Positions 1 to 43,908 of a stretch of DNA of 43,908 bases are shown here, piece by piece. How positions within the stretch are numbered: position 1 is the first letter of the stretch; every line of letters begins with the position of its first letter. A program made the position numbers and the translations under genes. Origin of the DNA: Lachnospiraceae bacterium (GTDB lineage: Bacteria; Bacillota; Clostridia; Lachnospirales; Lachnospiraceae); NCBI GenBank assembly GCA_017514845.1, contig JAFWIM010000100.1, forward strand, positions 1 to 43,908, read 5' to 3'. Under the pieces are notes generated by a model. It searched no databases and was not told the DNA's origin. It saw only the letters and a program-made list of their open reading frames with translations.

Positions 1-72
1 TGATTATCGCCGGCCGCTACAGGGCGGCGCAGAGAGCGCAATAGTTCAGACGGGCGTTCTTGAACTTTGGTT

Positions 73-197
73 CCGGAGCAAAACATCCTTCTTCGTGAGA
101 AAAGCATTGTAAGTCCGACCGAGAGATCAAACGCGTATGCGTTTTTAGCTCGCAGGAAAGGACTTACGCTTTTCGATGAAGATGATGTTTGCCCCGG
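73..197. repeat. Structured hairpin element, copy A
   Basis: Imperfect inverted repeat of about 125 nt. Outer arm: CCGGAGCAAAACATC at 73-87 faces GATGTTTGCCCCGG at 184-197. Middle arm: GAAAAGC (98-104) faces GCTTTTC (168-174). Inner arm: GTAAGTCC (108-115, after an ATT bulge) faces GGACTTAC (160-167). The tip carries CGAG/CTCG pairing around a small hairpin, AACGC-GTAT-GCGTT. A second copy lies at 10061-10192 with different stem sequences but the same pairing and the same internal segments (GACCGAGAGATCA, AGCTCGCAG). Either strand could be functional; on the plus strand it is followed by a moderately T-rich tail. No known RNA family is recognised. Confidence 0.8.
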
Positions 198-310
198 TTC
201 TTGATGTTTGGGCAGCCAGATTAAAGCCGGGAAAGGCGTGACAGCCGAAGTGGGATAAAATGGTACTCCGGTGAATCGGAATTTGCGAAATTAATACGGA
301 TTTAGGAATT
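198..310. other. Unassigned stretch between hairpin element and terminators
   Basis: No convincing gene or riboswitch is seen. It contains small potential pairings (CCGA at 233-236 region against a later TCGG) and ends directly before a terminator hairpin, so it may be the 3' part of an upstream transcript. The minus-strand reading frame crossing it has no ribosome binding site and overlaps the structured element, so it was not called. Confidence 0.4.
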
Positions 311-350
311 ACCCGGTGTGAAATCACAAGATTTTGCACCGGGTCTTTTT
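311..350 (+). terminator. Intrinsic terminator
   Basis: ACCCGGTG (311-318) pairs with CACCGGGT (337-344), and GAAATC with GATTTT extends the stem. CTTTTT follows at 345-350. It probably ends the transcript entering from the left edge of the window. Confidence 0.85.
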
Positions 351-367
351 ATTTCCACAACATTTAG

Positions 368-391
368 GCGGGAGCATCCATCCCGCTTTTT
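368..391 (+). terminator. Second intrinsic terminator in tandem
   Basis: GCGGGA (368-373) pairs with TCCCGC (381-386) across a 7-nt loop, followed by TTTTT. With the terminator just upstream it insulates the division cluster from preceding transcription. Confidence 0.8.
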
Positions 392-408
392 CTTTTGCCG
401 TTCGGTGG

Positions 409-437
409 TTGATTTTTCAGTGATTGTGCTGTAAAAT
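409..437 (+). promoter_or_regulatory. Sigma-A-type promoter for mraZ
   Basis: TTGATT at 409-414 and TAAAAT at 432-437 with a 17-nt spacer. The predicted start near 444 leaves a leader of about 59 nt that holds the TGGGA repeats. It is likely the main promoter of the mraZ-ftsQ operon. Confidence 0.7.
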
Positions 438-458
438 TGGAGTCAAGGTGGTAGAAAG

Positions 459-499
459 TGGGAGATTAACACAAGAATTTCCCACAAAATGGGAGATTA
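459..499 (+). promoter_or_regulatory. Candidate MraZ operator (TGGGAGATTA repeats)
   Basis: TGGGAGATTA occurs exactly at 459-468 and 490-499, 31 bp apart (about three helical turns), with TCCCA in the opposite sense at 480-484 between them. MraZ is known to bind TGGGN direct repeats upstream of its own gene, so autoregulation is a good inference. The second repeat also overlaps the mraZ ribosome binding region. Confidence 0.6.
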
Positions 500-502
500 G
501 GA

Positions 503-937
503 TTGTTCGACGGTGAGTATAAGCACACGATAGACGCAAAAGGGAGGCTGATGATCCCATCCAAGTACAGGGATGAGATTCACGGGGAAACTCTGTGCAT
601 CGTCACGGCATTTTCCAACTGTCTGTCCGTCTATCCGGAATCTGCTTACCGTGAACACACCAGATCCTTATCAGGCATCAGCAGCACCGATAAAAAAGGA
701 ATGTTCATTAAGCGCTATATTCTTTCAAATACGAGGGAGGTGGCACTTGACCAGCAGGGAAGGATACTGATCGGTCAGGAGCAGAGGGAGAAAGCTAACC
801 TCAAGAAGGATGTTGTGATAGTAGGCTCTGATGATTATTTCGAAATCTGGGATGCGGCTGAGTGGCAGCAGATGAGCGCATTTGGTTCTCCGGAGGAGAT
901 GGCAGCTATGGCGACAGAGCTTGGCATCACATTCTGA
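503..937 (+). CDS. mraZ: Transcriptional regulator MraZ
   Basis: A DNA-binding protein of 144 residues with two AbrB-like halves; known members form rings that bind repeats upstream of the dcw cluster and tune its expression. The start is TTG at 503, chosen because the protein then begins MFDGEYKHTIDAKGRL, the family's conserved opening, with GGGAGATTAGGA just before it. The second conserved half is visible as NTREVALDQQGRILI (around residues 76-90). The length matches the family. It is the first gene of the division operon; about 120 nt separate it from rsmH. TGGGA repeats in its leader suggest it represses itself. Confidence 0.95.
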   Translation: MFDGEYKHTIDAKGRLMIPSKYRDEIHGETLCIVTAFSNCLSVYPESAYREHTRSLSGISSTDKKGMFIKRYILSNTREVALDQQGRILIGQEQREKANLKKDVVIVGSDDYFEIWDAAEWQQMSAFGSPEEMAAMATELGITF

Positions 938-1057
938 TCATCTGCGGAAGCTTTTTGGAACCCGTGGGGAGAGAACGGGCGGCCGGCTGCGGCGCAGGAA
1001 GGGAAATGTGCTGCGGCATTAGTACGCGGAGATCAGACAGTTTATATGGAGGACAGA

Positions 1058-1996
1058 ATGGAATTCAGACACTTATCGGTGCTGCTTGATGAAGCGGTGG
1101 ACAATCTTTTAATCCGCGAGAACGGCGTTTACGTTGACGGAACGCTCGGCGGAGCGGGCCATTCGAAGGAGATCTGTGAGAGACTTTCTGACACCGGCAC
1201 CCTGATCGGCATTGACCGGGATGACGCGGCTATAGAGGCTGCGGCGAAGAAACTTGCCCCCTACGGGGATAGAGTCAGAATCGTGCGCGGCAACTACAGC
1301 GAAATGCCGGAAATACTGAGAAGACAGGGCTTTGAAACTTGTGACGGTATACTTCTTGATCTAGGGGTATCCTCTCATCAGCTGGATACTGCGGAGCGCG
1401 GTTTTTCCTATATGGCAGACGCGCCGCTCGACATGCGCATGGACAGGAGAGAGCAGAGGACTGCGGCGGATATCGTGAACGGCGCATCGGAGCGCGAGCT
1501 TGCGCGCATTATCAGAGACTATGGGGAAGAGCGATTTGCATCGAATATCGCGAAGAACATCGTGGAAGCTCGAAGCCGAGACAAAATCGAGACAACTGGG
1601 GAGCTCGTCTCGATCATAAAAGCTTCGATCCCGATGAAATTCCAGAAAACAGGAGGACATCCCGCGAAGAGGACTTTCCAGGCACTGCGCATCGAGCTTA
1701 ACGGAGAACTCACGGCGCTGTCTGAGAGTCTTGACGCCATGATCGACCTTCTGAATGACGGCGGCAGGATCTGTGTGATCACGTTTCATTCCCTCGAGGA
1801 CCGGATCGTGAAAAATGTGTTCCGGAGGAATGAAAATCCATGTACCTGTCCGCCCGATTTCCCGGTCTGCGTATGCGGAAACAAGTCGAAAGGCAGGATA
1901 ATTACAAGAAAACCGATCCTTCCTTCGGAGGGAGAAATGGAGATAAATTCCAGGGCGAAGAGCGCAAAACTGCGTGTCTTTGAGAGAAAGGTGTGA
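1058..1996 (+). CDS. rsmH: 16S rRNA (cytosine(1402)-N(4))-methyltransferase RsmH
   Basis: S-adenosylmethionine-dependent enzyme that methylates N4 of C1402 in 16S rRNA, in the cytoplasm. The SAM-binding region is clear: [15 protein letters not shown] near the N-terminus and [14 protein letters not shown] further on. The C-terminal half carries [15 protein letters not shown] and [15 protein letters not shown], both family signatures, then a [13 protein letters not shown] cysteine cluster seen in many members. An ATG exists at 1046, but GGAGG at 1049-1053 lies between it and the ATG at 1058, so 1058 is the likely start (312 residues). It is second in the dcw operon; its stop lies 4 nt before ftsL. 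Confidence 0.95.
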
Positions 1997-2000
1997 CTCT

Positions 2001-2468
2001 ATGAAAACGAGATCTGCTGCCCGGAAACATCAGACGAAGGCCGCGAAGAGCGGCCATAATTCGTTTGAATATCTTTTCGACGACAGGACGGCGGCGCGCG
2101 CGCATGCGGGAAGGCGGACCAGGAAGAGAGAGAAGAGCGCGCTCAATGCCGGCTATGTCATTTTCCTTGCGGTTATGTGCATTGCGACGGTTTATATGTG
2201 CGTATACTTCCTTCAGCTTAAGGAAAACGTCACATCGCTGAACAGAAAGAACGCGCGGCTTGCAACAGAACTGACAGAATTGCAGCGGGATAATGAAGCG
2301 CGCTATCAAAATCTCACAAATAATGTCGATCTTGACCATATTCGTGATGTCGCAATAAATAAATTAAATATGAAGTATGCGTCTAAAGAGCAAATTATAT
2401 GGTATAATAGCGCAAGTGACGGGTACGTTTATCAGTATACTGACGTGCCGGATAAGGATAATGGCTGA
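2001..2468 (+). CDS. ftsL: FtsL-like cell division protein
   Basis: Bitopic membrane protein of 155 residues. A basic N-terminal tail of about 50 residues (KTRSAARKHQTKAAK and an RRTRKRE stretch) precedes one membrane segment (GYVIFLAVMCIATVYMCVYF). A heptad-like coiled coil follows (LKENVTSLNRKNARLATEL), then the short domain NVDLDHIRDVAINKLNMKY typical of FtsL/DivIC. In the divisome such proteins complex with FtsQ/DivIB and activate septal wall synthesis. The ATG at 2001 is preferred over an upstream start at 1974 that would overlap rsmH; AGAAAGGTG lies just before it. It lies between rsmH and the septal PBP, the canonical ftsL position. Confidence 0.85.
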   Translation: MKTRSAARKHQTKAAKSGHNSFEYLFDDRTAARAHAGRRTRKREKSALNAGYVIFLAVMCIATVYMCVYFLQLKENVTSLNRKNARLATELTELQRDNEARYQNLTNNVDLDHIRDVAINKLNMKYASKEQIIWYNSASDGYVYQYTDVPDKDNG

Positions 2469-2470
2469 TT

Positions 2471-4555
2471 TTGAGTGATAATAAGAACCCGCGCAGGAAA
2501 AAGGCGGGTAATGTAAAATACAGAAAACAGAGTGCAAAGCTGGAGCGGAAACTGGCAGGGCTGTTCGTAGCAGTCGTGCTGGTTTTGCTATGTCTGCTCA
2601 TAAGGATCTCTTACATCAACGCCATGAGCGGAGACAGATATACCAAGCAGGTCCTTTCTCAGTCGCAGTCAGGCTATTCATCGGAAGTCCTGGCCTATAA
2701 GAGGGGAGACATTCTCGACAGGAACGGGACTGTCCTCGCCTCCTCGGAGAAAACATATAATGTGATCCTCGACTGCAAGGTGGTCAATTCCGACAACGAC
2801 TTTGTCGGTCCTACGATCGACGCGCTGGCCAAGTCTCTCGGCCTGGACGCGGCCGAGATCACGAAGAGGCTCACCGATGATAAGACAAAAAATTCTCAGT
2901 ATCAGGTCGTTAAAAAGCACATCAGCATAGAAGAGCGGCAGGCTTTCTATGACTACAAGAGCGGTGTGAACGAGACTCTGTCCGAAGACGAACAGAAACA
3001 GAGAAAGCAGATCCACGGGGTCTGGTTCGAGGAGGAATACGTTCGCAGATACCCGTTGAATTCGCTGGCATGTGATGTCATAGGATTTACGTATGACGGT
3101 GAGACTGCCGACTGGGGCATTGAAGGGTATTATAACAGCACGCTGAACGGCGTCGACGGGCGAAGGTTCGGCTACTGGGGAGACGAGAATGCCGATGAGC
3201 TCTCGCAGACCGTCATAAATCCGGTGGACGGTGACACGGTCATCACGACACTGGATGCCAACATACAGAAAATGATCGAGGATGAGATCGTCAAGTTCAA
3301 CGAGATCTACCGCGGCGGTCCGTACAGCTCTACGAAAGGTGCTGAAAATATCGGTATCGTGGTGATGAACCCCAATGACGGATCTGTACTTGCGATGGCG
3401 AGCAGCGATCCCTATAACCTGAATAATCCGAGGGATCTGTCTCCGTTCTTTACACAGGACGCGATCGACGCCATGAGCGATGATCAGAAGCTGACGAACC
3501 TGCAGCAGATATGGAGAAATTTCTGCATATCGGATACGTATGAGCCGGGTTCCGTTTTTAAGCCGATCACAATGAGCGCTGCGCTGGAGGATGGGACCCT
3601 CTCCGGAAACGAGACCTTCGTCTGTGACGGCAGCGAGGTCGTCTCCGGTACCCGCATCAAGTGCGCGGAGGAAGCCGGACACGGTGAGGAGACTGTGCCC
3701 CAGGTCATCGCGAACTCCTGCAATGACGCGATCATGCAGATATCATCGGCCATGGGCGTCAGTGAATTCTGCAAGTATCAGAGGATATTCAATTTCGGAT
3801 CAAGGACCGGCATAGATCTGTCCGGCGAGGCGGGAGGCATACTCTACACGCAGGACACGATGGGATCGGTCGATCTTGCGACGAACTCTTTCGGACAGGG
3901 CTTTGAGTGTACGATGATCCAGGAGGCAGCCGCGATCTCGTCAATCGTCAACGGCGGCTATTATTACCAGCCGCACGTGGTCAGCAGGATCGTCAGTTCA
4001 TCCGGCAGCACGAAAAAAGTCAATAACGGCATCTTGAAGGCACAGACAATCGCGTCAGATAATGCCGCCAAAATAAGGTCCTACATGAAACTCGCCGTTG
4101 ATGAGGGCGGGTGCGGATATGCCAAGGTAAACGGTTATTCCATGGGAGGAAAGACCGGGACGGCGCAGAAGATACCGAGAGCGGACGGAAAGTATCTGGT
4201 CTCCTTCATCGGATTTGCACCGTATGAGAACCCGCAGATCGTGCTCTATGTCGTTGTCGACGAGCCGAATGCGACCCAGCAGGCAGACAACCGGTACGCG
4301 CAGTGGATCGCGAAAGACCTGCTGACCGAGATTCTTCCGTATATGAATATATATCCGGATGAAGAGCTTCTTCCTGCAAATGAGATCTTGAACTCCACAC
4401 TGGAGAACAGCCTGTCCACGGAAGCGGAGGCCGATACGGTGGCGGATACCAATGTCCCCGAAGTCATGGGCTCCGAGGATGCGGCCAATACCCAGGGAGG
4501 AAATACTTTCCTGGATGACGGTATTACCAATGAAGAAGCCGGCTTTGCCGACTGA
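2471..4555 (+). CDS. Septal penicillin-binding protein (FtsI/SpoVD-type transpeptidase)
   Basis: Class B penicillin-binding protein of 694 residues that cross-links peptidoglycan at the division septum or, in the SpoVD subtype, the spore cortex. It has a membrane anchor (LAGLFVAVVLVLLCLLIRI, about residues 30-48), a PBP dimerisation domain (around residues 75-260) and a transpeptidase domain. Active-site motifs are intact: SVFK in YEPGSVFKP, SCN in ANSCNDA and KTG in GGKTGTAQK. The tail is acidic and there is no C-terminal PASTA domain, which argues for an FtsI-like role, though SpoVD cannot be excluded. The start is TTG at 2471, 2 nt after the ftsL stop; the ribosome site is weak, suggesting translational coupling. 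Confidence 0.92.
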   Translation: MSDNKNPRRKKAGNVKYRKQSAKLERKLAGLFVAVVLVLLCLLIRISYINAMSGDRYTKQVLSQSQSGYSSEVLAYKRGDILDRNGTVLASSEKTYNVILDCKVVNSDNDFVGPTIDALAKSLGLDAAEITKRLTDDKTKNSQYQVVKKHISIEERQAFYDYKSGVNETLSEDEQKQRKQIHGVWFEEEYVRRYPLNSLACDVIGFTYDGETADWGIEGYYNSTLNGVDGRRFGYWGDENADELSQTVINPVDGDTVITTLDANIQKMIEDEIVKFNEIYRGGPYSSTKGAENIGIVVMNPNDGSVLAMASSDPYNLNNPRDLSPFFTQDAIDAMSDDQKLTNLQQIWRNFCISDTYEPGSVFKPITMSAALEDGTLSGNETFVCDGSEVVSGTRIKCAEEAGHGEETVPQVIANSCNDAIMQISSAMGVSEFCKYQRIFNFGSRTGIDLSGEAGGILYTQDTMGSVDLATNSFGQGFECTMIQEAAAISSIVNGGYYYQPHVVSRIVSSSGSTKKVNNGILKAQTIASDNAAKIRSYMKLAVDEGGCGYAKVNGYSMGGKTGTAQKIPRADGKYLVSFIGFAPYENPQIVLYVVVDEPNATQQADNRYAQWIAKDLLTEILPYMNIYPDEELLPANEILNSTLENSLSTEAEADTVADTNVPEVMGSEDAANTQGGNTFLDDGITNEEAGFAD

Positions 4556-4579
4556 TGTAAATATGATGGGGTAGAAAAG

Positions 4580-5539
4580 ATGGTTGAAATAACAGCATTA
4601 ATTCCGGCGCTGATCTCGTTCGCGATTTCCGCGGCAATCGGACCGTTCCTGATTCCTTTCCTGGCGCGGCTGAAACTCTCAAATACAGAGAGGGCTCTGG
4701 GGGTGGAGACGCATCTGGCCAAAGCCGGGACACCTACGATGGGCGGCATTATGTTCCTGGTCTCGATCACGGCGACGTCTCTGATCTTTATATGGAAATC
4801 CCCGAACATAGGGCCGATCCTTTTCCTCACGCTCGCGTATGGACTGATCGGTTTTCTGGATGATTATCTGAAGGTCGTAAAACATGATTCGGACGGTCTT
4901 ATAGCGTGGCAGAAGCTTCTCCTCGAGATCGTGGTGATCGTGGTATACGTGATCTACATGAAAGTATTTGCTAGGACTCCCATGGGTCTGCGCATTCCGT
5001 TCACCGGCGGAATGATCGTCGATATCGGGTGGCTGCAGTATCCTCTGGTCGTGTTCGCGATCGGCGGGACTGTCAACGGGGTGAACTTCACAGACGGCGT
5101 CGACGGTCTCGCGAGTTCTGTCACGGCGGTCGTCGCAGTGTTTTTTACAGTTGCGTCCCTGCTTCTTAAAGCCGGCGCAGCCCCGATCGGATCCGCCGTT
5201 CTGGGCGGTCTCCTCGGATTCCTGCTCTACAACGCGTATCCCGCCAAGGTATTTATGGGGGACACCGGATCGCTTGCCCTCGGCGGATTCGTGATCAGCA
5301 TGGCTTACGCCATGCAGATGCCGCTGTACATTCTGATCGTAGGCCTTATCTACTTCGTCGAGGTCCTTTCGGTCATTCTGCAGGTCAGCTACTTTAAGGC
5401 GACTCACGGAAAACGCATTTTCAAGATGGCACCGATCCATCATCACTTTGAAAAATCTGGCTGGTCCGAGACGCGGGTGGTAGCCGTATTTACGATCGTG
5501 ACAGCCATACTCTGCATTGTCGGATTTATAGCACTTTAA
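4580..5539 (+). CDS. mraY: Phospho-N-acetylmuramoyl-pentapeptide-transferase MraY
   Basis: Integral membrane enzyme that transfers phospho-MurNAc-pentapeptide from UDP to undecaprenyl phosphate, making lipid I. At 319 residues it is of usual length, with about ten hydrophobic segments. Family motifs are present: TPTMGGIMFL, the Mg-binding LDDYLKV, NFTDGVDGLA, AKVFMGDTGSLALGG and APIHHHFEKSGWSE with the triple histidine. GGGG lies 9 nt before the ATG. It sits between the septal PBP and murD, as in other Firmicutes dcw clusters. Confidence 0.97.
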   Translation: MVEITALIPALISFAISAAIGPFLIPFLARLKLSNTERALGVETHLAKAGTPTMGGIMFLVSITATSLIFIWKSPNIGPILFLTLAYGLIGFLDDYLKVVKHDSDGLIAWQKLLLEIVVIVVYVIYMKVFARTPMGLRIPFTGGMIVDIGWLQYPLVVFAIGGTVNGVNFTDGVDGLASSVTAVVAVFFTVASLLLKAGAAPIGSAVLGGLLGFLLYNAYPAKVFMGDTGSLALGGFVISMAYAMQMPLYILIVGLIYFVEVLSVILQVSYFKATHGKRIFKMAPIHHHFEKSGWSETRVVAVFTIVTAILCIVGFIAL

Positions 5540-5554
5540 AATGGGAAGGTATAT

Positions 5555-6913
5555 ATGGAACTGAAAGATAAAAAAGTATTGGTATACGGGGCGGGTAAAA
5601 GCGGTATCGGCGCGGCATCCTTGCTCTCGAAAGTCGGGGCGCACGCCATAGTGTTTGATGAAAAGAAGAGTGAGGAGGAGCTTACAGAACTTCTTCGAGA
5701 TATTCCCGGCACATCGGTCTGCATCGGGAGTATTCCGGATGAAGTGGTTTCTTCGCTTGATCTGGCTGTCTTAAGCCCGGGCGTTCCCACAGACATAGCA
5801 CCCGTGAATGCCCTCCGGGATGCAGGTATCCCGATCTGGGGCGAGGTGGAGCTGGCATGGCAGACCTCCAAAGGCCACGTGCTCGGCATCACCGGCACGA
5901 ACGGAAAGACTACGACGACGTCTCTGCTCGGCGAGATCATGGAGAAGGCCGGCTATCACACATTTGTGGTCGGCAACATCGGCAACGCCTACACCGACGC
6001 CGCTCTTATGACACGGGAGGAATCGGTGATCGTGGCCGAACTCTCCAGCTTCCAGCTCGAGACGACCTGCGAGTTCCACCCGACGGTATCAGCGATACTG
6101 AATATCACTCCGGACCATCTGAACAGGCATCACACCATGGAGGAGTACATCCGGTGCAAGGAGCTCATCACGAAGAACCAGACGAAAGAGGACGTCTGTG
6201 TTCTCAATTATGAGGATGAGGAGCTTCGCGCATTTGCAAATGCATGTCCGGCGGATATATTCTGGTTCTCCTCCGAGAGAAGAATTGAGAACGGTATCTA
6301 TCTTAGCGGCAATTCTGTTGTGGTCACACGCGGCGGAGAGGAGTACATCCTTCTTGACGTCACGGACCTGAAACTTATCGGTGTCCATAATTATGAAAAC
6401 GTCATGGCGGCAGCCGCTATGGCCCTCACGTACGGTGTATCCCCGGAGAGTGTGCGAAAGACCTGCGAGAACTTTAACCCGGTCGCGCACCGCATTGAAT
6501 TCTCAGGCGAAAAGAACGGAGTCAGATGGTACAACGATTCCAAGGGGACGAATCCGGATGCGGCTATTAAGGGAATCCAGGCCATGAGCCGGCCGACGCT
6601 GCTGATCGCCGGAGGGTACGACAAGGGCTCTGATTACAGGGAATGGATCCGGTCATTTGAAGGAAGAGTCAAATGGTTCGTCCTCGAGGGAAAGACGAAA
6701 TTCGACATTCGTGATGCAGCCGTCTCGGTCGGCTTCCCGGAGGAGAGAATCGTGCTCCTTGAGGATATGAACGAGGCCATGGATTTCTGCAGGGATCATG
6801 CGGAGCCCGGCGATGCGGTCCTTCTGTCCCCGGCCTGTGCTTCATGGGGAGAGTTCCCTAACTACGAAGTGCGAGGAGATAAATTCAAGGAATATGTCAG
6901 GGAAAAGGCGTAA
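5555..6913 (+). CDS. murD: UDP-N-acetylmuramoylalanine--D-glutamate ligase MurD
   Basis: Cytoplasmic Mur ligase (452 residues) that adds D-glutamate to UDP-MurNAc-L-Ala with ATP. An N-terminal Rossmann-like UDP-binding domain (VLVYGAGKSGIGAASLL) precedes the ATP-binding central domain with GITGTNGKTTTTSLLGE. The glutamate/metal region is seen in VAELSSFQLE and ILNITPDHLNRH, and the C-terminal domain in NDSKGTNPDAA and LLIAGGYDKG. The ribosome site GGAAGG lies 6 nt before the ATG. The 3' end overlaps the ftsQ start by 20 nt, implying coupling. Confidence 0.97.
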   Translation: MELKDKKVLVYGAGKSGIGAASLLSKVGAHAIVFDEKKSEEELTELLRDIPGTSVCIGSIPDEVVSSLDLAVLSPGVPTDIAPVNALRDAGIPIWGEVELAWQTSKGHVLGITGTNGKTTTTSLLGEIMEKAGYHTFVVGNIGNAYTDAALMTREESVIVAELSSFQLETTCEFHPTVSAILNITPDHLNRHHTMEEYIRCKELITKNQTKEDVCVLNYEDEELRAFANACPADIFWFSSERRIENGIYLSGNSVVVTRGGEEYILLDVTDLKLIGVHNYENVMAAAAMALTYGVSPESVRKTCENFNPVAHRIEFSGEKNGVRWYNDSKGTNPDAAIKGIQAMSRPTLLIAGGYDKGSDYREWIRSFEGRVKWFVLEGKTKFDIRDAAVSVGFPEERIVLLEDMNEAMDFCRDHAEPGDAVLLSPACASWGEFPNYEVRGDKFKEYVREKA

Positions 6914-8192
6914 AAAACGTAGACGATTAATAAAGAACCTTCTTTGGATACTCACTGTGGCGCTCATTTTGAGCGCCGCCTTTGTATGCCTCTTTGTGTT
7001 CAGAGTGACAGACATTAAGGTATCGGGCAACTGCCATGAGTCGGACAGCGAGGTCGCGGAAATGATTCAGAAGGGTCCCATGAGAGACAACACGCTGTTT
7101 CTATGTCTCGCGTTTAACGACAGAAAGATCAGGGGGAACTCTTTCATGGAAACTGTGGACGTCGCTTATGTGAAGCACGACACAGTGAAAGTCACCGTCA
7201 GGGAAAAGTCGCTGGTCGGCTACGTCAAACATGATGACAGGTACTGGTACTTTGACCGCAACGGGGTGGTGCGTGTAGAGTCAGCCATGAACGAGAGCGG
7301 GTACAAGGCACTTATGAACGAAGAGACGCTGCCCGGGGATGCCCCGGTCCCCGAACCTTCACCGAAAGACGCGCAATCGGAGAATACGACGGAATCCGCG
7401 GCGGACGCATCCGTCAGCACCGCGGAGGAGCCGGACAGTTCCGCGTATCAGGTGAAATCGGTGAACTACCTCACCGATGAGGAAACCTATGTGGATCCGG
7501 ACACCGCAGAGTATGAGGAAGACTACGATGAGTATGGTGACTATGAGGAAGACTACGATGACGGCGGTGACATATACGAGAATGCCGACAATGAGGACAG
7601 CTATGACGAGGGTTCCGACAATGAGGAAAACTACGACGGGGAGTACGATAACGAAGGGTATTCTGAGGAGTACGGCGACTATGAAGAGGATGGAGATGAA
7701 ACAATCCTGATCCAGCCGGAGCTTACGGACGATGCTTCTCCGACCCCGATTCCGGCGGATGAGTCATCAGTGAGCTCGGTGACCCCGATTCCCGCGGAGG
7801 AGGTGCTCGTGAAGGAGTACGCTTCTGAAGATACGTTTGCGGAGAATTACATTCCGGAGATCACGGGTCTCCGTATCAGCGGCGCGGCGGTCGGTGAGAA
7901 GCTGCCGGTCAGATATTCGTCCATCTACAAAGCCCTGGGAGCCCTCAAGTCGTTTGCGGAGGAGAACAGCATTTATCCGACCTCGGTGGACGTCTCCGAC
8001 AAGGGAAACCTGTGTCTCCACTTTAACGACGTCACCGTCGATCTGGGTGACGGAGCCCATATCGAGAGACGACTTGATGTATTCAAGCATATCATATATG
8101 AGCTTCTCGGCAGGTCCGGAACACTACATCTAGAGAATTATGACGGGACGCAAAGTCGTCTTATTTTTTCAAAAAATGAAAAAAATTCTTGA
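6894..8192 (+). CDS. FtsQ/DivIB-like division protein with large acidic insertion
   Basis: Divisome scaffold protein, 432 residues against roughly 250-300 for usual FtsQ/DivIB. A basic cytoplasmic tail (SGKRRKKRRRL) precedes a membrane segment (about residues 15-37) and a POTRA domain (FRVTDIKVSGNCHES onward). The beta domain starts at YWYFDRNGVVRVES and resumes at IPEITGLRISG. Between them lie about 185 residues (roughly 130-315) rich in Asp, Glu and Tyr, with repeating EEDYDEYGDYEEDYDD-type units. This region is normally only a short linker. The start at 6894 was chosen because AAGGA precedes it and longer versions would run deep into murD. Position just before ftsZ supports the assignment. 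Confidence 0.85.
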   Translation: MSGKRRKKRRRLIKNLLWILTVALILSAAFVCLFVFRVTDIKVSGNCHESDSEVAEMIQKGPMRDNTLFLCLAFNDRKIRGNSFMETVDVAYVKHDTVKVTVREKSLVGYVKHDDRYWYFDRNGVVRVESAMNESGYKALMNEETLPGDAPVPEPSPKDAQSENTTESAADASVSTAEEPDSSAYQVKSVNYLTDEETYVDPDTAEYEEDYDEYGDYEEDYDDGGDIYENADNEDSYDEGSDNEENYDGEYDNEGYSEEYGDYEEDGDETILIQPELTDDASPTPIPADESSVSSVTPIPAEEVLVKEYASEDTFAENYIPEITGLRISGAAVGEKLPVRYSSIYKALGALKSFAEENSIYPTSVDVSDKGNLCLHFNDVTVDLGDGAHIERRLDVFKHIIYELLGRSGTLHLENYDGTQSRLIFSKNEKNS

Positions 8193-8217
8193 TAAATGCA
8201 TCTAAAGACTATATGAT
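8189..8217 (+). promoter_or_regulatory. Promoter for ftsZ
   Basis: TTGATA at 8189-8194 and TATGAT at 8212-8217 with a 17-nt spacer, a near-consensus sigma-A promoter. The -35 box overlaps the ftsQ stop codon. The leader to ftsZ would be about 87 nt. Confidence 0.75.
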
Positions 8218-8310
8218 TGTTAATGATGTTATCATGTGAAAATATTCTATATCTGGATAGAGTAGCAAATAATAGGCTGCTTTTGAAGGCGGTCAAAAGG
8301 AGGAACTGTT

Positions 8311-9507
8311 TTGTTAGAAATCACAACCAATGAAGCTGAATCTGCTGCACGTATAATTGTAGTTGGTGTAGGCGGAGCAGGCAATAATGCCGTGAACCGC
8401 ATGGTCGACGAAGCAATCGGCGGAGTTGAATTTGTAGGAATCAATACAGATAAGCAGGCACTTAATATGTGCAAAGCTCCGACTGTGGTACAGATCGGCG
8501 AGAAAGTTACCAAGGGCCTCGGTGCGGGAGCAAAGCCGGAAGTCGGTGAGCAGGCCGCAACTGAGAGCACAGACGAGATCAAGCAGGTCCTTCAGGGTGC
8601 TGATATGGTATTTGTCACCTGCGGTATGGGCGGCGGCACAGGCACAGGCGGTGCCCCGGTCGTTGCAAGTATCGCAAAAGAGCTCGGTTGCCTGACAGTC
8701 GGCGTTGTTACAAAGCCGTTCCGCTTCGAGGCTAAGAAGCGCATGCAGAACGCTCTCGACGGTATCGAGAGACTGAAGCAGAATGTAGACACACTGATCG
8801 TCATTCCGAACGATAAGCTCCTTGAGATCGTTGACAGGCGCACAACTATGCCGGAAGCTCTCAAGAAGGCTGATGAAGTTCTTCAGCAGGCAGTTGCCGG
8901 CATCACGGACCTCATCAATCAGCCGGCCCTCATCAATCTCGACTTTGCCGACGTTCAGACTGTTATGACCAACGGCGGTATCGCCCATATCGGTATCGGT
9001 GAGTCCAAGGGCGATGAGAAGGCTCTCGAGGCTGTAGAGCAGGCAGTACAGAGCCCGCTTCTCGAGACTTCCATCAAGGGCGCTGAGAATGTCATCATTA
9101 ATATCCGCGGCGACATCTCTCTCATGGATGCCAACGAGGCAGCTACCTATGTACAGGAGATCGTAGGCGACGAAGCCAACATCATCTTCGGTGCCATGTA
9201 TGACGACGCTGCTGTCGATACATGCAAGATCACGGTCATGGCTACCGGTCTTCAGGATGTCAGCGGTGTTCCGAACAAGCCGAAGCAGCAGAGAATGGGA
9301 CAGCAGCCGCGCCAGATTCCGCAGCCGCAGCCGCAGACAACAAGCTATAAGATGCCGGACTGGGATCGCAGCATATTCTCCACACCGCATACAGCTCCAC
9401 AGGCAGCCCCGCAGGCAGCTCCGGTGCTTCAGCAGTCCAACGTAACACCGACAGTCAAGACCCAGGAGATCCAGATCCCGGATTTTCTGAAGAACAGGAA
9501 CAGATAA
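8311..9507 (+). CDS. ftsZ: Cell division GTPase FtsZ
   Basis: Tubulin-like GTPase that polymerises into the Z ring at midcell; 398 residues. N-terminal nucleotide-binding motifs [15 protein letters not shown] and the tubulin signature [13 protein letters not shown] are intact, and the T7 synergy loop is [11 protein letters not shown]. After the globular core comes a Gln/Pro-rich linker (about residues 330-385), then the conserved tail [13 protein letters not shown] that binds FtsA/SepF-type partners. The start is TTG at 8311, preceded by AAAAGGAGG. The gene uses a narrower codon set than its neighbours, fitting high expression, and has its own promoter. No ftsA lies nearby. Confidence 0.98.
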
Positions 9508-9954
9508 ATGAAATGCCCATTTTGCGGAAACGATAATACCAGAGTAGTCGATTCCAGACCGGTCGACGACAATACCGCGATACGCAGACGCCGCATGTGC
9601 GACACCTGCGGAAAGCGGTTCACCTCATACGAAAAGGTCGAACTGAGTCCGCTCATGGTGGTCAAGAAAGATCAGACCAGGGAGCAGTATAACAGGAATA
9701 AGATCGAGGATGGTGTTATACGTGCCTGCCATAAGAGACCTGTGTCCGCACAGCAGATCAAGGATCTCGTGGATTCTGTCGAGACAGAAATCTACAACAA
9801 GGGCGAGCGTGAGATTCCGACGACTGAGATCGGCGAGATGGTCATGAAGCGCATTAAGGCCCTGGACGCAGTAGCGTACGTCCGCTTTGCGAGCGTGTAT
9901 CGCGAGTTCAAGGACGTGGAAACATTTATGGATGAGATCAGGAAGATGATGTGA
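9508..9954 (+). CDS. nrdR: Transcriptional repressor NrdR
   Basis: ATP/dATP-sensing repressor of ribonucleotide reductase genes, 148 residues. The N-terminal zinc ribbon has CPFCG and CDTCGKRFTSYE (four cysteines). An ATP-cone domain follows from about residue 46 (VVKKDQTREQYNRNKI to DAVAYVRFASVYREF). The ATG follows the ftsZ stop with no gap, so the pair is probably co-transcribed and translationally linked. A strong terminator follows 20 nt after the stop. Confidence 0.96.
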   Translation: MKCPFCGNDNTRVVDSRPVDDNTAIRRRRMCDTCGKRFTSYEKVELSPLMVVKKDQTREQYNRNKIEDGVIRACHKRPVSAQQIKDLVDSVETEIYNKGEREIPTTEIGEMVMKRIKALDAVAYVRFASVYREFKDVETFMDEIRKMM

Positions 9955-9974
9955 TCCGAAATAGAGATTTATGA

Positions 9975-10005
9975 ATCCCGCAGCCTTTCGGCTGCGGGAT
10001 TTTTG
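9975..10005 (+). terminator. Intrinsic terminator after nrdR
   Basis: ATCCCGCAGCC (9975-9985) pairs perfectly with GGCTGCGGGAT (9990-10000) across TTTC, followed by TTTT. It ends the ftsZ-nrdR transcript. Confidence 0.92.
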
Positions 10006-10060
10006 CGTAGGTGTCGAGCTTTCGCAAAAGTAAAGCCGGGATGCTGTTTCAACTCGGCTG

Positions 10061-10192
10061 CCGGCCGCAAAGCATTCATCTTCGTGAGAAAAACATTGCA
10101 GGTTCGACCGAGAGATCAGAAGATGCGAAGGCATCTTCTAAGCTCGCAGAGGAGAACCTGCGTTTTTCGATGAAGATGATGCTTTGCGCCGG
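10061..10192. repeat. Structured hairpin element, copy B
   Basis: Second copy of the element at 73-197, 132 nt. Outer arm: CCGGCCGCAAAGCAT (10061-10075) faces ATGCTTTGCGCCGG (10179-10192). GAAAAAC (10088-10094) faces GTTTTTC (10162-10168). GCAGGTTC (10098-10105) faces GAACCTGC (10154-10161). The tip hairpin is GAAGATGC-GAAG-GCATCTTC, unrelated in sequence to copy A's tip. GACCGAGAGATCA (10106-10118) and AGCTCGCAG (10141-10149) are identical to copy A. It is followed by TTTTGATTTTT. It lies between the nrdR terminator and the pyrH promoter, so it is not simply the terminator of nrdR. Confidence 0.82.
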
Positions 10193-10257
10193 CTTTTGAT
10201 TTTTCGCATGAGCTGTTACAGGCTTTATGCTGCCTGCTAAAAATTTTTCCTCTAATG

Positions 10258-10286
10258 TTCGAAATATTTGAAAACTATGGTATAAT
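10258..10286 (+). promoter_or_regulatory. Promoter for pyrH
   Basis: Perfect TATAAT at 10281-10286 with an extended TG at 10278-10279. The -35 box is weak (TTCGAA at 10258-10263, 17-nt spacer). The predicted start is near 10293, about 40 nt before pyrH. Confidence 0.7.
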
Positions 10287-10333
10287 TATGCAAGTTATAT
10301 GTGTCTGGCACATAGGCACCTAAAGGAGGATGT

Positions 10334-11029
10334 ATGAATCGCGTATTATTAAAACTCAGCGGCGAGGCACTTGCCGGAGATAAAAAGACAGGATTTGATG
10401 AGGCAACGGTTCAGAAAGTCGCGAAGCAGGTCAAAGAGATCGTGGACGGCGGCTGTGCTGTCGGGGTTGTTATCGGCGGCGGCAACTTCTGGAGAGGTCG
10501 CTCGTCGGACGCGATCGAGCGCTGCAAGGCTGACCAGATCGGAATGCTGGCGACAGTCATGAACTGTATTTATGTGTCTGAAATATTCCGTTCAAACGGA
10601 ATGAAGACAGAGATACTGACACCGTTCGCTGTCGGAGCTTTCACGAAACTCTACTCGAAAGATCTGGCCATGGAGTCACTGGCGGAGGGCAAGGTCGTCT
10701 TTTTCGCAGGCGGAACGGGACATCCGTACTTCTCCACGGACACAGCCACAGTCCTTCGCGCTGTCGAGATAGAGGCGGAAATGATTCTGCTTGCCAAGTC
10801 TGTCGACGGTGTCTATGACGATGACCCGAAGAGCAATCCTAACGCCAGAAAGTTCTCTGAGATCAGCATCTCGGAAGTCGTCGCAAAAGGTCTGGGCGTA
10901 GTTGACGGAGCGGCGGCGGTGATCGCCAAAGAGAATAAAATGCCGATGCTCGTGTTCGGTCTGAACGAGAAGGACAGCATTATCCGCGCTGCGGGCGGCG
11001 ACATTGACGGAACTGTAGTCACTGTCTGA
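10334..11029 (+). CDS. pyrH: Uridylate kinase PyrH
   Basis: UMP kinase of the amino-acid-kinase fold (231 residues) that phosphorylates UMP to UDP in pyrimidine nucleotide synthesis. Motifs: LLKLSGEALAG at the N-terminus, GVVIGGGNFWRG, ATVMNCIYVSE, FFAGGTGHPYFSTDTATVLRA and SVDGVYDDDPK. The ribosome site AAAGGAGG lies 4-5 nt before the ATG. pyrH followed by frr is a very common pairing in bacteria. A structured 146-nt spacer separates it from frr. Confidence 0.97.
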   Translation: MNRVLLKLSGEALAGDKKTGFDEATVQKVAKQVKEIVDGGCAVGVVIGGGNFWRGRSSDAIERCKADQIGMLATVMNCIYVSEIFRSNGMKTEILTPFAVGAFTKLYSKDLAMESLAEGKVVFFAGGTGHPYFSTDTATVLRAVEIEAEMILLAKSVDGVYDDDPKSNPNARKFSEISISEVVAKGLGVVDGAAAVIAKENKMPMLVFGLNEKDSIIRAAGGDIDGTVVTV

Positions 11030-11085
11030 TGGCAGGCTGCCGGTAAGGCAGGTGCATGTGACCGCGAAAGAACGAAACATTTACT

Positions 11086-11129
11086 CTGTCCGGGCGGGAT
11101 ACGCCGGTAGATCACCCCGCTCAGGACAG
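11086..11129 (+). other. Hairpin in the pyrH-frr spacer
   Basis: CTGTCC (11086-11091) pairs with GGACAG (11124-11129), and inside it GCGGG (11094-11098) with CCCGC (11116-11120). No T-tract follows, so it is not an intrinsic terminator. It may be an RNA processing or stability element between two co-transcribed genes; function is unknown. Confidence 0.5.
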
Positions 11130-11175
11130 GACATGAATAACATAAAAAGACCCGGGAAAGGGAGGAAAAACATTT

Positions 11176-11733
11176 ATGAGTAACGAGAGAACAAAACCGT
11201 ATGAAGAGAAAATGGAGAAGACGCTGAAGAATCTTGAGACTGAGCTTCAGGCTGTCCGCGCAGGCCGTGCCAATCCGCATGTCCTCGATAAAGTCACTGT
11301 AGAGTATTACGGCTCCCCGACTCCGATCAACGGCGTTGCCAGCATCACTGTTCCGGAAGCCCGTATGATACAGATCCAGCCGTGGGACAAAAAGCTTGTA
11401 AAGAGCATTGTCAAGGCAATCCAAAAGTCCGATATCGGTATCAACCCGTCTGATGACGGCAGCGTTATCCGCCTTATTTTCCCCGAACTCACGGAGGAGC
11501 GCAGAAAACAGCTGGTCAAGGATGTCAAGAAACTCGGTGAGCAGTCCAAGGTAGCCTGCCGCAATATCCGCCGCGACGGCAACGACGCATTCAAGAAGCT
11601 CAAGAAGAAGAGTGAAGTATCCGAGGATGAGATCGCCGATGCTGAAGAGGCCCTTCAGAAAGTGACAGATAAGTTCATCAAGAAGGTCGACGAGGCAGTC
11701 GAGAAGAAGACAAAGGAGCTCATGACAATCTGA
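11176..11733 (+). CDS. frr: Ribosome recycling factor
   Basis: Splits post-termination ribosomes together with EF-G. It is 185 residues, the usual length, and covers both the three-helix bundle (EEKMEKTLKNLETELQAVRAGRANP) and the beta domain (VEYYGSPTPINGVASITVPEARMIQIQPWDK). The C-terminal helix contains TEERRKQLVKDVKKLGEQSKVACRNIRRDGND in family order. The ribosome site GGGAGG lies 11 nt before the ATG. The stop overlaps the dxr start in TGATG. Confidence 0.97.
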   Translation: MSNERTKPYEEKMEKTLKNLETELQAVRAGRANPHVLDKVTVEYYGSPTPINGVASITVPEARMIQIQPWDKKLVKSIVKAIQKSDIGINPSDDGSVIRLIFPELTEERRKQLVKDVKKLGEQSKVACRNIRRDGNDAFKKLKKKSEVSEDEIADAEEALQKVTDKFIKKVDEAVEKKTKELMTI

Positions 11734-12884
11734 TGAAACACATTGCCGTATTGGGATCGACCGGATCGATCGGTACGCAGACGCTGGACGTTGTCAGGAA
11801 GCATCCTGATATGATGGATGTCGTCGCCCTGGCCTGCGGGAGTCAGATCGATCTGATCGAAAAACAGGCCAGAGAATTCTGTCCCGAGTTAGTTGCCGTC
11901 TATGATGAGAAAGCTGCCTCGGATCTCGCCGTGCGCCTTGCCGACACGCGTGTCAAAGTCCTTAGCGGCATGGACGGCCTGATCGAGGTGTGCCGGGTCC
12001 CGTCAGCCGATGTTGTGGTGACTGCCATCGTCGGTATGATCGGTATCCGCCCTACGATCGCTGCGATAGAGGCGGGCAAGGATATTGCGCTTGCCAACAA
12101 AGAGACCTGCGTCTGTGCAGGTCACATTATACTGCCGCTCGCTGCCAAAAAGGGTGTGAAAATTCTGCCGGTCGATTCCGAGCACTCAGCGATTTTTCAG
12201 GCTCTGCAGGGAAGAGCGGGTTCAGCTGTCAGAAGAATCCTTCTCACAGCTTCCGGCGGTCCGTTCCGCGGCAGGACCCGCGAGGAGCTCATGAACGTCA
12301 CTGCCGCGCAGGCGCTCGCCCATCCCACCTGGAGCATGGGACCGAAGATTACCGTCGATTCCGCCACCATGGTGAATAAAGGTCTTGAAGTGATCGAGGC
12401 AAAATGGCTCTTCGATGTGGATGTTGATCAGATCGAAGTCGTGATACAGCCGCAGAGCATTATTCATTCCGCGGTCGAGTATGAGGACGGATCGATCCTC
12501 GCGCAGATGGGTCCGTCGGATATGCGCATTGCGATACAGTATGCGCTGACATATCCGCTGCATCTGCCGTCACCGGCTGTTCCTCTCGATTTCAAGTCGC
12601 TCGCCGGCCTTGATCTCGGTGTTCCTGACAATGAGACGTTCCGCGGGCTGCCGCTGGCTGTTTCTGCCATCAGGACAGGCGGGTCCATGCCTGTTGTCTT
12701 TAACGCGTCCAACGAGTGGGCAAATGCGATCTTCCGCAGAGGAGACATCTCCTTCCTTCAGATTTATGATGTGATCGAGGACACGATGTCGAGGCACAGT
12801 GTGATCGCCGCACCGACGGTGGATGAGATTTTCGCGGTCCAGAATGAGATTGATGCATATTGCGAAGAAAAATATAATTCCTGA
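11733..12884 (+). CDS. dxr: 1-deoxy-D-xylulose 5-phosphate reductoisomerase
   Basis: NADPH-dependent second enzyme of the non-mevalonate isoprenoid pathway, converting DXP to MEP; 383 residues. The nucleotide site is AVLGSTGSIGTQTLDVV. Metal and substrate motifs are ALANKETCVCAG, VDSEHSAIFQ, LTASGGPFRG, HPTWSMGPKITVDSATMVNKG and VIEAKWLF. It overlaps frr by 1 nt, so frr-dxr are co-transcribed. A hairpin terminator follows about 65 nt after the stop, and dxs comes next under its own promoter, so the first two pathway steps are adjacent. Confidence 0.97.
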   Translation: MKHIAVLGSTGSIGTQTLDVVRKHPDMMDVVALACGSQIDLIEKQAREFCPELVAVYDEKAASDLAVRLADTRVKVLSGMDGLIEVCRVPSADVVVTAIVGMIGIRPTIAAIEAGKDIALANKETCVCAGHIILPLAAKKGVKILPVDSEHSAIFQALQGRAGSAVRRILLTASGGPFRGRTREELMNVTAAQALAHPTWSMGPKITVDSATMVNKGLEVIEAKWLFDVDVDQIEVVIQPQSIIHSAVEYEDGSILAQMGPSDMRIAIQYALTYPLHLPSPAVPLDFKSLAGLDLGVPDNETFRGLPLAVSAIRTGGSMPVVFNASNEWANAIFRRGDISFLQIYDVIEDTMSRHSVIAAPTVDEIFAVQNEIDAYCEEKYNS

Positions 12885-12951
12885 TAAGACTATACGTATC
12901 CGGCCGCGAAAGCATTTTTCGACAGATCGTGTTTTTGCGGGATACTCTGCA

Positions 12952-12990
12952 TGCAGCTCCTGGCCGTTCGAACGGCAGGGGCTGCATTTT
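12952..12990 (+). terminator. Terminator after dxr
   Basis: TGCAGC (12952-12957) pairs with GCTGCA (12981-12986), and inside it CTGGCCGTT with AACGGCAG around TCG. TTTT follows. The short T-run makes it a moderately strong candidate that ends pyrH-frr-dxr. Confidence 0.65.
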
Positions 12991-13030
12991 CCGTCAGAGA
13001 CGGGTAATGCCCTTGTTTATGTAAAATTTA

Positions 13031-13059
13031 TAGTTTTCGAGTGGTATTTGATATATAAT
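13031..13059 (+). promoter_or_regulatory. Possible promoter for dxs
   Basis: TATAAT at 13054-13059 in an AT-rich patch; the -35 box (TAGTTT at 13031-13036, 17-nt spacer) is weak. The leader to dxs would be about 118 nt with no recognised riboswitch. Confidence 0.45.
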
Positions 13060-13183
13060 ATAACTCAACTGACACCGATTCATGCGGCGGTTGAAGTACA
13101 TTATTACAATACCAGCATTTGCAGCTGCTTACAGTGGCTGACATACACTTGAATTCTGTGGATGATGGCGATGAGGTGAAATA

Positions 13184-15052
13184 ATGATCCTTGATACGAT
13201 AAAGGGACCGGAAGATATAAAAAAACTGACATATCCTGAAATGGAAGAGCTCGCTTCGGAGATCCGCAGCTTTCTGATTGAAAAGATCAGTCACACCGGC
13301 GGTCATCTCGCTTCGAATCTCGGCGTTGTGGAGTTGACGATCGCCCTGTACCGGGTATTTAATTTCCCCACCGATAAGGTGATCTGGGACGTCGGGCATC
13401 AATCATATACCCATAAAATCCTCAGCGGCCGCAAAGACGGTTTTGACGAGCTGCGTCAATACGGCGGCATGAGCGGCTTCCCCAAGCGGAAAGAGAGCTG
13501 CTACGATGTCTTTGATACTGGCCACAGCTCGACATCAATATCCGCAGGGCTCGGCATGGTGCAGGCCCGCGATATTCTCGGCGATGATTATAAAGTCATA
13601 TCGGTGATCGGCGACGGAGCCCTGACCGGCGGCATGGCCTATGAAGCGCTCAACAATGCGGGCGGCAGGGATAAAAACTTTATTATTATTCTCAACGACA
13701 ACAATATGTCCATAGCGTCGAATGTTGGAGGCATGTCGACATATCTCAGCGAGATACGCGCTCTGGAAGGCTACAACACCTTAAAGAAACATGTGACACG
13801 TCGACTGAAAAAGACCGGAATCGGCGAGCATATGTATCAGTTCGTATCGAGAACGAAACATTCCATCAAGCAGATCCTGGTGCCCGGAATGCTGTTCGAG
13901 GACATGGGCATCACTTATCTGGGTCCTGTCGACGGCCACGACATCCGCAAGATGACGACTCTGTTCCACGAAGCCAAGCGGATCGACCGCACGGTCCTGA
14001 TCCATGTGGTCACGCAGAAGGGCAAAGGATACGCACCGGCGGAGAATAATCCCGAAAAGTTCCACGGAATCGGCGCCTTCGATATCGCGTCAGGCAGGTC
14101 GACGGGAAGAAAAAAGAAGGAGACCTACACGGAAGTCTTCTCTGACGAGCTCTGTCAGATCGCCTCGAGAAACAGTGACATCGCAGCCGTGACGGCCGCG
14201 ATGCCGGATGGCACCGGGCTGAAGAAATTTGCACAGAGATTTCCGGAGAGATTCTTCGACGTAGGAATTGCCGAACAGCACGCCGTCACATCGGCTGCCG
14301 GCATGGCTGCCGCCGGGCTGCGACCGGTTGTCGCGGTCTACTCATCGTTCATGCAGAGGGCATTTGACCAGATCATGGTGGACGTATGTCTTCAGAATCT
14401 GCCGGTCGTTTTCTGCATAGACCGGGCAGGTCTGGTCGGAAGCGACGGTGAGACCCACCAGGGAATTCTGGATCTCACGTACATGTCCGCGATTCCCAAT
14501 ATGACGGTGCTGGCTCCCAAGAACAAGTGGGAGCTTCGAAAAATGCTCAGATTCGCGCTGAATTTTGACGGTCCTATCGCCATTAGGTATCCGAGAGGAA
14601 TCGCTTACGACGGGCTCCCGAACCATCTGGCAGAGATCGAGTACGGCAAGAGTGAAATGATTTATGAGGAGAGCGGTATTGCCCTCATGGCTGTCGGAAG
14701 TATGGTGAGCACAGCGGAGCATATAAGAGAAAAACTCATTTGCCAGGGGCATCGGTGCTCGCTCGTCAACGGGCGCTTTATAAAGCCGGTGGACACCGAC
14801 GTCATTGACCGCCTCGCGAAGAACCATGACACGATCATCACCCTCGAGGAGAATGTGAAGCGGGGTGGATACGGGGAATGTGTCACAGACTATGTGGAGA
14901 AGCATTATCCGGGCATACGAGTCGTAAATATTACACTTCCGGACGCCTATGTAGAGCACGGTGACGTGACTCTTCTCCGGAGTGTGCTCGGAATCGACAG
15001 CGATTCAATCATGGAGAAGATAAAGAGCGAGCTTTTCAGTGATGAGAAGTAA
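13184..15052 (+). CDS. dxs: 1-deoxy-D-xylulose-5-phosphate synthase
   Basis: Thiamine-diphosphate enzyme that condenses pyruvate and glyceraldehyde 3-phosphate to DXP, the first step of the MEP pathway; 622 residues, usual length. Visible motifs: TGGHLASNLGVVELTIAL, the TPP/Mg site GDGALTGGMAYEALNNAG with NDNNMSI, YLGPVDGHDI, the catalytic glutamate region DVGIAEQHAVTSAAGMA and DRAGLVGSDGETHQG. The ribosome site GAGGTG lies 6 nt before the ATG. The last codons and stop form the first unit of a 3 x 38 bp tandem repeat. cdsA follows after about 160 nt. Confidence 0.97.
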   Translation: MILDTIKGPEDIKKLTYPEMEELASEIRSFLIEKISHTGGHLASNLGVVELTIALYRVFNFPTDKVIWDVGHQSYTHKILSGRKDGFDELRQYGGMSGFPKRKESCYDVFDTGHSSTSISAGLGMVQARDILGDDYKVISVIGDGALTGGMAYEALNNAGGRDKNFIIILNDNNMSIASNVGGMSTYLSEIRALEGYNTLKKHVTRRLKKTGIGEHMYQFVSRTKHSIKQILVPGMLFEDMGITYLGPVDGHDIRKMTTLFHEAKRIDRTVLIHVVTQKGKGYAPAENNPEKFHGIGAFDIASGRSTGRKKKETYTEVFSDELCQIASRNSDIAAVTAAMPDGTGLKKFAQRFPERFFDVGIAEQHAVTSAAGMAAAGLRPVVAVYSSFMQRAFDQIMVDVCLQNLPVVFCIDRAGLVGSDGETHQGILDLTYMSAIPNMTVLAPKNKWELRKMLRFALNFDGPIAIRYPRGIAYDGLPNHLAEIEYGKSEMIYEESGIALMAVGSMVSTAEHIREKLICQGHRCSLVNGRFIKPVDTDVIDRLAKNHDTIITLEENVKRGGYGECVTDYVEKHYPGIRVVNITLPDAYVEHGDVTLLRSVLGIDSDSIMEKIKSELFSDEK

Positions 15053-15135
15053 ACTCTCTAAAGAGTGAGCTTTTCAGTGATGGGAAGTGAACTCTCCAAA
15101 GAGTGAGCTCTTATGTGACGGGGAGTAAACTTTCC
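15022..15135 (+). repeat. Three tandem 38-bp repeats starting inside the dxs 3' end
   Basis: Units at 15022-15059, 15060-15097 and 15098-15135. Units 1 and 2 differ at only a few bases; unit 3 is more diverged. Unit 1 encodes the last residues of Dxs (KSELFSDEK) and its stop. Units 2 and 3 look like non-coding duplications of that segment. Each unit junction forms a small ACTCT/AGAGT-type palindrome. Confidence 0.9.
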
Positions 15136-15211
15136 GGTGGCGGCAAGATATTTACTTACGAACACATACGAGTCACATATTTGTTCTATGATCAGGGAGG
15201 ATATGAGACAT

Positions 15212-16084
15212 ATGTTTAAGACAAGACTCATCAGCGGGATCGTTCTCGTAATCATCGCGCTCGCGACAATTATCATCGGAGGACCGCTGCTTCTTTTGAC
15301 ACTGCTTTTTGTCTCGCTCGTCGGTATGCATGAACTCTACGGAGCCATGGGGATCGTGAAACCGAATCCGGCCCAGAAGCAGGCGGAGGGCAGAGAGTAC
15401 AAGGCCAGGGATAAGAACCGCGGAAAAGAGCCGGAGGAGACGATAAATTCACTTGCCGCCATGGGATTCGCGGGAGCTATCGCCTATTACGGCCTCCTCT
15501 TCTTCATGCCCGAGCAGTATTATCTGGTCGGCATCGTCATGACTCTGATTCTTATTCTTGCAGCCTATGTGTTTGCGTATCCGAAGTATCATGCGGAGCA
15601 GGTGATCGCGACCTTTTTCGGGATGGTCTATGTGGCTGTCATGCTCGGATTCATATATGTAATCCGGAGCGCCGAGAGCGGCAAGATCCTCGTCTGGCTG
15701 GTCTTCCTGAGCTCGTGGGGCTCGGACACATGCGCGTATTGTGTCGGCGTTCTTTTGGGACGTCACAAAATGGCTCCTATCCTCAGTCCGAAAAAATCGG
15801 TGGAGGGCGCGATCGGAGGTGTCGTCGGAGCAGGTCTCCTCGGGCTTCTGTATGCGTTTATTTTCCATCAGCCGATGCCGGCGTATGCGATCATATGCGC
15901 GGCGGGAGCACTTATTTCGATGGTCGGAGATCTGGCCGCTTCGGCAATTAAGAGAGACAAGGGAATCAAAGATTACGGAAAGCTCATACCCGGTCACGGC
16001 GGTGTGCTTGACCGCTTTGACAGCGTAATTTTCACTGCGCCGATCATTTATTTCCTGTCACTTGTCCTGATCAGCGCAGCCTGA
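15212..16084 (+). CDS. cdsA: Phosphatidate cytidylyltransferase
   Basis: Membrane enzyme that makes CDP-diacylglycerol from phosphatidic acid and CTP, the branch point of phospholipid synthesis; 290 residues from the chosen start. Several hydrophobic segments are seen. The C-terminal signature runs through KKSVEGAIGGVVGAG and KDYGKLIPGHGGVLDRFDS. A charged loop of about 40 residues (around 45-85) follows the second membrane segment. In-frame ATGs occur at 15188, 15203 and 15212; GGGAGG at 15195-15200 is too close to 15203, so 15212 was chosen. The gene lies between dxs and rseP; uppS, a frequent neighbour, is absent. Confidence 0.92.
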   Translation: MFKTRLISGIVLVIIALATIIIGGPLLLLTLLFVSLVGMHELYGAMGIVKPNPAQKQAEGREYKARDKNRGKEPEETINSLAAMGFAGAIAYYGLLFFMPEQYYLVGIVMTLILILAAYVFAYPKYHAEQVIATFFGMVYVAVMLGFIYVIRSAESGKILVWLVFLSSWGSDTCAYCVGVLLGRHKMAPILSPKKSVEGAIGGVVGAGLLGLLYAFIFHQPMPAYAIICAAGALISMVGDLAASAIKRDKGIKDYGKLIPGHGGVLDRFDSVIFTAPIIYFLSLVLISAA

Positions 16085-16119
16085 TCATCAGAAAGGCGCC
16101 TGCACATAAAAGGCTGCGC

Positions 16120-16190
16120 CGCAGTCTTACCAATCAGAACGTTCTGCCGCCGGACTGCGTGATATGATATGCAGCACGGCGGCTTTTTTA
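16120..16190 (+). terminator. Terminator, possibly an attenuator, just before rseP
   Basis: GCCGCC (16146-16151) pairs with GGCGGC (16178-16183), with CTGC/GCAG inside, followed by TTTTTT. An earlier segment, CGCAGTC (16120-16126), can instead pair with GACTGCG (16153-16159), which overlaps the inside of the terminator stem, so the two structures compete. The T-tract ends only 28 nt before the rseP start, too little room for a promoter in between. Either rseP is expressed by read-through or the alternative fold regulates it. Confidence 0.65.
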
Positions 16191-16217
16191 ATATGTCTGT
16201 ACGGAGATAATTACTGT

Positions 16218-17558
16218 ATGAAATGGATTATAGCTTTTTTAATTCTGTCGATATTGATCGCGTTTCACGAGTTCGGCCATTTTCTGTTCGCGAAAATGGC
16301 GGGAGTTGACGTAGAAGAATTCTCGATCGGCTTCGGTCCCAGAATCCTTACGACTGTAAAAAACGGGACGCGATATTCACTGAAGCTGCTTTTGTTTGGC
16401 GGTTCCTGCCAGATGAAAGGCATGTACGAGTACGATGATGAGGATGAGGACGGGGATGACACTCCGAAGGAGCCGGCTCCGCCCGAAGAGGGCTCCTTTC
16501 AGGCGGCCTCGCTCGGAAAGAGGGCGGCGATAATATTTGCAGGACCTCTCTTCAATTTTTTACTCGCTTTTGTCGGAGCAGTAGTTATCATCAGCCTTAT
16601 CGGTTACGACCCGGCCGAGGTCGTCTACGTGCAGGAGGGTTCACCGGCTGCGGAAGCCGGACTGGCTGAGGGCGACACGGTGACAGAATTTATGGGCGAC
16701 CATATCAGTATCGGGCGTGACCTGTCGATGTGGTTCGTCTTCAATTCACTGACTGAGGACTCAAAGGTCACTATGACCTACGTGCATGAAGGCCAAAAGA
16801 AGACGGTCGCATTTGATCCGCAGGTCACAGTCCGCTATATGATGGGAATGACCTACCATGTGGATCAGCCGAAAGCCCTTATTGAAGCCGTGGGAACCGA
16901 TTCACCGCTTGAAAAAGCGGGTGTAGCGGCAGGTGACGTGATTACGGGCATCGACGGAACAGAGATCACAGACGCACAGTCGCTCAATACATATTTTGAT
17001 GAGCACCCGCTGACGGAGGCGAGCGTGCATCTGACTCTGGAGCGGGAAGGTAAAAGCTTTGAGGCGGATGTCACGCCGGTAGAAAACAGATCTGTGAGCC
17101 TTGGCTTCTCCTACAATCTCGGGAGGGTCAGGACATCCTCCTTCGGTGTTCTCAAGTACAGTGTCATTGAGCTTCGCTACCTCATAACATCCACGGTCAG
17201 GTCCGTCGGAGCGCTGTTTACAGGAGTGTTCGGAGTGCAAGATCTCTCGGGTCCTGTCGGTGTCGTCGATATTGTCGGTGAGACCTACGAGGAGACGAAA
17301 TCCGAGGGCGCGCTGATCACCTGGATGAATATGATCAATCTTCTGATCCTCATTTCCGCGAACCTCGGTGTCATGAATCTGCTTCCGATTCCGGGGCTTG
17401 ATGGAGGCAGGCTGTTCTTTATGCTGTTTGAGCTGATACTGAGAAGACCCGTGAATCAGAAAGTGGAGATGACGCTGCAGCTCGTCGCTGTTCTGGCGTT
17501 GCTGCTCCTGTCGGTTTACGTAATGTACAATGATATTCTGAGGCTTCTCGCGAGATAA
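16218..17558 (+). CDS. rseP: Site-2 intramembrane zinc metalloprotease RseP
   Basis: Membrane-embedded S2P protease (446 residues) that cleaves transmembrane segments of anti-sigma factors and remnant signal peptides. The zinc site HEFGH lies in the first membrane segment and the second catalytic motif in MNLLPIPGLDGGRLFF near the C-terminus. Two PDZ domains follow each other: one around EGSPAAEAGLAEGD, one around DSPLEKAGVAAGDVITG. Two PDZ domains resemble the E. coli arrangement; many Firmicutes have one. An acidic loop (YDDEDEDGDD) follows the first membrane part. The start at 16218 gives the family opening; GGAG lies 11 nt upstream. Genes often found next (ispG, polC) are absent here. Confidence 0.95.
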   Translation: MKWIIAFLILSILIAFHEFGHFLFAKMAGVDVEEFSIGFGPRILTTVKNGTRYSLKLLLFGGSCQMKGMYEYDDEDEDGDDTPKEPAPPEEGSFQAASLGKRAAIIFAGPLFNFLLAFVGAVVIISLIGYDPAEVVYVQEGSPAAEAGLAEGDTVTEFMGDHISIGRDLSMWFVFNSLTEDSKVTMTYVHEGQKKTVAFDPQVTVRYMMGMTYHVDQPKALIEAVGTDSPLEKAGVAAGDVITGIDGTEITDAQSLNTYFDEHPLTEASVHLTLEREGKSFEADVTPVENRSVSLGFSYNLGRVRTSSFGVLKYSVIELRYLITSTVRSVGALFTGVFGVQDLSGPVGVVDIVGETYEETKSEGALITWMNMINLLILISANLGVMNLLPIPGLDGGRLFFMLFELILRRPVNQKVEMTLQLVAVLALLLLSVYVMYNDILRLLAR

Positions 17559-17730
17559 GGGTCATAGTACACTTTTGGGGGTTGCGGCTGCTGATATTAT
17601 TCTTTTGACGTTTTTGACTGTCGGGTCGACAGTAGGAAATAAGAATTGTCTTTTATGAACTGTCGGTCAAGAATGTGAACGACAGTTCATATTACTATTT
17701 TAGTGTTTTTGACTGCTGAGTGACCCAAAA
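17559..17730. other. Gene-free stretch with clustered ACTGTC palindromes
   Basis: It is AT-richer than the surroundings. ACTGTCG-GGT-CGACAGT is a perfect palindrome at 17617-17633. ATGAACTGTCG (17655-17665) and CGACAGTTCAT (17680-17690) form an 11-bp inverted repeat with a 14-nt loop. A further half-site, GACAGT, occurs at 17733-17738. TTTTTGACTG also occurs twice (17611 and 17707 regions). There is no T-tract for a terminator. It could be an operator cluster or a remnant of a small mobile element. Confidence 0.6.
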
Positions 17731-17940
17731 ATGACAGTACAGAAACCAAAAAGAGTTATGTCTACTGCCATCAAGTTCCTTCCCTACTGCTTCCTTCAAG
17801 GGCTTTTGATAAAGAATTCAATTATGACCGCCCCGTTGTCTTGCGACTTTCAGTGGTCCGGTGCGGAGTCAGCAGAAATCTTGCTAAAAAGGTATGTGGC
17901 AGATTTTGGCTCTGGCGGGTTTCATTGGGTCAACAGCTGA
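17731..17940 (+). CDS. Small hypothetical ORF, doubtful
   Basis: A 69-codon frame that is not recognised. It has no clear ribosome binding site, odd composition and no neighbour it would be coupled to. It follows the palindrome cluster, so it could be a decayed fragment of a mobile gene. It may equally be non-coding. Confidence 0.15.
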   Translation: MTVQKPKRVMSTAIKFLPYCFLQGLLIKNSIMTAPLSCDFQWSGAESAEILLKRYVADFGSGGFHWVNS

Positions 17941-17964
17941 TGAAGAATAATTCTTTTTGAATAT

Positions 17965-17999
17965 GAAAAAAGGCCGGAGAAATTAGTTCTCCGGCCTTC
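17965..17999 (-). terminator. Terminator after tRNA-Leu (minus strand)
   Basis: AAGGCCGGAGA (17970-17980) pairs with TCTCCGGCCTT (17988-17998). Read on the minus strand the hairpin is followed by TTTTTT. It lies 2 nt past the tRNA 3' end. Confidence 0.9.
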
Positions 18000-18000
18000 G

Positions 18001-18085
18001 TGCGGAAGATGGGACTTGAACCCACACGCAAGCATTATGCACAAGATCCTTAGTCTTGCTCGTCTGCCAGTTCCGACACTTCCGC
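18001..18085 (-). tRNA. tRNA-Leu (AAG), first copy
   Basis: An 85-nt class II tRNA. The acceptor stem is GCGGAAG/CTTCCGC with discriminator A; CCA is not encoded. The anticodon stem CAAGA/TCTTG encloses CTAAGGA, giving anticodon AAG (Leu, codon CTT). There is a long variable arm and a TTCAAGT T-loop. It is identical over all 85 nt to the plus-strand gene at 19920-20004. Confidence 0.95.
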
Positions 18086-18100
18086 GCGTCAACAAAAGAT

Positions 18101-18129
18101 ATTGTATCGTCTTTTTTTTGATTTGTCAA
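18101..18129 (-). promoter_or_regulatory. Promoter for minus-strand tRNA-Leu
   Basis: On the minus strand TTGACA (18124-18129) and TACAAT (18101-18106) with a 17-nt spacer. The start would fall about 9 nt before the tRNA. Confidence 0.85.
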
Positions 18130-18226
18130 CACATTTATTAAAGATATTTTTTCGGATGGATACAGGCTGAATACAGGCTAAATACAGCGGTAAATTTCCG
18201 CCGGATACAGATTTACTGCAGCGTCA

Positions 18227-19006
18227 TTATGCTTCCGGCAGATAGTTCTCCCGCGCTACCCCCGCTGAAACAGCCAGCACAGATGACGGACCGTCATACG
18301 TGAGTGGATTTCCGTCTATATCCGTGAGAACACAGCCTGCCTCTTCGGCAATAATTGCTCCGGCTGTAAAATCCCATAAGCCAAGCTTCAGTTCATAGTA
18401 AAGACCGGTAATCCCTGTTGCGAGCAGACAGAGATCCCAGGCAGCAGTTCCGCTGCGCCGCATGTCAATCGTCCTATGGAGATACTTCTCAGCGATCCTG
18501 AATGAGCGGGCCGTGAGCTCCTCGTAATAGGGGGCGGTGCCCATCGAAAAGATGCTTCTTGCAAGCGGCTCTTCTGATGAGTAAATTCGGATGCCGTTTC
18601 TATACGATCCTTTGCCTCTTTCCGCGGAATACATGATTCCCTGATACGGATTATAAACGACTCCGATGTTCGGCTTCCCGTCAAGGAGAAGACCGATTGA
18701 CGTCACGGACGGTCGGTAAGCCTTTATAAAGTTGGTCGTGCCGTCAATCGGGTCTATGACAAACGCATACCCATTTCGATACTCCTCACGAAAGCTCTCG
18801 GCGCCTTCTTCCTCGCCTACAAATGATGCTTCCGGCAGCAGCCGGGCAAGTTCCGCAAATAAAAACTCCTGTATTTTTTTGTCATACATGGTGACAAAGT
18901 TGGCATGCCCGCTTTTTTCGTCCGTTGCTGCCTGAATGCTGTCGGCGGACAGCATTATTTTGCCGGCTTCGATGGCGATGGCTTCGATTTGTTCTCTTAG
19001 TTCCAT
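18227..19006 (-). CDS. Inositol monophosphatase family protein
   Basis: Mg-dependent, Li-sensitive-type sugar phosphatase fold, 259 residues from the chosen start. Metal-binding motifs are complete: GEEEG (around residue 68), DPIDGTTNF (around residue 84) and WDFTAGAIIAEEAGC near the C-terminus. Substrates in bacteria vary (inositol phosphate, PAP, fructose-1,6-bisphosphate), and the sequence alone does not decide. The ATG at 19006 is chosen because AAGGAGCAGGGG precedes it; a longer frame to 19033 would include that site. It lies between the two inverted tRNA-Leu genes and diverges from the HD-domain gene. Confidence 0.9.
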   Translation of the reverse strand: MELREQIEAIAIEAGKIMLSADSIQAATDEKSGHANFVTMYDKKIQEFLFAELARLLPEASFVGEEEGAESFREEYRNGYAFVIDPIDGTTNFIKAYRPSVTSIGLLLDGKPNIGVVYNPYQGIMYSAERGKGSYRNGIRIYSSEEPLARSIFSMGTAPYYEELTARSFRIAEKYLHRTIDMRRSGTAAWDLCLLATGITGLYYELKLGLWDFTAGAIIAEEAGCVLTDIDGNPLTYDGPSSVLAVSAGVARENYLPEA

Positions 19007-19178
19007 TTTTAACCCCTGCTCCTTGATCATCATTCTGATTTACTAGTTTTTGCAAGATTACATAAATGCCGTTCGCATCCGAACGGCTAAGACTCTTCGC
19101 TAATCATACCACCGGGTTCCTGCTTTGTCACCGAAGGAATCAATAATTGTCTTGTGTGGGAATTGCCGGCAAAACATG
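19007..19178. other. Divergent intergenic region between IMPase and HD genes
   Basis: It contains a perfect hairpin, CCGTTCG-CATC-CGAACGG (19069-19086), without a T-tract on either side, and the first of two AAAACATGT direct repeats. No clear promoter for the phosphatase gene was found. Confidence 0.4.
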
Positions 19179-19207
19179 TTGGAAACTATCCTGAAAACAT
19201 GTAATAT
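19179..19207 (+). promoter_or_regulatory. Promoter for the HD-domain gene, with direct repeats
   Basis: TTGGAA (19179-19184) and TAATAT (19202-19207), 17-nt spacer. AAAACATGT occurs at 19171-19179 and 19194-19202, 23 bp apart, abutting the -35 and -10 boxes, which would suit a regulator site. Confidence 0.6.
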
Positions 19208-19269
19208 AAAAGCAGCATGCGAAACGAGAAACAGTGTATGAGCACTTTATCGCAAGGAGGAGGTTTGTT

Positions 19270-19761
19270 ATGAGCGATTCGAGAGGCTCGAGAATAGACA
19301 CGATAAGAGATATTGTGAACTACAGATACAACAGCATTCCTGACCGGTACCTGCGCAATGAAGCCTTCATTCATACGCACGGGGTCGCTCAGGCAGCCGC
19401 CCTGATCGCCATGAAGCGCGGGCAGAATGTCGAGCTCAGTATGATTGCAGGCCTTCTGCACGATATCTACAGATATACGACAGGCATTTCCCACGAGCAC
19501 GGGCCGAACGGCTCCAAAATGGCAAGAGAAATCATGAGGGACACAGACCTTTTTACCGAGAGTGAGATTACGGAGGTCTGCGGGGCAATCTATTTTCACA
19601 GTGAAAAGAAACGGCGCCATCTTCCGTTTGATGAAGTGCTTAAGGATGCCGATGTGATGCAGCATCTCATGGGGGATCCGTTGGATCCTCCTACAAAGAA
19701 AGATCTGGAACGATGCAAAGCTCTGGCTGCTGAGTTCGGTCTGGCCTGGGAGGAAGGATGA
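19270..19761 (+). CDS. HD-domain phosphohydrolase-like protein
   Basis: Cytoplasmic protein of 163 residues with an HD metal-binding domain: H in AFIHTHGV (around residue 37), HD in GLLHDIYRY (around 62-63), a further HEHG, and D in LKDADVMQHL (around 134). Such proteins are metal-dependent phosphohydrolases acting on nucleotides or similar; the substrate here is unknown. The start at 19270 follows AAGGAGGAGG; an upstream in-frame start at 19234 lacks a site. It ends about 115 nt before the tRNA-Leu promoter. Confidence 0.85.
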   Translation: MSDSRGSRIDTIRDIVNYRYNSIPDRYLRNEAFIHTHGVAQAAALIAMKRGQNVELSMIAGLLHDIYRYTTGISHEHGPNGSKMAREIMRDTDLFTESEITEVCGAIYFHSEKKRRHLPFDEVLKDADVMQHLMGDPLDPPTKKDLERCKALAAEFGLAWEEG

Positions 19762-19875
19762 AGGCTTACCGTCCCTGAAACATATGGACGTATCATATTC
19801 CCTTAGCAGCATCCACGCGTGTGCCACACAGAAAAGCATCCTGGCGCAAAAGCTCAAAATTCATGAAATTAACTG

Positions 19876-19904
19876 TTGACATCGGTACGTCAAATCCATA
19901 TAAT
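19876..19904 (+). promoter_or_regulatory. Consensus promoter for plus-strand tRNA-Leu
   Basis: Perfect TTGACA (19876-19881) and TATAAT (19899-19904) with a 17-nt spacer. The start falls about 9 nt before the tRNA. Confidence 0.93.
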
Positions 19905-19919
19905 AGCATATGTTGACGC

Positions 19920-20004
19920 GCGGAAGTGTCGGAACTGGCAGACGAGCAAGACTAAGGATCTTGTGCATAATGCTTGCGTGTGGGTTCAAGTCCCATCTTC
20001 CGCA
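19920..20004 (+). tRNA. tRNA-Leu (AAG), second copy
   Basis: Identical to the minus-strand gene at 18001-18085 over all 85 nt; identity continues through the preceding TGTTGACGC but stops right after the discriminator base. The two genes form an inverted repeat flanking about 1.8 kb. Strong promoters in front of both suggest both are active. Confidence 0.95.
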
Positions 20005-20016
20005 TGAATAAACGAA

Positions 20017-20047
20017 AAGAGCTGAGGCCAATACCTCAGCTCTTTTT
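20017..20047 (+). terminator. Terminator after tRNA-Leu
   Basis: GAGCTGAGG (20019-20027) pairs with CCTCAGCTC (20034-20042), flanked by A-run and T-run (TTTTT to 20047). Confidence 0.92.
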
Positions 20048-20065
20048 CGATTTCCACTAAAAATA

Positions 20066-20094
20066 TGGTAGGCACGGGCTCATTGTAGTATAAT
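20066..20094 (+). promoter_or_regulatory. Possible promoter for superoxide reductase gene
   Basis: Perfect TATAAT at 20089-20094, 17 nt after a poor -35 match (TGGTAG at 20066-20071). The leader would be about 50 nt. The weak -35 box may point to an activator. Confidence 0.4.
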
Positions 20095-20149
20095 ATGCAT
20101 ATACGTTTATCGGCCATCAGTGCCGTCATTTACTTTAGGAGGAGACAAT

Positions 20150-20524
20150 ATGAGAATTCTTGTATGCAAAAAGTGCGGAAACATGGTAGCTGAGCTCAAG
20201 AAGGGTACATGTCCGGTAAAGTGCTGCGGTGAGCCGCTTGAGGAACTCACAGCCAACACAACGGATGCAGCACAGGAGAAGCACGTGCCGGTCATCGAGC
20301 AGGACGGCAGCAAAGTCGTCGTGAAAGTCGGGGCAGTGGCTCATCCGATGCTTGCGGCTCACTATATCGAGTGGATCGCGCTTGAGACAAAGAAAACTAT
20401 CATGAAGGCAGATCTGGCTCCGGAAGAAGCTCCGGAAGCTGTCTTTGCACTCGCAGAAGGCGACGAAGTCGTTGCGGCATATGACTACTGCAACCTTCAC
20501 GGTCTCTGGAAGGCAGAAGCTTAA
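20150..20524 (+). CDS. Desulfoferrodoxin-type superoxide reductase
   Basis: Non-heme iron protein of 124 residues that reduces superoxide to hydrogen peroxide without making oxygen, a defence typical of anaerobes. The N-terminal desulforedoxin-like domain has CKKCGN (residues 6 and 9) and a CC pair (VKCCGE), the four-cysteine iron site. The C-terminal domain has the catalytic-iron ligands in EKHVP, AHPM, HYIEW and CNLHG, so all four histidines and the cysteine are present. The start at 20150 follows TTAGGAGGAG. It is monocistronic between two terminators. Confidence 0.95.
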   Translation: MRILVCKKCGNMVAELKKGTCPVKCCGEPLEELTANTTDAAQEKHVPVIEQDGSKVVVKVGAVAHPMLAAHYIEWIALETKKTIMKADLAPEEAPEAVFALAEGDEVVAAYDYCNLHGLWKAEA

Positions 20525-20537
20525 GTCGGATTTACGG

Positions 20538-20580
20538 ACCCGGGGCGGAGCATTATATATGTATCCTGCCCCGGGTTTTT
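20538..20580 (+). terminator. Terminator after superoxide reductase gene
   Basis: ACCCGGGGC (20538-20546) pairs perfectly with GCCCCGGGT (20568-20576), followed by TTTT. Confidence 0.9.
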
Positions 20581-20640
20581 CATGGGCTGTGTCAAAAGAT
20601 GCAGCAGACCGGAATTCACAGATATTGGAGAGAGGAAAGT

Positions 20641-21528
20641 ATGAAGCTGCTAACTTATATGGACAACGGTTATGAGACTCTCGGAGTTCTCTCAAACGAC
20701 GGAAATCTTGTGTACTCACTCCCGGATATCGGAGTATCATATTTTAATATGAACGATCTGGTGGCCAGACTGACGGAGGAAGACAGAAGGAACATCTCAG
20801 AGTTTCTTCTATCCCCTGACGAGGAGGGAATCCCATACAGCGATATCGTAAAGTGCGCGCCGATCCCACGTCCTGCGCAGGATGTGATCTGTCTCGGTGA
20901 GAACTTCCGGGCACATACGAAGGAGGCGGAGCGGTATTCGAACCGGGCTTTCGGCGGCGAAAAGAAACTGCCGATATACTTTTCCAAGAGAGTGGGGGAG
21001 GCAGTGGCCGATTTCGGAGGGATACCTGCCCATGCGGATGTCACTGAGAAGCTGGACTATGAGTCAGAGCTTGCTGTCATTATCGGCAGGGAGGCCTATA
21101 ACGTGCCGGAGGAGGACGCGTACGATTACATTTTCGGATATACGATCCTGAATGACATAAGCGCAAGAGACGTGCAGACCGGCCACAGACAGTGGTACCT
21201 GGGAAAGAGCCTTGACGGATTTACCCCGATCGGTCCCTGGATCGTCACAGCGGATGAGATTCCGGGAAGACCGTGCCTGCAGGTGAAATCCTATGTCAAC
21301 GGAGAACTGAGGCAGGATGGCAACACGGATGATTTTATCTTTGACATCCCATATTGCATCGCGGAATTGTCCCGCGGGATGAAGCTGCTTCCGGGAACGA
21401 TCATCAGTATGGGAACGCCGGCAGGCGTAGGCATGGGGTTTGATCCTCCGCGATTCCTCTCGGTCGGTGATACGGTCGACTGTGAGATCGAGGGGATCGG
21501 AACGCTCCACAATAGGATTGTCGAATGA
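20641..21528 (+). CDS. Fumarylacetoacetate hydrolase (FAH) family protein
   Basis: A 295-residue enzyme of the FAH superfamily, which includes acylpyruvate hydrolases, 2-keto-4-pentenoate hydratases and oxaloacetate tautomerases/decarboxylases. A short N-terminal domain precedes the catalytic fold with ICLGENFRAHTKE, metal ligands in YESELAVIIGR, and YTILNDISARDVQ, SLDGFTPIGPW and ISMGTPAGVGMG. The substrate cannot be decided from sequence; the next gene, citrate synthase, uses oxaloacetate, so an oxaloacetate-related role is conceivable. The start at 20641 follows AGAGAGGAAAG. No obvious promoter was found after the preceding terminator. Confidence 0.88.
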   Translation: MKLLTYMDNGYETLGVLSNDGNLVYSLPDIGVSYFNMNDLVARLTEEDRRNISEFLLSPDEEGIPYSDIVKCAPIPRPAQDVICLGENFRAHTKEAERYSNRAFGGEKKLPIYFSKRVGEAVADFGGIPAHADVTEKLDYESELAVIIGREAYNVPEEDAYDYIFGYTILNDISARDVQTGHRQWYLGKSLDGFTPIGPWIVTADEIPGRPCLQVKSYVNGELRQDGNTDDFIFDIPYCIAELSRGMKLLPGTIISMGTPAGVGMGFDPPRFLSVGDTVDCEIEGIGTLHNRIVE

Positions 21529-21656
21529 ACGTGCTCCCTGCATGTCGTTATGTGCAGGAGGGCTGTGCTGAAATGTGACTTAACTGATATTCCGCTTAAA
21601 ACAAACTATTTTTTAGACAATTAATCTCTATTGTATACACTCTGGCTGTGTTTTTC

Positions 21657-21686
21657 GTGACAGAGTGCCCCCTTTTATGATAGAAT
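21657..21686 (+). promoter_or_regulatory. Promoter for citrate synthase gene
   Basis: GTGACA (21657-21662, 5 of 6 matches) and TAGAAT (21681-21686) with an 18-nt spacer. A leader of about 78 nt follows. Confidence 0.5.
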
Positions 21687-21770
21687 GACACAATTAGCTG
21701 ACTGACTTTGCATGGGAGGCAGCGGTGCCATTTCTTCTGTGCAGAGGAATAAATAAAAGGAGGTACTCAA

Positions 21771-23135
21771 ATGGCAGCATATTCTAAAAAAGTGACCCCC
21801 GAGCATACAGAGCTCTCCGAGCTTTGCCGTGCACAGTCTACTATCGATCATACCTTATACGCGATCAATGACGTTAAGAGGGGGCTTCGGGATCTGAACG
21901 GAAACGGCGTTGTCGCCGGTCTTACACAGATATCGGAAATTAACGCTTTCAGACATGAGAACGGCAGGAAGATCCCGATCGAGGGTGAACTCTTTTATCG
22001 GGGAATTCCGATCGAAAAACTCACAAGCGGTTTTATCGGCGAAAAACGATACGGGTTCGAGGAGACCACATATCTGCTGCTCTTCGGCACACTGCCGAAT
22101 GAAAAGCAGCTGAAGGCTTTCAGGCAAATGCTGGTCGCCCAGAGATCACTTCCGACAAATTTTACAAGGGATGTCATAATGAAGGCCCCGAGCAAGGATA
22201 TCATGAATTCGCTCGCGAAATCCGTTCTGACTCTGGCATCCTACGACAAGTATGCGGATGACACATCCCTTCCGAATGTGCTCCGCCAGTGCATTAACCT
22301 CATCGCGACATTCCCGATGCTGGCGGTCTACGCATATCAGGCCTACAATCACTATGAGCTTGGCCACAGTCTCTATATCCACAACCCGTCAAGGAAACTG
22401 GGGACCGCGGAGAACATACTGAGGATGCTCCGCCCGGACAAACAGTATTCCGAGATCGAAGCGCGGGTCCTGGATCTTGCTCTCGTCCTTCACATGGAAC
22501 ACGGCGGCGGCAATAACTCGACATTTACCATGCATGTTGTCACTTCCTCAGGAACGGACACATACTCGGCGGTGGCGGCTTCGCTGGCTTCTCTGAAGGG
22601 TCCGAAGCACGGCGGGGCAAACATCAAAGTCATACAGATGTTCAGAGACCTCCGGGAAAATGTGAGTGATCTGAAAGATGACGATGAGATTCGTTACTAT
22701 CTCAACCGGCTGCTTGCACGCGAGGCATTTGACCGAAGAGGACTGATCTACGGATTCGGCCATGCGGTATACTCGATTTCCGACCCGAGAGCCCAGATAT
22801 TCAGGCAGTACGTGGAGAAGCTGGCTATCGCAAAGGGAGAGGAAGAAACGTACGACCTCTACAGCCGGGTCGAGCGCCTCGCCCCGCAGGTCATTGCCGA
22901 GAAGCGCCATATTTACAAGGGCGTATCCACAAATGTAGATTTTTATTCCGGTCTGGTCTATGACATGCTGGGTCTGCCTGTCGAGCTCTACACGCCGATA
23001 TTTGCAATCGCTAGAATCGTAGGCTGGAGCGCGCACCGGCTGGAAGAGCTCATTAACATGGATAAAATCATACGTCCTGCTTACGTGAGCGTTTCTGACC
23101 GCGCAGATTATGTCCCGATGAAGGAAAGAATCTGA
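21771..23135 (+). CDS. Citrate synthase
   Basis: Condenses acetyl-CoA and oxaloacetate to citrate; 454 residues, similar to other long clostridial members. Catalytic residues lie in LHMEHGGGNNSTF (His), GFGHAVYSISDPRA (His) and the conserved C-terminal Asp region around STNVDFYSGLVY. KGPKHGGANIKV is the CoA-site signature. No aconitase or isocitrate dehydrogenase gene is adjacent, so a biosynthetic role toward glutamate is the usual inference for an anaerobe. AAAGGAGG precedes the ATG. It has its own promoter, and the next gene has another. Confidence 0.93.
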   Translation: MAAYSKKVTPEHTELSELCRAQSTIDHTLYAINDVKRGLRDLNGNGVVAGLTQISEINAFRHENGRKIPIEGELFYRGIPIEKLTSGFIGEKRYGFEETTYLLLFGTLPNEKQLKAFRQMLVAQRSLPTNFTRDVIMKAPSKDIMNSLAKSVLTLASYDKYADDTSLPNVLRQCINLIATFPMLAVYAYQAYNHYELGHSLYIHNPSRKLGTAENILRMLRPDKQYSEIEARVLDLALVLHMEHGGGNNSTFTMHVVTSSGTDTYSAVAASLASLKGPKHGGANIKVIQMFRDLRENVSDLKDDDEIRYYLNRLLAREAFDRRGLIYGFGHAVYSISDPRAQIFRQYVEKLAIAKGEEETYDLYSRVERLAPQVIAEKRHIYKGVSTNVDFYSGLVYDMLGLPVELYTPIFAIARIVGWSAHRLEELINMDKIIRPAYVSVSDRADYVPMKERI

Positions 23136-23150
23136 CAATGATAAAAATAT

Positions 23151-23179
23151 TTGTGCAATTCACGTAAAAAGAGTATAAT
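23151..23179 (+). promoter_or_regulatory. Promoter for shikimate-kinase-like gene
   Basis: TTGTGC (23151-23156) and TATAAT (23174-23179), 17-nt spacer, 15 nt after the citrate synthase stop. Confidence 0.65.
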
Positions 23180-23236
23180 AGAATCAATAGAGTTGTTACT
23201 TATATTTTCGATTTAAGCAGTATAAAGGACAGCATT

Positions 23237-23770
23237 ATGGATAACATTATTCTCGAAGGGTTTATGGGCTCCGGTAAAAGTGCGGTGGCAAAAGCGCTTT
23301 CGAAAAGATTGGAGCTGCCTCTGGTCGATGTCGATAAGATGATAGAGGCGAAATTGAAAATGAGGACGACTGAAGTCTATGACCGATTCGGAGACGCGTA
23401 TTACCGTGCCATGGAGACGATGATCCTGATCGAACTTCAGTCCAGAGAAGAGCGCTCTGTTATCGTCCTTGGCAGCGGTCTTGCGCTGATGCCCAAGAAC
23501 GCAGGATATCTGGAAAAACTTGGAACAGTCTATTATCTGAAAGTAAAACATGATACCGTCGTCGCCAAGCTGGCAAAGCAGGAAAAGCACGCGTGGCTTC
23601 GCGCAGGTGACCTTGAGGAACGCGTCAGCAAGATGATGAAGGAGCGCGAACCTGCTTACCGGCGTATTGCAAATGTGACAGTAGAAGTCGACGGCAAGAC
23701 CGTCGATGAGATCTGTGACGAGATTATCGCCGCCATAGAGCAGGATAAAAGTTCGCCGTCCGGTGAATAA
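23237..23770 (+). CDS. Divergent shikimate-kinase-like P-loop protein
   Basis: A 177-residue kinase fold. Walker A is GFMGSGKSAVA at residues 8-18; VDVDKMIEAK supplies the Asp, and FGDAYYRAME keeps the Arg of the family motif. The substrate loop, normally a GGG triplet, reads VLGSGLAL. The lid region, normally RPLL, reads HAWLRAGD. REPAYRRIA near the end keeps the adenine-site Arg. A standard shikimate kinase domain is present in the fused gene at 24832-26121, so this copy probably has another substrate or reduced activity. It is monocistronic and convergent with aroE. Confidence 0.75.
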   Translation: MDNIILEGFMGSGKSAVAKALSKRLELPLVDVDKMIEAKLKMRTTEVYDRFGDAYYRAMETMILIELQSREERSVIVLGSGLALMPKNAGYLEKLGTVYYLKVKHDTVVAKLAKQEKHAWLRAGDLEERVSKMMKEREPAYRRIANVTVEVDGKTVDEICDEIIAAIEQDKSSPSGE

Positions 23771-23797
23771 AGAAACGGGCGGATAAATATGAAGCGC

Positions 23798-23834
23798 AAA
23801 AATGCGGCGGTTCACTGCGAGCCGCCGCATTTTC
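23798..23834. terminator. Bidirectional terminator between convergent genes
   Basis: AAAATGCGGCGG (23799-23810) pairs perfectly with CCGCCGCATTTT (23822-23833). A- and T-runs on both ends allow it to serve the kinase-like gene (plus) and aroE (minus). Confidence 0.85.
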
Positions 23835-23875
23835 GCGGTATTATCGGAGATGTCACGAGAATTCTGCTCCAGAGA

Positions 23876-24733
23876 TTAAAACAGAGCCTTGCTGATTTCA
23901 CGAACGGGAAAATCGAGCCCGGTCCAGATCTTGAAGGACTCCGCGCCCTGATAGAGCAGCATGGGAAGTCCGTTTTCGGTATTACAGCCGCAGGAGGATG
24001 CCATCCGAAGAAGGCAGGTCTCGCGGGGATTGTAGATTGCGTCAAAGACATTGAGACCGGGACGGAAAAATGACGTGTCGGGGATCGGGGAAGCATCTTT
24101 ATACGAGACATCCTCCGAACTTTTTTTCATACCGACGCTCGTGGCATTTACGAGCAGGGAACTTTTCAAAATTTTCTCCCGAAGAGAATCTCTGTCGGAG
24201 AGAGCGTGGAAGCTTATGCGGGTGCTGTATTTGCCCGAAAGCTCATCCGAGATCCTTCTGACGCGGTCAAGTGAGGATATCCGGTTATAGAACACGAAAA
24301 TGCGGTCCGCACCCGCAAGTACGGTATCGATCAAAATCGCGGACGCGGCGCCCCCTGTGCCGAGCAGAGTGATTTTCTGTCCTGCGATTGGAAAACCGGC
24401 TTCTTCTGCCGCCCGCACAAAACCGCGGCCGTCAGTTGTATCCCCAATAAGTTTACCGTTCTCGACCTTGACCGTGTTCACGGAGCGGCCGATCCGGGCG
24501 GCCTCGGAGAGCTCGTCGCATAAGCCGCACATGGCTGTCTTGTCCGGCATGGTCACGTTCCAGCCGCAGGCACCGGAGGATACGAGCATTTTGACAGCCT
24601 CCGGGAGGGCGGCCTCGTCAGCCTCAAAGAGCCCGTATTCGGCCGAAAGACCTGTCAGGCGGAAGGCCAGATTGTGCATTTTCGGTGAGAAACTGTGGGA
24701 GATCGGGCTCCCGACAAGATAGTATTTCTGCAT
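23876..24733 (-). CDS. aroE: Shikimate dehydrogenase
   Basis: NADPH-dependent reduction of 3-dehydroshikimate to shikimate, step 4 of chorismate synthesis; 285 residues. Substrate domain: GSPISHSFSPKMHN and GWNVTMPDK with the catalytic Lys (the usual NVTxPxK). Nucleotide domain: LLGTGGAASAI, and NATSVGM near the C-terminus. The ATG at 24733 follows GGAGGAG; a longer frame to 24808 would enclose this site. It diverges from the fused aroD-aroK gene, so consecutive pathway steps share one intergenic region. Confidence 0.95.
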   Translation of the reverse strand: MQKYYLVGSPISHSFSPKMHNLAFRLTGLSAEYGLFEADEAALPEAVKMLVSSGACGWNVTMPDKTAMCGLCDELSEAARIGRSVNTVKVENGKLIGDTTDGRGFVRAAEEAGFPIAGQKITLLGTGGAASAILIDTVLAGADRIFVFYNRISSLDRVRRISDELSGKYSTRISFHALSDRDSLREKILKSSLLVNATSVGMKKSSEDVSYKDASPIPDTSFFRPGLNVFDAIYNPRETCLLRMASSCGCNTENGLPMLLYQGAESFKIWTGLDFPVREISKALF

Positions 24734-24831
24734 TATGTACTCCTCCTCGGACCGGAAAATCGAATTTAGCCCGCTTCGAAAGCGGGACCTTAACGGCGTG
24801 TTAATCATATCATAATAAGAGGAAAAGAAAA

Positions 24832-26121
24832 ATGTTTGAGGTTAGAAATATAACGTTCGGCGGCGCGATTCCTGCTATAGCCGTGCCTGTTGTCGGCCGG
24901 ATCGAGGCGGATATATGCACCGCGGCTGCCGAATCACGCGGCACGGCGGATCTAATAGAACTCCGCGCGGACGTGTTCGACGGGGTCTCTGACACCATGA
25001 GACTGCTCGATCTTCTTGCGGAAGTGAGAGGAATATTTGACGGGCCGATTCTGTTCACCCTGAGGTCAGAGCGCGAGGGGGGACAATTTGCCGCGGATCC
25101 GGAAGAATACCTGGATATTCTCAGGATCGCGATCTCAAGCGGCTGTATAGATCTCATCGATATCGAACTGGGGACCGGCAGCACCGCCGAAGCTTGTGAA
25201 TACGGCATATCCACTGCGCAAATGCTGGCGGAAGAAGCTCACAGCTTCGGTATCCGCGTCGTCATGTCGGAGCATGACTTTTCATCGACCCCATGCCGTG
25301 CTGATATTTACACGGCTATGGAGCGGATGCGAGATTGCGGGGCGGATATAGCCAAAGGAGCCTACATGCCGGTGAGAGAGGAGGATGTCGATGAAGTTCT
25401 GGCGGCAGGCCTCAGGGCGAAAGGCGAACTTGGAATCCCGACCATTCTCATCTCCATGGGTGAGGCAGGTCAAATGACCAGGACATACGGCGAAGTCTTC
25501 GGCTCGGCGGTGACTTTTGCGTGTATTGACGGGAGGGCAAGTGCCCCCGGCCAGCTGGAAGTCTCAGAAATGCGCAAAATCCTTTCTATGCGCCATGACC
25601 GGATGAGGGAGGCGGGAACACTGTTCCTCATCGGTTTCATGGGAGCGGGAAAATCCACCACTGCGGAGGAACTCGGGCGCATATGCGGACGGCGCGTGAT
25701 CGAAATGGACGAAGAGATAGAAAAACGGGAGGGCATGTCCATCCCGGAGATATTCGAGCGGTTCGGTGAGAAGTACTTCAGGGATATAGAGACGGAGTGC
25801 ATTAAATCGCTTGAGGCCGGGACCGGCTGCATTGTGTCGTGCGGCGGAGGAGCGGTTCTCCGGGCGAGAAATATCGTCTTAATGAAGAGCATCGGAAAGA
25901 TCCTGCTCCTCACAGCGTCGCCGGAGACCGTGTATCAGAGACTGCGAAGTGAGGCTGAAATAAGGCCGGTCCTTTCGGGGCGCTTTTCACCGGAAGGCAT
26001 ATTGCATTTGCAAAATGCCCGAAGAGAGTATTATGAGACGGCACAGGACATCACCGTCCCGACGGACGGCAGGACGGTGGAAGACATAGCGCGGGATATA
26101 CGGAGCCGGCTCAATTGGTGA
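24832..26121 (+). CDS. Fused 3-dehydroquinate dehydratase / shikimate kinase
   Basis: A 429-residue two-domain protein. Residues 1 to about 250 are a type I 3-dehydroquinate dehydratase: IELRADVFDGV, the catalytic His in SEHDFSSTP and the Schiff-base Lys in DIAKGAYMP. From about residue 262 comes a full shikimate kinase: GFMGAGKST, EMDEEIEKREG, FGEKYFRDIE, SCGGGAV, RPVLSGR and ARREYYETA. It thus carries steps 3 and 5 of the shikimate pathway, while step 4 (AroE) is encoded divergently next door. AGAGGAAAAG lies before the ATG. There is no sign of a frameshift or internal stop, so the fusion appears real. Confidence 0.93.
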   Translation: MFEVRNITFGGAIPAIAVPVVGRIEADICTAAAESRGTADLIELRADVFDGVSDTMRLLDLLAEVRGIFDGPILFTLRSEREGGQFAADPEEYLDILRIAISSGCIDLIDIELGTGSTAEACEYGISTAQMLAEEAHSFGIRVVMSEHDFSSTPCRADIYTAMERMRDCGADIAKGAYMPVREEDVDEVLAAGLRAKGELGIPTILISMGEAGQMTRTYGEVFGSAVTFACIDGRASAPGQLEVSEMRKILSMRHDRMREAGTLFLIGFMGAGKSTTAEELGRICGRRVIEMDEEIEKREGMSIPEIFERFGEKYFRDIETECIKSLEAGTGCIVSCGGGAVLRARNIVLMKSIGKILLLTASPETVYQRLRSEAEIRPVLSGRFSPEGILHLQNARREYYETAQDITVPTDGRTVEDIARDIRSRLNW

Positions 26122-26151
26122 CAAATAAGTTCCAAGAGACTAACAAACATC

Positions 26152-26180
26152 TTGCAAGCATTCTGTTTTTATTATAAAAT
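26152..26180 (+). promoter_or_regulatory. Promoter for efp
   Basis: TTGCAA (26152-26157) and TAAAAT (26175-26180) with a 17-nt spacer, 30 nt before the start codon. Confidence 0.65.
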
Positions 26181-26209
26181 GAGTTGTACACCATGAAGGA
26201 GGATTACAC

Positions 26210-26767
26210 ATGATATCAGCAGGTGATTTTAAAAACGGTTTAACTCTCGAAATCGACGGACAGGTCATGCAGATCGTTGAGTTCCAGCATGTAAAGCCTG
26301 GCAAAGGCGCTGCGTTTGTTCGTACAAAGATGAGAAATGTGATCAACGGCGGTGTCGTTGAGAAGACTTTCCGCCCTACAGAAAAGTTCCCGGCAGCAAG
26401 AATTGACCGCAAGGATCAGGAATATCTCTACAATGACGGAGACCTTTATTATTTCATGGATCCGGAGACATACGATCAGATCATGATCAATGCAGACGTA
26501 ATCGGCGACGCTATGAAGTTCGTCAAGCCGAATGACGTCGTCAAAGTATGCTCCTACAACGGCAATGTATTCAGCGTTGAGCCGCCTCTGTTCGTAGAGC
26601 TTGAGGTAACTGACACAGAGCCGGGATTTGCAGGCAACACAGCACAGGGCGCAACAAAGCCGGCAACAGTTGAGACCGGAGCAACAATTCAGGTTCCGCT
26701 CTTCGTAAGCATCGGCGATGTAGTCAAAATCGACACAAGATCATCTGAATATCTTTCAAGAGTATAA
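26210..26767 (+). CDS. efp: Elongation factor P
   Basis: Relieves ribosome stalling at polyproline stretches; 185 residues in three beta-barrel domains. The KOW-like N-terminus has [16 protein letters not shown], with Lys at the position that is modified in many species. The C-terminal signature is [22 protein letters not shown] precedes the ATG. Codon choice resembles ftsZ and suggests strong expression. It stands alone between a promoter and a terminator. Confidence 0.98.
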
Positions 26768-26774
26768 ATACGAG

Positions 26775-26808
26775 GCCTTCCCGAAATTCGGGAAGGCTTC
26801 TTAATTTT
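26775..26808 (+). terminator. Terminator after efp
   Basis: GCCTTCCCGAA pairs with TTCGGGAAGGC (26775-26797), followed by the T-rich TTCTTAATTTT. Confidence 0.85.
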
Positions 26809-26920
26809 CTGCCATTATTTTTTACCATGTATCATTCCCTCGTCTTTCGCGTTTCTCCGGCGGACAGAACGCCTGGTGTGTTCTGCGCAAGTTCCCGAAT
26901 TAATTAAAAAGGAGAAATAT

Positions 26921-27814
26921 ATGAACTACGAGGATTTTAAAGCACGGATCTACAGTATGGTGAGAGAGGAGTTCGACAGTGACACGGAAGTGACTCTCAA
27001 ACCGGTCAGAAAGAACAACGGAGTGGTCCTGGATGGGATTACGATCATGCCCGAGGGCAGCTGTATCGCTCCCACGATCTACATCAATCAGTATTACGAG
27101 CGCTACAGGGAGGGGCTCTCTCTGGAGGCGATCGTGAGAATCATTCTGGAGGAGAACAGACACTATTCGTTTGATTATCCGCTCGATGTGGATGAGTTCC
27201 TTAAGTATGACAGACTGAAAGAACGGATACGATTCCGGCTGGTCAATTACTCTATGAATGAGGAGCTGCTTTCGGATGTTCCGTATGTGAAGTTCCTTGA
27301 TCTGGCAAAAATCTATTATTACGAGATTCGCGACAGGCGCTTTCCGTCCGCCTTCTGTACGATCAGGCATTCGGACCTTCTGCGGTGGGAGATCACCGGA
27401 GAGGAGCTTGATAAAATCGCGGATGCCAATATGCAGAGATTTGAGCCTCCGAGGATCTACACGATGCGGGAAATGGTGGATATTCTTGCCAATGGCTCGC
27501 AGAATGCCCGTGAGGTACCTGACCCGGTGGTGCCTATGTACATTCTGACAAGTGAGAGCCGCTGCTTCGGTGCTTCGGCCATGCTGTATGATCATGTATT
27601 CGGCGAATTTGAGGGGCTGATCAGGGAAGATCTGTTTGTTCTTCCGAGCAGTGTCCACGAGGTCATCGTGACGCCCGCGTCCGGAGGATTCTCCGGGTTC
27701 GAGCTTGAACGCATGGTCACCGAGATTAATAAAGAGTGTGTCCCCGATTATGAAGTGCTCTCGAATCGCGTTTACTTTTATGACAGGGAGAAGGACGAAC
27801 TGAGATTGTTCTGA
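26921..27814 (+). CDS. DUF5688 family protein
   Basis: A 297-residue protein of unknown function. The opening (NYEDFKARIYSMV, then VRKNNGVVLDGITIMPEG and IAPTIYINQYYERY) matches DUF5688 proteins as I know them from Lachnospiraceae, where several copies per genome occur. No signal peptide or membrane segment is seen, so it is probably cytoplasmic. The start at 26921 follows AAAAGGAG. It is preceded by the efp terminator and followed by palindromes and tRNA genes, so it is monocistronic. Confidence 0.75.
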   Translation: MNYEDFKARIYSMVREEFDSDTEVTLKPVRKNNGVVLDGITIMPEGSCIAPTIYINQYYERYREGLSLEAIVRIILEENRHYSFDYPLDVDEFLKYDRLKERIRFRLVNYSMNEELLSDVPYVKFLDLAKIYYYEIRDRRFPSAFCTIRHSDLLRWEITGEELDKIADANMQRFEPPRIYTMREMVDILANGSQNAREVPDPVVPMYILTSESRCFGASAMLYDHVFGEFEGLIREDLFVLPSSVHEVIVTPASGGFSGFELERMVTEINKECVPDYEVLSNRVYFYDREKDELRLF

Positions 27815-27895
27815 TTGGTCCTTTGTCTGCTGTGTCCGGCCCATGCCAAAAAAGTGAAGAGACACGGCGCTCTGGCGCCGCACACGTCGCGACAG

Positions 27896-27911
27896 GAACG
27901 CCATGGCGTTC
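27896..27911. repeat. Perfect 16-bp palindrome
   Basis: GAACGCCATGGCGTTC follows another small hairpin, GGCGC-TCT-GGCGCC at 27866-27878, between the DUF5688 gene and the tRNA pair. The T-tract after it is poor. It may act with the hairpin at 27920-27949 in ending the DUF5688 transcript. Confidence 0.5.
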
Positions 27912-27919
27912 TTGAAGTC

Positions 27920-27949
27920 AAAAAAGACTGCCTTCGTCGGCAGTCTTTT
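27920..27949. terminator. Terminator after tRNA-Arg, bidirectional
   Basis: AAAAGACTGCC (27922-27932) pairs with GGCAGTCTTTT (27939-27949). On the minus strand it is followed by TTTTTTGA 4 nt past the tRNA-Arg 3' end; on the plus strand it can end the DUF5688 message. Confidence 0.88.
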
Positions 27950-27952
27950 CTA

Positions 27953-28024
27953 TGCGTCTGACAGGAGTCGAACCCGCGCACCTGGAACCGGAATCCAGTG
28001 CTCTATCCACTGAGCTACAGACGC
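27953..28024 (-). tRNA. tRNA-Arg (CCG)
   Basis: 72 nt; acceptor GCGTCTG/CAGACGC, discriminator A, no encoded CCA. Anticodon stem CTGGA/TCCAG with loop TTCCGGT gives anticodon CCG (codon CGG). The D-arm GCTCAGTGGATAGAGC and T-loop TTCGACT are standard. Confidence 0.93.
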
Positions 28025-28026
28025 AG

Positions 28027-28058
28027 CTATAAAACAGCCCGCCAAAAGGCAGGCTGTT
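28027..28058 (-). terminator. Terminator-like hairpin between tRNA-Ala and tRNA-Arg
   Basis: On the minus strand AACAGCCTGCC-TTTT-GGCGGGCTGTT (one G-U pair) is followed by TTTTATAG, directly after tRNA-Ala. tRNA-Arg lies just beyond with no obvious promoter of its own, so it may depend on read-through. Confidence 0.75.
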
Positions 28059-28060
28059 CA

Positions 28061-28132
28061 TGGAGATAATGAGATTCGAACTCACGGCCTTTCGGATGCG
28101 AACCGAACGCTCTCCCACTGAGCTATATCCCC
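28061..28132 (-). tRNA. tRNA-Ala (CGC)
   Basis: 72 nt; acceptor GGGGATA/TATCTCC carries the G3-U70 wobble that identifies alanine tRNAs. Anticodon stem TTCGG/CCGAA with loop TTCGCAT gives CGC (codon GCG). Discriminator A, no encoded CCA. Confidence 0.93.
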
Positions 28133-28142
28133 ATCACAGGAT

Positions 28143-28171
28143 ATATTACATCTTTCGAACAATTTAATCAA
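28143..28171 (-). promoter_or_regulatory. Promoter for tRNA-Ala (minus strand)
   Basis: On the minus strand TTGATT (28166-28171) and TAATAT (28143-28148), 17-nt spacer, about 10 nt before the tRNA. Confidence 0.8.
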
Positions 28172-28272
28172 GGGTAATTTTCAATTGTGCCACATAATTC
28201 AGACATAATTCAGACAGAATGCAGTCCGGCATGTCTTAATTATTTCCGTGTAGCAGGAGATGAGCGGCTTTG

Positions 28273-28301
28273 TTGCAAAAGAAAACTATATATGGTAATA
28301 T
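28273..28301 (+). promoter_or_regulatory. Promoter for SH3-domain protein gene
   Basis: TTGCAA (28273-28278) and TAATAT (28296-28301) with a 17-nt spacer and an extended TGG before the -10 box. Confidence 0.75.
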
Positions 28302-28352
28302 AGCGATGTATTATGTGTCGTTCATACTATATATGACATGAGGAGGCAGAAA

Positions 28353-29438
28353 TTGGATAATTTCAGAGAATGGGTCTCTGACAATCTCCGCTATATCATG
28401 CTGATCTGCGCAATCGCAGTCGTCTGCATAGGAATTTTCTTTGGCGTGCGCGCGATCACAGGCAGAATGTCAGCCGGCAATTCCGGTGCGGAGAACACGG
28501 GGGCAGCCGCTGTGGCGACCGGCATCCCGGCGGAAGAGATCGAATCAGGTGCATCATTGGCTGAGTCCGCCGCGACTCTGCAGGAGAACAAGATCCCTGA
28601 GGTATCGGGTCTTGTCACAACATACTACATGGCGCTCAACAGCAAGAACGTCGAGAGCGTGAGAGCGATTTCCGACAATCTCTCTGATCAGGATGTGAAG
28701 GATATCGAGAATTCCGAGACCGAGTACTCGGATATCAAGTCCTATATTAAACAGGGACCAGAGAAGGATGATTCGAGTTACGTGGTATATGCGTCCTACG
28801 AGTACATCAATCCCAGTCTCTACGTGAAGCATCCGGGTCTTTCCTGGCTGTATGTGAAGAGAAATGATGCCGGAGAGTATAAAATCATCGTCGACGCGTC
28901 CTCGGATGAGAAACTGACCGCGTATGTGAACGAGATCTCCGCGGAGGCGGACGTGAAGGCGCTGGTCGATGAGATCACGGAAGCGTCAAAGAAGGCCGAC
29001 GCCGATGAGCAGGCCGCCGCGGAAGCCGCGGGCACTGCGCAGGCTGATGCCGGTGAGACCGAATCAGCTGCTCCTGAGTCACCGACCCCGGAGGCGGAGG
29101 AGACGCCGAAGGAGGAGACTGCGGGTGCTGAGGAAGCTGAGCAGGCACCTGCCGCTCCGGAAGAGAGCGAGGAGGAAGGTCAGGAAGAGGACACCGAGTC
29201 GGAAGAGAGTCTGGGTTACAATAATGAATTCCCGGACGACGGAGCACCTGAACACAGTGCTGTGATCGGCTCTACCTGCAATCTCAGAGCAGGAGCGGGC
29301 TACAATTACAAGGTCGTCACAGTGCTTGAGCAGGGGACGCCCATCACTGTCATCGGAGAGGTCTCGAAGGGCTGGTATCACATCTCCTGTGAGGCCGGCG
29401 AAGGCTATATCGGGACCAGGTTCGTCGACTTCGGGTGA
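28353..29438 (+). CDS. Membrane-anchored protein with C-terminal SH3 domain
   Basis: A 361-residue protein with a short cytoplasmic start, one membrane segment (YIMLICAIAVVCIGIFFGV, about residues 13-31), an extracytoplasmic domain (about 80-205) and a low-complexity Ala/Glu stretch (about 205-295). The C-terminal bacterial SH3 domain runs through GSTCNLRAGAGYNYKVV to GEGYIGTRFVDFG. Such SH3 domains usually bind cell-wall peptides. The start is taken as TTG at 28353 because AGGAGG (28341-28346) lies 6 nt before it and between it and the ATG at 28338. It faces a wall-binding deacetylase across a long hairpin, suggesting an envelope role; no catalytic motif is seen. Confidence 0.8.
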   Translation: MDNFREWVSDNLRYIMLICAIAVVCIGIFFGVRAITGRMSAGNSGAENTGAAAVATGIPAEEIESGASLAESAATLQENKIPEVSGLVTTYYMALNSKNVESVRAISDNLSDQDVKDIENSETEYSDIKSYIKQGPEKDDSSYVVYASYEYINPSLYVKHPGLSWLYVKRNDAGEYKIIVDASSDEKLTAYVNEISAEADVKALVDEITEASKKADADEQAAAEAAGTAQADAGETESAAPESPTPEAEETPKEETAGAEEAEQAPAAPEESEEEGQEEDTESEESLGYNNEFPDDGAPEHSAVIGSTCNLRAGAGYNYKVVTVLEQGTPITVIGEVSKGWYHISCEAGEGYIGTRFVDFG

Positions 29439-29472
29439 TGAGCCGTAAAGTACAGGATTTCGAGCATAACTA

Positions 29473-29576
29473 AAGGGGCTGCCGCATTGAGACGAGCCAC
29501 CGCTGTATATGGCAGATATTATTTGCAGATGTCTGCCATATACAGTGAGGACGCCGTCTCGATGCGACAGCCCCTT
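29473..29576. terminator. Very long hairpin between convergent genes
   Basis: A near-perfect inverted repeat of 104 nt: AAGGGGCTG, GCATTGAGACG and CTGTATATGGCAGA on the left pair in order with TCTGCCATATACAG, CGTCTCGATGC and CAGCCCCTT on the right, around a 15-nt loop. The stem is over 40 bp, far longer than a normal terminator. TATCATATTTTT follows on the plus strand. It may terminate both convergent genes, or be a palindromic repeat that happens to serve this. Confidence 0.75.
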
Positions 29577-29586
29577 ATCATATTTT

Positions 29587-31116
29587 TCAGTTAAGTCTCC
29601 CGTAGGATATGCCGGATCTCAGAGTGTAGCCGCGCGCCGAGGCGAGCTCGCTCACCGTGACCAAACGGTAGCCCCTCTCCAGAAGAGCCGGAATAAGCAT
29701 CTGGGCAGCAATATAAGACTGCTCATAAATCTCATGCATCAATATGATATCTCCGTCCTGTACACTGTTCATCACGGTGTCATAGGTGATCTGAGCATTT
29801 TTATGGGACCAGTCCAGTGTGTCGATTGACCACATGATCATGGGCATTCCGAAGGAATTGGCTATGACCAGATCGTTGTAGCCGCCGCCCGGTGGGCGGA
29901 AAAGCGTTGGATTCGAACCGGTCACGGAGCGTATCGCGTCGTTGGTCCTTGATATCTCCGAGGCGATCTGATCTGCCGTGAGGTGAGTCAGGGTCTTGTG
30001 ATCCCATGAGTGATTGCCCTGCTCCATGCCCATATCGTGCTCCCGCTTCACTGCGGACGCGAAATCCGAGACCTGAGAGCCGATCATAAAGAAAGTGGCT
30101 TTGGCATTGTACTGGCGGAGCAGATCAAGGATCCGGTCCGTGTATTCGCCGGGACCGTCGTCGAATGTCAGCGCGACCATGGGAGCGCTGTCATATTCCC
30201 GACCGGGATCGTACTTGCCGTTATCATCGAACCAGCACCATTTACCGTCCAGGTTCTTCCAGCCTTTTGCGGCATTTCCGTCGCCGTCGAAGTAGTATCT
30301 GGAATCGCCCGACTCGACCCATCCGGTCTGCATGACTCCCTTTGAGTCGAAATAGTGCATGATGCCGTCGACCGCGATAAGTCCTGTCTGCATGACACCG
30401 TCACCGTCCATGTAGTAGGTGCTGCCGTCCACAGTCAGAAGACCTGTCTTTCTGGCTCCGTCGTCCCCGAGATAATATGTCTTATCGTCGAGAGCCAGCC
30501 AGCCCGTCTGAACTGTACCGGTGTCGTCCGCGTAGTAGGTGACATCACTATCCGTGATCCAGCCGGTCTCGAGCCTGCCGTCTTCACCGAGATGGTACCG
30601 CTTTTCGTCAAGTTCCAGCCATCCGGTCTGCATCGCGCCGTAATCATCGAAGTAGTAGCGGCCTCCGTCGTCATCGGTGTACCAGCCGGTCACCGGTGTT
30701 CCGTCTCCGCCGAGGCGGTAGGTAACATTATTGTCGTCCGTAGCCCATGTATCCGTATGCTTCTGACCTGTGATGTCGAAGTAATAGAGCTTGTCGTCCA
30801 CTGAGACCCATCCGGTCGACATATATCCGTGGTTGTTAAAGTAGTAGTCATGTCCGTCGATCGTGTACCAGGTCGAGACCGGGCTCGGACCTTCATCCGG
30901 CGTGTAATGCCAGCCGTTGATGTCGACAGCCCATCCGGTCCGATACCCCTCGTAGATCGGGGTCCGGGTCCTGTGTTTAGGAGTCGGATACTTTACATTC
31001 AGGTAAGCGCAAAACGTGAGCAGACAGATCAGAATCGGCATCATTCCGACGATACAGATAAGTGCTTCAAGTTTTCTTGTCTTCAATCGCAATTCTCTGC
31101 GCTCTGCTTTAGTCAA
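29587..31116 (-). CDS. Cell-wall-binding-repeat polysaccharide deacetylase (NodB family)
   Basis: A 509-residue surface enzyme. A basic N-terminus precedes one membrane segment (about residues 17-38, ALICIVGMMPILICLLTF). Roughly a dozen glucan/choline-type wall-binding repeats of about 20 residues follow (about 55-315; recurring GW..D..YYF...G.MQTG pattern). The NodB catalytic domain comes last (about 320-490). Deacetylase motifs are complete: TFDDGP, NHSWDH (metal histidines), RPPGGGY, DTLDW and ILMHE. It likely removes acetyl groups from peptidoglycan or another glycan. The start is TTG at 31116 with GGGGG 6-7 nt upstream. Confidence 0.92.
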   Translation of the reverse strand: MTKAERRELRLKTRKLEALICIVGMMPILICLLTFCAYLNVKYPTPKHRTRTPIYEGYRTGWAVDINGWHYTPDEGPSPVSTWYTIDGHDYYFNNHGYMSTGWVSVDDKLYYFDITGQKHTDTWATDDNNVTYRLGGDGTPVTGWYTDDDGGRYYFDDYGAMQTGWLELDEKRYHLGEDGRLETGWITDSDVTYYADDTGTVQTGWLALDDKTYYLGDDGARKTGLLTVDGSTYYMDGDGVMQTGLIAVDGIMHYFDSKGVMQTGWVESGDSRYYFDGDGNAAKGWKNLDGKWCWFDDNGKYDPGREYDSAPMVALTFDDGPGEYTDRILDLLRQYNAKATFFMIGSQVSDFASAVKREHDMGMEQGNHSWDHKTLTHLTADQIASEISRTNDAIRSVTGSNPTLFRPPGGGYNDLVIANSFGMPMIMWSIDTLDWSHKNAQITYDTVMNSVQDGDIILMHEIYEQSYIAAQMLIPALLERGYRLVTVSELASARGYTLRSGISYGRLN

Positions 31117-31148
31117 TATATGCCCCCATTATTTTTCTATATTTGAAA

Positions 31149-31176
31149 ATGATACCACTTTTCTTCTTTAATTCAA
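31149..31176 (-). promoter_or_regulatory. Promoter for the deacetylase gene (minus strand)
   Basis: On the minus strand TTGAAT (31171-31176) and TATCAT (31149-31154) with a 16-nt spacer and an extended TGG. Confidence 0.6.
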
Positions 31177-31302
31177 GTCCTGAAAATGATATGATAGAAC
31201 CAATCTGTGCCTTTGTACGAAGCTCCCGCAGCCGGGAGCGGGCTGCACGGTATGGCGCCGGCGCGGAGCAGACAGATAAAGTACGATTTTAGCAGGACGA
31301 GA

Positions 31303-32145
31303 ATGAATCAGGAAAGTATTCGATTAAATAAATATATCAGTGCCTCGGGATTCTGCTCCCGCAGGGAAGCCGACCGCCTCATTGAAGCCGGTTCCGTGAC
31401 GATCGTAAAGAGCGGAGAGGGGCAGGCGGTCCCCGCGAGGATAGGAGAGCAGGTGTGTCCGGGAGACCGCGTCTTTGTGAACGGGCACGAGGTTGCTGCC
31501 GAAAAGCAGGAGAAGCTCTACTACATGCTGAACAAGCCCAGGGGAATCATATGCACGGGTGATCGGCATATCAAGGACAACGTCATCGATTTCGCGGGTC
31601 TTACACAGTATATCTCCTACGCCGGAAGGCTCGACCGGGATTCGACCGGTCTTGTGCTGTTGACCAACGACGGCGAACTGAACGACAGGATCATGCGCGC
31701 TTCCAACTATCATGAGAAGGAATACATCGTGAAGGTGGATAAAGTACTGACGCCCGAGTTCATCATAGCCATGCAGAACGGTATGGAGATTGTTCTTGAT
31801 GATGATCGTCATCTTACCAATGAGATAGACAGAAAGGGCAGACGGAAGGGGACCGTTGTGAAGACACGGCCCTGCCGGGTCCGCCGTTTGAATAAAAATG
31901 AATTTTCTATTATCCTGACCCAGGGGTATAACCGGCAGATCAGACGAATGTGCCTGTCAAGAGGCTATTCGGTGCTGGAAATAAAGAGAGTCCGCATCAT
32001 GAATCTTCTCCTCGGCGATCTAAGGGAGGGGGCTCTGAGACCTCTTAGCGGTGAGGAGATCACGGAACTGAGACGACTGGCCATGAGACCGGGTAACGAC
32101 CGGAGGCCGGGGGCATATAAAGGCAGACGAGGTCATGCTCAATGA
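31303..32145 (+). CDS. RsuA-family pseudouridine synthase (RluB/RluF-like)
   Basis: Isomerises a uridine in rRNA (23S for the RluB/RluF group); 280 residues. An N-terminal S4 RNA-binding domain (IRLNKYISASGFCSRREADRL) precedes the catalytic domain with the active-site Asp in GRLDRDSTGLVLLTNDG and the YNRQIRRMC signature. The C-terminus is a basic tail (GNDRRPGAYKGRRG). RluF is favoured slightly over RluB by general likeness, but the target base is not certain. The start at 31303 has only a weak site (AGGACGAG); the frame is open upstream to 31207 but lacks similarity there. It overlaps ligA by ATGA. Confidence 0.88.
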   Translation: MNQESIRLNKYISASGFCSRREADRLIEAGSVTIVKSGEGQAVPARIGEQVCPGDRVFVNGHEVAAEKQEKLYYMLNKPRGIICTGDRHIKDNVIDFAGLTQYISYAGRLDRDSTGLVLLTNDGELNDRIMRASNYHEKEYIVKVDKVLTPEFIIAMQNGMEIVLDDDRHLTNEIDRKGRRKGTVVKTRPCRVRRLNKNEFSIILTQGYNRQIRRMCLSRGYSVLEIKRVRIMNLLLGDLREGALRPLSGEEITELRRLAMRPGNDRRPGAYKGRRGHAQ

Positions 32146-34166
32146 ATATTGATACGGAAAGACTCAGCGAGTATAAGAATCTTACAGCTGAGATCAGAAA
32201 ATATAATGAAGCGTACGAGGCCGGCGAAGCGATTATTTCCGATTATGAATATGACAGGCTGATGCTGCGCCTTAAGGCTATGGAGCGCGAGGATCCGTCC
32301 CTCACAGTCGATGATTCTCCGACCAGGACTGTCGGTGCCAGCGTAAAGCGGACCGCCGGAGTGACTGTCAGTCACAATGTTCCGATGCTATCCATCCAGG
32401 ATGTCTTTAATAAAGAAGATGTGCTGGAGTGGGTACACAGGGTCCGCGAGATCCACCCGGATGCTGTCTTTTGCGTGGAACAGAAAATCGACGGCCTGTC
32501 CATGACGCTGCGCTATACGGACGGGAAACTGACACTGGCGGAGACAAGAGGAGACGGCATGATCGGTGAGGATGTCACTGTCAACGCGCGGGTCATTCCC
32601 GACGTCAGAGAGAGTATTGACACCGATTCACCTTACCTCGAGATCCGCGGTGAGGTCTATATGCCTCACGCTGACTTTGACAGGACCAACGAGGAGCAGG
32701 AGCTTCAGGGCAGGAAAACATTTGCAAATCCCCGCAACTGCGCTGCCGGAACACTTCGCCAGCTCGACCCCGCAATGACAAAAAAGAGGGGCCTGTCCCT
32801 TTTTATCTTCAACGTGCAGGACGGAACACCGGAATTCATGGAGAGTCACTCTGAGGGTCTCGGGCGCCTTGCGCAGCTGGGCATAAAGACGGTTCCGTCA
32901 GTGCCGTGTAGGACAGACGAGGAAATCATATCCGAGATCGACAGGATCGGCGAGATGCGCGGAGATCTGGCTTACGATATAGACGGCGCGGTCGTCAAGA
33001 TCGACCAGATCGCGTACAGGAACGATTTCCCGGCGGGCGTGAAATACAGTGCCGGGCACATAGCCTATAAGTATCCCCCGGAGGAGAAGGAGACGGTCAT
33101 AACCGACATTGAGATCTCAATAGGAATGACCGGGCGTGTGAACCCCACAGCCGTGTTCGAGCCGATCAGGCTCTGCGGCACGACTGTCCAGAGGGCTACT
33201 CTGCACAATCAGGACTTTATCAATACGCTCCACATCGGCATCGGCGACACTGTTGTCGTGTATAAGTCGGGGGAGATAATCCCGAAGATAAAGAGCTCTG
33301 TGCCGGAAAAACGGCCGGCAGGTGTGCAGGATTTCCGTCTCCCCGACGTGTGCCCTGTCTGCGGCGGTCCCATTGTACAGGAAGAGGGCATGTCGGATAA
33401 GAAATGTATCAACCCGAATTGCCCTGCCCAGCTCGAACGCCACCTCATCAACTTTGTCGGTCGCAGCGCGATGGATATCAAGGGCTTCGGCGAGGAGAAC
33501 GTACTGACGCTTGTCAGGGAGAAGCTTCTTAGCGGCATAGCCGATATCTATACTCTGAAGGATCACAGACAGGAGATGCTGGATAAAAAGCTGATCGGTC
33601 TTGAGAAGAGTACGGACAAGCTGCTTCTTGCCATTGAAAACTCAAAGAAGAACGAGCCGTGGAGGCTTCTTGCCGGACTGGCCATTGAAAATGTCGGCAG
33701 CACTTCCGCAAGGACGATCATGCGGCACTTCGGTTCATTTGAAAAGCTCATGCAGGCGGACCGGGAGACACTTCTTTCCGTCAAGGACGTGGGTCCGGCG
33801 ACAGCCGCGGCGATCGTCAGCTTCTTCTCGGCAGAGGAGAACCGGGAGCTTATGGAAAAGCTCAGGGAAGCCGGTCTCACCATGGCGGAGGAAGTGAAGG
33901 CAGCGGGAAGTGAGCTGGCCGGAAAGACATTTGCAGTCACAGGCGATGTGCACAAGTTCAAGAACAGGAACGAGCTCACAGCGTTCATTGAGGACCGCGG
34001 CGGGAAGTGCGCGGGCAGTGTCTCGAAGAAAACATTTGCTCTTATCAACAATGATCCGGGCAGTATGTCCGGAAAAAATAAAAAGGCCCGGGAGCTCGGC
34101 ATTCCGATCATCACGGAGGAGGAATTCCTGAAAGCTCTGGAGGAAGGAGAATACAATGCCAATTAA
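32142..34166 (+). CDS. ligA: NAD-dependent DNA ligase LigA
   Basis: Joins nicks in replication and repair using NAD; 674 residues, full length. In order: the NAD-binding Ia region, the adenylation domain with active-site Lys in EQKIDGLSMTLRY and ETRGDGMIGEDVT, the OB fold around SIGMTGRVNPTAVFEP, the zinc finger CPVCGG...CINPNC, helix-hairpin-helix repeats (about residues 440-580) and a C-terminal BRCT domain (AGKTFAVTGDVHKFKNR). The start overlaps the pseudouridine synthase stop by 4 nt, and the end overlaps metA by 11 nt, so the three genes form one operon. Confidence 0.98.
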   Translation: MNIDTERLSEYKNLTAEIRKYNEAYEAGEAIISDYEYDRLMLRLKAMEREDPSLTVDDSPTRTVGASVKRTAGVTVSHNVPMLSIQDVFNKEDVLEWVHRVREIHPDAVFCVEQKIDGLSMTLRYTDGKLTLAETRGDGMIGEDVTVNARVIPDVRESIDTDSPYLEIRGEVYMPHADFDRTNEEQELQGRKTFANPRNCAAGTLRQLDPAMTKKRGLSLFIFNVQDGTPEFMESHSEGLGRLAQLGIKTVPSVPCRTDEEIISEIDRIGEMRGDLAYDIDGAVVKIDQIAYRNDFPAGVKYSAGHIAYKYPPEEKETVITDIEISIGMTGRVNPTAVFEPIRLCGTTVQRATLHNQDFINTLHIGIGDTVVVYKSGEIIPKIKSSVPEKRPAGVQDFRLPDVCPVCGGPIVQEEGMSDKKCINPNCPAQLERHLINFVGRSAMDIKGFGEENVLTLVREKLLSGIADIYTLKDHRQEMLDKKLIGLEKSTDKLLLAIENSKKNEPWRLLAGLAIENVGSTSARTIMRHFGSFEKLMQADRETLLSVKDVGPATAAAIVSFFSAEENRELMEKLREAGLTMAEEVKAAGSELAGKTFAVTGDVHKFKNRNELTAFIEDRGGKCAGSVSKKTFALINNDPGSMSGKNKKARELGIPIITEEEFLKALEEGEYNAN

Positions 34167-35124
34167 AGTACCGAATGATCTGCCTGTACGGGCGATACTT
34201 GAGAAAGAGAATATTTTCGTCATGGACGAGAACCGCGCGATCCATCAGGATATTCGCCCGATCCAGATCCTCATCCTGAATCTCATGCCGATCAAGGAGG
34301 ACACGGAGCTTCAGATATTAAGAGAACTCTCGAACACTCCGCTCCAGATCGACTGCACGTTCATGAGAATGCGCTCACATGATTCCAAGAATACATCCAA
34401 GAGCCACCTGGATACTTTCTATGTGACCTTCGATCAGATCAAGAGAAAGCACTATGACGGCATGATCGTCACCGGCGCTCCTGTCGAGCTTTATGAGTTC
34501 GAGGATGTCGACTACTGGGATGAGATCTCTCAGATATTCTCATGGATCAACACGCATGTCACTTCGACGATTTATCTCTGCTGGGCGGCCCAGGCAGCTA
34601 TGTATTACTACTACGGTCTGCAGAAGAAGCTTCTGGATAAAAAGATGTTCGGCCTGTTCCAGCACAAGGTATTCAACCGAAAGGTCCCGCTGGTCAGAGG
34701 TTTTGACGATCAGTTCCTCATGCCTCATTCGAGATACACGGATGTTCCGGCGAAAGATATTGCCAACTGCCCTGAGCTCACGATCCTCGCTCAGTCGAAG
34801 GAGGCGGGCGTATTCCTCTGCATGGCGGAGAACGGGAGAAAGATATTCGTCACAGGTCATCCGGAATACGGACGCATGCAGCTCCGGCGCGAGTACGAGC
34901 GCGACAAGAAGAAGGGACTTGATATTGACCTGCCGAAGAATTACTTCCCGGATGACGACCCGGGCAAGAGACCGCCTCTCGTGTGGAGAGCCCATGCCAA
35001 TAATCTCTATACCAACTGGCTGAACTATTACGTCTACCAGTCGACTCCTTACGATCTGGACGGAACGCCGTGGGGAGATGAGATACCGGATAATTATTCG
35101 GAAAAACGTATCGATGAGAAATAA
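34156..35124 (+). CDS. metA: Homoserine O-acetyltransferase of the MetA family
   Basis: Activates homoserine for methionine synthesis; 322 residues. The nucleophile Cys is in LCWAAQAAMYYYYG, and the His-Glu pair in FVTGHPEYGRMQL. The CoA-specificity position (residue 111 region, VTGAPVELYEF) carries Glu; in characterised MetA enzymes Glu here favours acetyl-CoA and Gly favours succinyl-CoA. So O-acetylation is inferred despite the usual succinyltransferase name. The start lies inside the ligA 3' end with GGAGAATAC upstream, overlapping by 11 nt. Confidence 0.93.
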   Translation: MPIKVPNDLPVRAILEKENIFVMDENRAIHQDIRPIQILILNLMPIKEDTELQILRELSNTPLQIDCTFMRMRSHDSKNTSKSHLDTFYVTFDQIKRKHYDGMIVTGAPVELYEFEDVDYWDEISQIFSWINTHVTSTIYLCWAAQAAMYYYYGLQKKLLDKKMFGLFQHKVFNRKVPLVRGFDDQFLMPHSRYTDVPAKDIANCPELTILAQSKEAGVFLCMAENGRKIFVTGHPEYGRMQLRREYERDKKKGLDIDLPKNYFPDDDPGKRPPLVWRAHANNLYTNWLNYYVYQSTPYDLDGTPWGDEIPDNYSEKRIDEK

Positions 35125-35128
35125 TCCT

Positions 35129-35156
35129 TTGCTTTTGCGCGGATTCCTATTATAAT
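35129..35156 (+). promoter_or_regulatory. Promoter for the wzz-like/BY-kinase/argS unit
   Basis: TTGCTT (35129-35134) and a perfect TATAAT (35151-35156), 16-nt spacer, 5 nt after the metA stop. Confidence 0.6.
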
Positions 35157-35178
35157 TTGTAAGTCATTGCAGTAAGAT

Positions 35179-35199
35179 TGCCCGGCAGTATGCCGGGCA
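35179..35199 (+). other. Perfect hairpin in the wzz-like gene leader
   Basis: TGCCCGGCA-GTA-TGCCGGGCA, a 9-bp stem with a 3-nt loop, between the promoter and the ribosome binding site. No T-run follows. It could stabilise the message or bind a protein; nothing further is visible. Confidence 0.7.
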
Positions 35200-35223
35200 G
35201 ATCATACCGGAGGAGATTTTTTA

Positions 35224-35973
35224 ATGGAAGACAATCAGCAGATCAAAGAAGCGGAGATAGACCTTCGGGAGGTCATCGCCGCTGTCTGGGCAAAGATGTA
35301 TCTGGTGATCCTTGCGGCTGTCATATTTGGCGGTCTCATTTATGTGTTCACGAAATTCTTCGTGACACCCATGTATACATCGAACACAAAGGTCTATATT
35401 CTGAACAGGACAAGTCAGAATTCCGAGATCGTCAACACGGCCGACCTCAATTCATCCACATATCTCACGCAGGACTATCTGCAGCTGGTCACAGCTCGAC
35501 CCGTCATGCAGGAGGTCATCGATGAGCTCGGGCTCGGCATGACTACCAACCGCCTTGCGGCGACGATCTCCGTCACGAACCCGGCGGATACCCGATACAT
35601 TGTCATTAATGTCACGCACGAAGACCCCGCCATGGCGCAGGCGATCGCCGACGCTGTTCGAGTGTCCTCGGCCGAGTATATCACAAAGATCATGGCGATC
35701 CAGGCGGTCAATACTGTCGAGGAGGCGGACCTGCCTGTGAGCCCGTCCAGCCCGGCGGTAAGGAGAGACACGTTCCTCGGTGCCGTCCTCGGCGCGATGC
35801 TCGCAGTCATTCTGATCGTGATTCGTTTCATGCTCAATGATACGATCAAGGACAGTGAGGATGTGGAGCGATACCTCGGTCTGTCTGTCCTCGGTGTCAT
35901 CCCCAGGGAAGATGACGCTATGGAAACCAGCAGGACAAGGAAGAGCAGAAAGAGAAAGGCGAAGAGGAAGTAA
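35224..35973 (+). CDS. Wzz/CpsC-like polysaccharide chain-length/kinase-activator protein
   Basis: A 249-residue membrane protein. One membrane segment lies near the N-terminus (MYLVILAAVIFGGLIYVFTKFFV, about 24-46) and one near residue 185-203 (FLGAVLGAMLAVILIVIRF), flanking an outside domain (YTSNTKVYILNRT to VNTVEEADLPVSPSSP), with the Pro-rich motif typical of the family. The C-terminus is strongly basic (SRTRKSRKRKAKRK). In Gram-positives such proteins activate the partner BY-kinase, which follows 1 nt later. GGAGGAG precedes the ATG. Confidence 0.88.
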   Translation: MEDNQQIKEAEIDLREVIAAVWAKMYLVILAAVIFGGLIYVFTKFFVTPMYTSNTKVYILNRTSQNSEIVNTADLNSSTYLTQDYLQLVTARPVMQEVIDELGLGMTTNRLAATISVTNPADTRYIVINVTHEDPAMAQAIADAVRVSSAEYITKIMAIQAVNTVEEADLPVSPSSPAVRRDTFLGAVLGAMLAVILIVIRFMLNDTIKDSEDVERYLGLSVLGVIPREDDAMETSRTRKSRKRKAKRK

Positions 35974-35974
35974 G

Positions 35975-36658
35975 ATGCCGATCGTAAAATTAAAGGACAA
36001 AACGCAGCATTTTCAATTCGACGAAGCCATAAAGATGCTGCGCACAAATGTGGAATTTGCAGGTGAAAATGTACAGGCCGTGTGCATAACCAGCTGTCTT
36101 CCCAATGAAGGGAAGTCTTCGATCGTTGCCCGGCTCGCGGAGTCCATGGCCCAGGCCGGAAAAAAAGTCGTGCTGATCGATGCGGACCTCAGAAAATCCG
36201 TGCTTCTCGGGCGCTATATAGTCGAGGGCGCGGAGCTGAAAGGCCTCAGCCATTTCCTGACCGGTCAGGGGACGATCAGCGAATGCCTCTGCCAGACAGA
36301 CTATCCGACACTGCAGATGATTTTCTCGGGCCCGGATGTGCCGAACCCGGCAGAGCTTCTGGGAGGCAAGCGCTTTACCGCACTGATCGAGGCCCTGAGA
36401 AAGAATTATGACTATGTGCTGATCGATACGCCGCCTCTCGGCTCCGTGATCGACGCGGCTATCGTGTCAAGACAGTGCGACGGAGTCGCTCTGGTCATCG
36501 CATCCGGCGAGGTCAGCTATAAATTTGCGCAGCAGGTCAAAGCCCAGCTCGAGATGTCCGACTGCAAGATCATCGGTGTGATCATGAATAAGGTCAACAT
36601 GGAATCCGGCAAGGGCTATTACGGAAAATATTACGGAAAATACTACGGAAGAGATTAA
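35975..36658 (+). CDS. Bacterial tyrosine kinase (CpsD/YwqD type)
   Basis: A 227-residue BY-kinase that autophosphorylates on tyrosine and steers polysaccharide synthesis or other targets. Walker A is CLPNEGKSSIVARLAE, Walker A' VVLIDADLRK, Walker B YDYVLIDTPP. The C-terminal tyrosine cluster is YYGKYYGKYYGRD with six tyrosines. The ATG at 35975 follows GAGGAAG and gives the family N-terminus; a frame open upstream to 35837 overlaps the partner gene. The usual glycosyltransferase genes do not follow; argS begins 9 nt after the stop. Confidence 0.92.
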   Translation: MPIVKLKDKTQHFQFDEAIKMLRTNVEFAGENVQAVCITSCLPNEGKSSIVARLAESMAQAGKKVVLIDADLRKSVLLGRYIVEGAELKGLSHFLTGQGTISECLCQTDYPTLQMIFSGPDVPNPAELLGGKRFTALIEALRKNYDYVLIDTPPLGSVIDAAIVSRQCDGVALVIASGEVSYKFAQQVKAQLEMSDCKIIGVIMNKVNMESGKGYYGKYYGKYYGRD

Positions 36659-36667
36659 GGAAGATAT

Positions 36668-38440
36668 ATGGAAAAGATTCAGAATGTACTCACATCAAAG
36701 CTCAGGGAAGCCTTTCTTGCGGCAGGCTACGATCCGGCCTACGGCGAGGTCCGTCTCTCGGACCGCCCGGACCTGTGTGAGTTCCAGTGCAACGGTGCTC
36801 TGGCAGCCGCGAAAAAATATCACAAAGCGCCGTTTATGATCGCTGATGATGTCGTGGCAGAACTTGGCCGCGCCGAGAAGATATTTGATGCCAATGTAGT
36901 CCGCCCGGGCTTTATCAACATCAATGTCACCGGTGAGTTTCTTGCAGACCTGCTCGGGCAGATGGACGCCGATCCGTACCTGTCCATCCCGCAGGCTGAG
37001 ACTCCGAAGAAAATCGTGATTGATTACGGCGGACCGAACGTTGCGAAACCTCTTCATGTCGGTCATCTGCGCAGTGCTGTCATCGGCGAGAGCATCAAGA
37101 GACTGGCCAGGGCATGCGGTGAGGATGTCATCGGTGATGTCCATCTCGGTGACTGGGGTCTTCAGATGGGCCTCATCATCACGGAAATGAAGAAGAGAAA
37201 ACCGGAGCTCATTTATTTCCGGGAGGATGCCCCGGCTGATATGGACGAATATCCGAAGGAAGCGCCTTTTACACTTGCTGAGCTCGAGGAAGTCTATCCG
37301 TGCGCTTCGGCAAAGTCAAAAGAAGATGAGGCATACAAGGCGGAAGCGCTTGAGGCTACCCACCTCCTGCAGATGGGAAAGCCCGGCTACCGCGCTATGT
37401 GGCTGAAAATTATGGAGCTGTCGGTGGCCGATCTGAAGAAGAACTACGCGAGACTGGACGTCTCCTTCGACCTTTGGAACGGTGAATCCACGGTGCAACC
37501 GTATATCGCTCCGATGGTAGAGAAGCTGAAGGAGGAGGGCTATGCCCACTATGACCAGGGCGCTCTGGTCATCGATGTCGCGGAGCCGGACGACAAGATC
37601 GAGGTCCCGCCCTGCATGGTGCTGAAGTCGGACGGAGCCTCTCTCTACAATACAACGGATCTCGCGACGATCGTCCAGAGAATGGAAGATATCTGCCCGG
37701 ATGAGATCATTTACGTCGTCGATAAGCGCCAGTCCCTGTATTTTGTTCAGGTATTCCGCGCAGCCCGCAAAGCCCATCTCATCAGTGAGAATACAAAGCT
37801 TGTCCATGTCGGCTTCGGCACGATGAACGGCAAGGACGGAAAACCCTTCAAGACCCGCCAGGGCGGCGTCATGAGACTTGAGACGCTGCTCGATCAGATC
37901 AAGGAGTCGATGGTCAGAAAAATTGCGGAGAACAAGAATGTCCGCGAGGAGGACGCTGACGGAACGGCAGAGATCGTATCGCTCTCAGCTATCAAGTACG
38001 GTGACCTGTCCAATCAGGCTTCGAAGGATTATGTGTTCGACGAGGAGAAATTTACAGCCTTCGAGGGCAATACCGGTCCGTATATTCTCTACACGATCGT
38101 GCGCATAAAGTCGATCCTTGAGAAGGCACATGACGCAGGCTTTGCGACAGACATGGGGCTCCTTGCGCCGGTGGATCCCGCCGAAAAGGCTCTCATGCTG
38201 GATCTCGCCCGTTTCGGCGCCTCGATCGGTGAAGCCTACGAGGAGCTTGCTCCGCACAAGATCTGCGCTTATATTTATGAGACTGCCAATGATTTCAACC
38301 GCTTCTATCACGGCACCAAGATCCTGTCAGAGGAGGATGAGGCAAGGCGCGGGAGTTATCTGAGGCTTCTCTCCCTTGTTCTCAAGGTCTTAAATAAGAG
38401 TATCGATATACTCGGATTTGACGCTCCGGATCACATGTGA
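36668..38440 (+). CDS. argS: Arginyl-tRNA synthetase
   Basis: Class I synthetase charging tRNA-Arg; 590 residues. The N-terminal Add-1 domain precedes the HIGH-type motif in AKPLHVGHLRSAVIGES. The region normally holding KMSK reads FKTRQGGVMRLETLL, as usual in ArgRS. The DALR anticodon-binding domain closes the protein (YETANDFNRFYHGTKIL, LLSLVLKVLNKSIDILG). AAGGAAG lies before the ATG. The 9-nt gap from the tyrosine kinase implies co-transcription, an unusual pairing. A tRNA-Arg gene also lies in the window at 27953. Confidence 0.97.
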   Translation: MEKIQNVLTSKLREAFLAAGYDPAYGEVRLSDRPDLCEFQCNGALAAAKKYHKAPFMIADDVVAELGRAEKIFDANVVRPGFININVTGEFLADLLGQMDADPYLSIPQAETPKKIVIDYGGPNVAKPLHVGHLRSAVIGESIKRLARACGEDVIGDVHLGDWGLQMGLIITEMKKRKPELIYFREDAPADMDEYPKEAPFTLAELEEVYPCASAKSKEDEAYKAEALEATHLLQMGKPGYRAMWLKIMELSVADLKKNYARLDVSFDLWNGESTVQPYIAPMVEKLKEEGYAHYDQGALVIDVAEPDDKIEVPPCMVLKSDGASLYNTTDLATIVQRMEDICPDEIIYVVDKRQSLYFVQVFRAARKAHLISENTKLVHVGFGTMNGKDGKPFKTRQGGVMRLETLLDQIKESMVRKIAENKNVREEDADGTAEIVSLSAIKYGDLSNQASKDYVFDEEKFTAFEGNTGPYILYTIVRIKSILEKAHDAGFATDMGLLAPVDPAEKALMLDLARFGASIGEAYEELAPHKICAYIYETANDFNRFYHGTKILSEEDEARRGSYLRLLSLVLKVLNKSIDILGFDAPDHM

Positions 38441-38501
38441 TCCCGGGGCGTACAGAGGGCAGAAAGGAGCAGGCCAAGTCTTTCAGGACTTTTGGTAACT
38501 G

Positions 38502-38530
38502 TTGCAAACTGCCCGGAATTAAGGTATACT
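38502..38530 (+). promoter_or_regulatory. Promoter for the Ser/Thr kinase gene
   Basis: TTGCAA (38502-38507) and TATACT (38525-38530), 17-nt spacer. The predicted start near 38537 coincides with the first base pairs of the following hairpin. Confidence 0.7.
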
Positions 38531-38535
38531 ATATC

Positions 38536-38570
38536 AAAAGGTACAGCCAAAGGAGCTGTGCCTTTTTTTT
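38536..38570 (+). terminator. Terminator-like hairpin at the kinase transcript start
   Basis: AAGGTACAGC pairs with GCTGTGCCTT (one bulge/mismatch) around CAAAGGA, followed by eight T residues. It may end the argS transcript. For the kinase promoter it would be the first 34 nt of the RNA, making it either a 5' stabilising hairpin or an attenuator. Confidence 0.75.
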
Positions 38571-38598
38571 ACTTATTATTAAGACCGGAGGCTTGTGC

Positions 38599-40014
38599 AT
38601 GGAAAAAATCGGCAAATACAGGGTGCTGAAGAAAATCGGAAGCGGGGGCATGGGCAATGTTTTTGTTGTCATTGACGACCGGATCGGGAAGAAGTGGGCG
38701 ATGAAAGAACTGCCTAAGTCTAAAAAGGGCGGGAAAGACGGTCTCTTCGTTCTAAAGGGGCTCGATCATCCGGCCGTTCCGAGGATCGTGGAGGAGCTTG
38801 AGGATGAGTATTTCATCTATGAGGTCATGGACTACATTGAAGGGATGACACTTGCGGAGTACGCCGGCGCAGGCCGCATTTGCTCCGTGTCGGAACTACT
38901 TCGGATCTGTACGGAAATAAGCGGGATCATAGCGTACCTTCACGAGCAGGAACCGCCCGTCATTTTCCGCGACATAAAACCGGACAATTTTATTGTCACG
39001 GGTGACGGAAATATCAAGCTGGTAGATTTTGACATTGCCCTGGTGGGTGAGCAGACGGGTCAAATGCCTCTGGGAACTCGTGGATACGCCGCCCCGGAGC
39101 AGCATTTCGGGATCTGTTCCGTGGCAGCGGACGTCTACAGCCTCGGCGTGACGATCGGCGAGCTTGCAGGGAAGACGGCCGGCGCTCGCGGGATCGGCCG
39201 GATATTTGAGAGACGAATCCTGATGAAGTTACGGAAAGTCTCGGAGAAAGCCGCGAGCCGGGAAGCGGACCTGCGATATTCGGACGCCGGCGAGGTGTGG
39301 AACGAACTCATGAGGATCCGGCGTGCAGACAGAGCGGAGAGAATAGCGGCTGTTGCCTGCACGGTGCTTATCCTTCTTGCTGTCCTTGCGACCAGCCTCA
39401 GAGCTATTTACAGGGATGCCGTAAAGTCCGATGCGAGGACCAGGGTGCTCGCGTGCCTTGAGTCCTCCGGGAAGGCTGCTGACAGAATCATGTGCGCTCT
39501 GGCGGAAGACAGCAGCGCGGCCGTAGACAAAGATCTTGCCGGGTTCTATGCGGATATTATGAAGGCCGGCAGCCTGACAGGATACACGGATGCCGAGACG
39601 GCGAGGGAGGTCATAAGGCAGAGAATACTCTACTACGAGCTGGCAGGCAGCGTCGCGGACAATGTGGACGAGCGGGATCAGCAATACCGGAAAGCCATAG
39701 CGGATATCATTACGCTGATGGAGACGGCGGGGGAGGATGAAAAAGGTTTTTTAAGGCTTAAAGCGGCGGACCTTGGCAGGATCGTCGGTGATACGGGAAG
39801 CGCGGAGAGATTACTTGCCGAGTTCATAGCGGAGGAACCTTCTGATGAGGAAAAGATTGCTGCCTGGACAAAAGTCATTGCCATGAGATTATATGACGAG
39901 AGGAATCCCGACTCGGCAGGGCAGGCGCTTGCGGAAGTTCTCGCGATAGACGGGGCGCTTCAGAATGAGCGGGTCGTAAGATACAGAGAGATTATCGAGA
40001 ATATCTACGGATGA
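38599..40014 (+). CDS. Membrane Ser/Thr protein kinase (PknB-like fold)
   Basis: A 471-residue protein. The N-terminal kinase domain (about 1-245) has the Gly loop KIGSGGMGNVFVV and the ATP Lys in KWAMKEL. The catalytic loop is VIFRDIKPDNF (FRD where HRD is usual, a known clostridial variant). The metal site is VDFDIA (DFD rather than DFG), and YAAPEQ stands for APE. A membrane segment (AAVACTVLILLAVLATSL, about 250-270) is followed by about 200 extracytoplasmic helical residues without PASTA domains. The outside part may sense wall status. The start at 38599 follows GGAGG. It heads a cluster with a secreted Ig-like protein, an amidase and a HAD-CPBP fusion. Confidence 0.9.
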   Translation: MEKIGKYRVLKKIGSGGMGNVFVVIDDRIGKKWAMKELPKSKKGGKDGLFVLKGLDHPAVPRIVEELEDEYFIYEVMDYIEGMTLAEYAGAGRICSVSELLRICTEISGIIAYLHEQEPPVIFRDIKPDNFIVTGDGNIKLVDFDIALVGEQTGQMPLGTRGYAAPEQHFGICSVAADVYSLGVTIGELAGKTAGARGIGRIFERRILMKLRKVSEKAASREADLRYSDAGEVWNELMRIRRADRAERIAAVACTVLILLAVLATSLRAIYRDAVKSDARTRVLACLESSGKAADRIMCALAEDSSAAVDKDLAGFYADIMKAGSLTGYTDAETAREVIRQRILYYELAGSVADNVDERDQQYRKAIADIITLMETAGEDEKGFLRLKAADLGRIVGDTGSAERLLAEFIAEEPSDEEKIAAWTKVIAMRLYDERNPDSAGQALAEVLAIDGALQNERVVRYREIIENIYG

Positions 40015-40071
40015 GCATCTCTTTCGGCGGAAGGCAAAGGAGGGTAATCATTGCAAAAAGGAGGCGATGAC

Positions 40072-41022
40072 ATGTCAGTGGTCAAATATAGCCGGAAACT
40101 GAAGAAAATCGCAGCTGTGCTGATCTTTTTTATTGTTTGCGCAGTCAGCCCTGTCAGCGCTGATCAGCAGTTCGTTCTTGCGGTCGGAGACACTATGGTC
40201 ATCCCGTGCCTGCTTGAGATATGGTCTGACCAGAGTGTAGACTGCGTGATCTCCAACCCGGACGTCCTTATGACTGACGGCAGCGGGCGGGCTGTGATCG
40301 CGATCTCGGAAGGAATCTCTGATGTATATGTCCATATGACTAACCCGGACACGGACATCCGCTACACATTTATCGTGGTGTCTGCACAGCGCCCGGAGGC
40401 TCCGGAGGAGTGGGCGCAGCCCGAGGCGGCTGCCGGGGGAGTCCGGCCTGAGAACGGGTCAGAGACCGGTGACGGGACAGACGCGGGTGCAGCAACAGGC
40501 GGAGTCATACCCGAGCACGACGCAGGGACGGGCGACGGGGCAGACACGGATGCCTTGGACGGTCTGACAGACACACAGGAGGATCCGCATATGCCGGACG
40601 AGAGCATTGCTGACACACATGAGGATCCGCATATGCCGGACGAGAGCATTGCTGACACACATGAGGATCCCCGCGCATCGGAAAGTGAAGAGACCGACGT
40701 GGGCGGGACGGAGAGAACGGTCCCGTTCTGGGAGGAACGGGGCGACGGAGGCATCTCGTTCGAGGTGATCGGAGATGATTCCCCGGGGAACACTGACATA
40801 AAGAGGGATACCGCTGACGGAGCGAGCGCAAAATACAGACCTTTCGCGTACCTGAAAGGCGACGGGGAGATCGTGCCGCTTTTCGTCTGTGACGCCGGAC
40901 ACGAAGTGAGGTGGAAATATATAGAAAGTGTCCTTTATATAGAAGAAACGCCGACATGCAAAGGCCCCTTGAGGGTGGGTGCCTGTGACAGCAGGGGAAA
41001 TATCTATTATTTTAGTTCCTGA
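40072..41022 (+). CDS. Secreted protein with Ig-like (BIG2-type) domain, function unknown
   Basis: A 316-residue exported protein. The signal peptide is a basic start (SVVKYSRKLKK), a hydrophobic core (IAAVLIFFIVCAVS) and a probable cut after VSA. The first mature domain (about 35-110) resembles a bacterial Ig-like BIG2 fold (VLAVGDTMVI, SNPDVLMTDGSGRAVIAISEG). A low-complexity acidic region with a perfect 14-residue duplication follows (EDPHMPDESIADTH twice), then a C-terminal segment with two cysteines. Two starts compete: TTG at 40051 after AAAGGAGGG, and ATG at 40072 after AAAGGAGG; 40072 was chosen for a normal signal peptide. It follows the kinase gene by 57 nt. Confidence 0.7.
   Translation: MSVVKYSRKLKKIAAVLIFFIVCAVSPVSADQQFVLAVGDTMVIPCLLEIWSDQSVDCVISNPDVLMTDGSGRAVIAISEGISDVYVHMTNPDTDIRYTFIVVSAQRPEAPEEWAQPEAAAGGVRPENGSETGDGTDAGAATGGVIPEHDAGTGDGADTDALDGLTDTQEDPHMPDESIADTHEDPHMPDESIADTHEDPRASESEETDVGGTERTVPFWEERGDGGISFEVIGDDSPGNTDIKRDTADGASAKYRPFAYLKGDGEIVPLFVCDAGHEVRWKYIESVLYIEETPTCKGPLRVGACDSRGNIYYFSS
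40579..40662 (+). repeat. Perfect 42-bp tandem duplication in the secreted-protein gene
   Basis: Two identical in-frame 42-bp units (40579-40620 and 40621-40662), followed by the first 9-10 bases of a third. They encode a 14-residue unit. Absence of differences suggests recent expansion. Confidence 0.95.
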
Positions 41023-41029
41023 AAGGCAA

Positions 41030-41059
41030 TTGATGTAATCGGCATATGTGTGCTATACT
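41030..41059 (+). promoter_or_regulatory. Promoter for the amidase gene
   Basis: TTGATG (41030-41035) and TATACT (41054-41059) with an 18-nt spacer and extended TGC. Confidence 0.65.
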
Positions 41060-41096
41060 GCATTTTGGACTATGTACAAATACGGGGCGGTCACAC

Positions 41097-42164
41097 ATGA
41101 AAAAGAAAAACAAAAAACTTGATATCCTGATGATTCTCACAATTATTGCGGGCGTTCTGGTGCTCGGCGCAGCCGGGACCCTGATCGGCCTTGAAGCAGG
41201 CAGGCTCCAGACAGAGGTCGATATGGCGAAAGCTGAGAGAGTGGCGAAAAAAAGCGCGGCGGACAGCGGCGTTAGCGCGGCTGTGGCAGAGAGCAGTCTT
41301 TCCGATTCGAATCTGACAGAATCTATCGATCCTGAAGCTGCCGCGATGGCTCTTGCCGCAACCGGCGATGTGATCCGGGGAGCCGCAGTTGCCGCGATTC
41401 CCAATGTAAGCGAGTATGCGGATGCGGTGCAGAACGGAAATCTGGTCACTCCCATACCGCGCAATTCGCTCGAGAATGCAGGGACCGGAGAAAACCCGAC
41501 CGAGGGCAACGGATTTATTGTCTGTATTGATGCCGGCCATGAGACGAACCAGATCACGGATCTGGAGCCGAACGGTCCGGGCTCTGAGAATATGAAACAG
41601 GGTGTTACAAGCGGGACGCAGGGTGAATGGTCCGGCGTGTATGAATATCAGGTGAACCTTGATGTGACTCTGAAGCTGCGGGACGCGCTGACTTCCCGAG
41701 GCTATACTGTCGTTCTCTGCAGAGAGATCAATGATGTAACGATGTCCAACGTACAGCGCGCGCAGATCGCGTCGGACGCGAACGCGGATATTTTTCTGCG
41801 CATTCACTGCAACAGCTCGGACAGCAGTTCTGTAGACGGTGTTCTGTGCTATGCGCCGACGTCCTCCAATCCGTATCTCAGCGAAGAAGTGATAGAGCGC
41901 AGCCAGGCGCTGTCAAGAATCATGAGGGATTCCCAGTGCGAGGAGACCGGGCAGGAAGCTCTGGATAATCTGTATCAGGATGATATGACCGGGATCAACT
42001 GGGCAAAGATGCCGGTCACGATCGTTGAGATGGGGTTCATGTCCAATTATGAAGAAGATATGTTCCTCACGTCAGAAGACGGACAGGACCAGATCGTGCG
42101 AGGCCTTGCCAACGGCGTCGACGAGTATTTTTCCCAGTACGGCAAAATGGAAGCCGCGGAGTAA
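41097..42164 (+). CDS. N-acetylmuramoyl-L-alanine amidase (Amidase_3)
   Basis: Zinc hydrolase that cuts the bond between MurNAc and the stem peptide; 355 residues. An N-terminal membrane anchor (LMILTIIAGVLVLGAAGTLIG, about residues 10-30) and a linker of about 105 residues precede the catalytic domain (about 138-350). Zinc and catalytic motifs: CIDAGHE, the Glu in EYQVNLDVTLKLRDAL, DIFLRIHCNSSDS and VTIVEMGFMSN. The start at 41097 has only a weak site (GGGGCGG, 6 nt or more upstream). It follows the secreted-protein gene but has its own promoter; the HAD-CPBP gene starts 6 nt after its stop. Confidence 0.93.
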   Translation: MKKKNKKLDILMILTIIAGVLVLGAAGTLIGLEAGRLQTEVDMAKAERVAKKSAADSGVSAAVAESSLSDSNLTESIDPEAAAMALAATGDVIRGAAVAAIPNVSEYADAVQNGNLVTPIPRNSLENAGTGENPTEGNGFIVCIDAGHETNQITDLEPNGPGSENMKQGVTSGTQGEWSGVYEYQVNLDVTLKLRDALTSRGYTVVLCREINDVTMSNVQRAQIASDANADIFLRIHCNSSDSSSVDGVLCYAPTSSNPYLSEEVIERSQALSRIMRDSQCEETGQEALDNLYQDDMTGINWAKMPVTIVEMGFMSNYEEDMFLTSEDGQDQIVRGLANGVDEYFSQYGKMEAAE

Positions 42165-42170
42165 AGTGGA

Positions 42171-43721
42171 ATGTGGAATACAGTTCTATTTGACCTTGAC
42201 GGGACCCTTACGGATTCCGGTGAGGGAATAACAAAAAGTGTGCAATATGCACTGGAAAAGGAATTCGGCATGCAGGTCCCTCTTTCGGACCTGCGGTGTT
42301 TTGTCGGTCCGCCTCTCAAAGAACAGTTCATGAGCTTTGCGGGGGTATCCGAGGAGGCGGCGGTCAGGGCAGTCGAGCGCTACCGCGAGCGTTACAGACC
42401 CAAGGGGATTTACGAGAACTATCTGTATGACGGGATTAAGACCATGCTCCGCCAGCTTCATGAGGAGCATTTTACACTTGCCTTAACGTCATCAAAACCG
42501 ACGATGTTCTGCAGACAGATCCTCCGCATGTTCAACATTGACGAGTATTTCACGGCTGTCGTCGGGAGCGATATGGATGGCCGACGCACAGATAAATACG
42601 AACTCATCGAGGAGACGATCCGTGAGCTCGGTATGCAGGATCTCCGCGACGAGATCGTGATGGTCGGTGACAGGAAATACGACTGCGTCGGTGCTGCAAG
42701 CGCGGGGATAGACTGTATCGGTGTAACATACGGTTTCGGCTCAAGGCAGGAGCTTGAGGAAGAGTGGCCGGCCTGCATCGTTGACAGTCCGATCGAGCTC
42801 AGAAATGTCCTCATCGGACAGGCGAGAAGCGGTGCGGAAGGTTCGGGCGGCAGTTCCGCGTGGGGTGAAAAATCCACTGAGATGGCCGGTCGTACCATAA
42901 AGCCGTCAGTCATGCCTGAGGATGGAGGCGTATTTCGCTGCATATTTTCCTGTGTGACCCCGGTCGCGTTCGCTTTCATCGTCTCCAGTGTCCTTTACCT
43001 GTCCATCATATGGGGATTGCAGATATTCCTGCCCCGGATAGAATTTGACAACACGTTTCTGGTCGTGATGACCGGCGTTGTGGACCTCATCCTTATCCCT
43101 TTTCTCTATATGATGTACCGGCGCGATGAGCAGAGGAGGATATCTTACGGGCGAACAGAACGCATTCTTGAGATCAATGCATTCGGGGCGGCCGCAGTTC
43201 TCATCGTTGCCCTGTTCTCGATCGGATTCGCGGATACGATCCAGGTGCCGCTCGGAATGCTGATTCATGACGAGGTCGGAGAGGAGATAAACGCGTCTCT
43301 GTTTAAGGATGTGGGGCTCGTTGTCCAGTTCATAAGTCTATGCGCGATCGGCCCGGCTTGCGAGGAATTGATTTTCCGGGGCCTTGTGTACCGGCGCGTC
43401 AGAGATCTGCTCGGCGTCTGGTCGGCGGTATTTCTAAGCGCGGTCTTCTTCGGGGTGTATCACCAGAATCTGACCCAGGGGGTATTTGCCTTCTTCTTCG
43501 GAATTCTGCTCGCAGCTGTGTATGAACATTACGGGACGATCTGGGCAGCCATCGCGGCTCACGCGGCCAACAACCTCTATGCGGTCATATTGAATGCGCT
43601 GCTCGAGCGGGAGCTGGTCTCCGATACCGGATATTTTATTGTGCTTGTCATATCCGCTGCGGCGGCAATTTCGCTGGGATTCTATATATTCAAATTTGAT
43701 CAAAAAAAGAATGTCATATAA
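42171..43721 (+). CDS. HAD phosphatase fused to CPBP intramembrane protease
   Basis: A 516-residue single frame. Residues 1 to about 215 are a HAD hydrolase of the phosphoglycolate-phosphatase type: DLDGTLTDS (motif I), TSSKPT (II), DKYELIEE (III Lys) and GDRKYDCVGA (IV). A linker of about 30 residues rich in Gly/Ser leads into six or more membrane segments. The CPBP (Abi/CAAX-protease-like) motifs are present: CEELIFRG, FFGVYHQN and HAANN. The first half would hydrolyse a small phosphate ester in the cytoplasm and the second cleave or process membrane proteins. The role of the combination is unknown. It is coupled to the amidase gene (6 nt gap). Confidence 0.9.
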   Translation: MWNTVLFDLDGTLTDSGEGITKSVQYALEKEFGMQVPLSDLRCFVGPPLKEQFMSFAGVSEEAAVRAVERYRERYRPKGIYENYLYDGIKTMLRQLHEEHFTLALTSSKPTMFCRQILRMFNIDEYFTAVVGSDMDGRRTDKYELIEETIRELGMQDLRDEIVMVGDRKYDCVGAASAGIDCIGVTYGFGSRQELEEEWPACIVDSPIELRNVLIGQARSGAEGSGGSSAWGEKSTEMAGRTIKPSVMPEDGGVFRCIFSCVTPVAFAFIVSSVLYLSIIWGLQIFLPRIEFDNTFLVVMTGVVDLILIPFLYMMYRRDEQRRISYGRTERILEINAFGAAAVLIVALFSIGFADTIQVPLGMLIHDEVGEEINASLFKDVGLVVQFISLCAIGPACEELIFRGLVYRRVRDLLGVWSAVFLSAVFFGVYHQNLTQGVFAFFFGILLAAVYEHYGTIWAAIAAHAANNLYAVILNALLERELVSDTGYFIVLVISAAAAISLGFYIFKFDQKKNVI

Positions 43722-43732
43722 CAGGAAGTTTG

Positions 43733-43762
43733 TTGACTTGCCTTATTTTATCATGCTATAAT
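43733..43762 (+). promoter_or_regulatory. Promoter for rpsB
   Basis: TTGACT (43733-43738) and TATAAT (43757-43762), 18-nt spacer, extended TGC: a strong promoter. Confidence 0.85.
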
Positions 43763-43768
43763 ATCGAC

Positions 43769-43872
43769 TGTTGCAAATTTCACATATGCGGATTCCGGCA
43801 TTCGGTGCCCACTGGGTCATGCCGGCAGGAAACATATGGGTGAGCTAAAAACCATAAAAAAGGAGAAACAAA
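43769..43872 (+). promoter_or_regulatory. Structured leader of rpsB, candidate S2 autoregulatory RNA
   Basis: CATATG (43783-43788) pairs with CATATG (43833-43838), and inside it CCGGCAT (43795-43801) with ATGCCGG (43819-43825). The loop contains CCCACTGGG, which can itself pair. The position and the bulged-stem form resemble a ribosomal-protein leader bound by its own product; this is inferred, not recognised in detail. Confidence 0.55.
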
Positions 43873-43908
43873 ATGAGTGTTATTTCAATGAAGCAGCTGC
43901 TCGAAGCA
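43873..43908 (+). CDS. rpsB: 30S ribosomal protein S2, first 12 codons (partial)
   Basis: The window ends in this gene. The visible MSVISMKQLLEA is the usual opening of S2, preceded by AAAAAGGAG with 8 nt to the ATG, a strong promoter and a structured leader. S2 is a protein of the small ribosomal subunit; tsf normally follows, outside the window. Confidence 0.93.
   Translation, partial: MSVISMKQLLEA

Follow-up and report, generated by a model that had tools for sequence, protein, structure and literature searches.

The window analyzed here, that is, the whole 43,908-nt stretch of a Lachnospiraceae genome, contains two copies of a hairpin-forming element, copy 1 being located upstream of mraZ and copy 2 upstream of pyrH (Table 1; genes here and below were called with a home-made codon model, and mraZ, pyrH, secY and adk were named by eye). 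In a sister genome, G025, the mraZ copy was found at the same site in the same orientation, and the pyrH site carries the unit inverted. Compared with shuffled sequences, the two copies had folding z-scores of −8.35 and −10.82, and none of the 200 shuffles equaled either. A preliminary description of these two copies had reported stems that change on both sides around segments that stay the same; the quoted stems do differ on both sides between the copies at the reported positions, and GACCGAGAGATCA and AGCTCGCAG are identical in both. The extents that it proposed hold for the covarying cores, but the full units are longer, with approximate ends that were set from the family conservation profile, an end motif and by eye (Table 1).

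Two further terminator-like hairpins with T-runs lie between copy 1 and mraZ (window 305-400; by eye) and are largely conserved in G025. Elsewhere in the window, two tRNA-Leu (AAG) genes were found at 18000-18085 (−) and 19920-20004 (+), about 1.8 kb apart and in opposite orientations, with identical tRNA sequences and different flanks; AAG is an unusual leucine anticodon in bacteria.

Table 1. Positions of the two element copies and neighboring features in the window.
Feature	Position	Strand	Basis or remark
Copy 1, full unit including its outer arms	42..224	+	Right arm decayed; family profile and end motif; by eye
Copy 1, covarying core	73..197	+	Fold, covariation; model match 134.8 bits
GACCGAGAGATCA fixed segment, copy 1	117..129	+	
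Terminator-like hairpin with T-run, separating copy 2 from the gene upstream	9977..10005	+	By eye; conserved in the G025 alignment
Copy 2, full unit including its degenerate outer arms	10030..10230	+	Right arm decayed; family profile and end motif; by eye
Copy 2, covarying core	10061..10192	+	Fold, covariation; model match 144.8 bits
GACCGAGAGATCA fixed segment, copy 2	10106..10118	+	

What had been described as a two-copy element proved to belong to a repeat family dispersed over the window's own genome, in which it occupies 115 places or more. When at most one mismatch was allowed, the 13-nt fixed segment GACCGAGAGATCA was found 71 times in this genome and not once when read backwards. Six of these matches were discarded by eye as non-members, and 61 of the remaining 65 members were aligned, the four with a ~100-nt insertion in the tip being left out. 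The covariance model of these 61 copies gave at least 122 matches when 150 of the 1805 candidates in the own genome were scored, seven of which were removed as the opposite strand of an already counted place. In the sister genomes, the same model matched all 150 scored candidates of G025 (at least 150 matches) and 106 of 150 in G003, both counts still including opposite-strand matches.

In the family, the unit is a rod of ~190 nt, composed of degenerate outer inverted repeats (about CAGTTCAGACAGGCTG), interrupted stems and a variable tip, in which the interruptions are conserved internal loops that stay fixed while the stems vary. Across the 61 aligned same-genome copies, hereafter the short type, 97.5% of 2430 pair cells hold standard pairs (shuffled mean 90.2%), two-sided changes occur in 20 of the 40 pairs (shuffled mean 12.1) and in 185 cells (shuffled mean 40.0), and none of 500 shuffles reached any of the five covariation measures; shifting the partner by 1-3 columns left 39-51% paired. 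The paired stem changes around fixed segments, first read from two copies, are seen as strong covariation in this larger set.

A second, long type was first met among the weak short-model matches in other species. Its model, built from 33 copies, contains 53 pairs, 25 with two-sided changes; in 500 shuffles, four of the five measures were never reached, and the one for further pair types was reached 48 times. Since the long-type model also picks up short copies (E about 1e-15 to 1e-19), the two types are homologous. Judged from the listed scores, long copies number 36 in G020, 27 in G022, 11 in G005, nine each in G033 and G035, and one in G011. Among 56 matches in G025, one is of the long type (C4:13970; L141 5970-6135); it separates secY from adk in the ribosomal spc operon and is antisense to both. 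The long-type tip carries the motif GTGACCA..GTATGC..GCGAC..CGGGAAC, which was found exactly in 41 stretches of a species-genome collection, all labelled Lachnospiraceae, Clostridiales or Clostridia; one comes from a goat-ileum metagenome-assembled genome (MAG) and many from MAGs with the prefix RUG, which we take to stand for rumen.

In the genomes searched, the family was confined to one Lachnospiraceae genus and, within it, to some of the species. With 56 candidates scored per genome, the short model was positive in nine of 61 genomes, namely the own genome and eight of the 36 others of the same genus, and in none of the 24 other genomes of the order. The long model was positive in nine of 39 genus genomes and, when 295 genomes of the order were searched with nine candidates scored per genome, in the own genome only. 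Binning errors are possible in the MAGs used. The covarying homologues that the preliminary description proposed to seek in relatives thus exist, and its suspicion that no known RNA family is involved was borne out by Rfam 15, which returned none for either core: permissive scans of both copies gave weak matches only, far below gathering scores, and the whole window gave four matches at gathering, all tRNA. Copy 1 had no match in phage and plasmid collections, nor had two exact patterns in viral contigs, and a phage- or plasmid-borne element was rejected on these records. Clustering of ORFs of at least 80 aa at 162 loci revealed no protein that could be taken as a common partner; the largest clusters (at most 10 distinct members) were by eye spurious repeat ORFs or housekeeping orthologues, and an autonomous partner gene was not retained as a candidate.

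All copies that could be classified in two genomes are intergenic: none of 59 own copies (seven more at contig edges) and none of 91 G025 copies (five at edges) lie inside a gene. Where G025 copies separate co-directional genes, the median distance is 37 nt to the stop codon of the preceding gene and 151 nt to the start of the next. In G025 its orientation to genes is free: 14 copies lie between divergent genes, seven between convergent ones, and the others divide into 39 antisense and 31 sense (P = 0.40 for 39 vs 31). The own copies lean antisense (29 vs 16, P = 0.07). The family profile contains no conserved sequence or possible shared promoter upstream of about position −81 and no T-run after the unit. 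Of 80 gene ends that face an element, 14 have a terminator-like hairpin before the element and three have one less than about 80 nt beyond it, compared with 42 of 197 gene ends that face none. At 10 of those 14 ends, the T-tract lies 4-23 nt from the element edge. A role as intrinsic terminator was therefore rejected because of the missing T-run and the absence of terminator enrichment at element-facing gene ends.

To evaluate which strand folds, we compared G-T with A-C pairs. The raw count over 155 copies was 172 to 33 when two mostly-G-T pairs were left out and 389 to 39 when they were included; this excess was set aside as strand evidence, since part of it stems from the use of a + strand structure prediction, and strand-neutral counts, from pairs predicted from both strands, were used instead. 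These gave 63:19 for all 155 copies, 32:8 for the 61 short copies and 14:2 for the 33 long copies, and a tally by pair gave 12 vs 5, 14 vs 4 and 6 vs 1 (sign-test P = 0.14, 0.03 and 0.13). The copies show no replication-strand bias (46 lagging, 36 leading and seven unclear), so leading-strand mutation bias fails to explain the G-T excess. The + strand is probably the functionally folded one, as RNA or as single-stranded DNA, on modest evidence.

Constraint on the core was quantified at 19 same-orientation orthologous copies. The core diverged at 150 of 2291 positions (6.5%), compared with 198 of 1304 in the outer arms (15.2%), 620 of 3853 in the intergenic flanks (16.1%) and 1219 of 15786 in the coding flanks (7.7%). 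Since these copies include replaced ones and one poor alignment (locus L018), the value of 6.5% is more likely to overstate than to understate the divergence of inherited copies. Over 24 orthologous comparisons, we counted 29 two-sided pair changes (26 between standard pairs) against 2.9 expected, many of them due to replaced copies, and the one-sided changes were 36 pair-keeping vs 11 pair-breaking.

The sister genomes allowed the fate of single sites to be followed. For G025, 60 stretches were sampled, of which 40 (656,815 bases) had been picked so as to surround listed copies. A further 20 (399,997 bases) came from elsewhere, mostly away from listed copies, and contain seven copies by nhmmer and at least one more by eye. 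Of 69 well-scoring own copies, 26 were mapped by both flanks to the 657 kb and one to the 400 kb elsewhere, and all 27 meet an element in G025 (the last by eye, with a branched tip), in a sample that, being mostly centred on G025's own copies, under-samples absent sites. Twenty-four own copies fall at single-copy G025 sites, 20 in the same orientation and four inverted (the window's pyrH copy, L015, L017 and L057), where L018, with two own copies facing one G025 copy, counts twice in the orientation, pair-change and rank tallies. The pyrH and L017 copies are near-unchanged, with the G025 occupant as their nearest relative, which identifies these two as in-place inversions; their breakpoints are in or near the outer arms. 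The occupant is the nearest relative in 14 of the 24 comparisons (distance 0 to 0.061), ranks 3rd to 7th in five, and ranks 20th or worse in another five, with distances of 0.165-0.221 (median of any two copies, 0.211). These ranks indicate that some sites retain an element but hold another member of the family.

Of 18 G003 copies, six map to G025 and seven to own loci. Four of the six are single copies in the same orientation, and the other two are neighbors that map to a two-copy site, where the more similar G025 copy is inverted. At the own loci, five are in the same orientation, one is inverted and one meets an empty site, at which the own genome (G000) runs on from a terminator while G003 carries an element just after it; the own copy neighboring this empty site is mostly deleted in G003. 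This one filled/empty pair attests past mobility of the element. Both ends were recognized in 109 of 149 copies, and no flanking direct repeat of at least 3 bases was found in more than four copies at any offset.

The tips are exchangeable and may hold other units. Some copies contain within the tip a branched unit of ~103 nt, which had, fragments included, 14 matches in the own genome, six in G003 and 11 in G025, and none in 38 other genomes of the genus. Loci of the branched unit include L016 1518-1620, L338 770-892 and L346 1498-1631, among others, and mostly lie in an element tip; at L346, no element was found in the 70-nt flanks. On the opposite strand, nine of 12 loci match Clostridiales-1 (RF01699) at 34.5-40.5 bits, all below the gathering score of 48 bits, and membership was therefore not assigned; the authors of that family consider it a probable RNA that is probably neither cis-regulatory nor a riboswitch (in the description consulted, PMC2864571). 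A separate hairpin repeat, GGGACGGTTCTTTT..AAAAGAACCGTCCC, was found at L030 77, L008 1329, L233 1401 and L334 11771; at some places it is uninterrupted, and elsewhere its tip carries the element or a remnant of the element's arms. With tips holding other units and the element itself sitting in GGGACGGTTCTTTT tips, hairpin units are nested in hairpin tips. The flanks were also considered as inverted repeats: in 120 copies, flank pairs taken as duplexes had a mean energy of −10.1 vs −8.8 in shuffled pairing. Nesting in GGGACGG hairpins accounts for a small subset, and this candidate was dropped.

We put at somewhat better than even, roughly 55%, the reading that this is an ERIC/YPAL-like, protein-less and high-copy intergenic hairpin repeat, which spread in an ancestor and is now kept by selection on its fold. 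Counted for it are the copy number, the covariation in both types, the intergenic placement, the slow core, the shared sites, the inversions, the replacements, the empty site and the nesting; counted against it are the free orientation, which is the main difficulty, the modest strand lean and the lack of target duplication. On orientation the element contrasts with ERIC, whose effect on mRNA is reported to be orientation-dependent (PMC2229807). The ancestral spread would have been that of a non-autonomous element tending to land beside or inside hairpins, with the outer arms as likely crossover points for inversions. At present, the folded + strand may be recognized by a cellular factor, most likely as RNA in read-through transcripts, where it could, for example, be a hairpin that guides processing or blocks decay close to gene ends, by analogy with what has been reported for ERIC. 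The selection on RNA structure claimed in the preliminary description holds in so far as the fold is kept by paired changes, but the strand lean is modest, and that the element acts as RNA is what we infer.

Mobility could itself be the reason for the fold. If the element were a single-stranded DNA hairpin like those of REP/RAYT or IS200/IS605, its folded strand would be recognized as DNA by a Y1 transposase and structure would be selected for mobility rather than for a role as RNA, an origin that we consider unlikely. Long hairpins with fixed loops and the absence of target duplication fit it, and Y1 transposase genes (PF01797) occur in eight of nine element-bearing genomes compared with 14 of 32 others of the genus, a mild association (Fisher P = 0.024); however, G011 bears the element without Y1, the copies lack a replication-strand bias, and mobility alone leaves the slow core at old shared sites unexplained. 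Moreover, 12 Y1 loci (about 2-3.4 kb) scanned with the short model, which covers the short type only, contained no element match, and the Y1 gene flanked by the repeat that marks REP/RAYT systems was not found in them.

More than 100 fixed docking sites, marked by the short outer inverted repeats, might also serve a dedicated recombination or copying system that inverts hairpin cassettes or exchanges them for other family members, each cassette being preserved by selection on the folded strand. The outer arms at the seven sites replaced by our own cut had a mean of 6.1 mismatches of 32, compared with 4.4 at 16 kept sites and 8.9 in unrelated pairs, and only L015 and L041 lie within the lowest 5% of unrelated pairs. 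We regard such docking sites as quite improbable; if real, they would amount to a genome-wide system for exchanging hairpin cassettes whose tips are interchangeable, a Clostridiales-1-like RNA being one such tip.

A family of trans-acting RNA genes, each copy yielding a discrete structured RNA, would account for free orientation together with a selected fold, and the long type, in having several conserved internal loops, does look like a classical structured RNA. We nevertheless give it poor odds, as the sequence upstream of the unit is not conserved, more than 100 copies have changing tips, and the sole long copy of G025 lies within a ribosomal operon. The discrete transcript of 120-140 nt that was first suggested is likewise unsupported, given the high copy number, the occurrence of all orientations to genes, the lack of upstream conservation, the in-place inversions and the insertion polymorphism. 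Comparably poor are the odds that no selection on the fold exists and that both stem sides are rewritten by arm-to-arm template switching in a quasi-palindrome or by inter-copy recombination: although many two-sided orthologous changes stem from replaced copies and in-place inversion shows arm exchange, the internal loops are fixed while stems vary, the core is slower than flanks and arms, one-sided pair-keeping changes outnumber pair-breaking ones, and template switching predicts neither fixed loops nor a one-strand lean.

On the preferred reading, that of a hairpin repeat kept by selection on its fold, a large and strongly covarying family with two species-level forms would join the known intergenic hairpin repeats. 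Covariation among the copies of one genome, accordingly, need not imply an RNA gene. At matched sites in the sister genomes, conservation, inversion, replacement and insertion are directly visible, which opens to testing the old question of whether repeats of this kind are under selection where they stand or are just leftovers of mobility. In addition, a relative of the orphan Rfam family Clostridiales-1 is placed inside nested dispersed elements.

The element family is undescribed: no description was found in the literature searched, mostly open-access, and it is set apart from ERIC, YPAL and bcr by their descriptions rather than by sequences. YPAL has its hosts (Yersinia) in a different phylum. 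REP sequences of RAYT systems are likewise high-copy intergenic palindromes, but they measure 20-40 bp in the source consulted (PMC3733652), and the element here has no linked transposase found. Clostridiales-1 differs in that it resembles the insert in the element tip only, the element core having no match. The repeats bcr1-bcr18 of the Bacillus cereus group are intergenic as well, some with conserved secondary structure, and about half of their copies are described as transcribed (PMC3446304); they belong to another host group and were compared by description, not sequence. ERIC is described as an intergenic repeat of ~127 bp that forms one long stem-loop and of which a genome may hold as many as a few hundred copies (PMC2267715), with an orientation-dependent effect on mRNA reported (PMC2229807); it differs by TA ends and target duplication (PMC2229807), and fixed internal loops, in-place inversion and swapped tips are absent from the parts of its descriptions consulted (PMC2229807, PMC2267715). 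YPAL, or RU-2, is described as 168 bp long, intergenic and folding as a long hairpin with ends that lack TA, and its targets adjoin or span dyad symmetry (PMC2229807); unlike the element, for which no duplication was found, it duplicates 3-26 bp of its target (PMC2229807). Although no named class could be assigned, the element is thus in kind a known sort of repeat, ERIC/YPAL-like, with many intergenic copies that each fold as one long hairpin.
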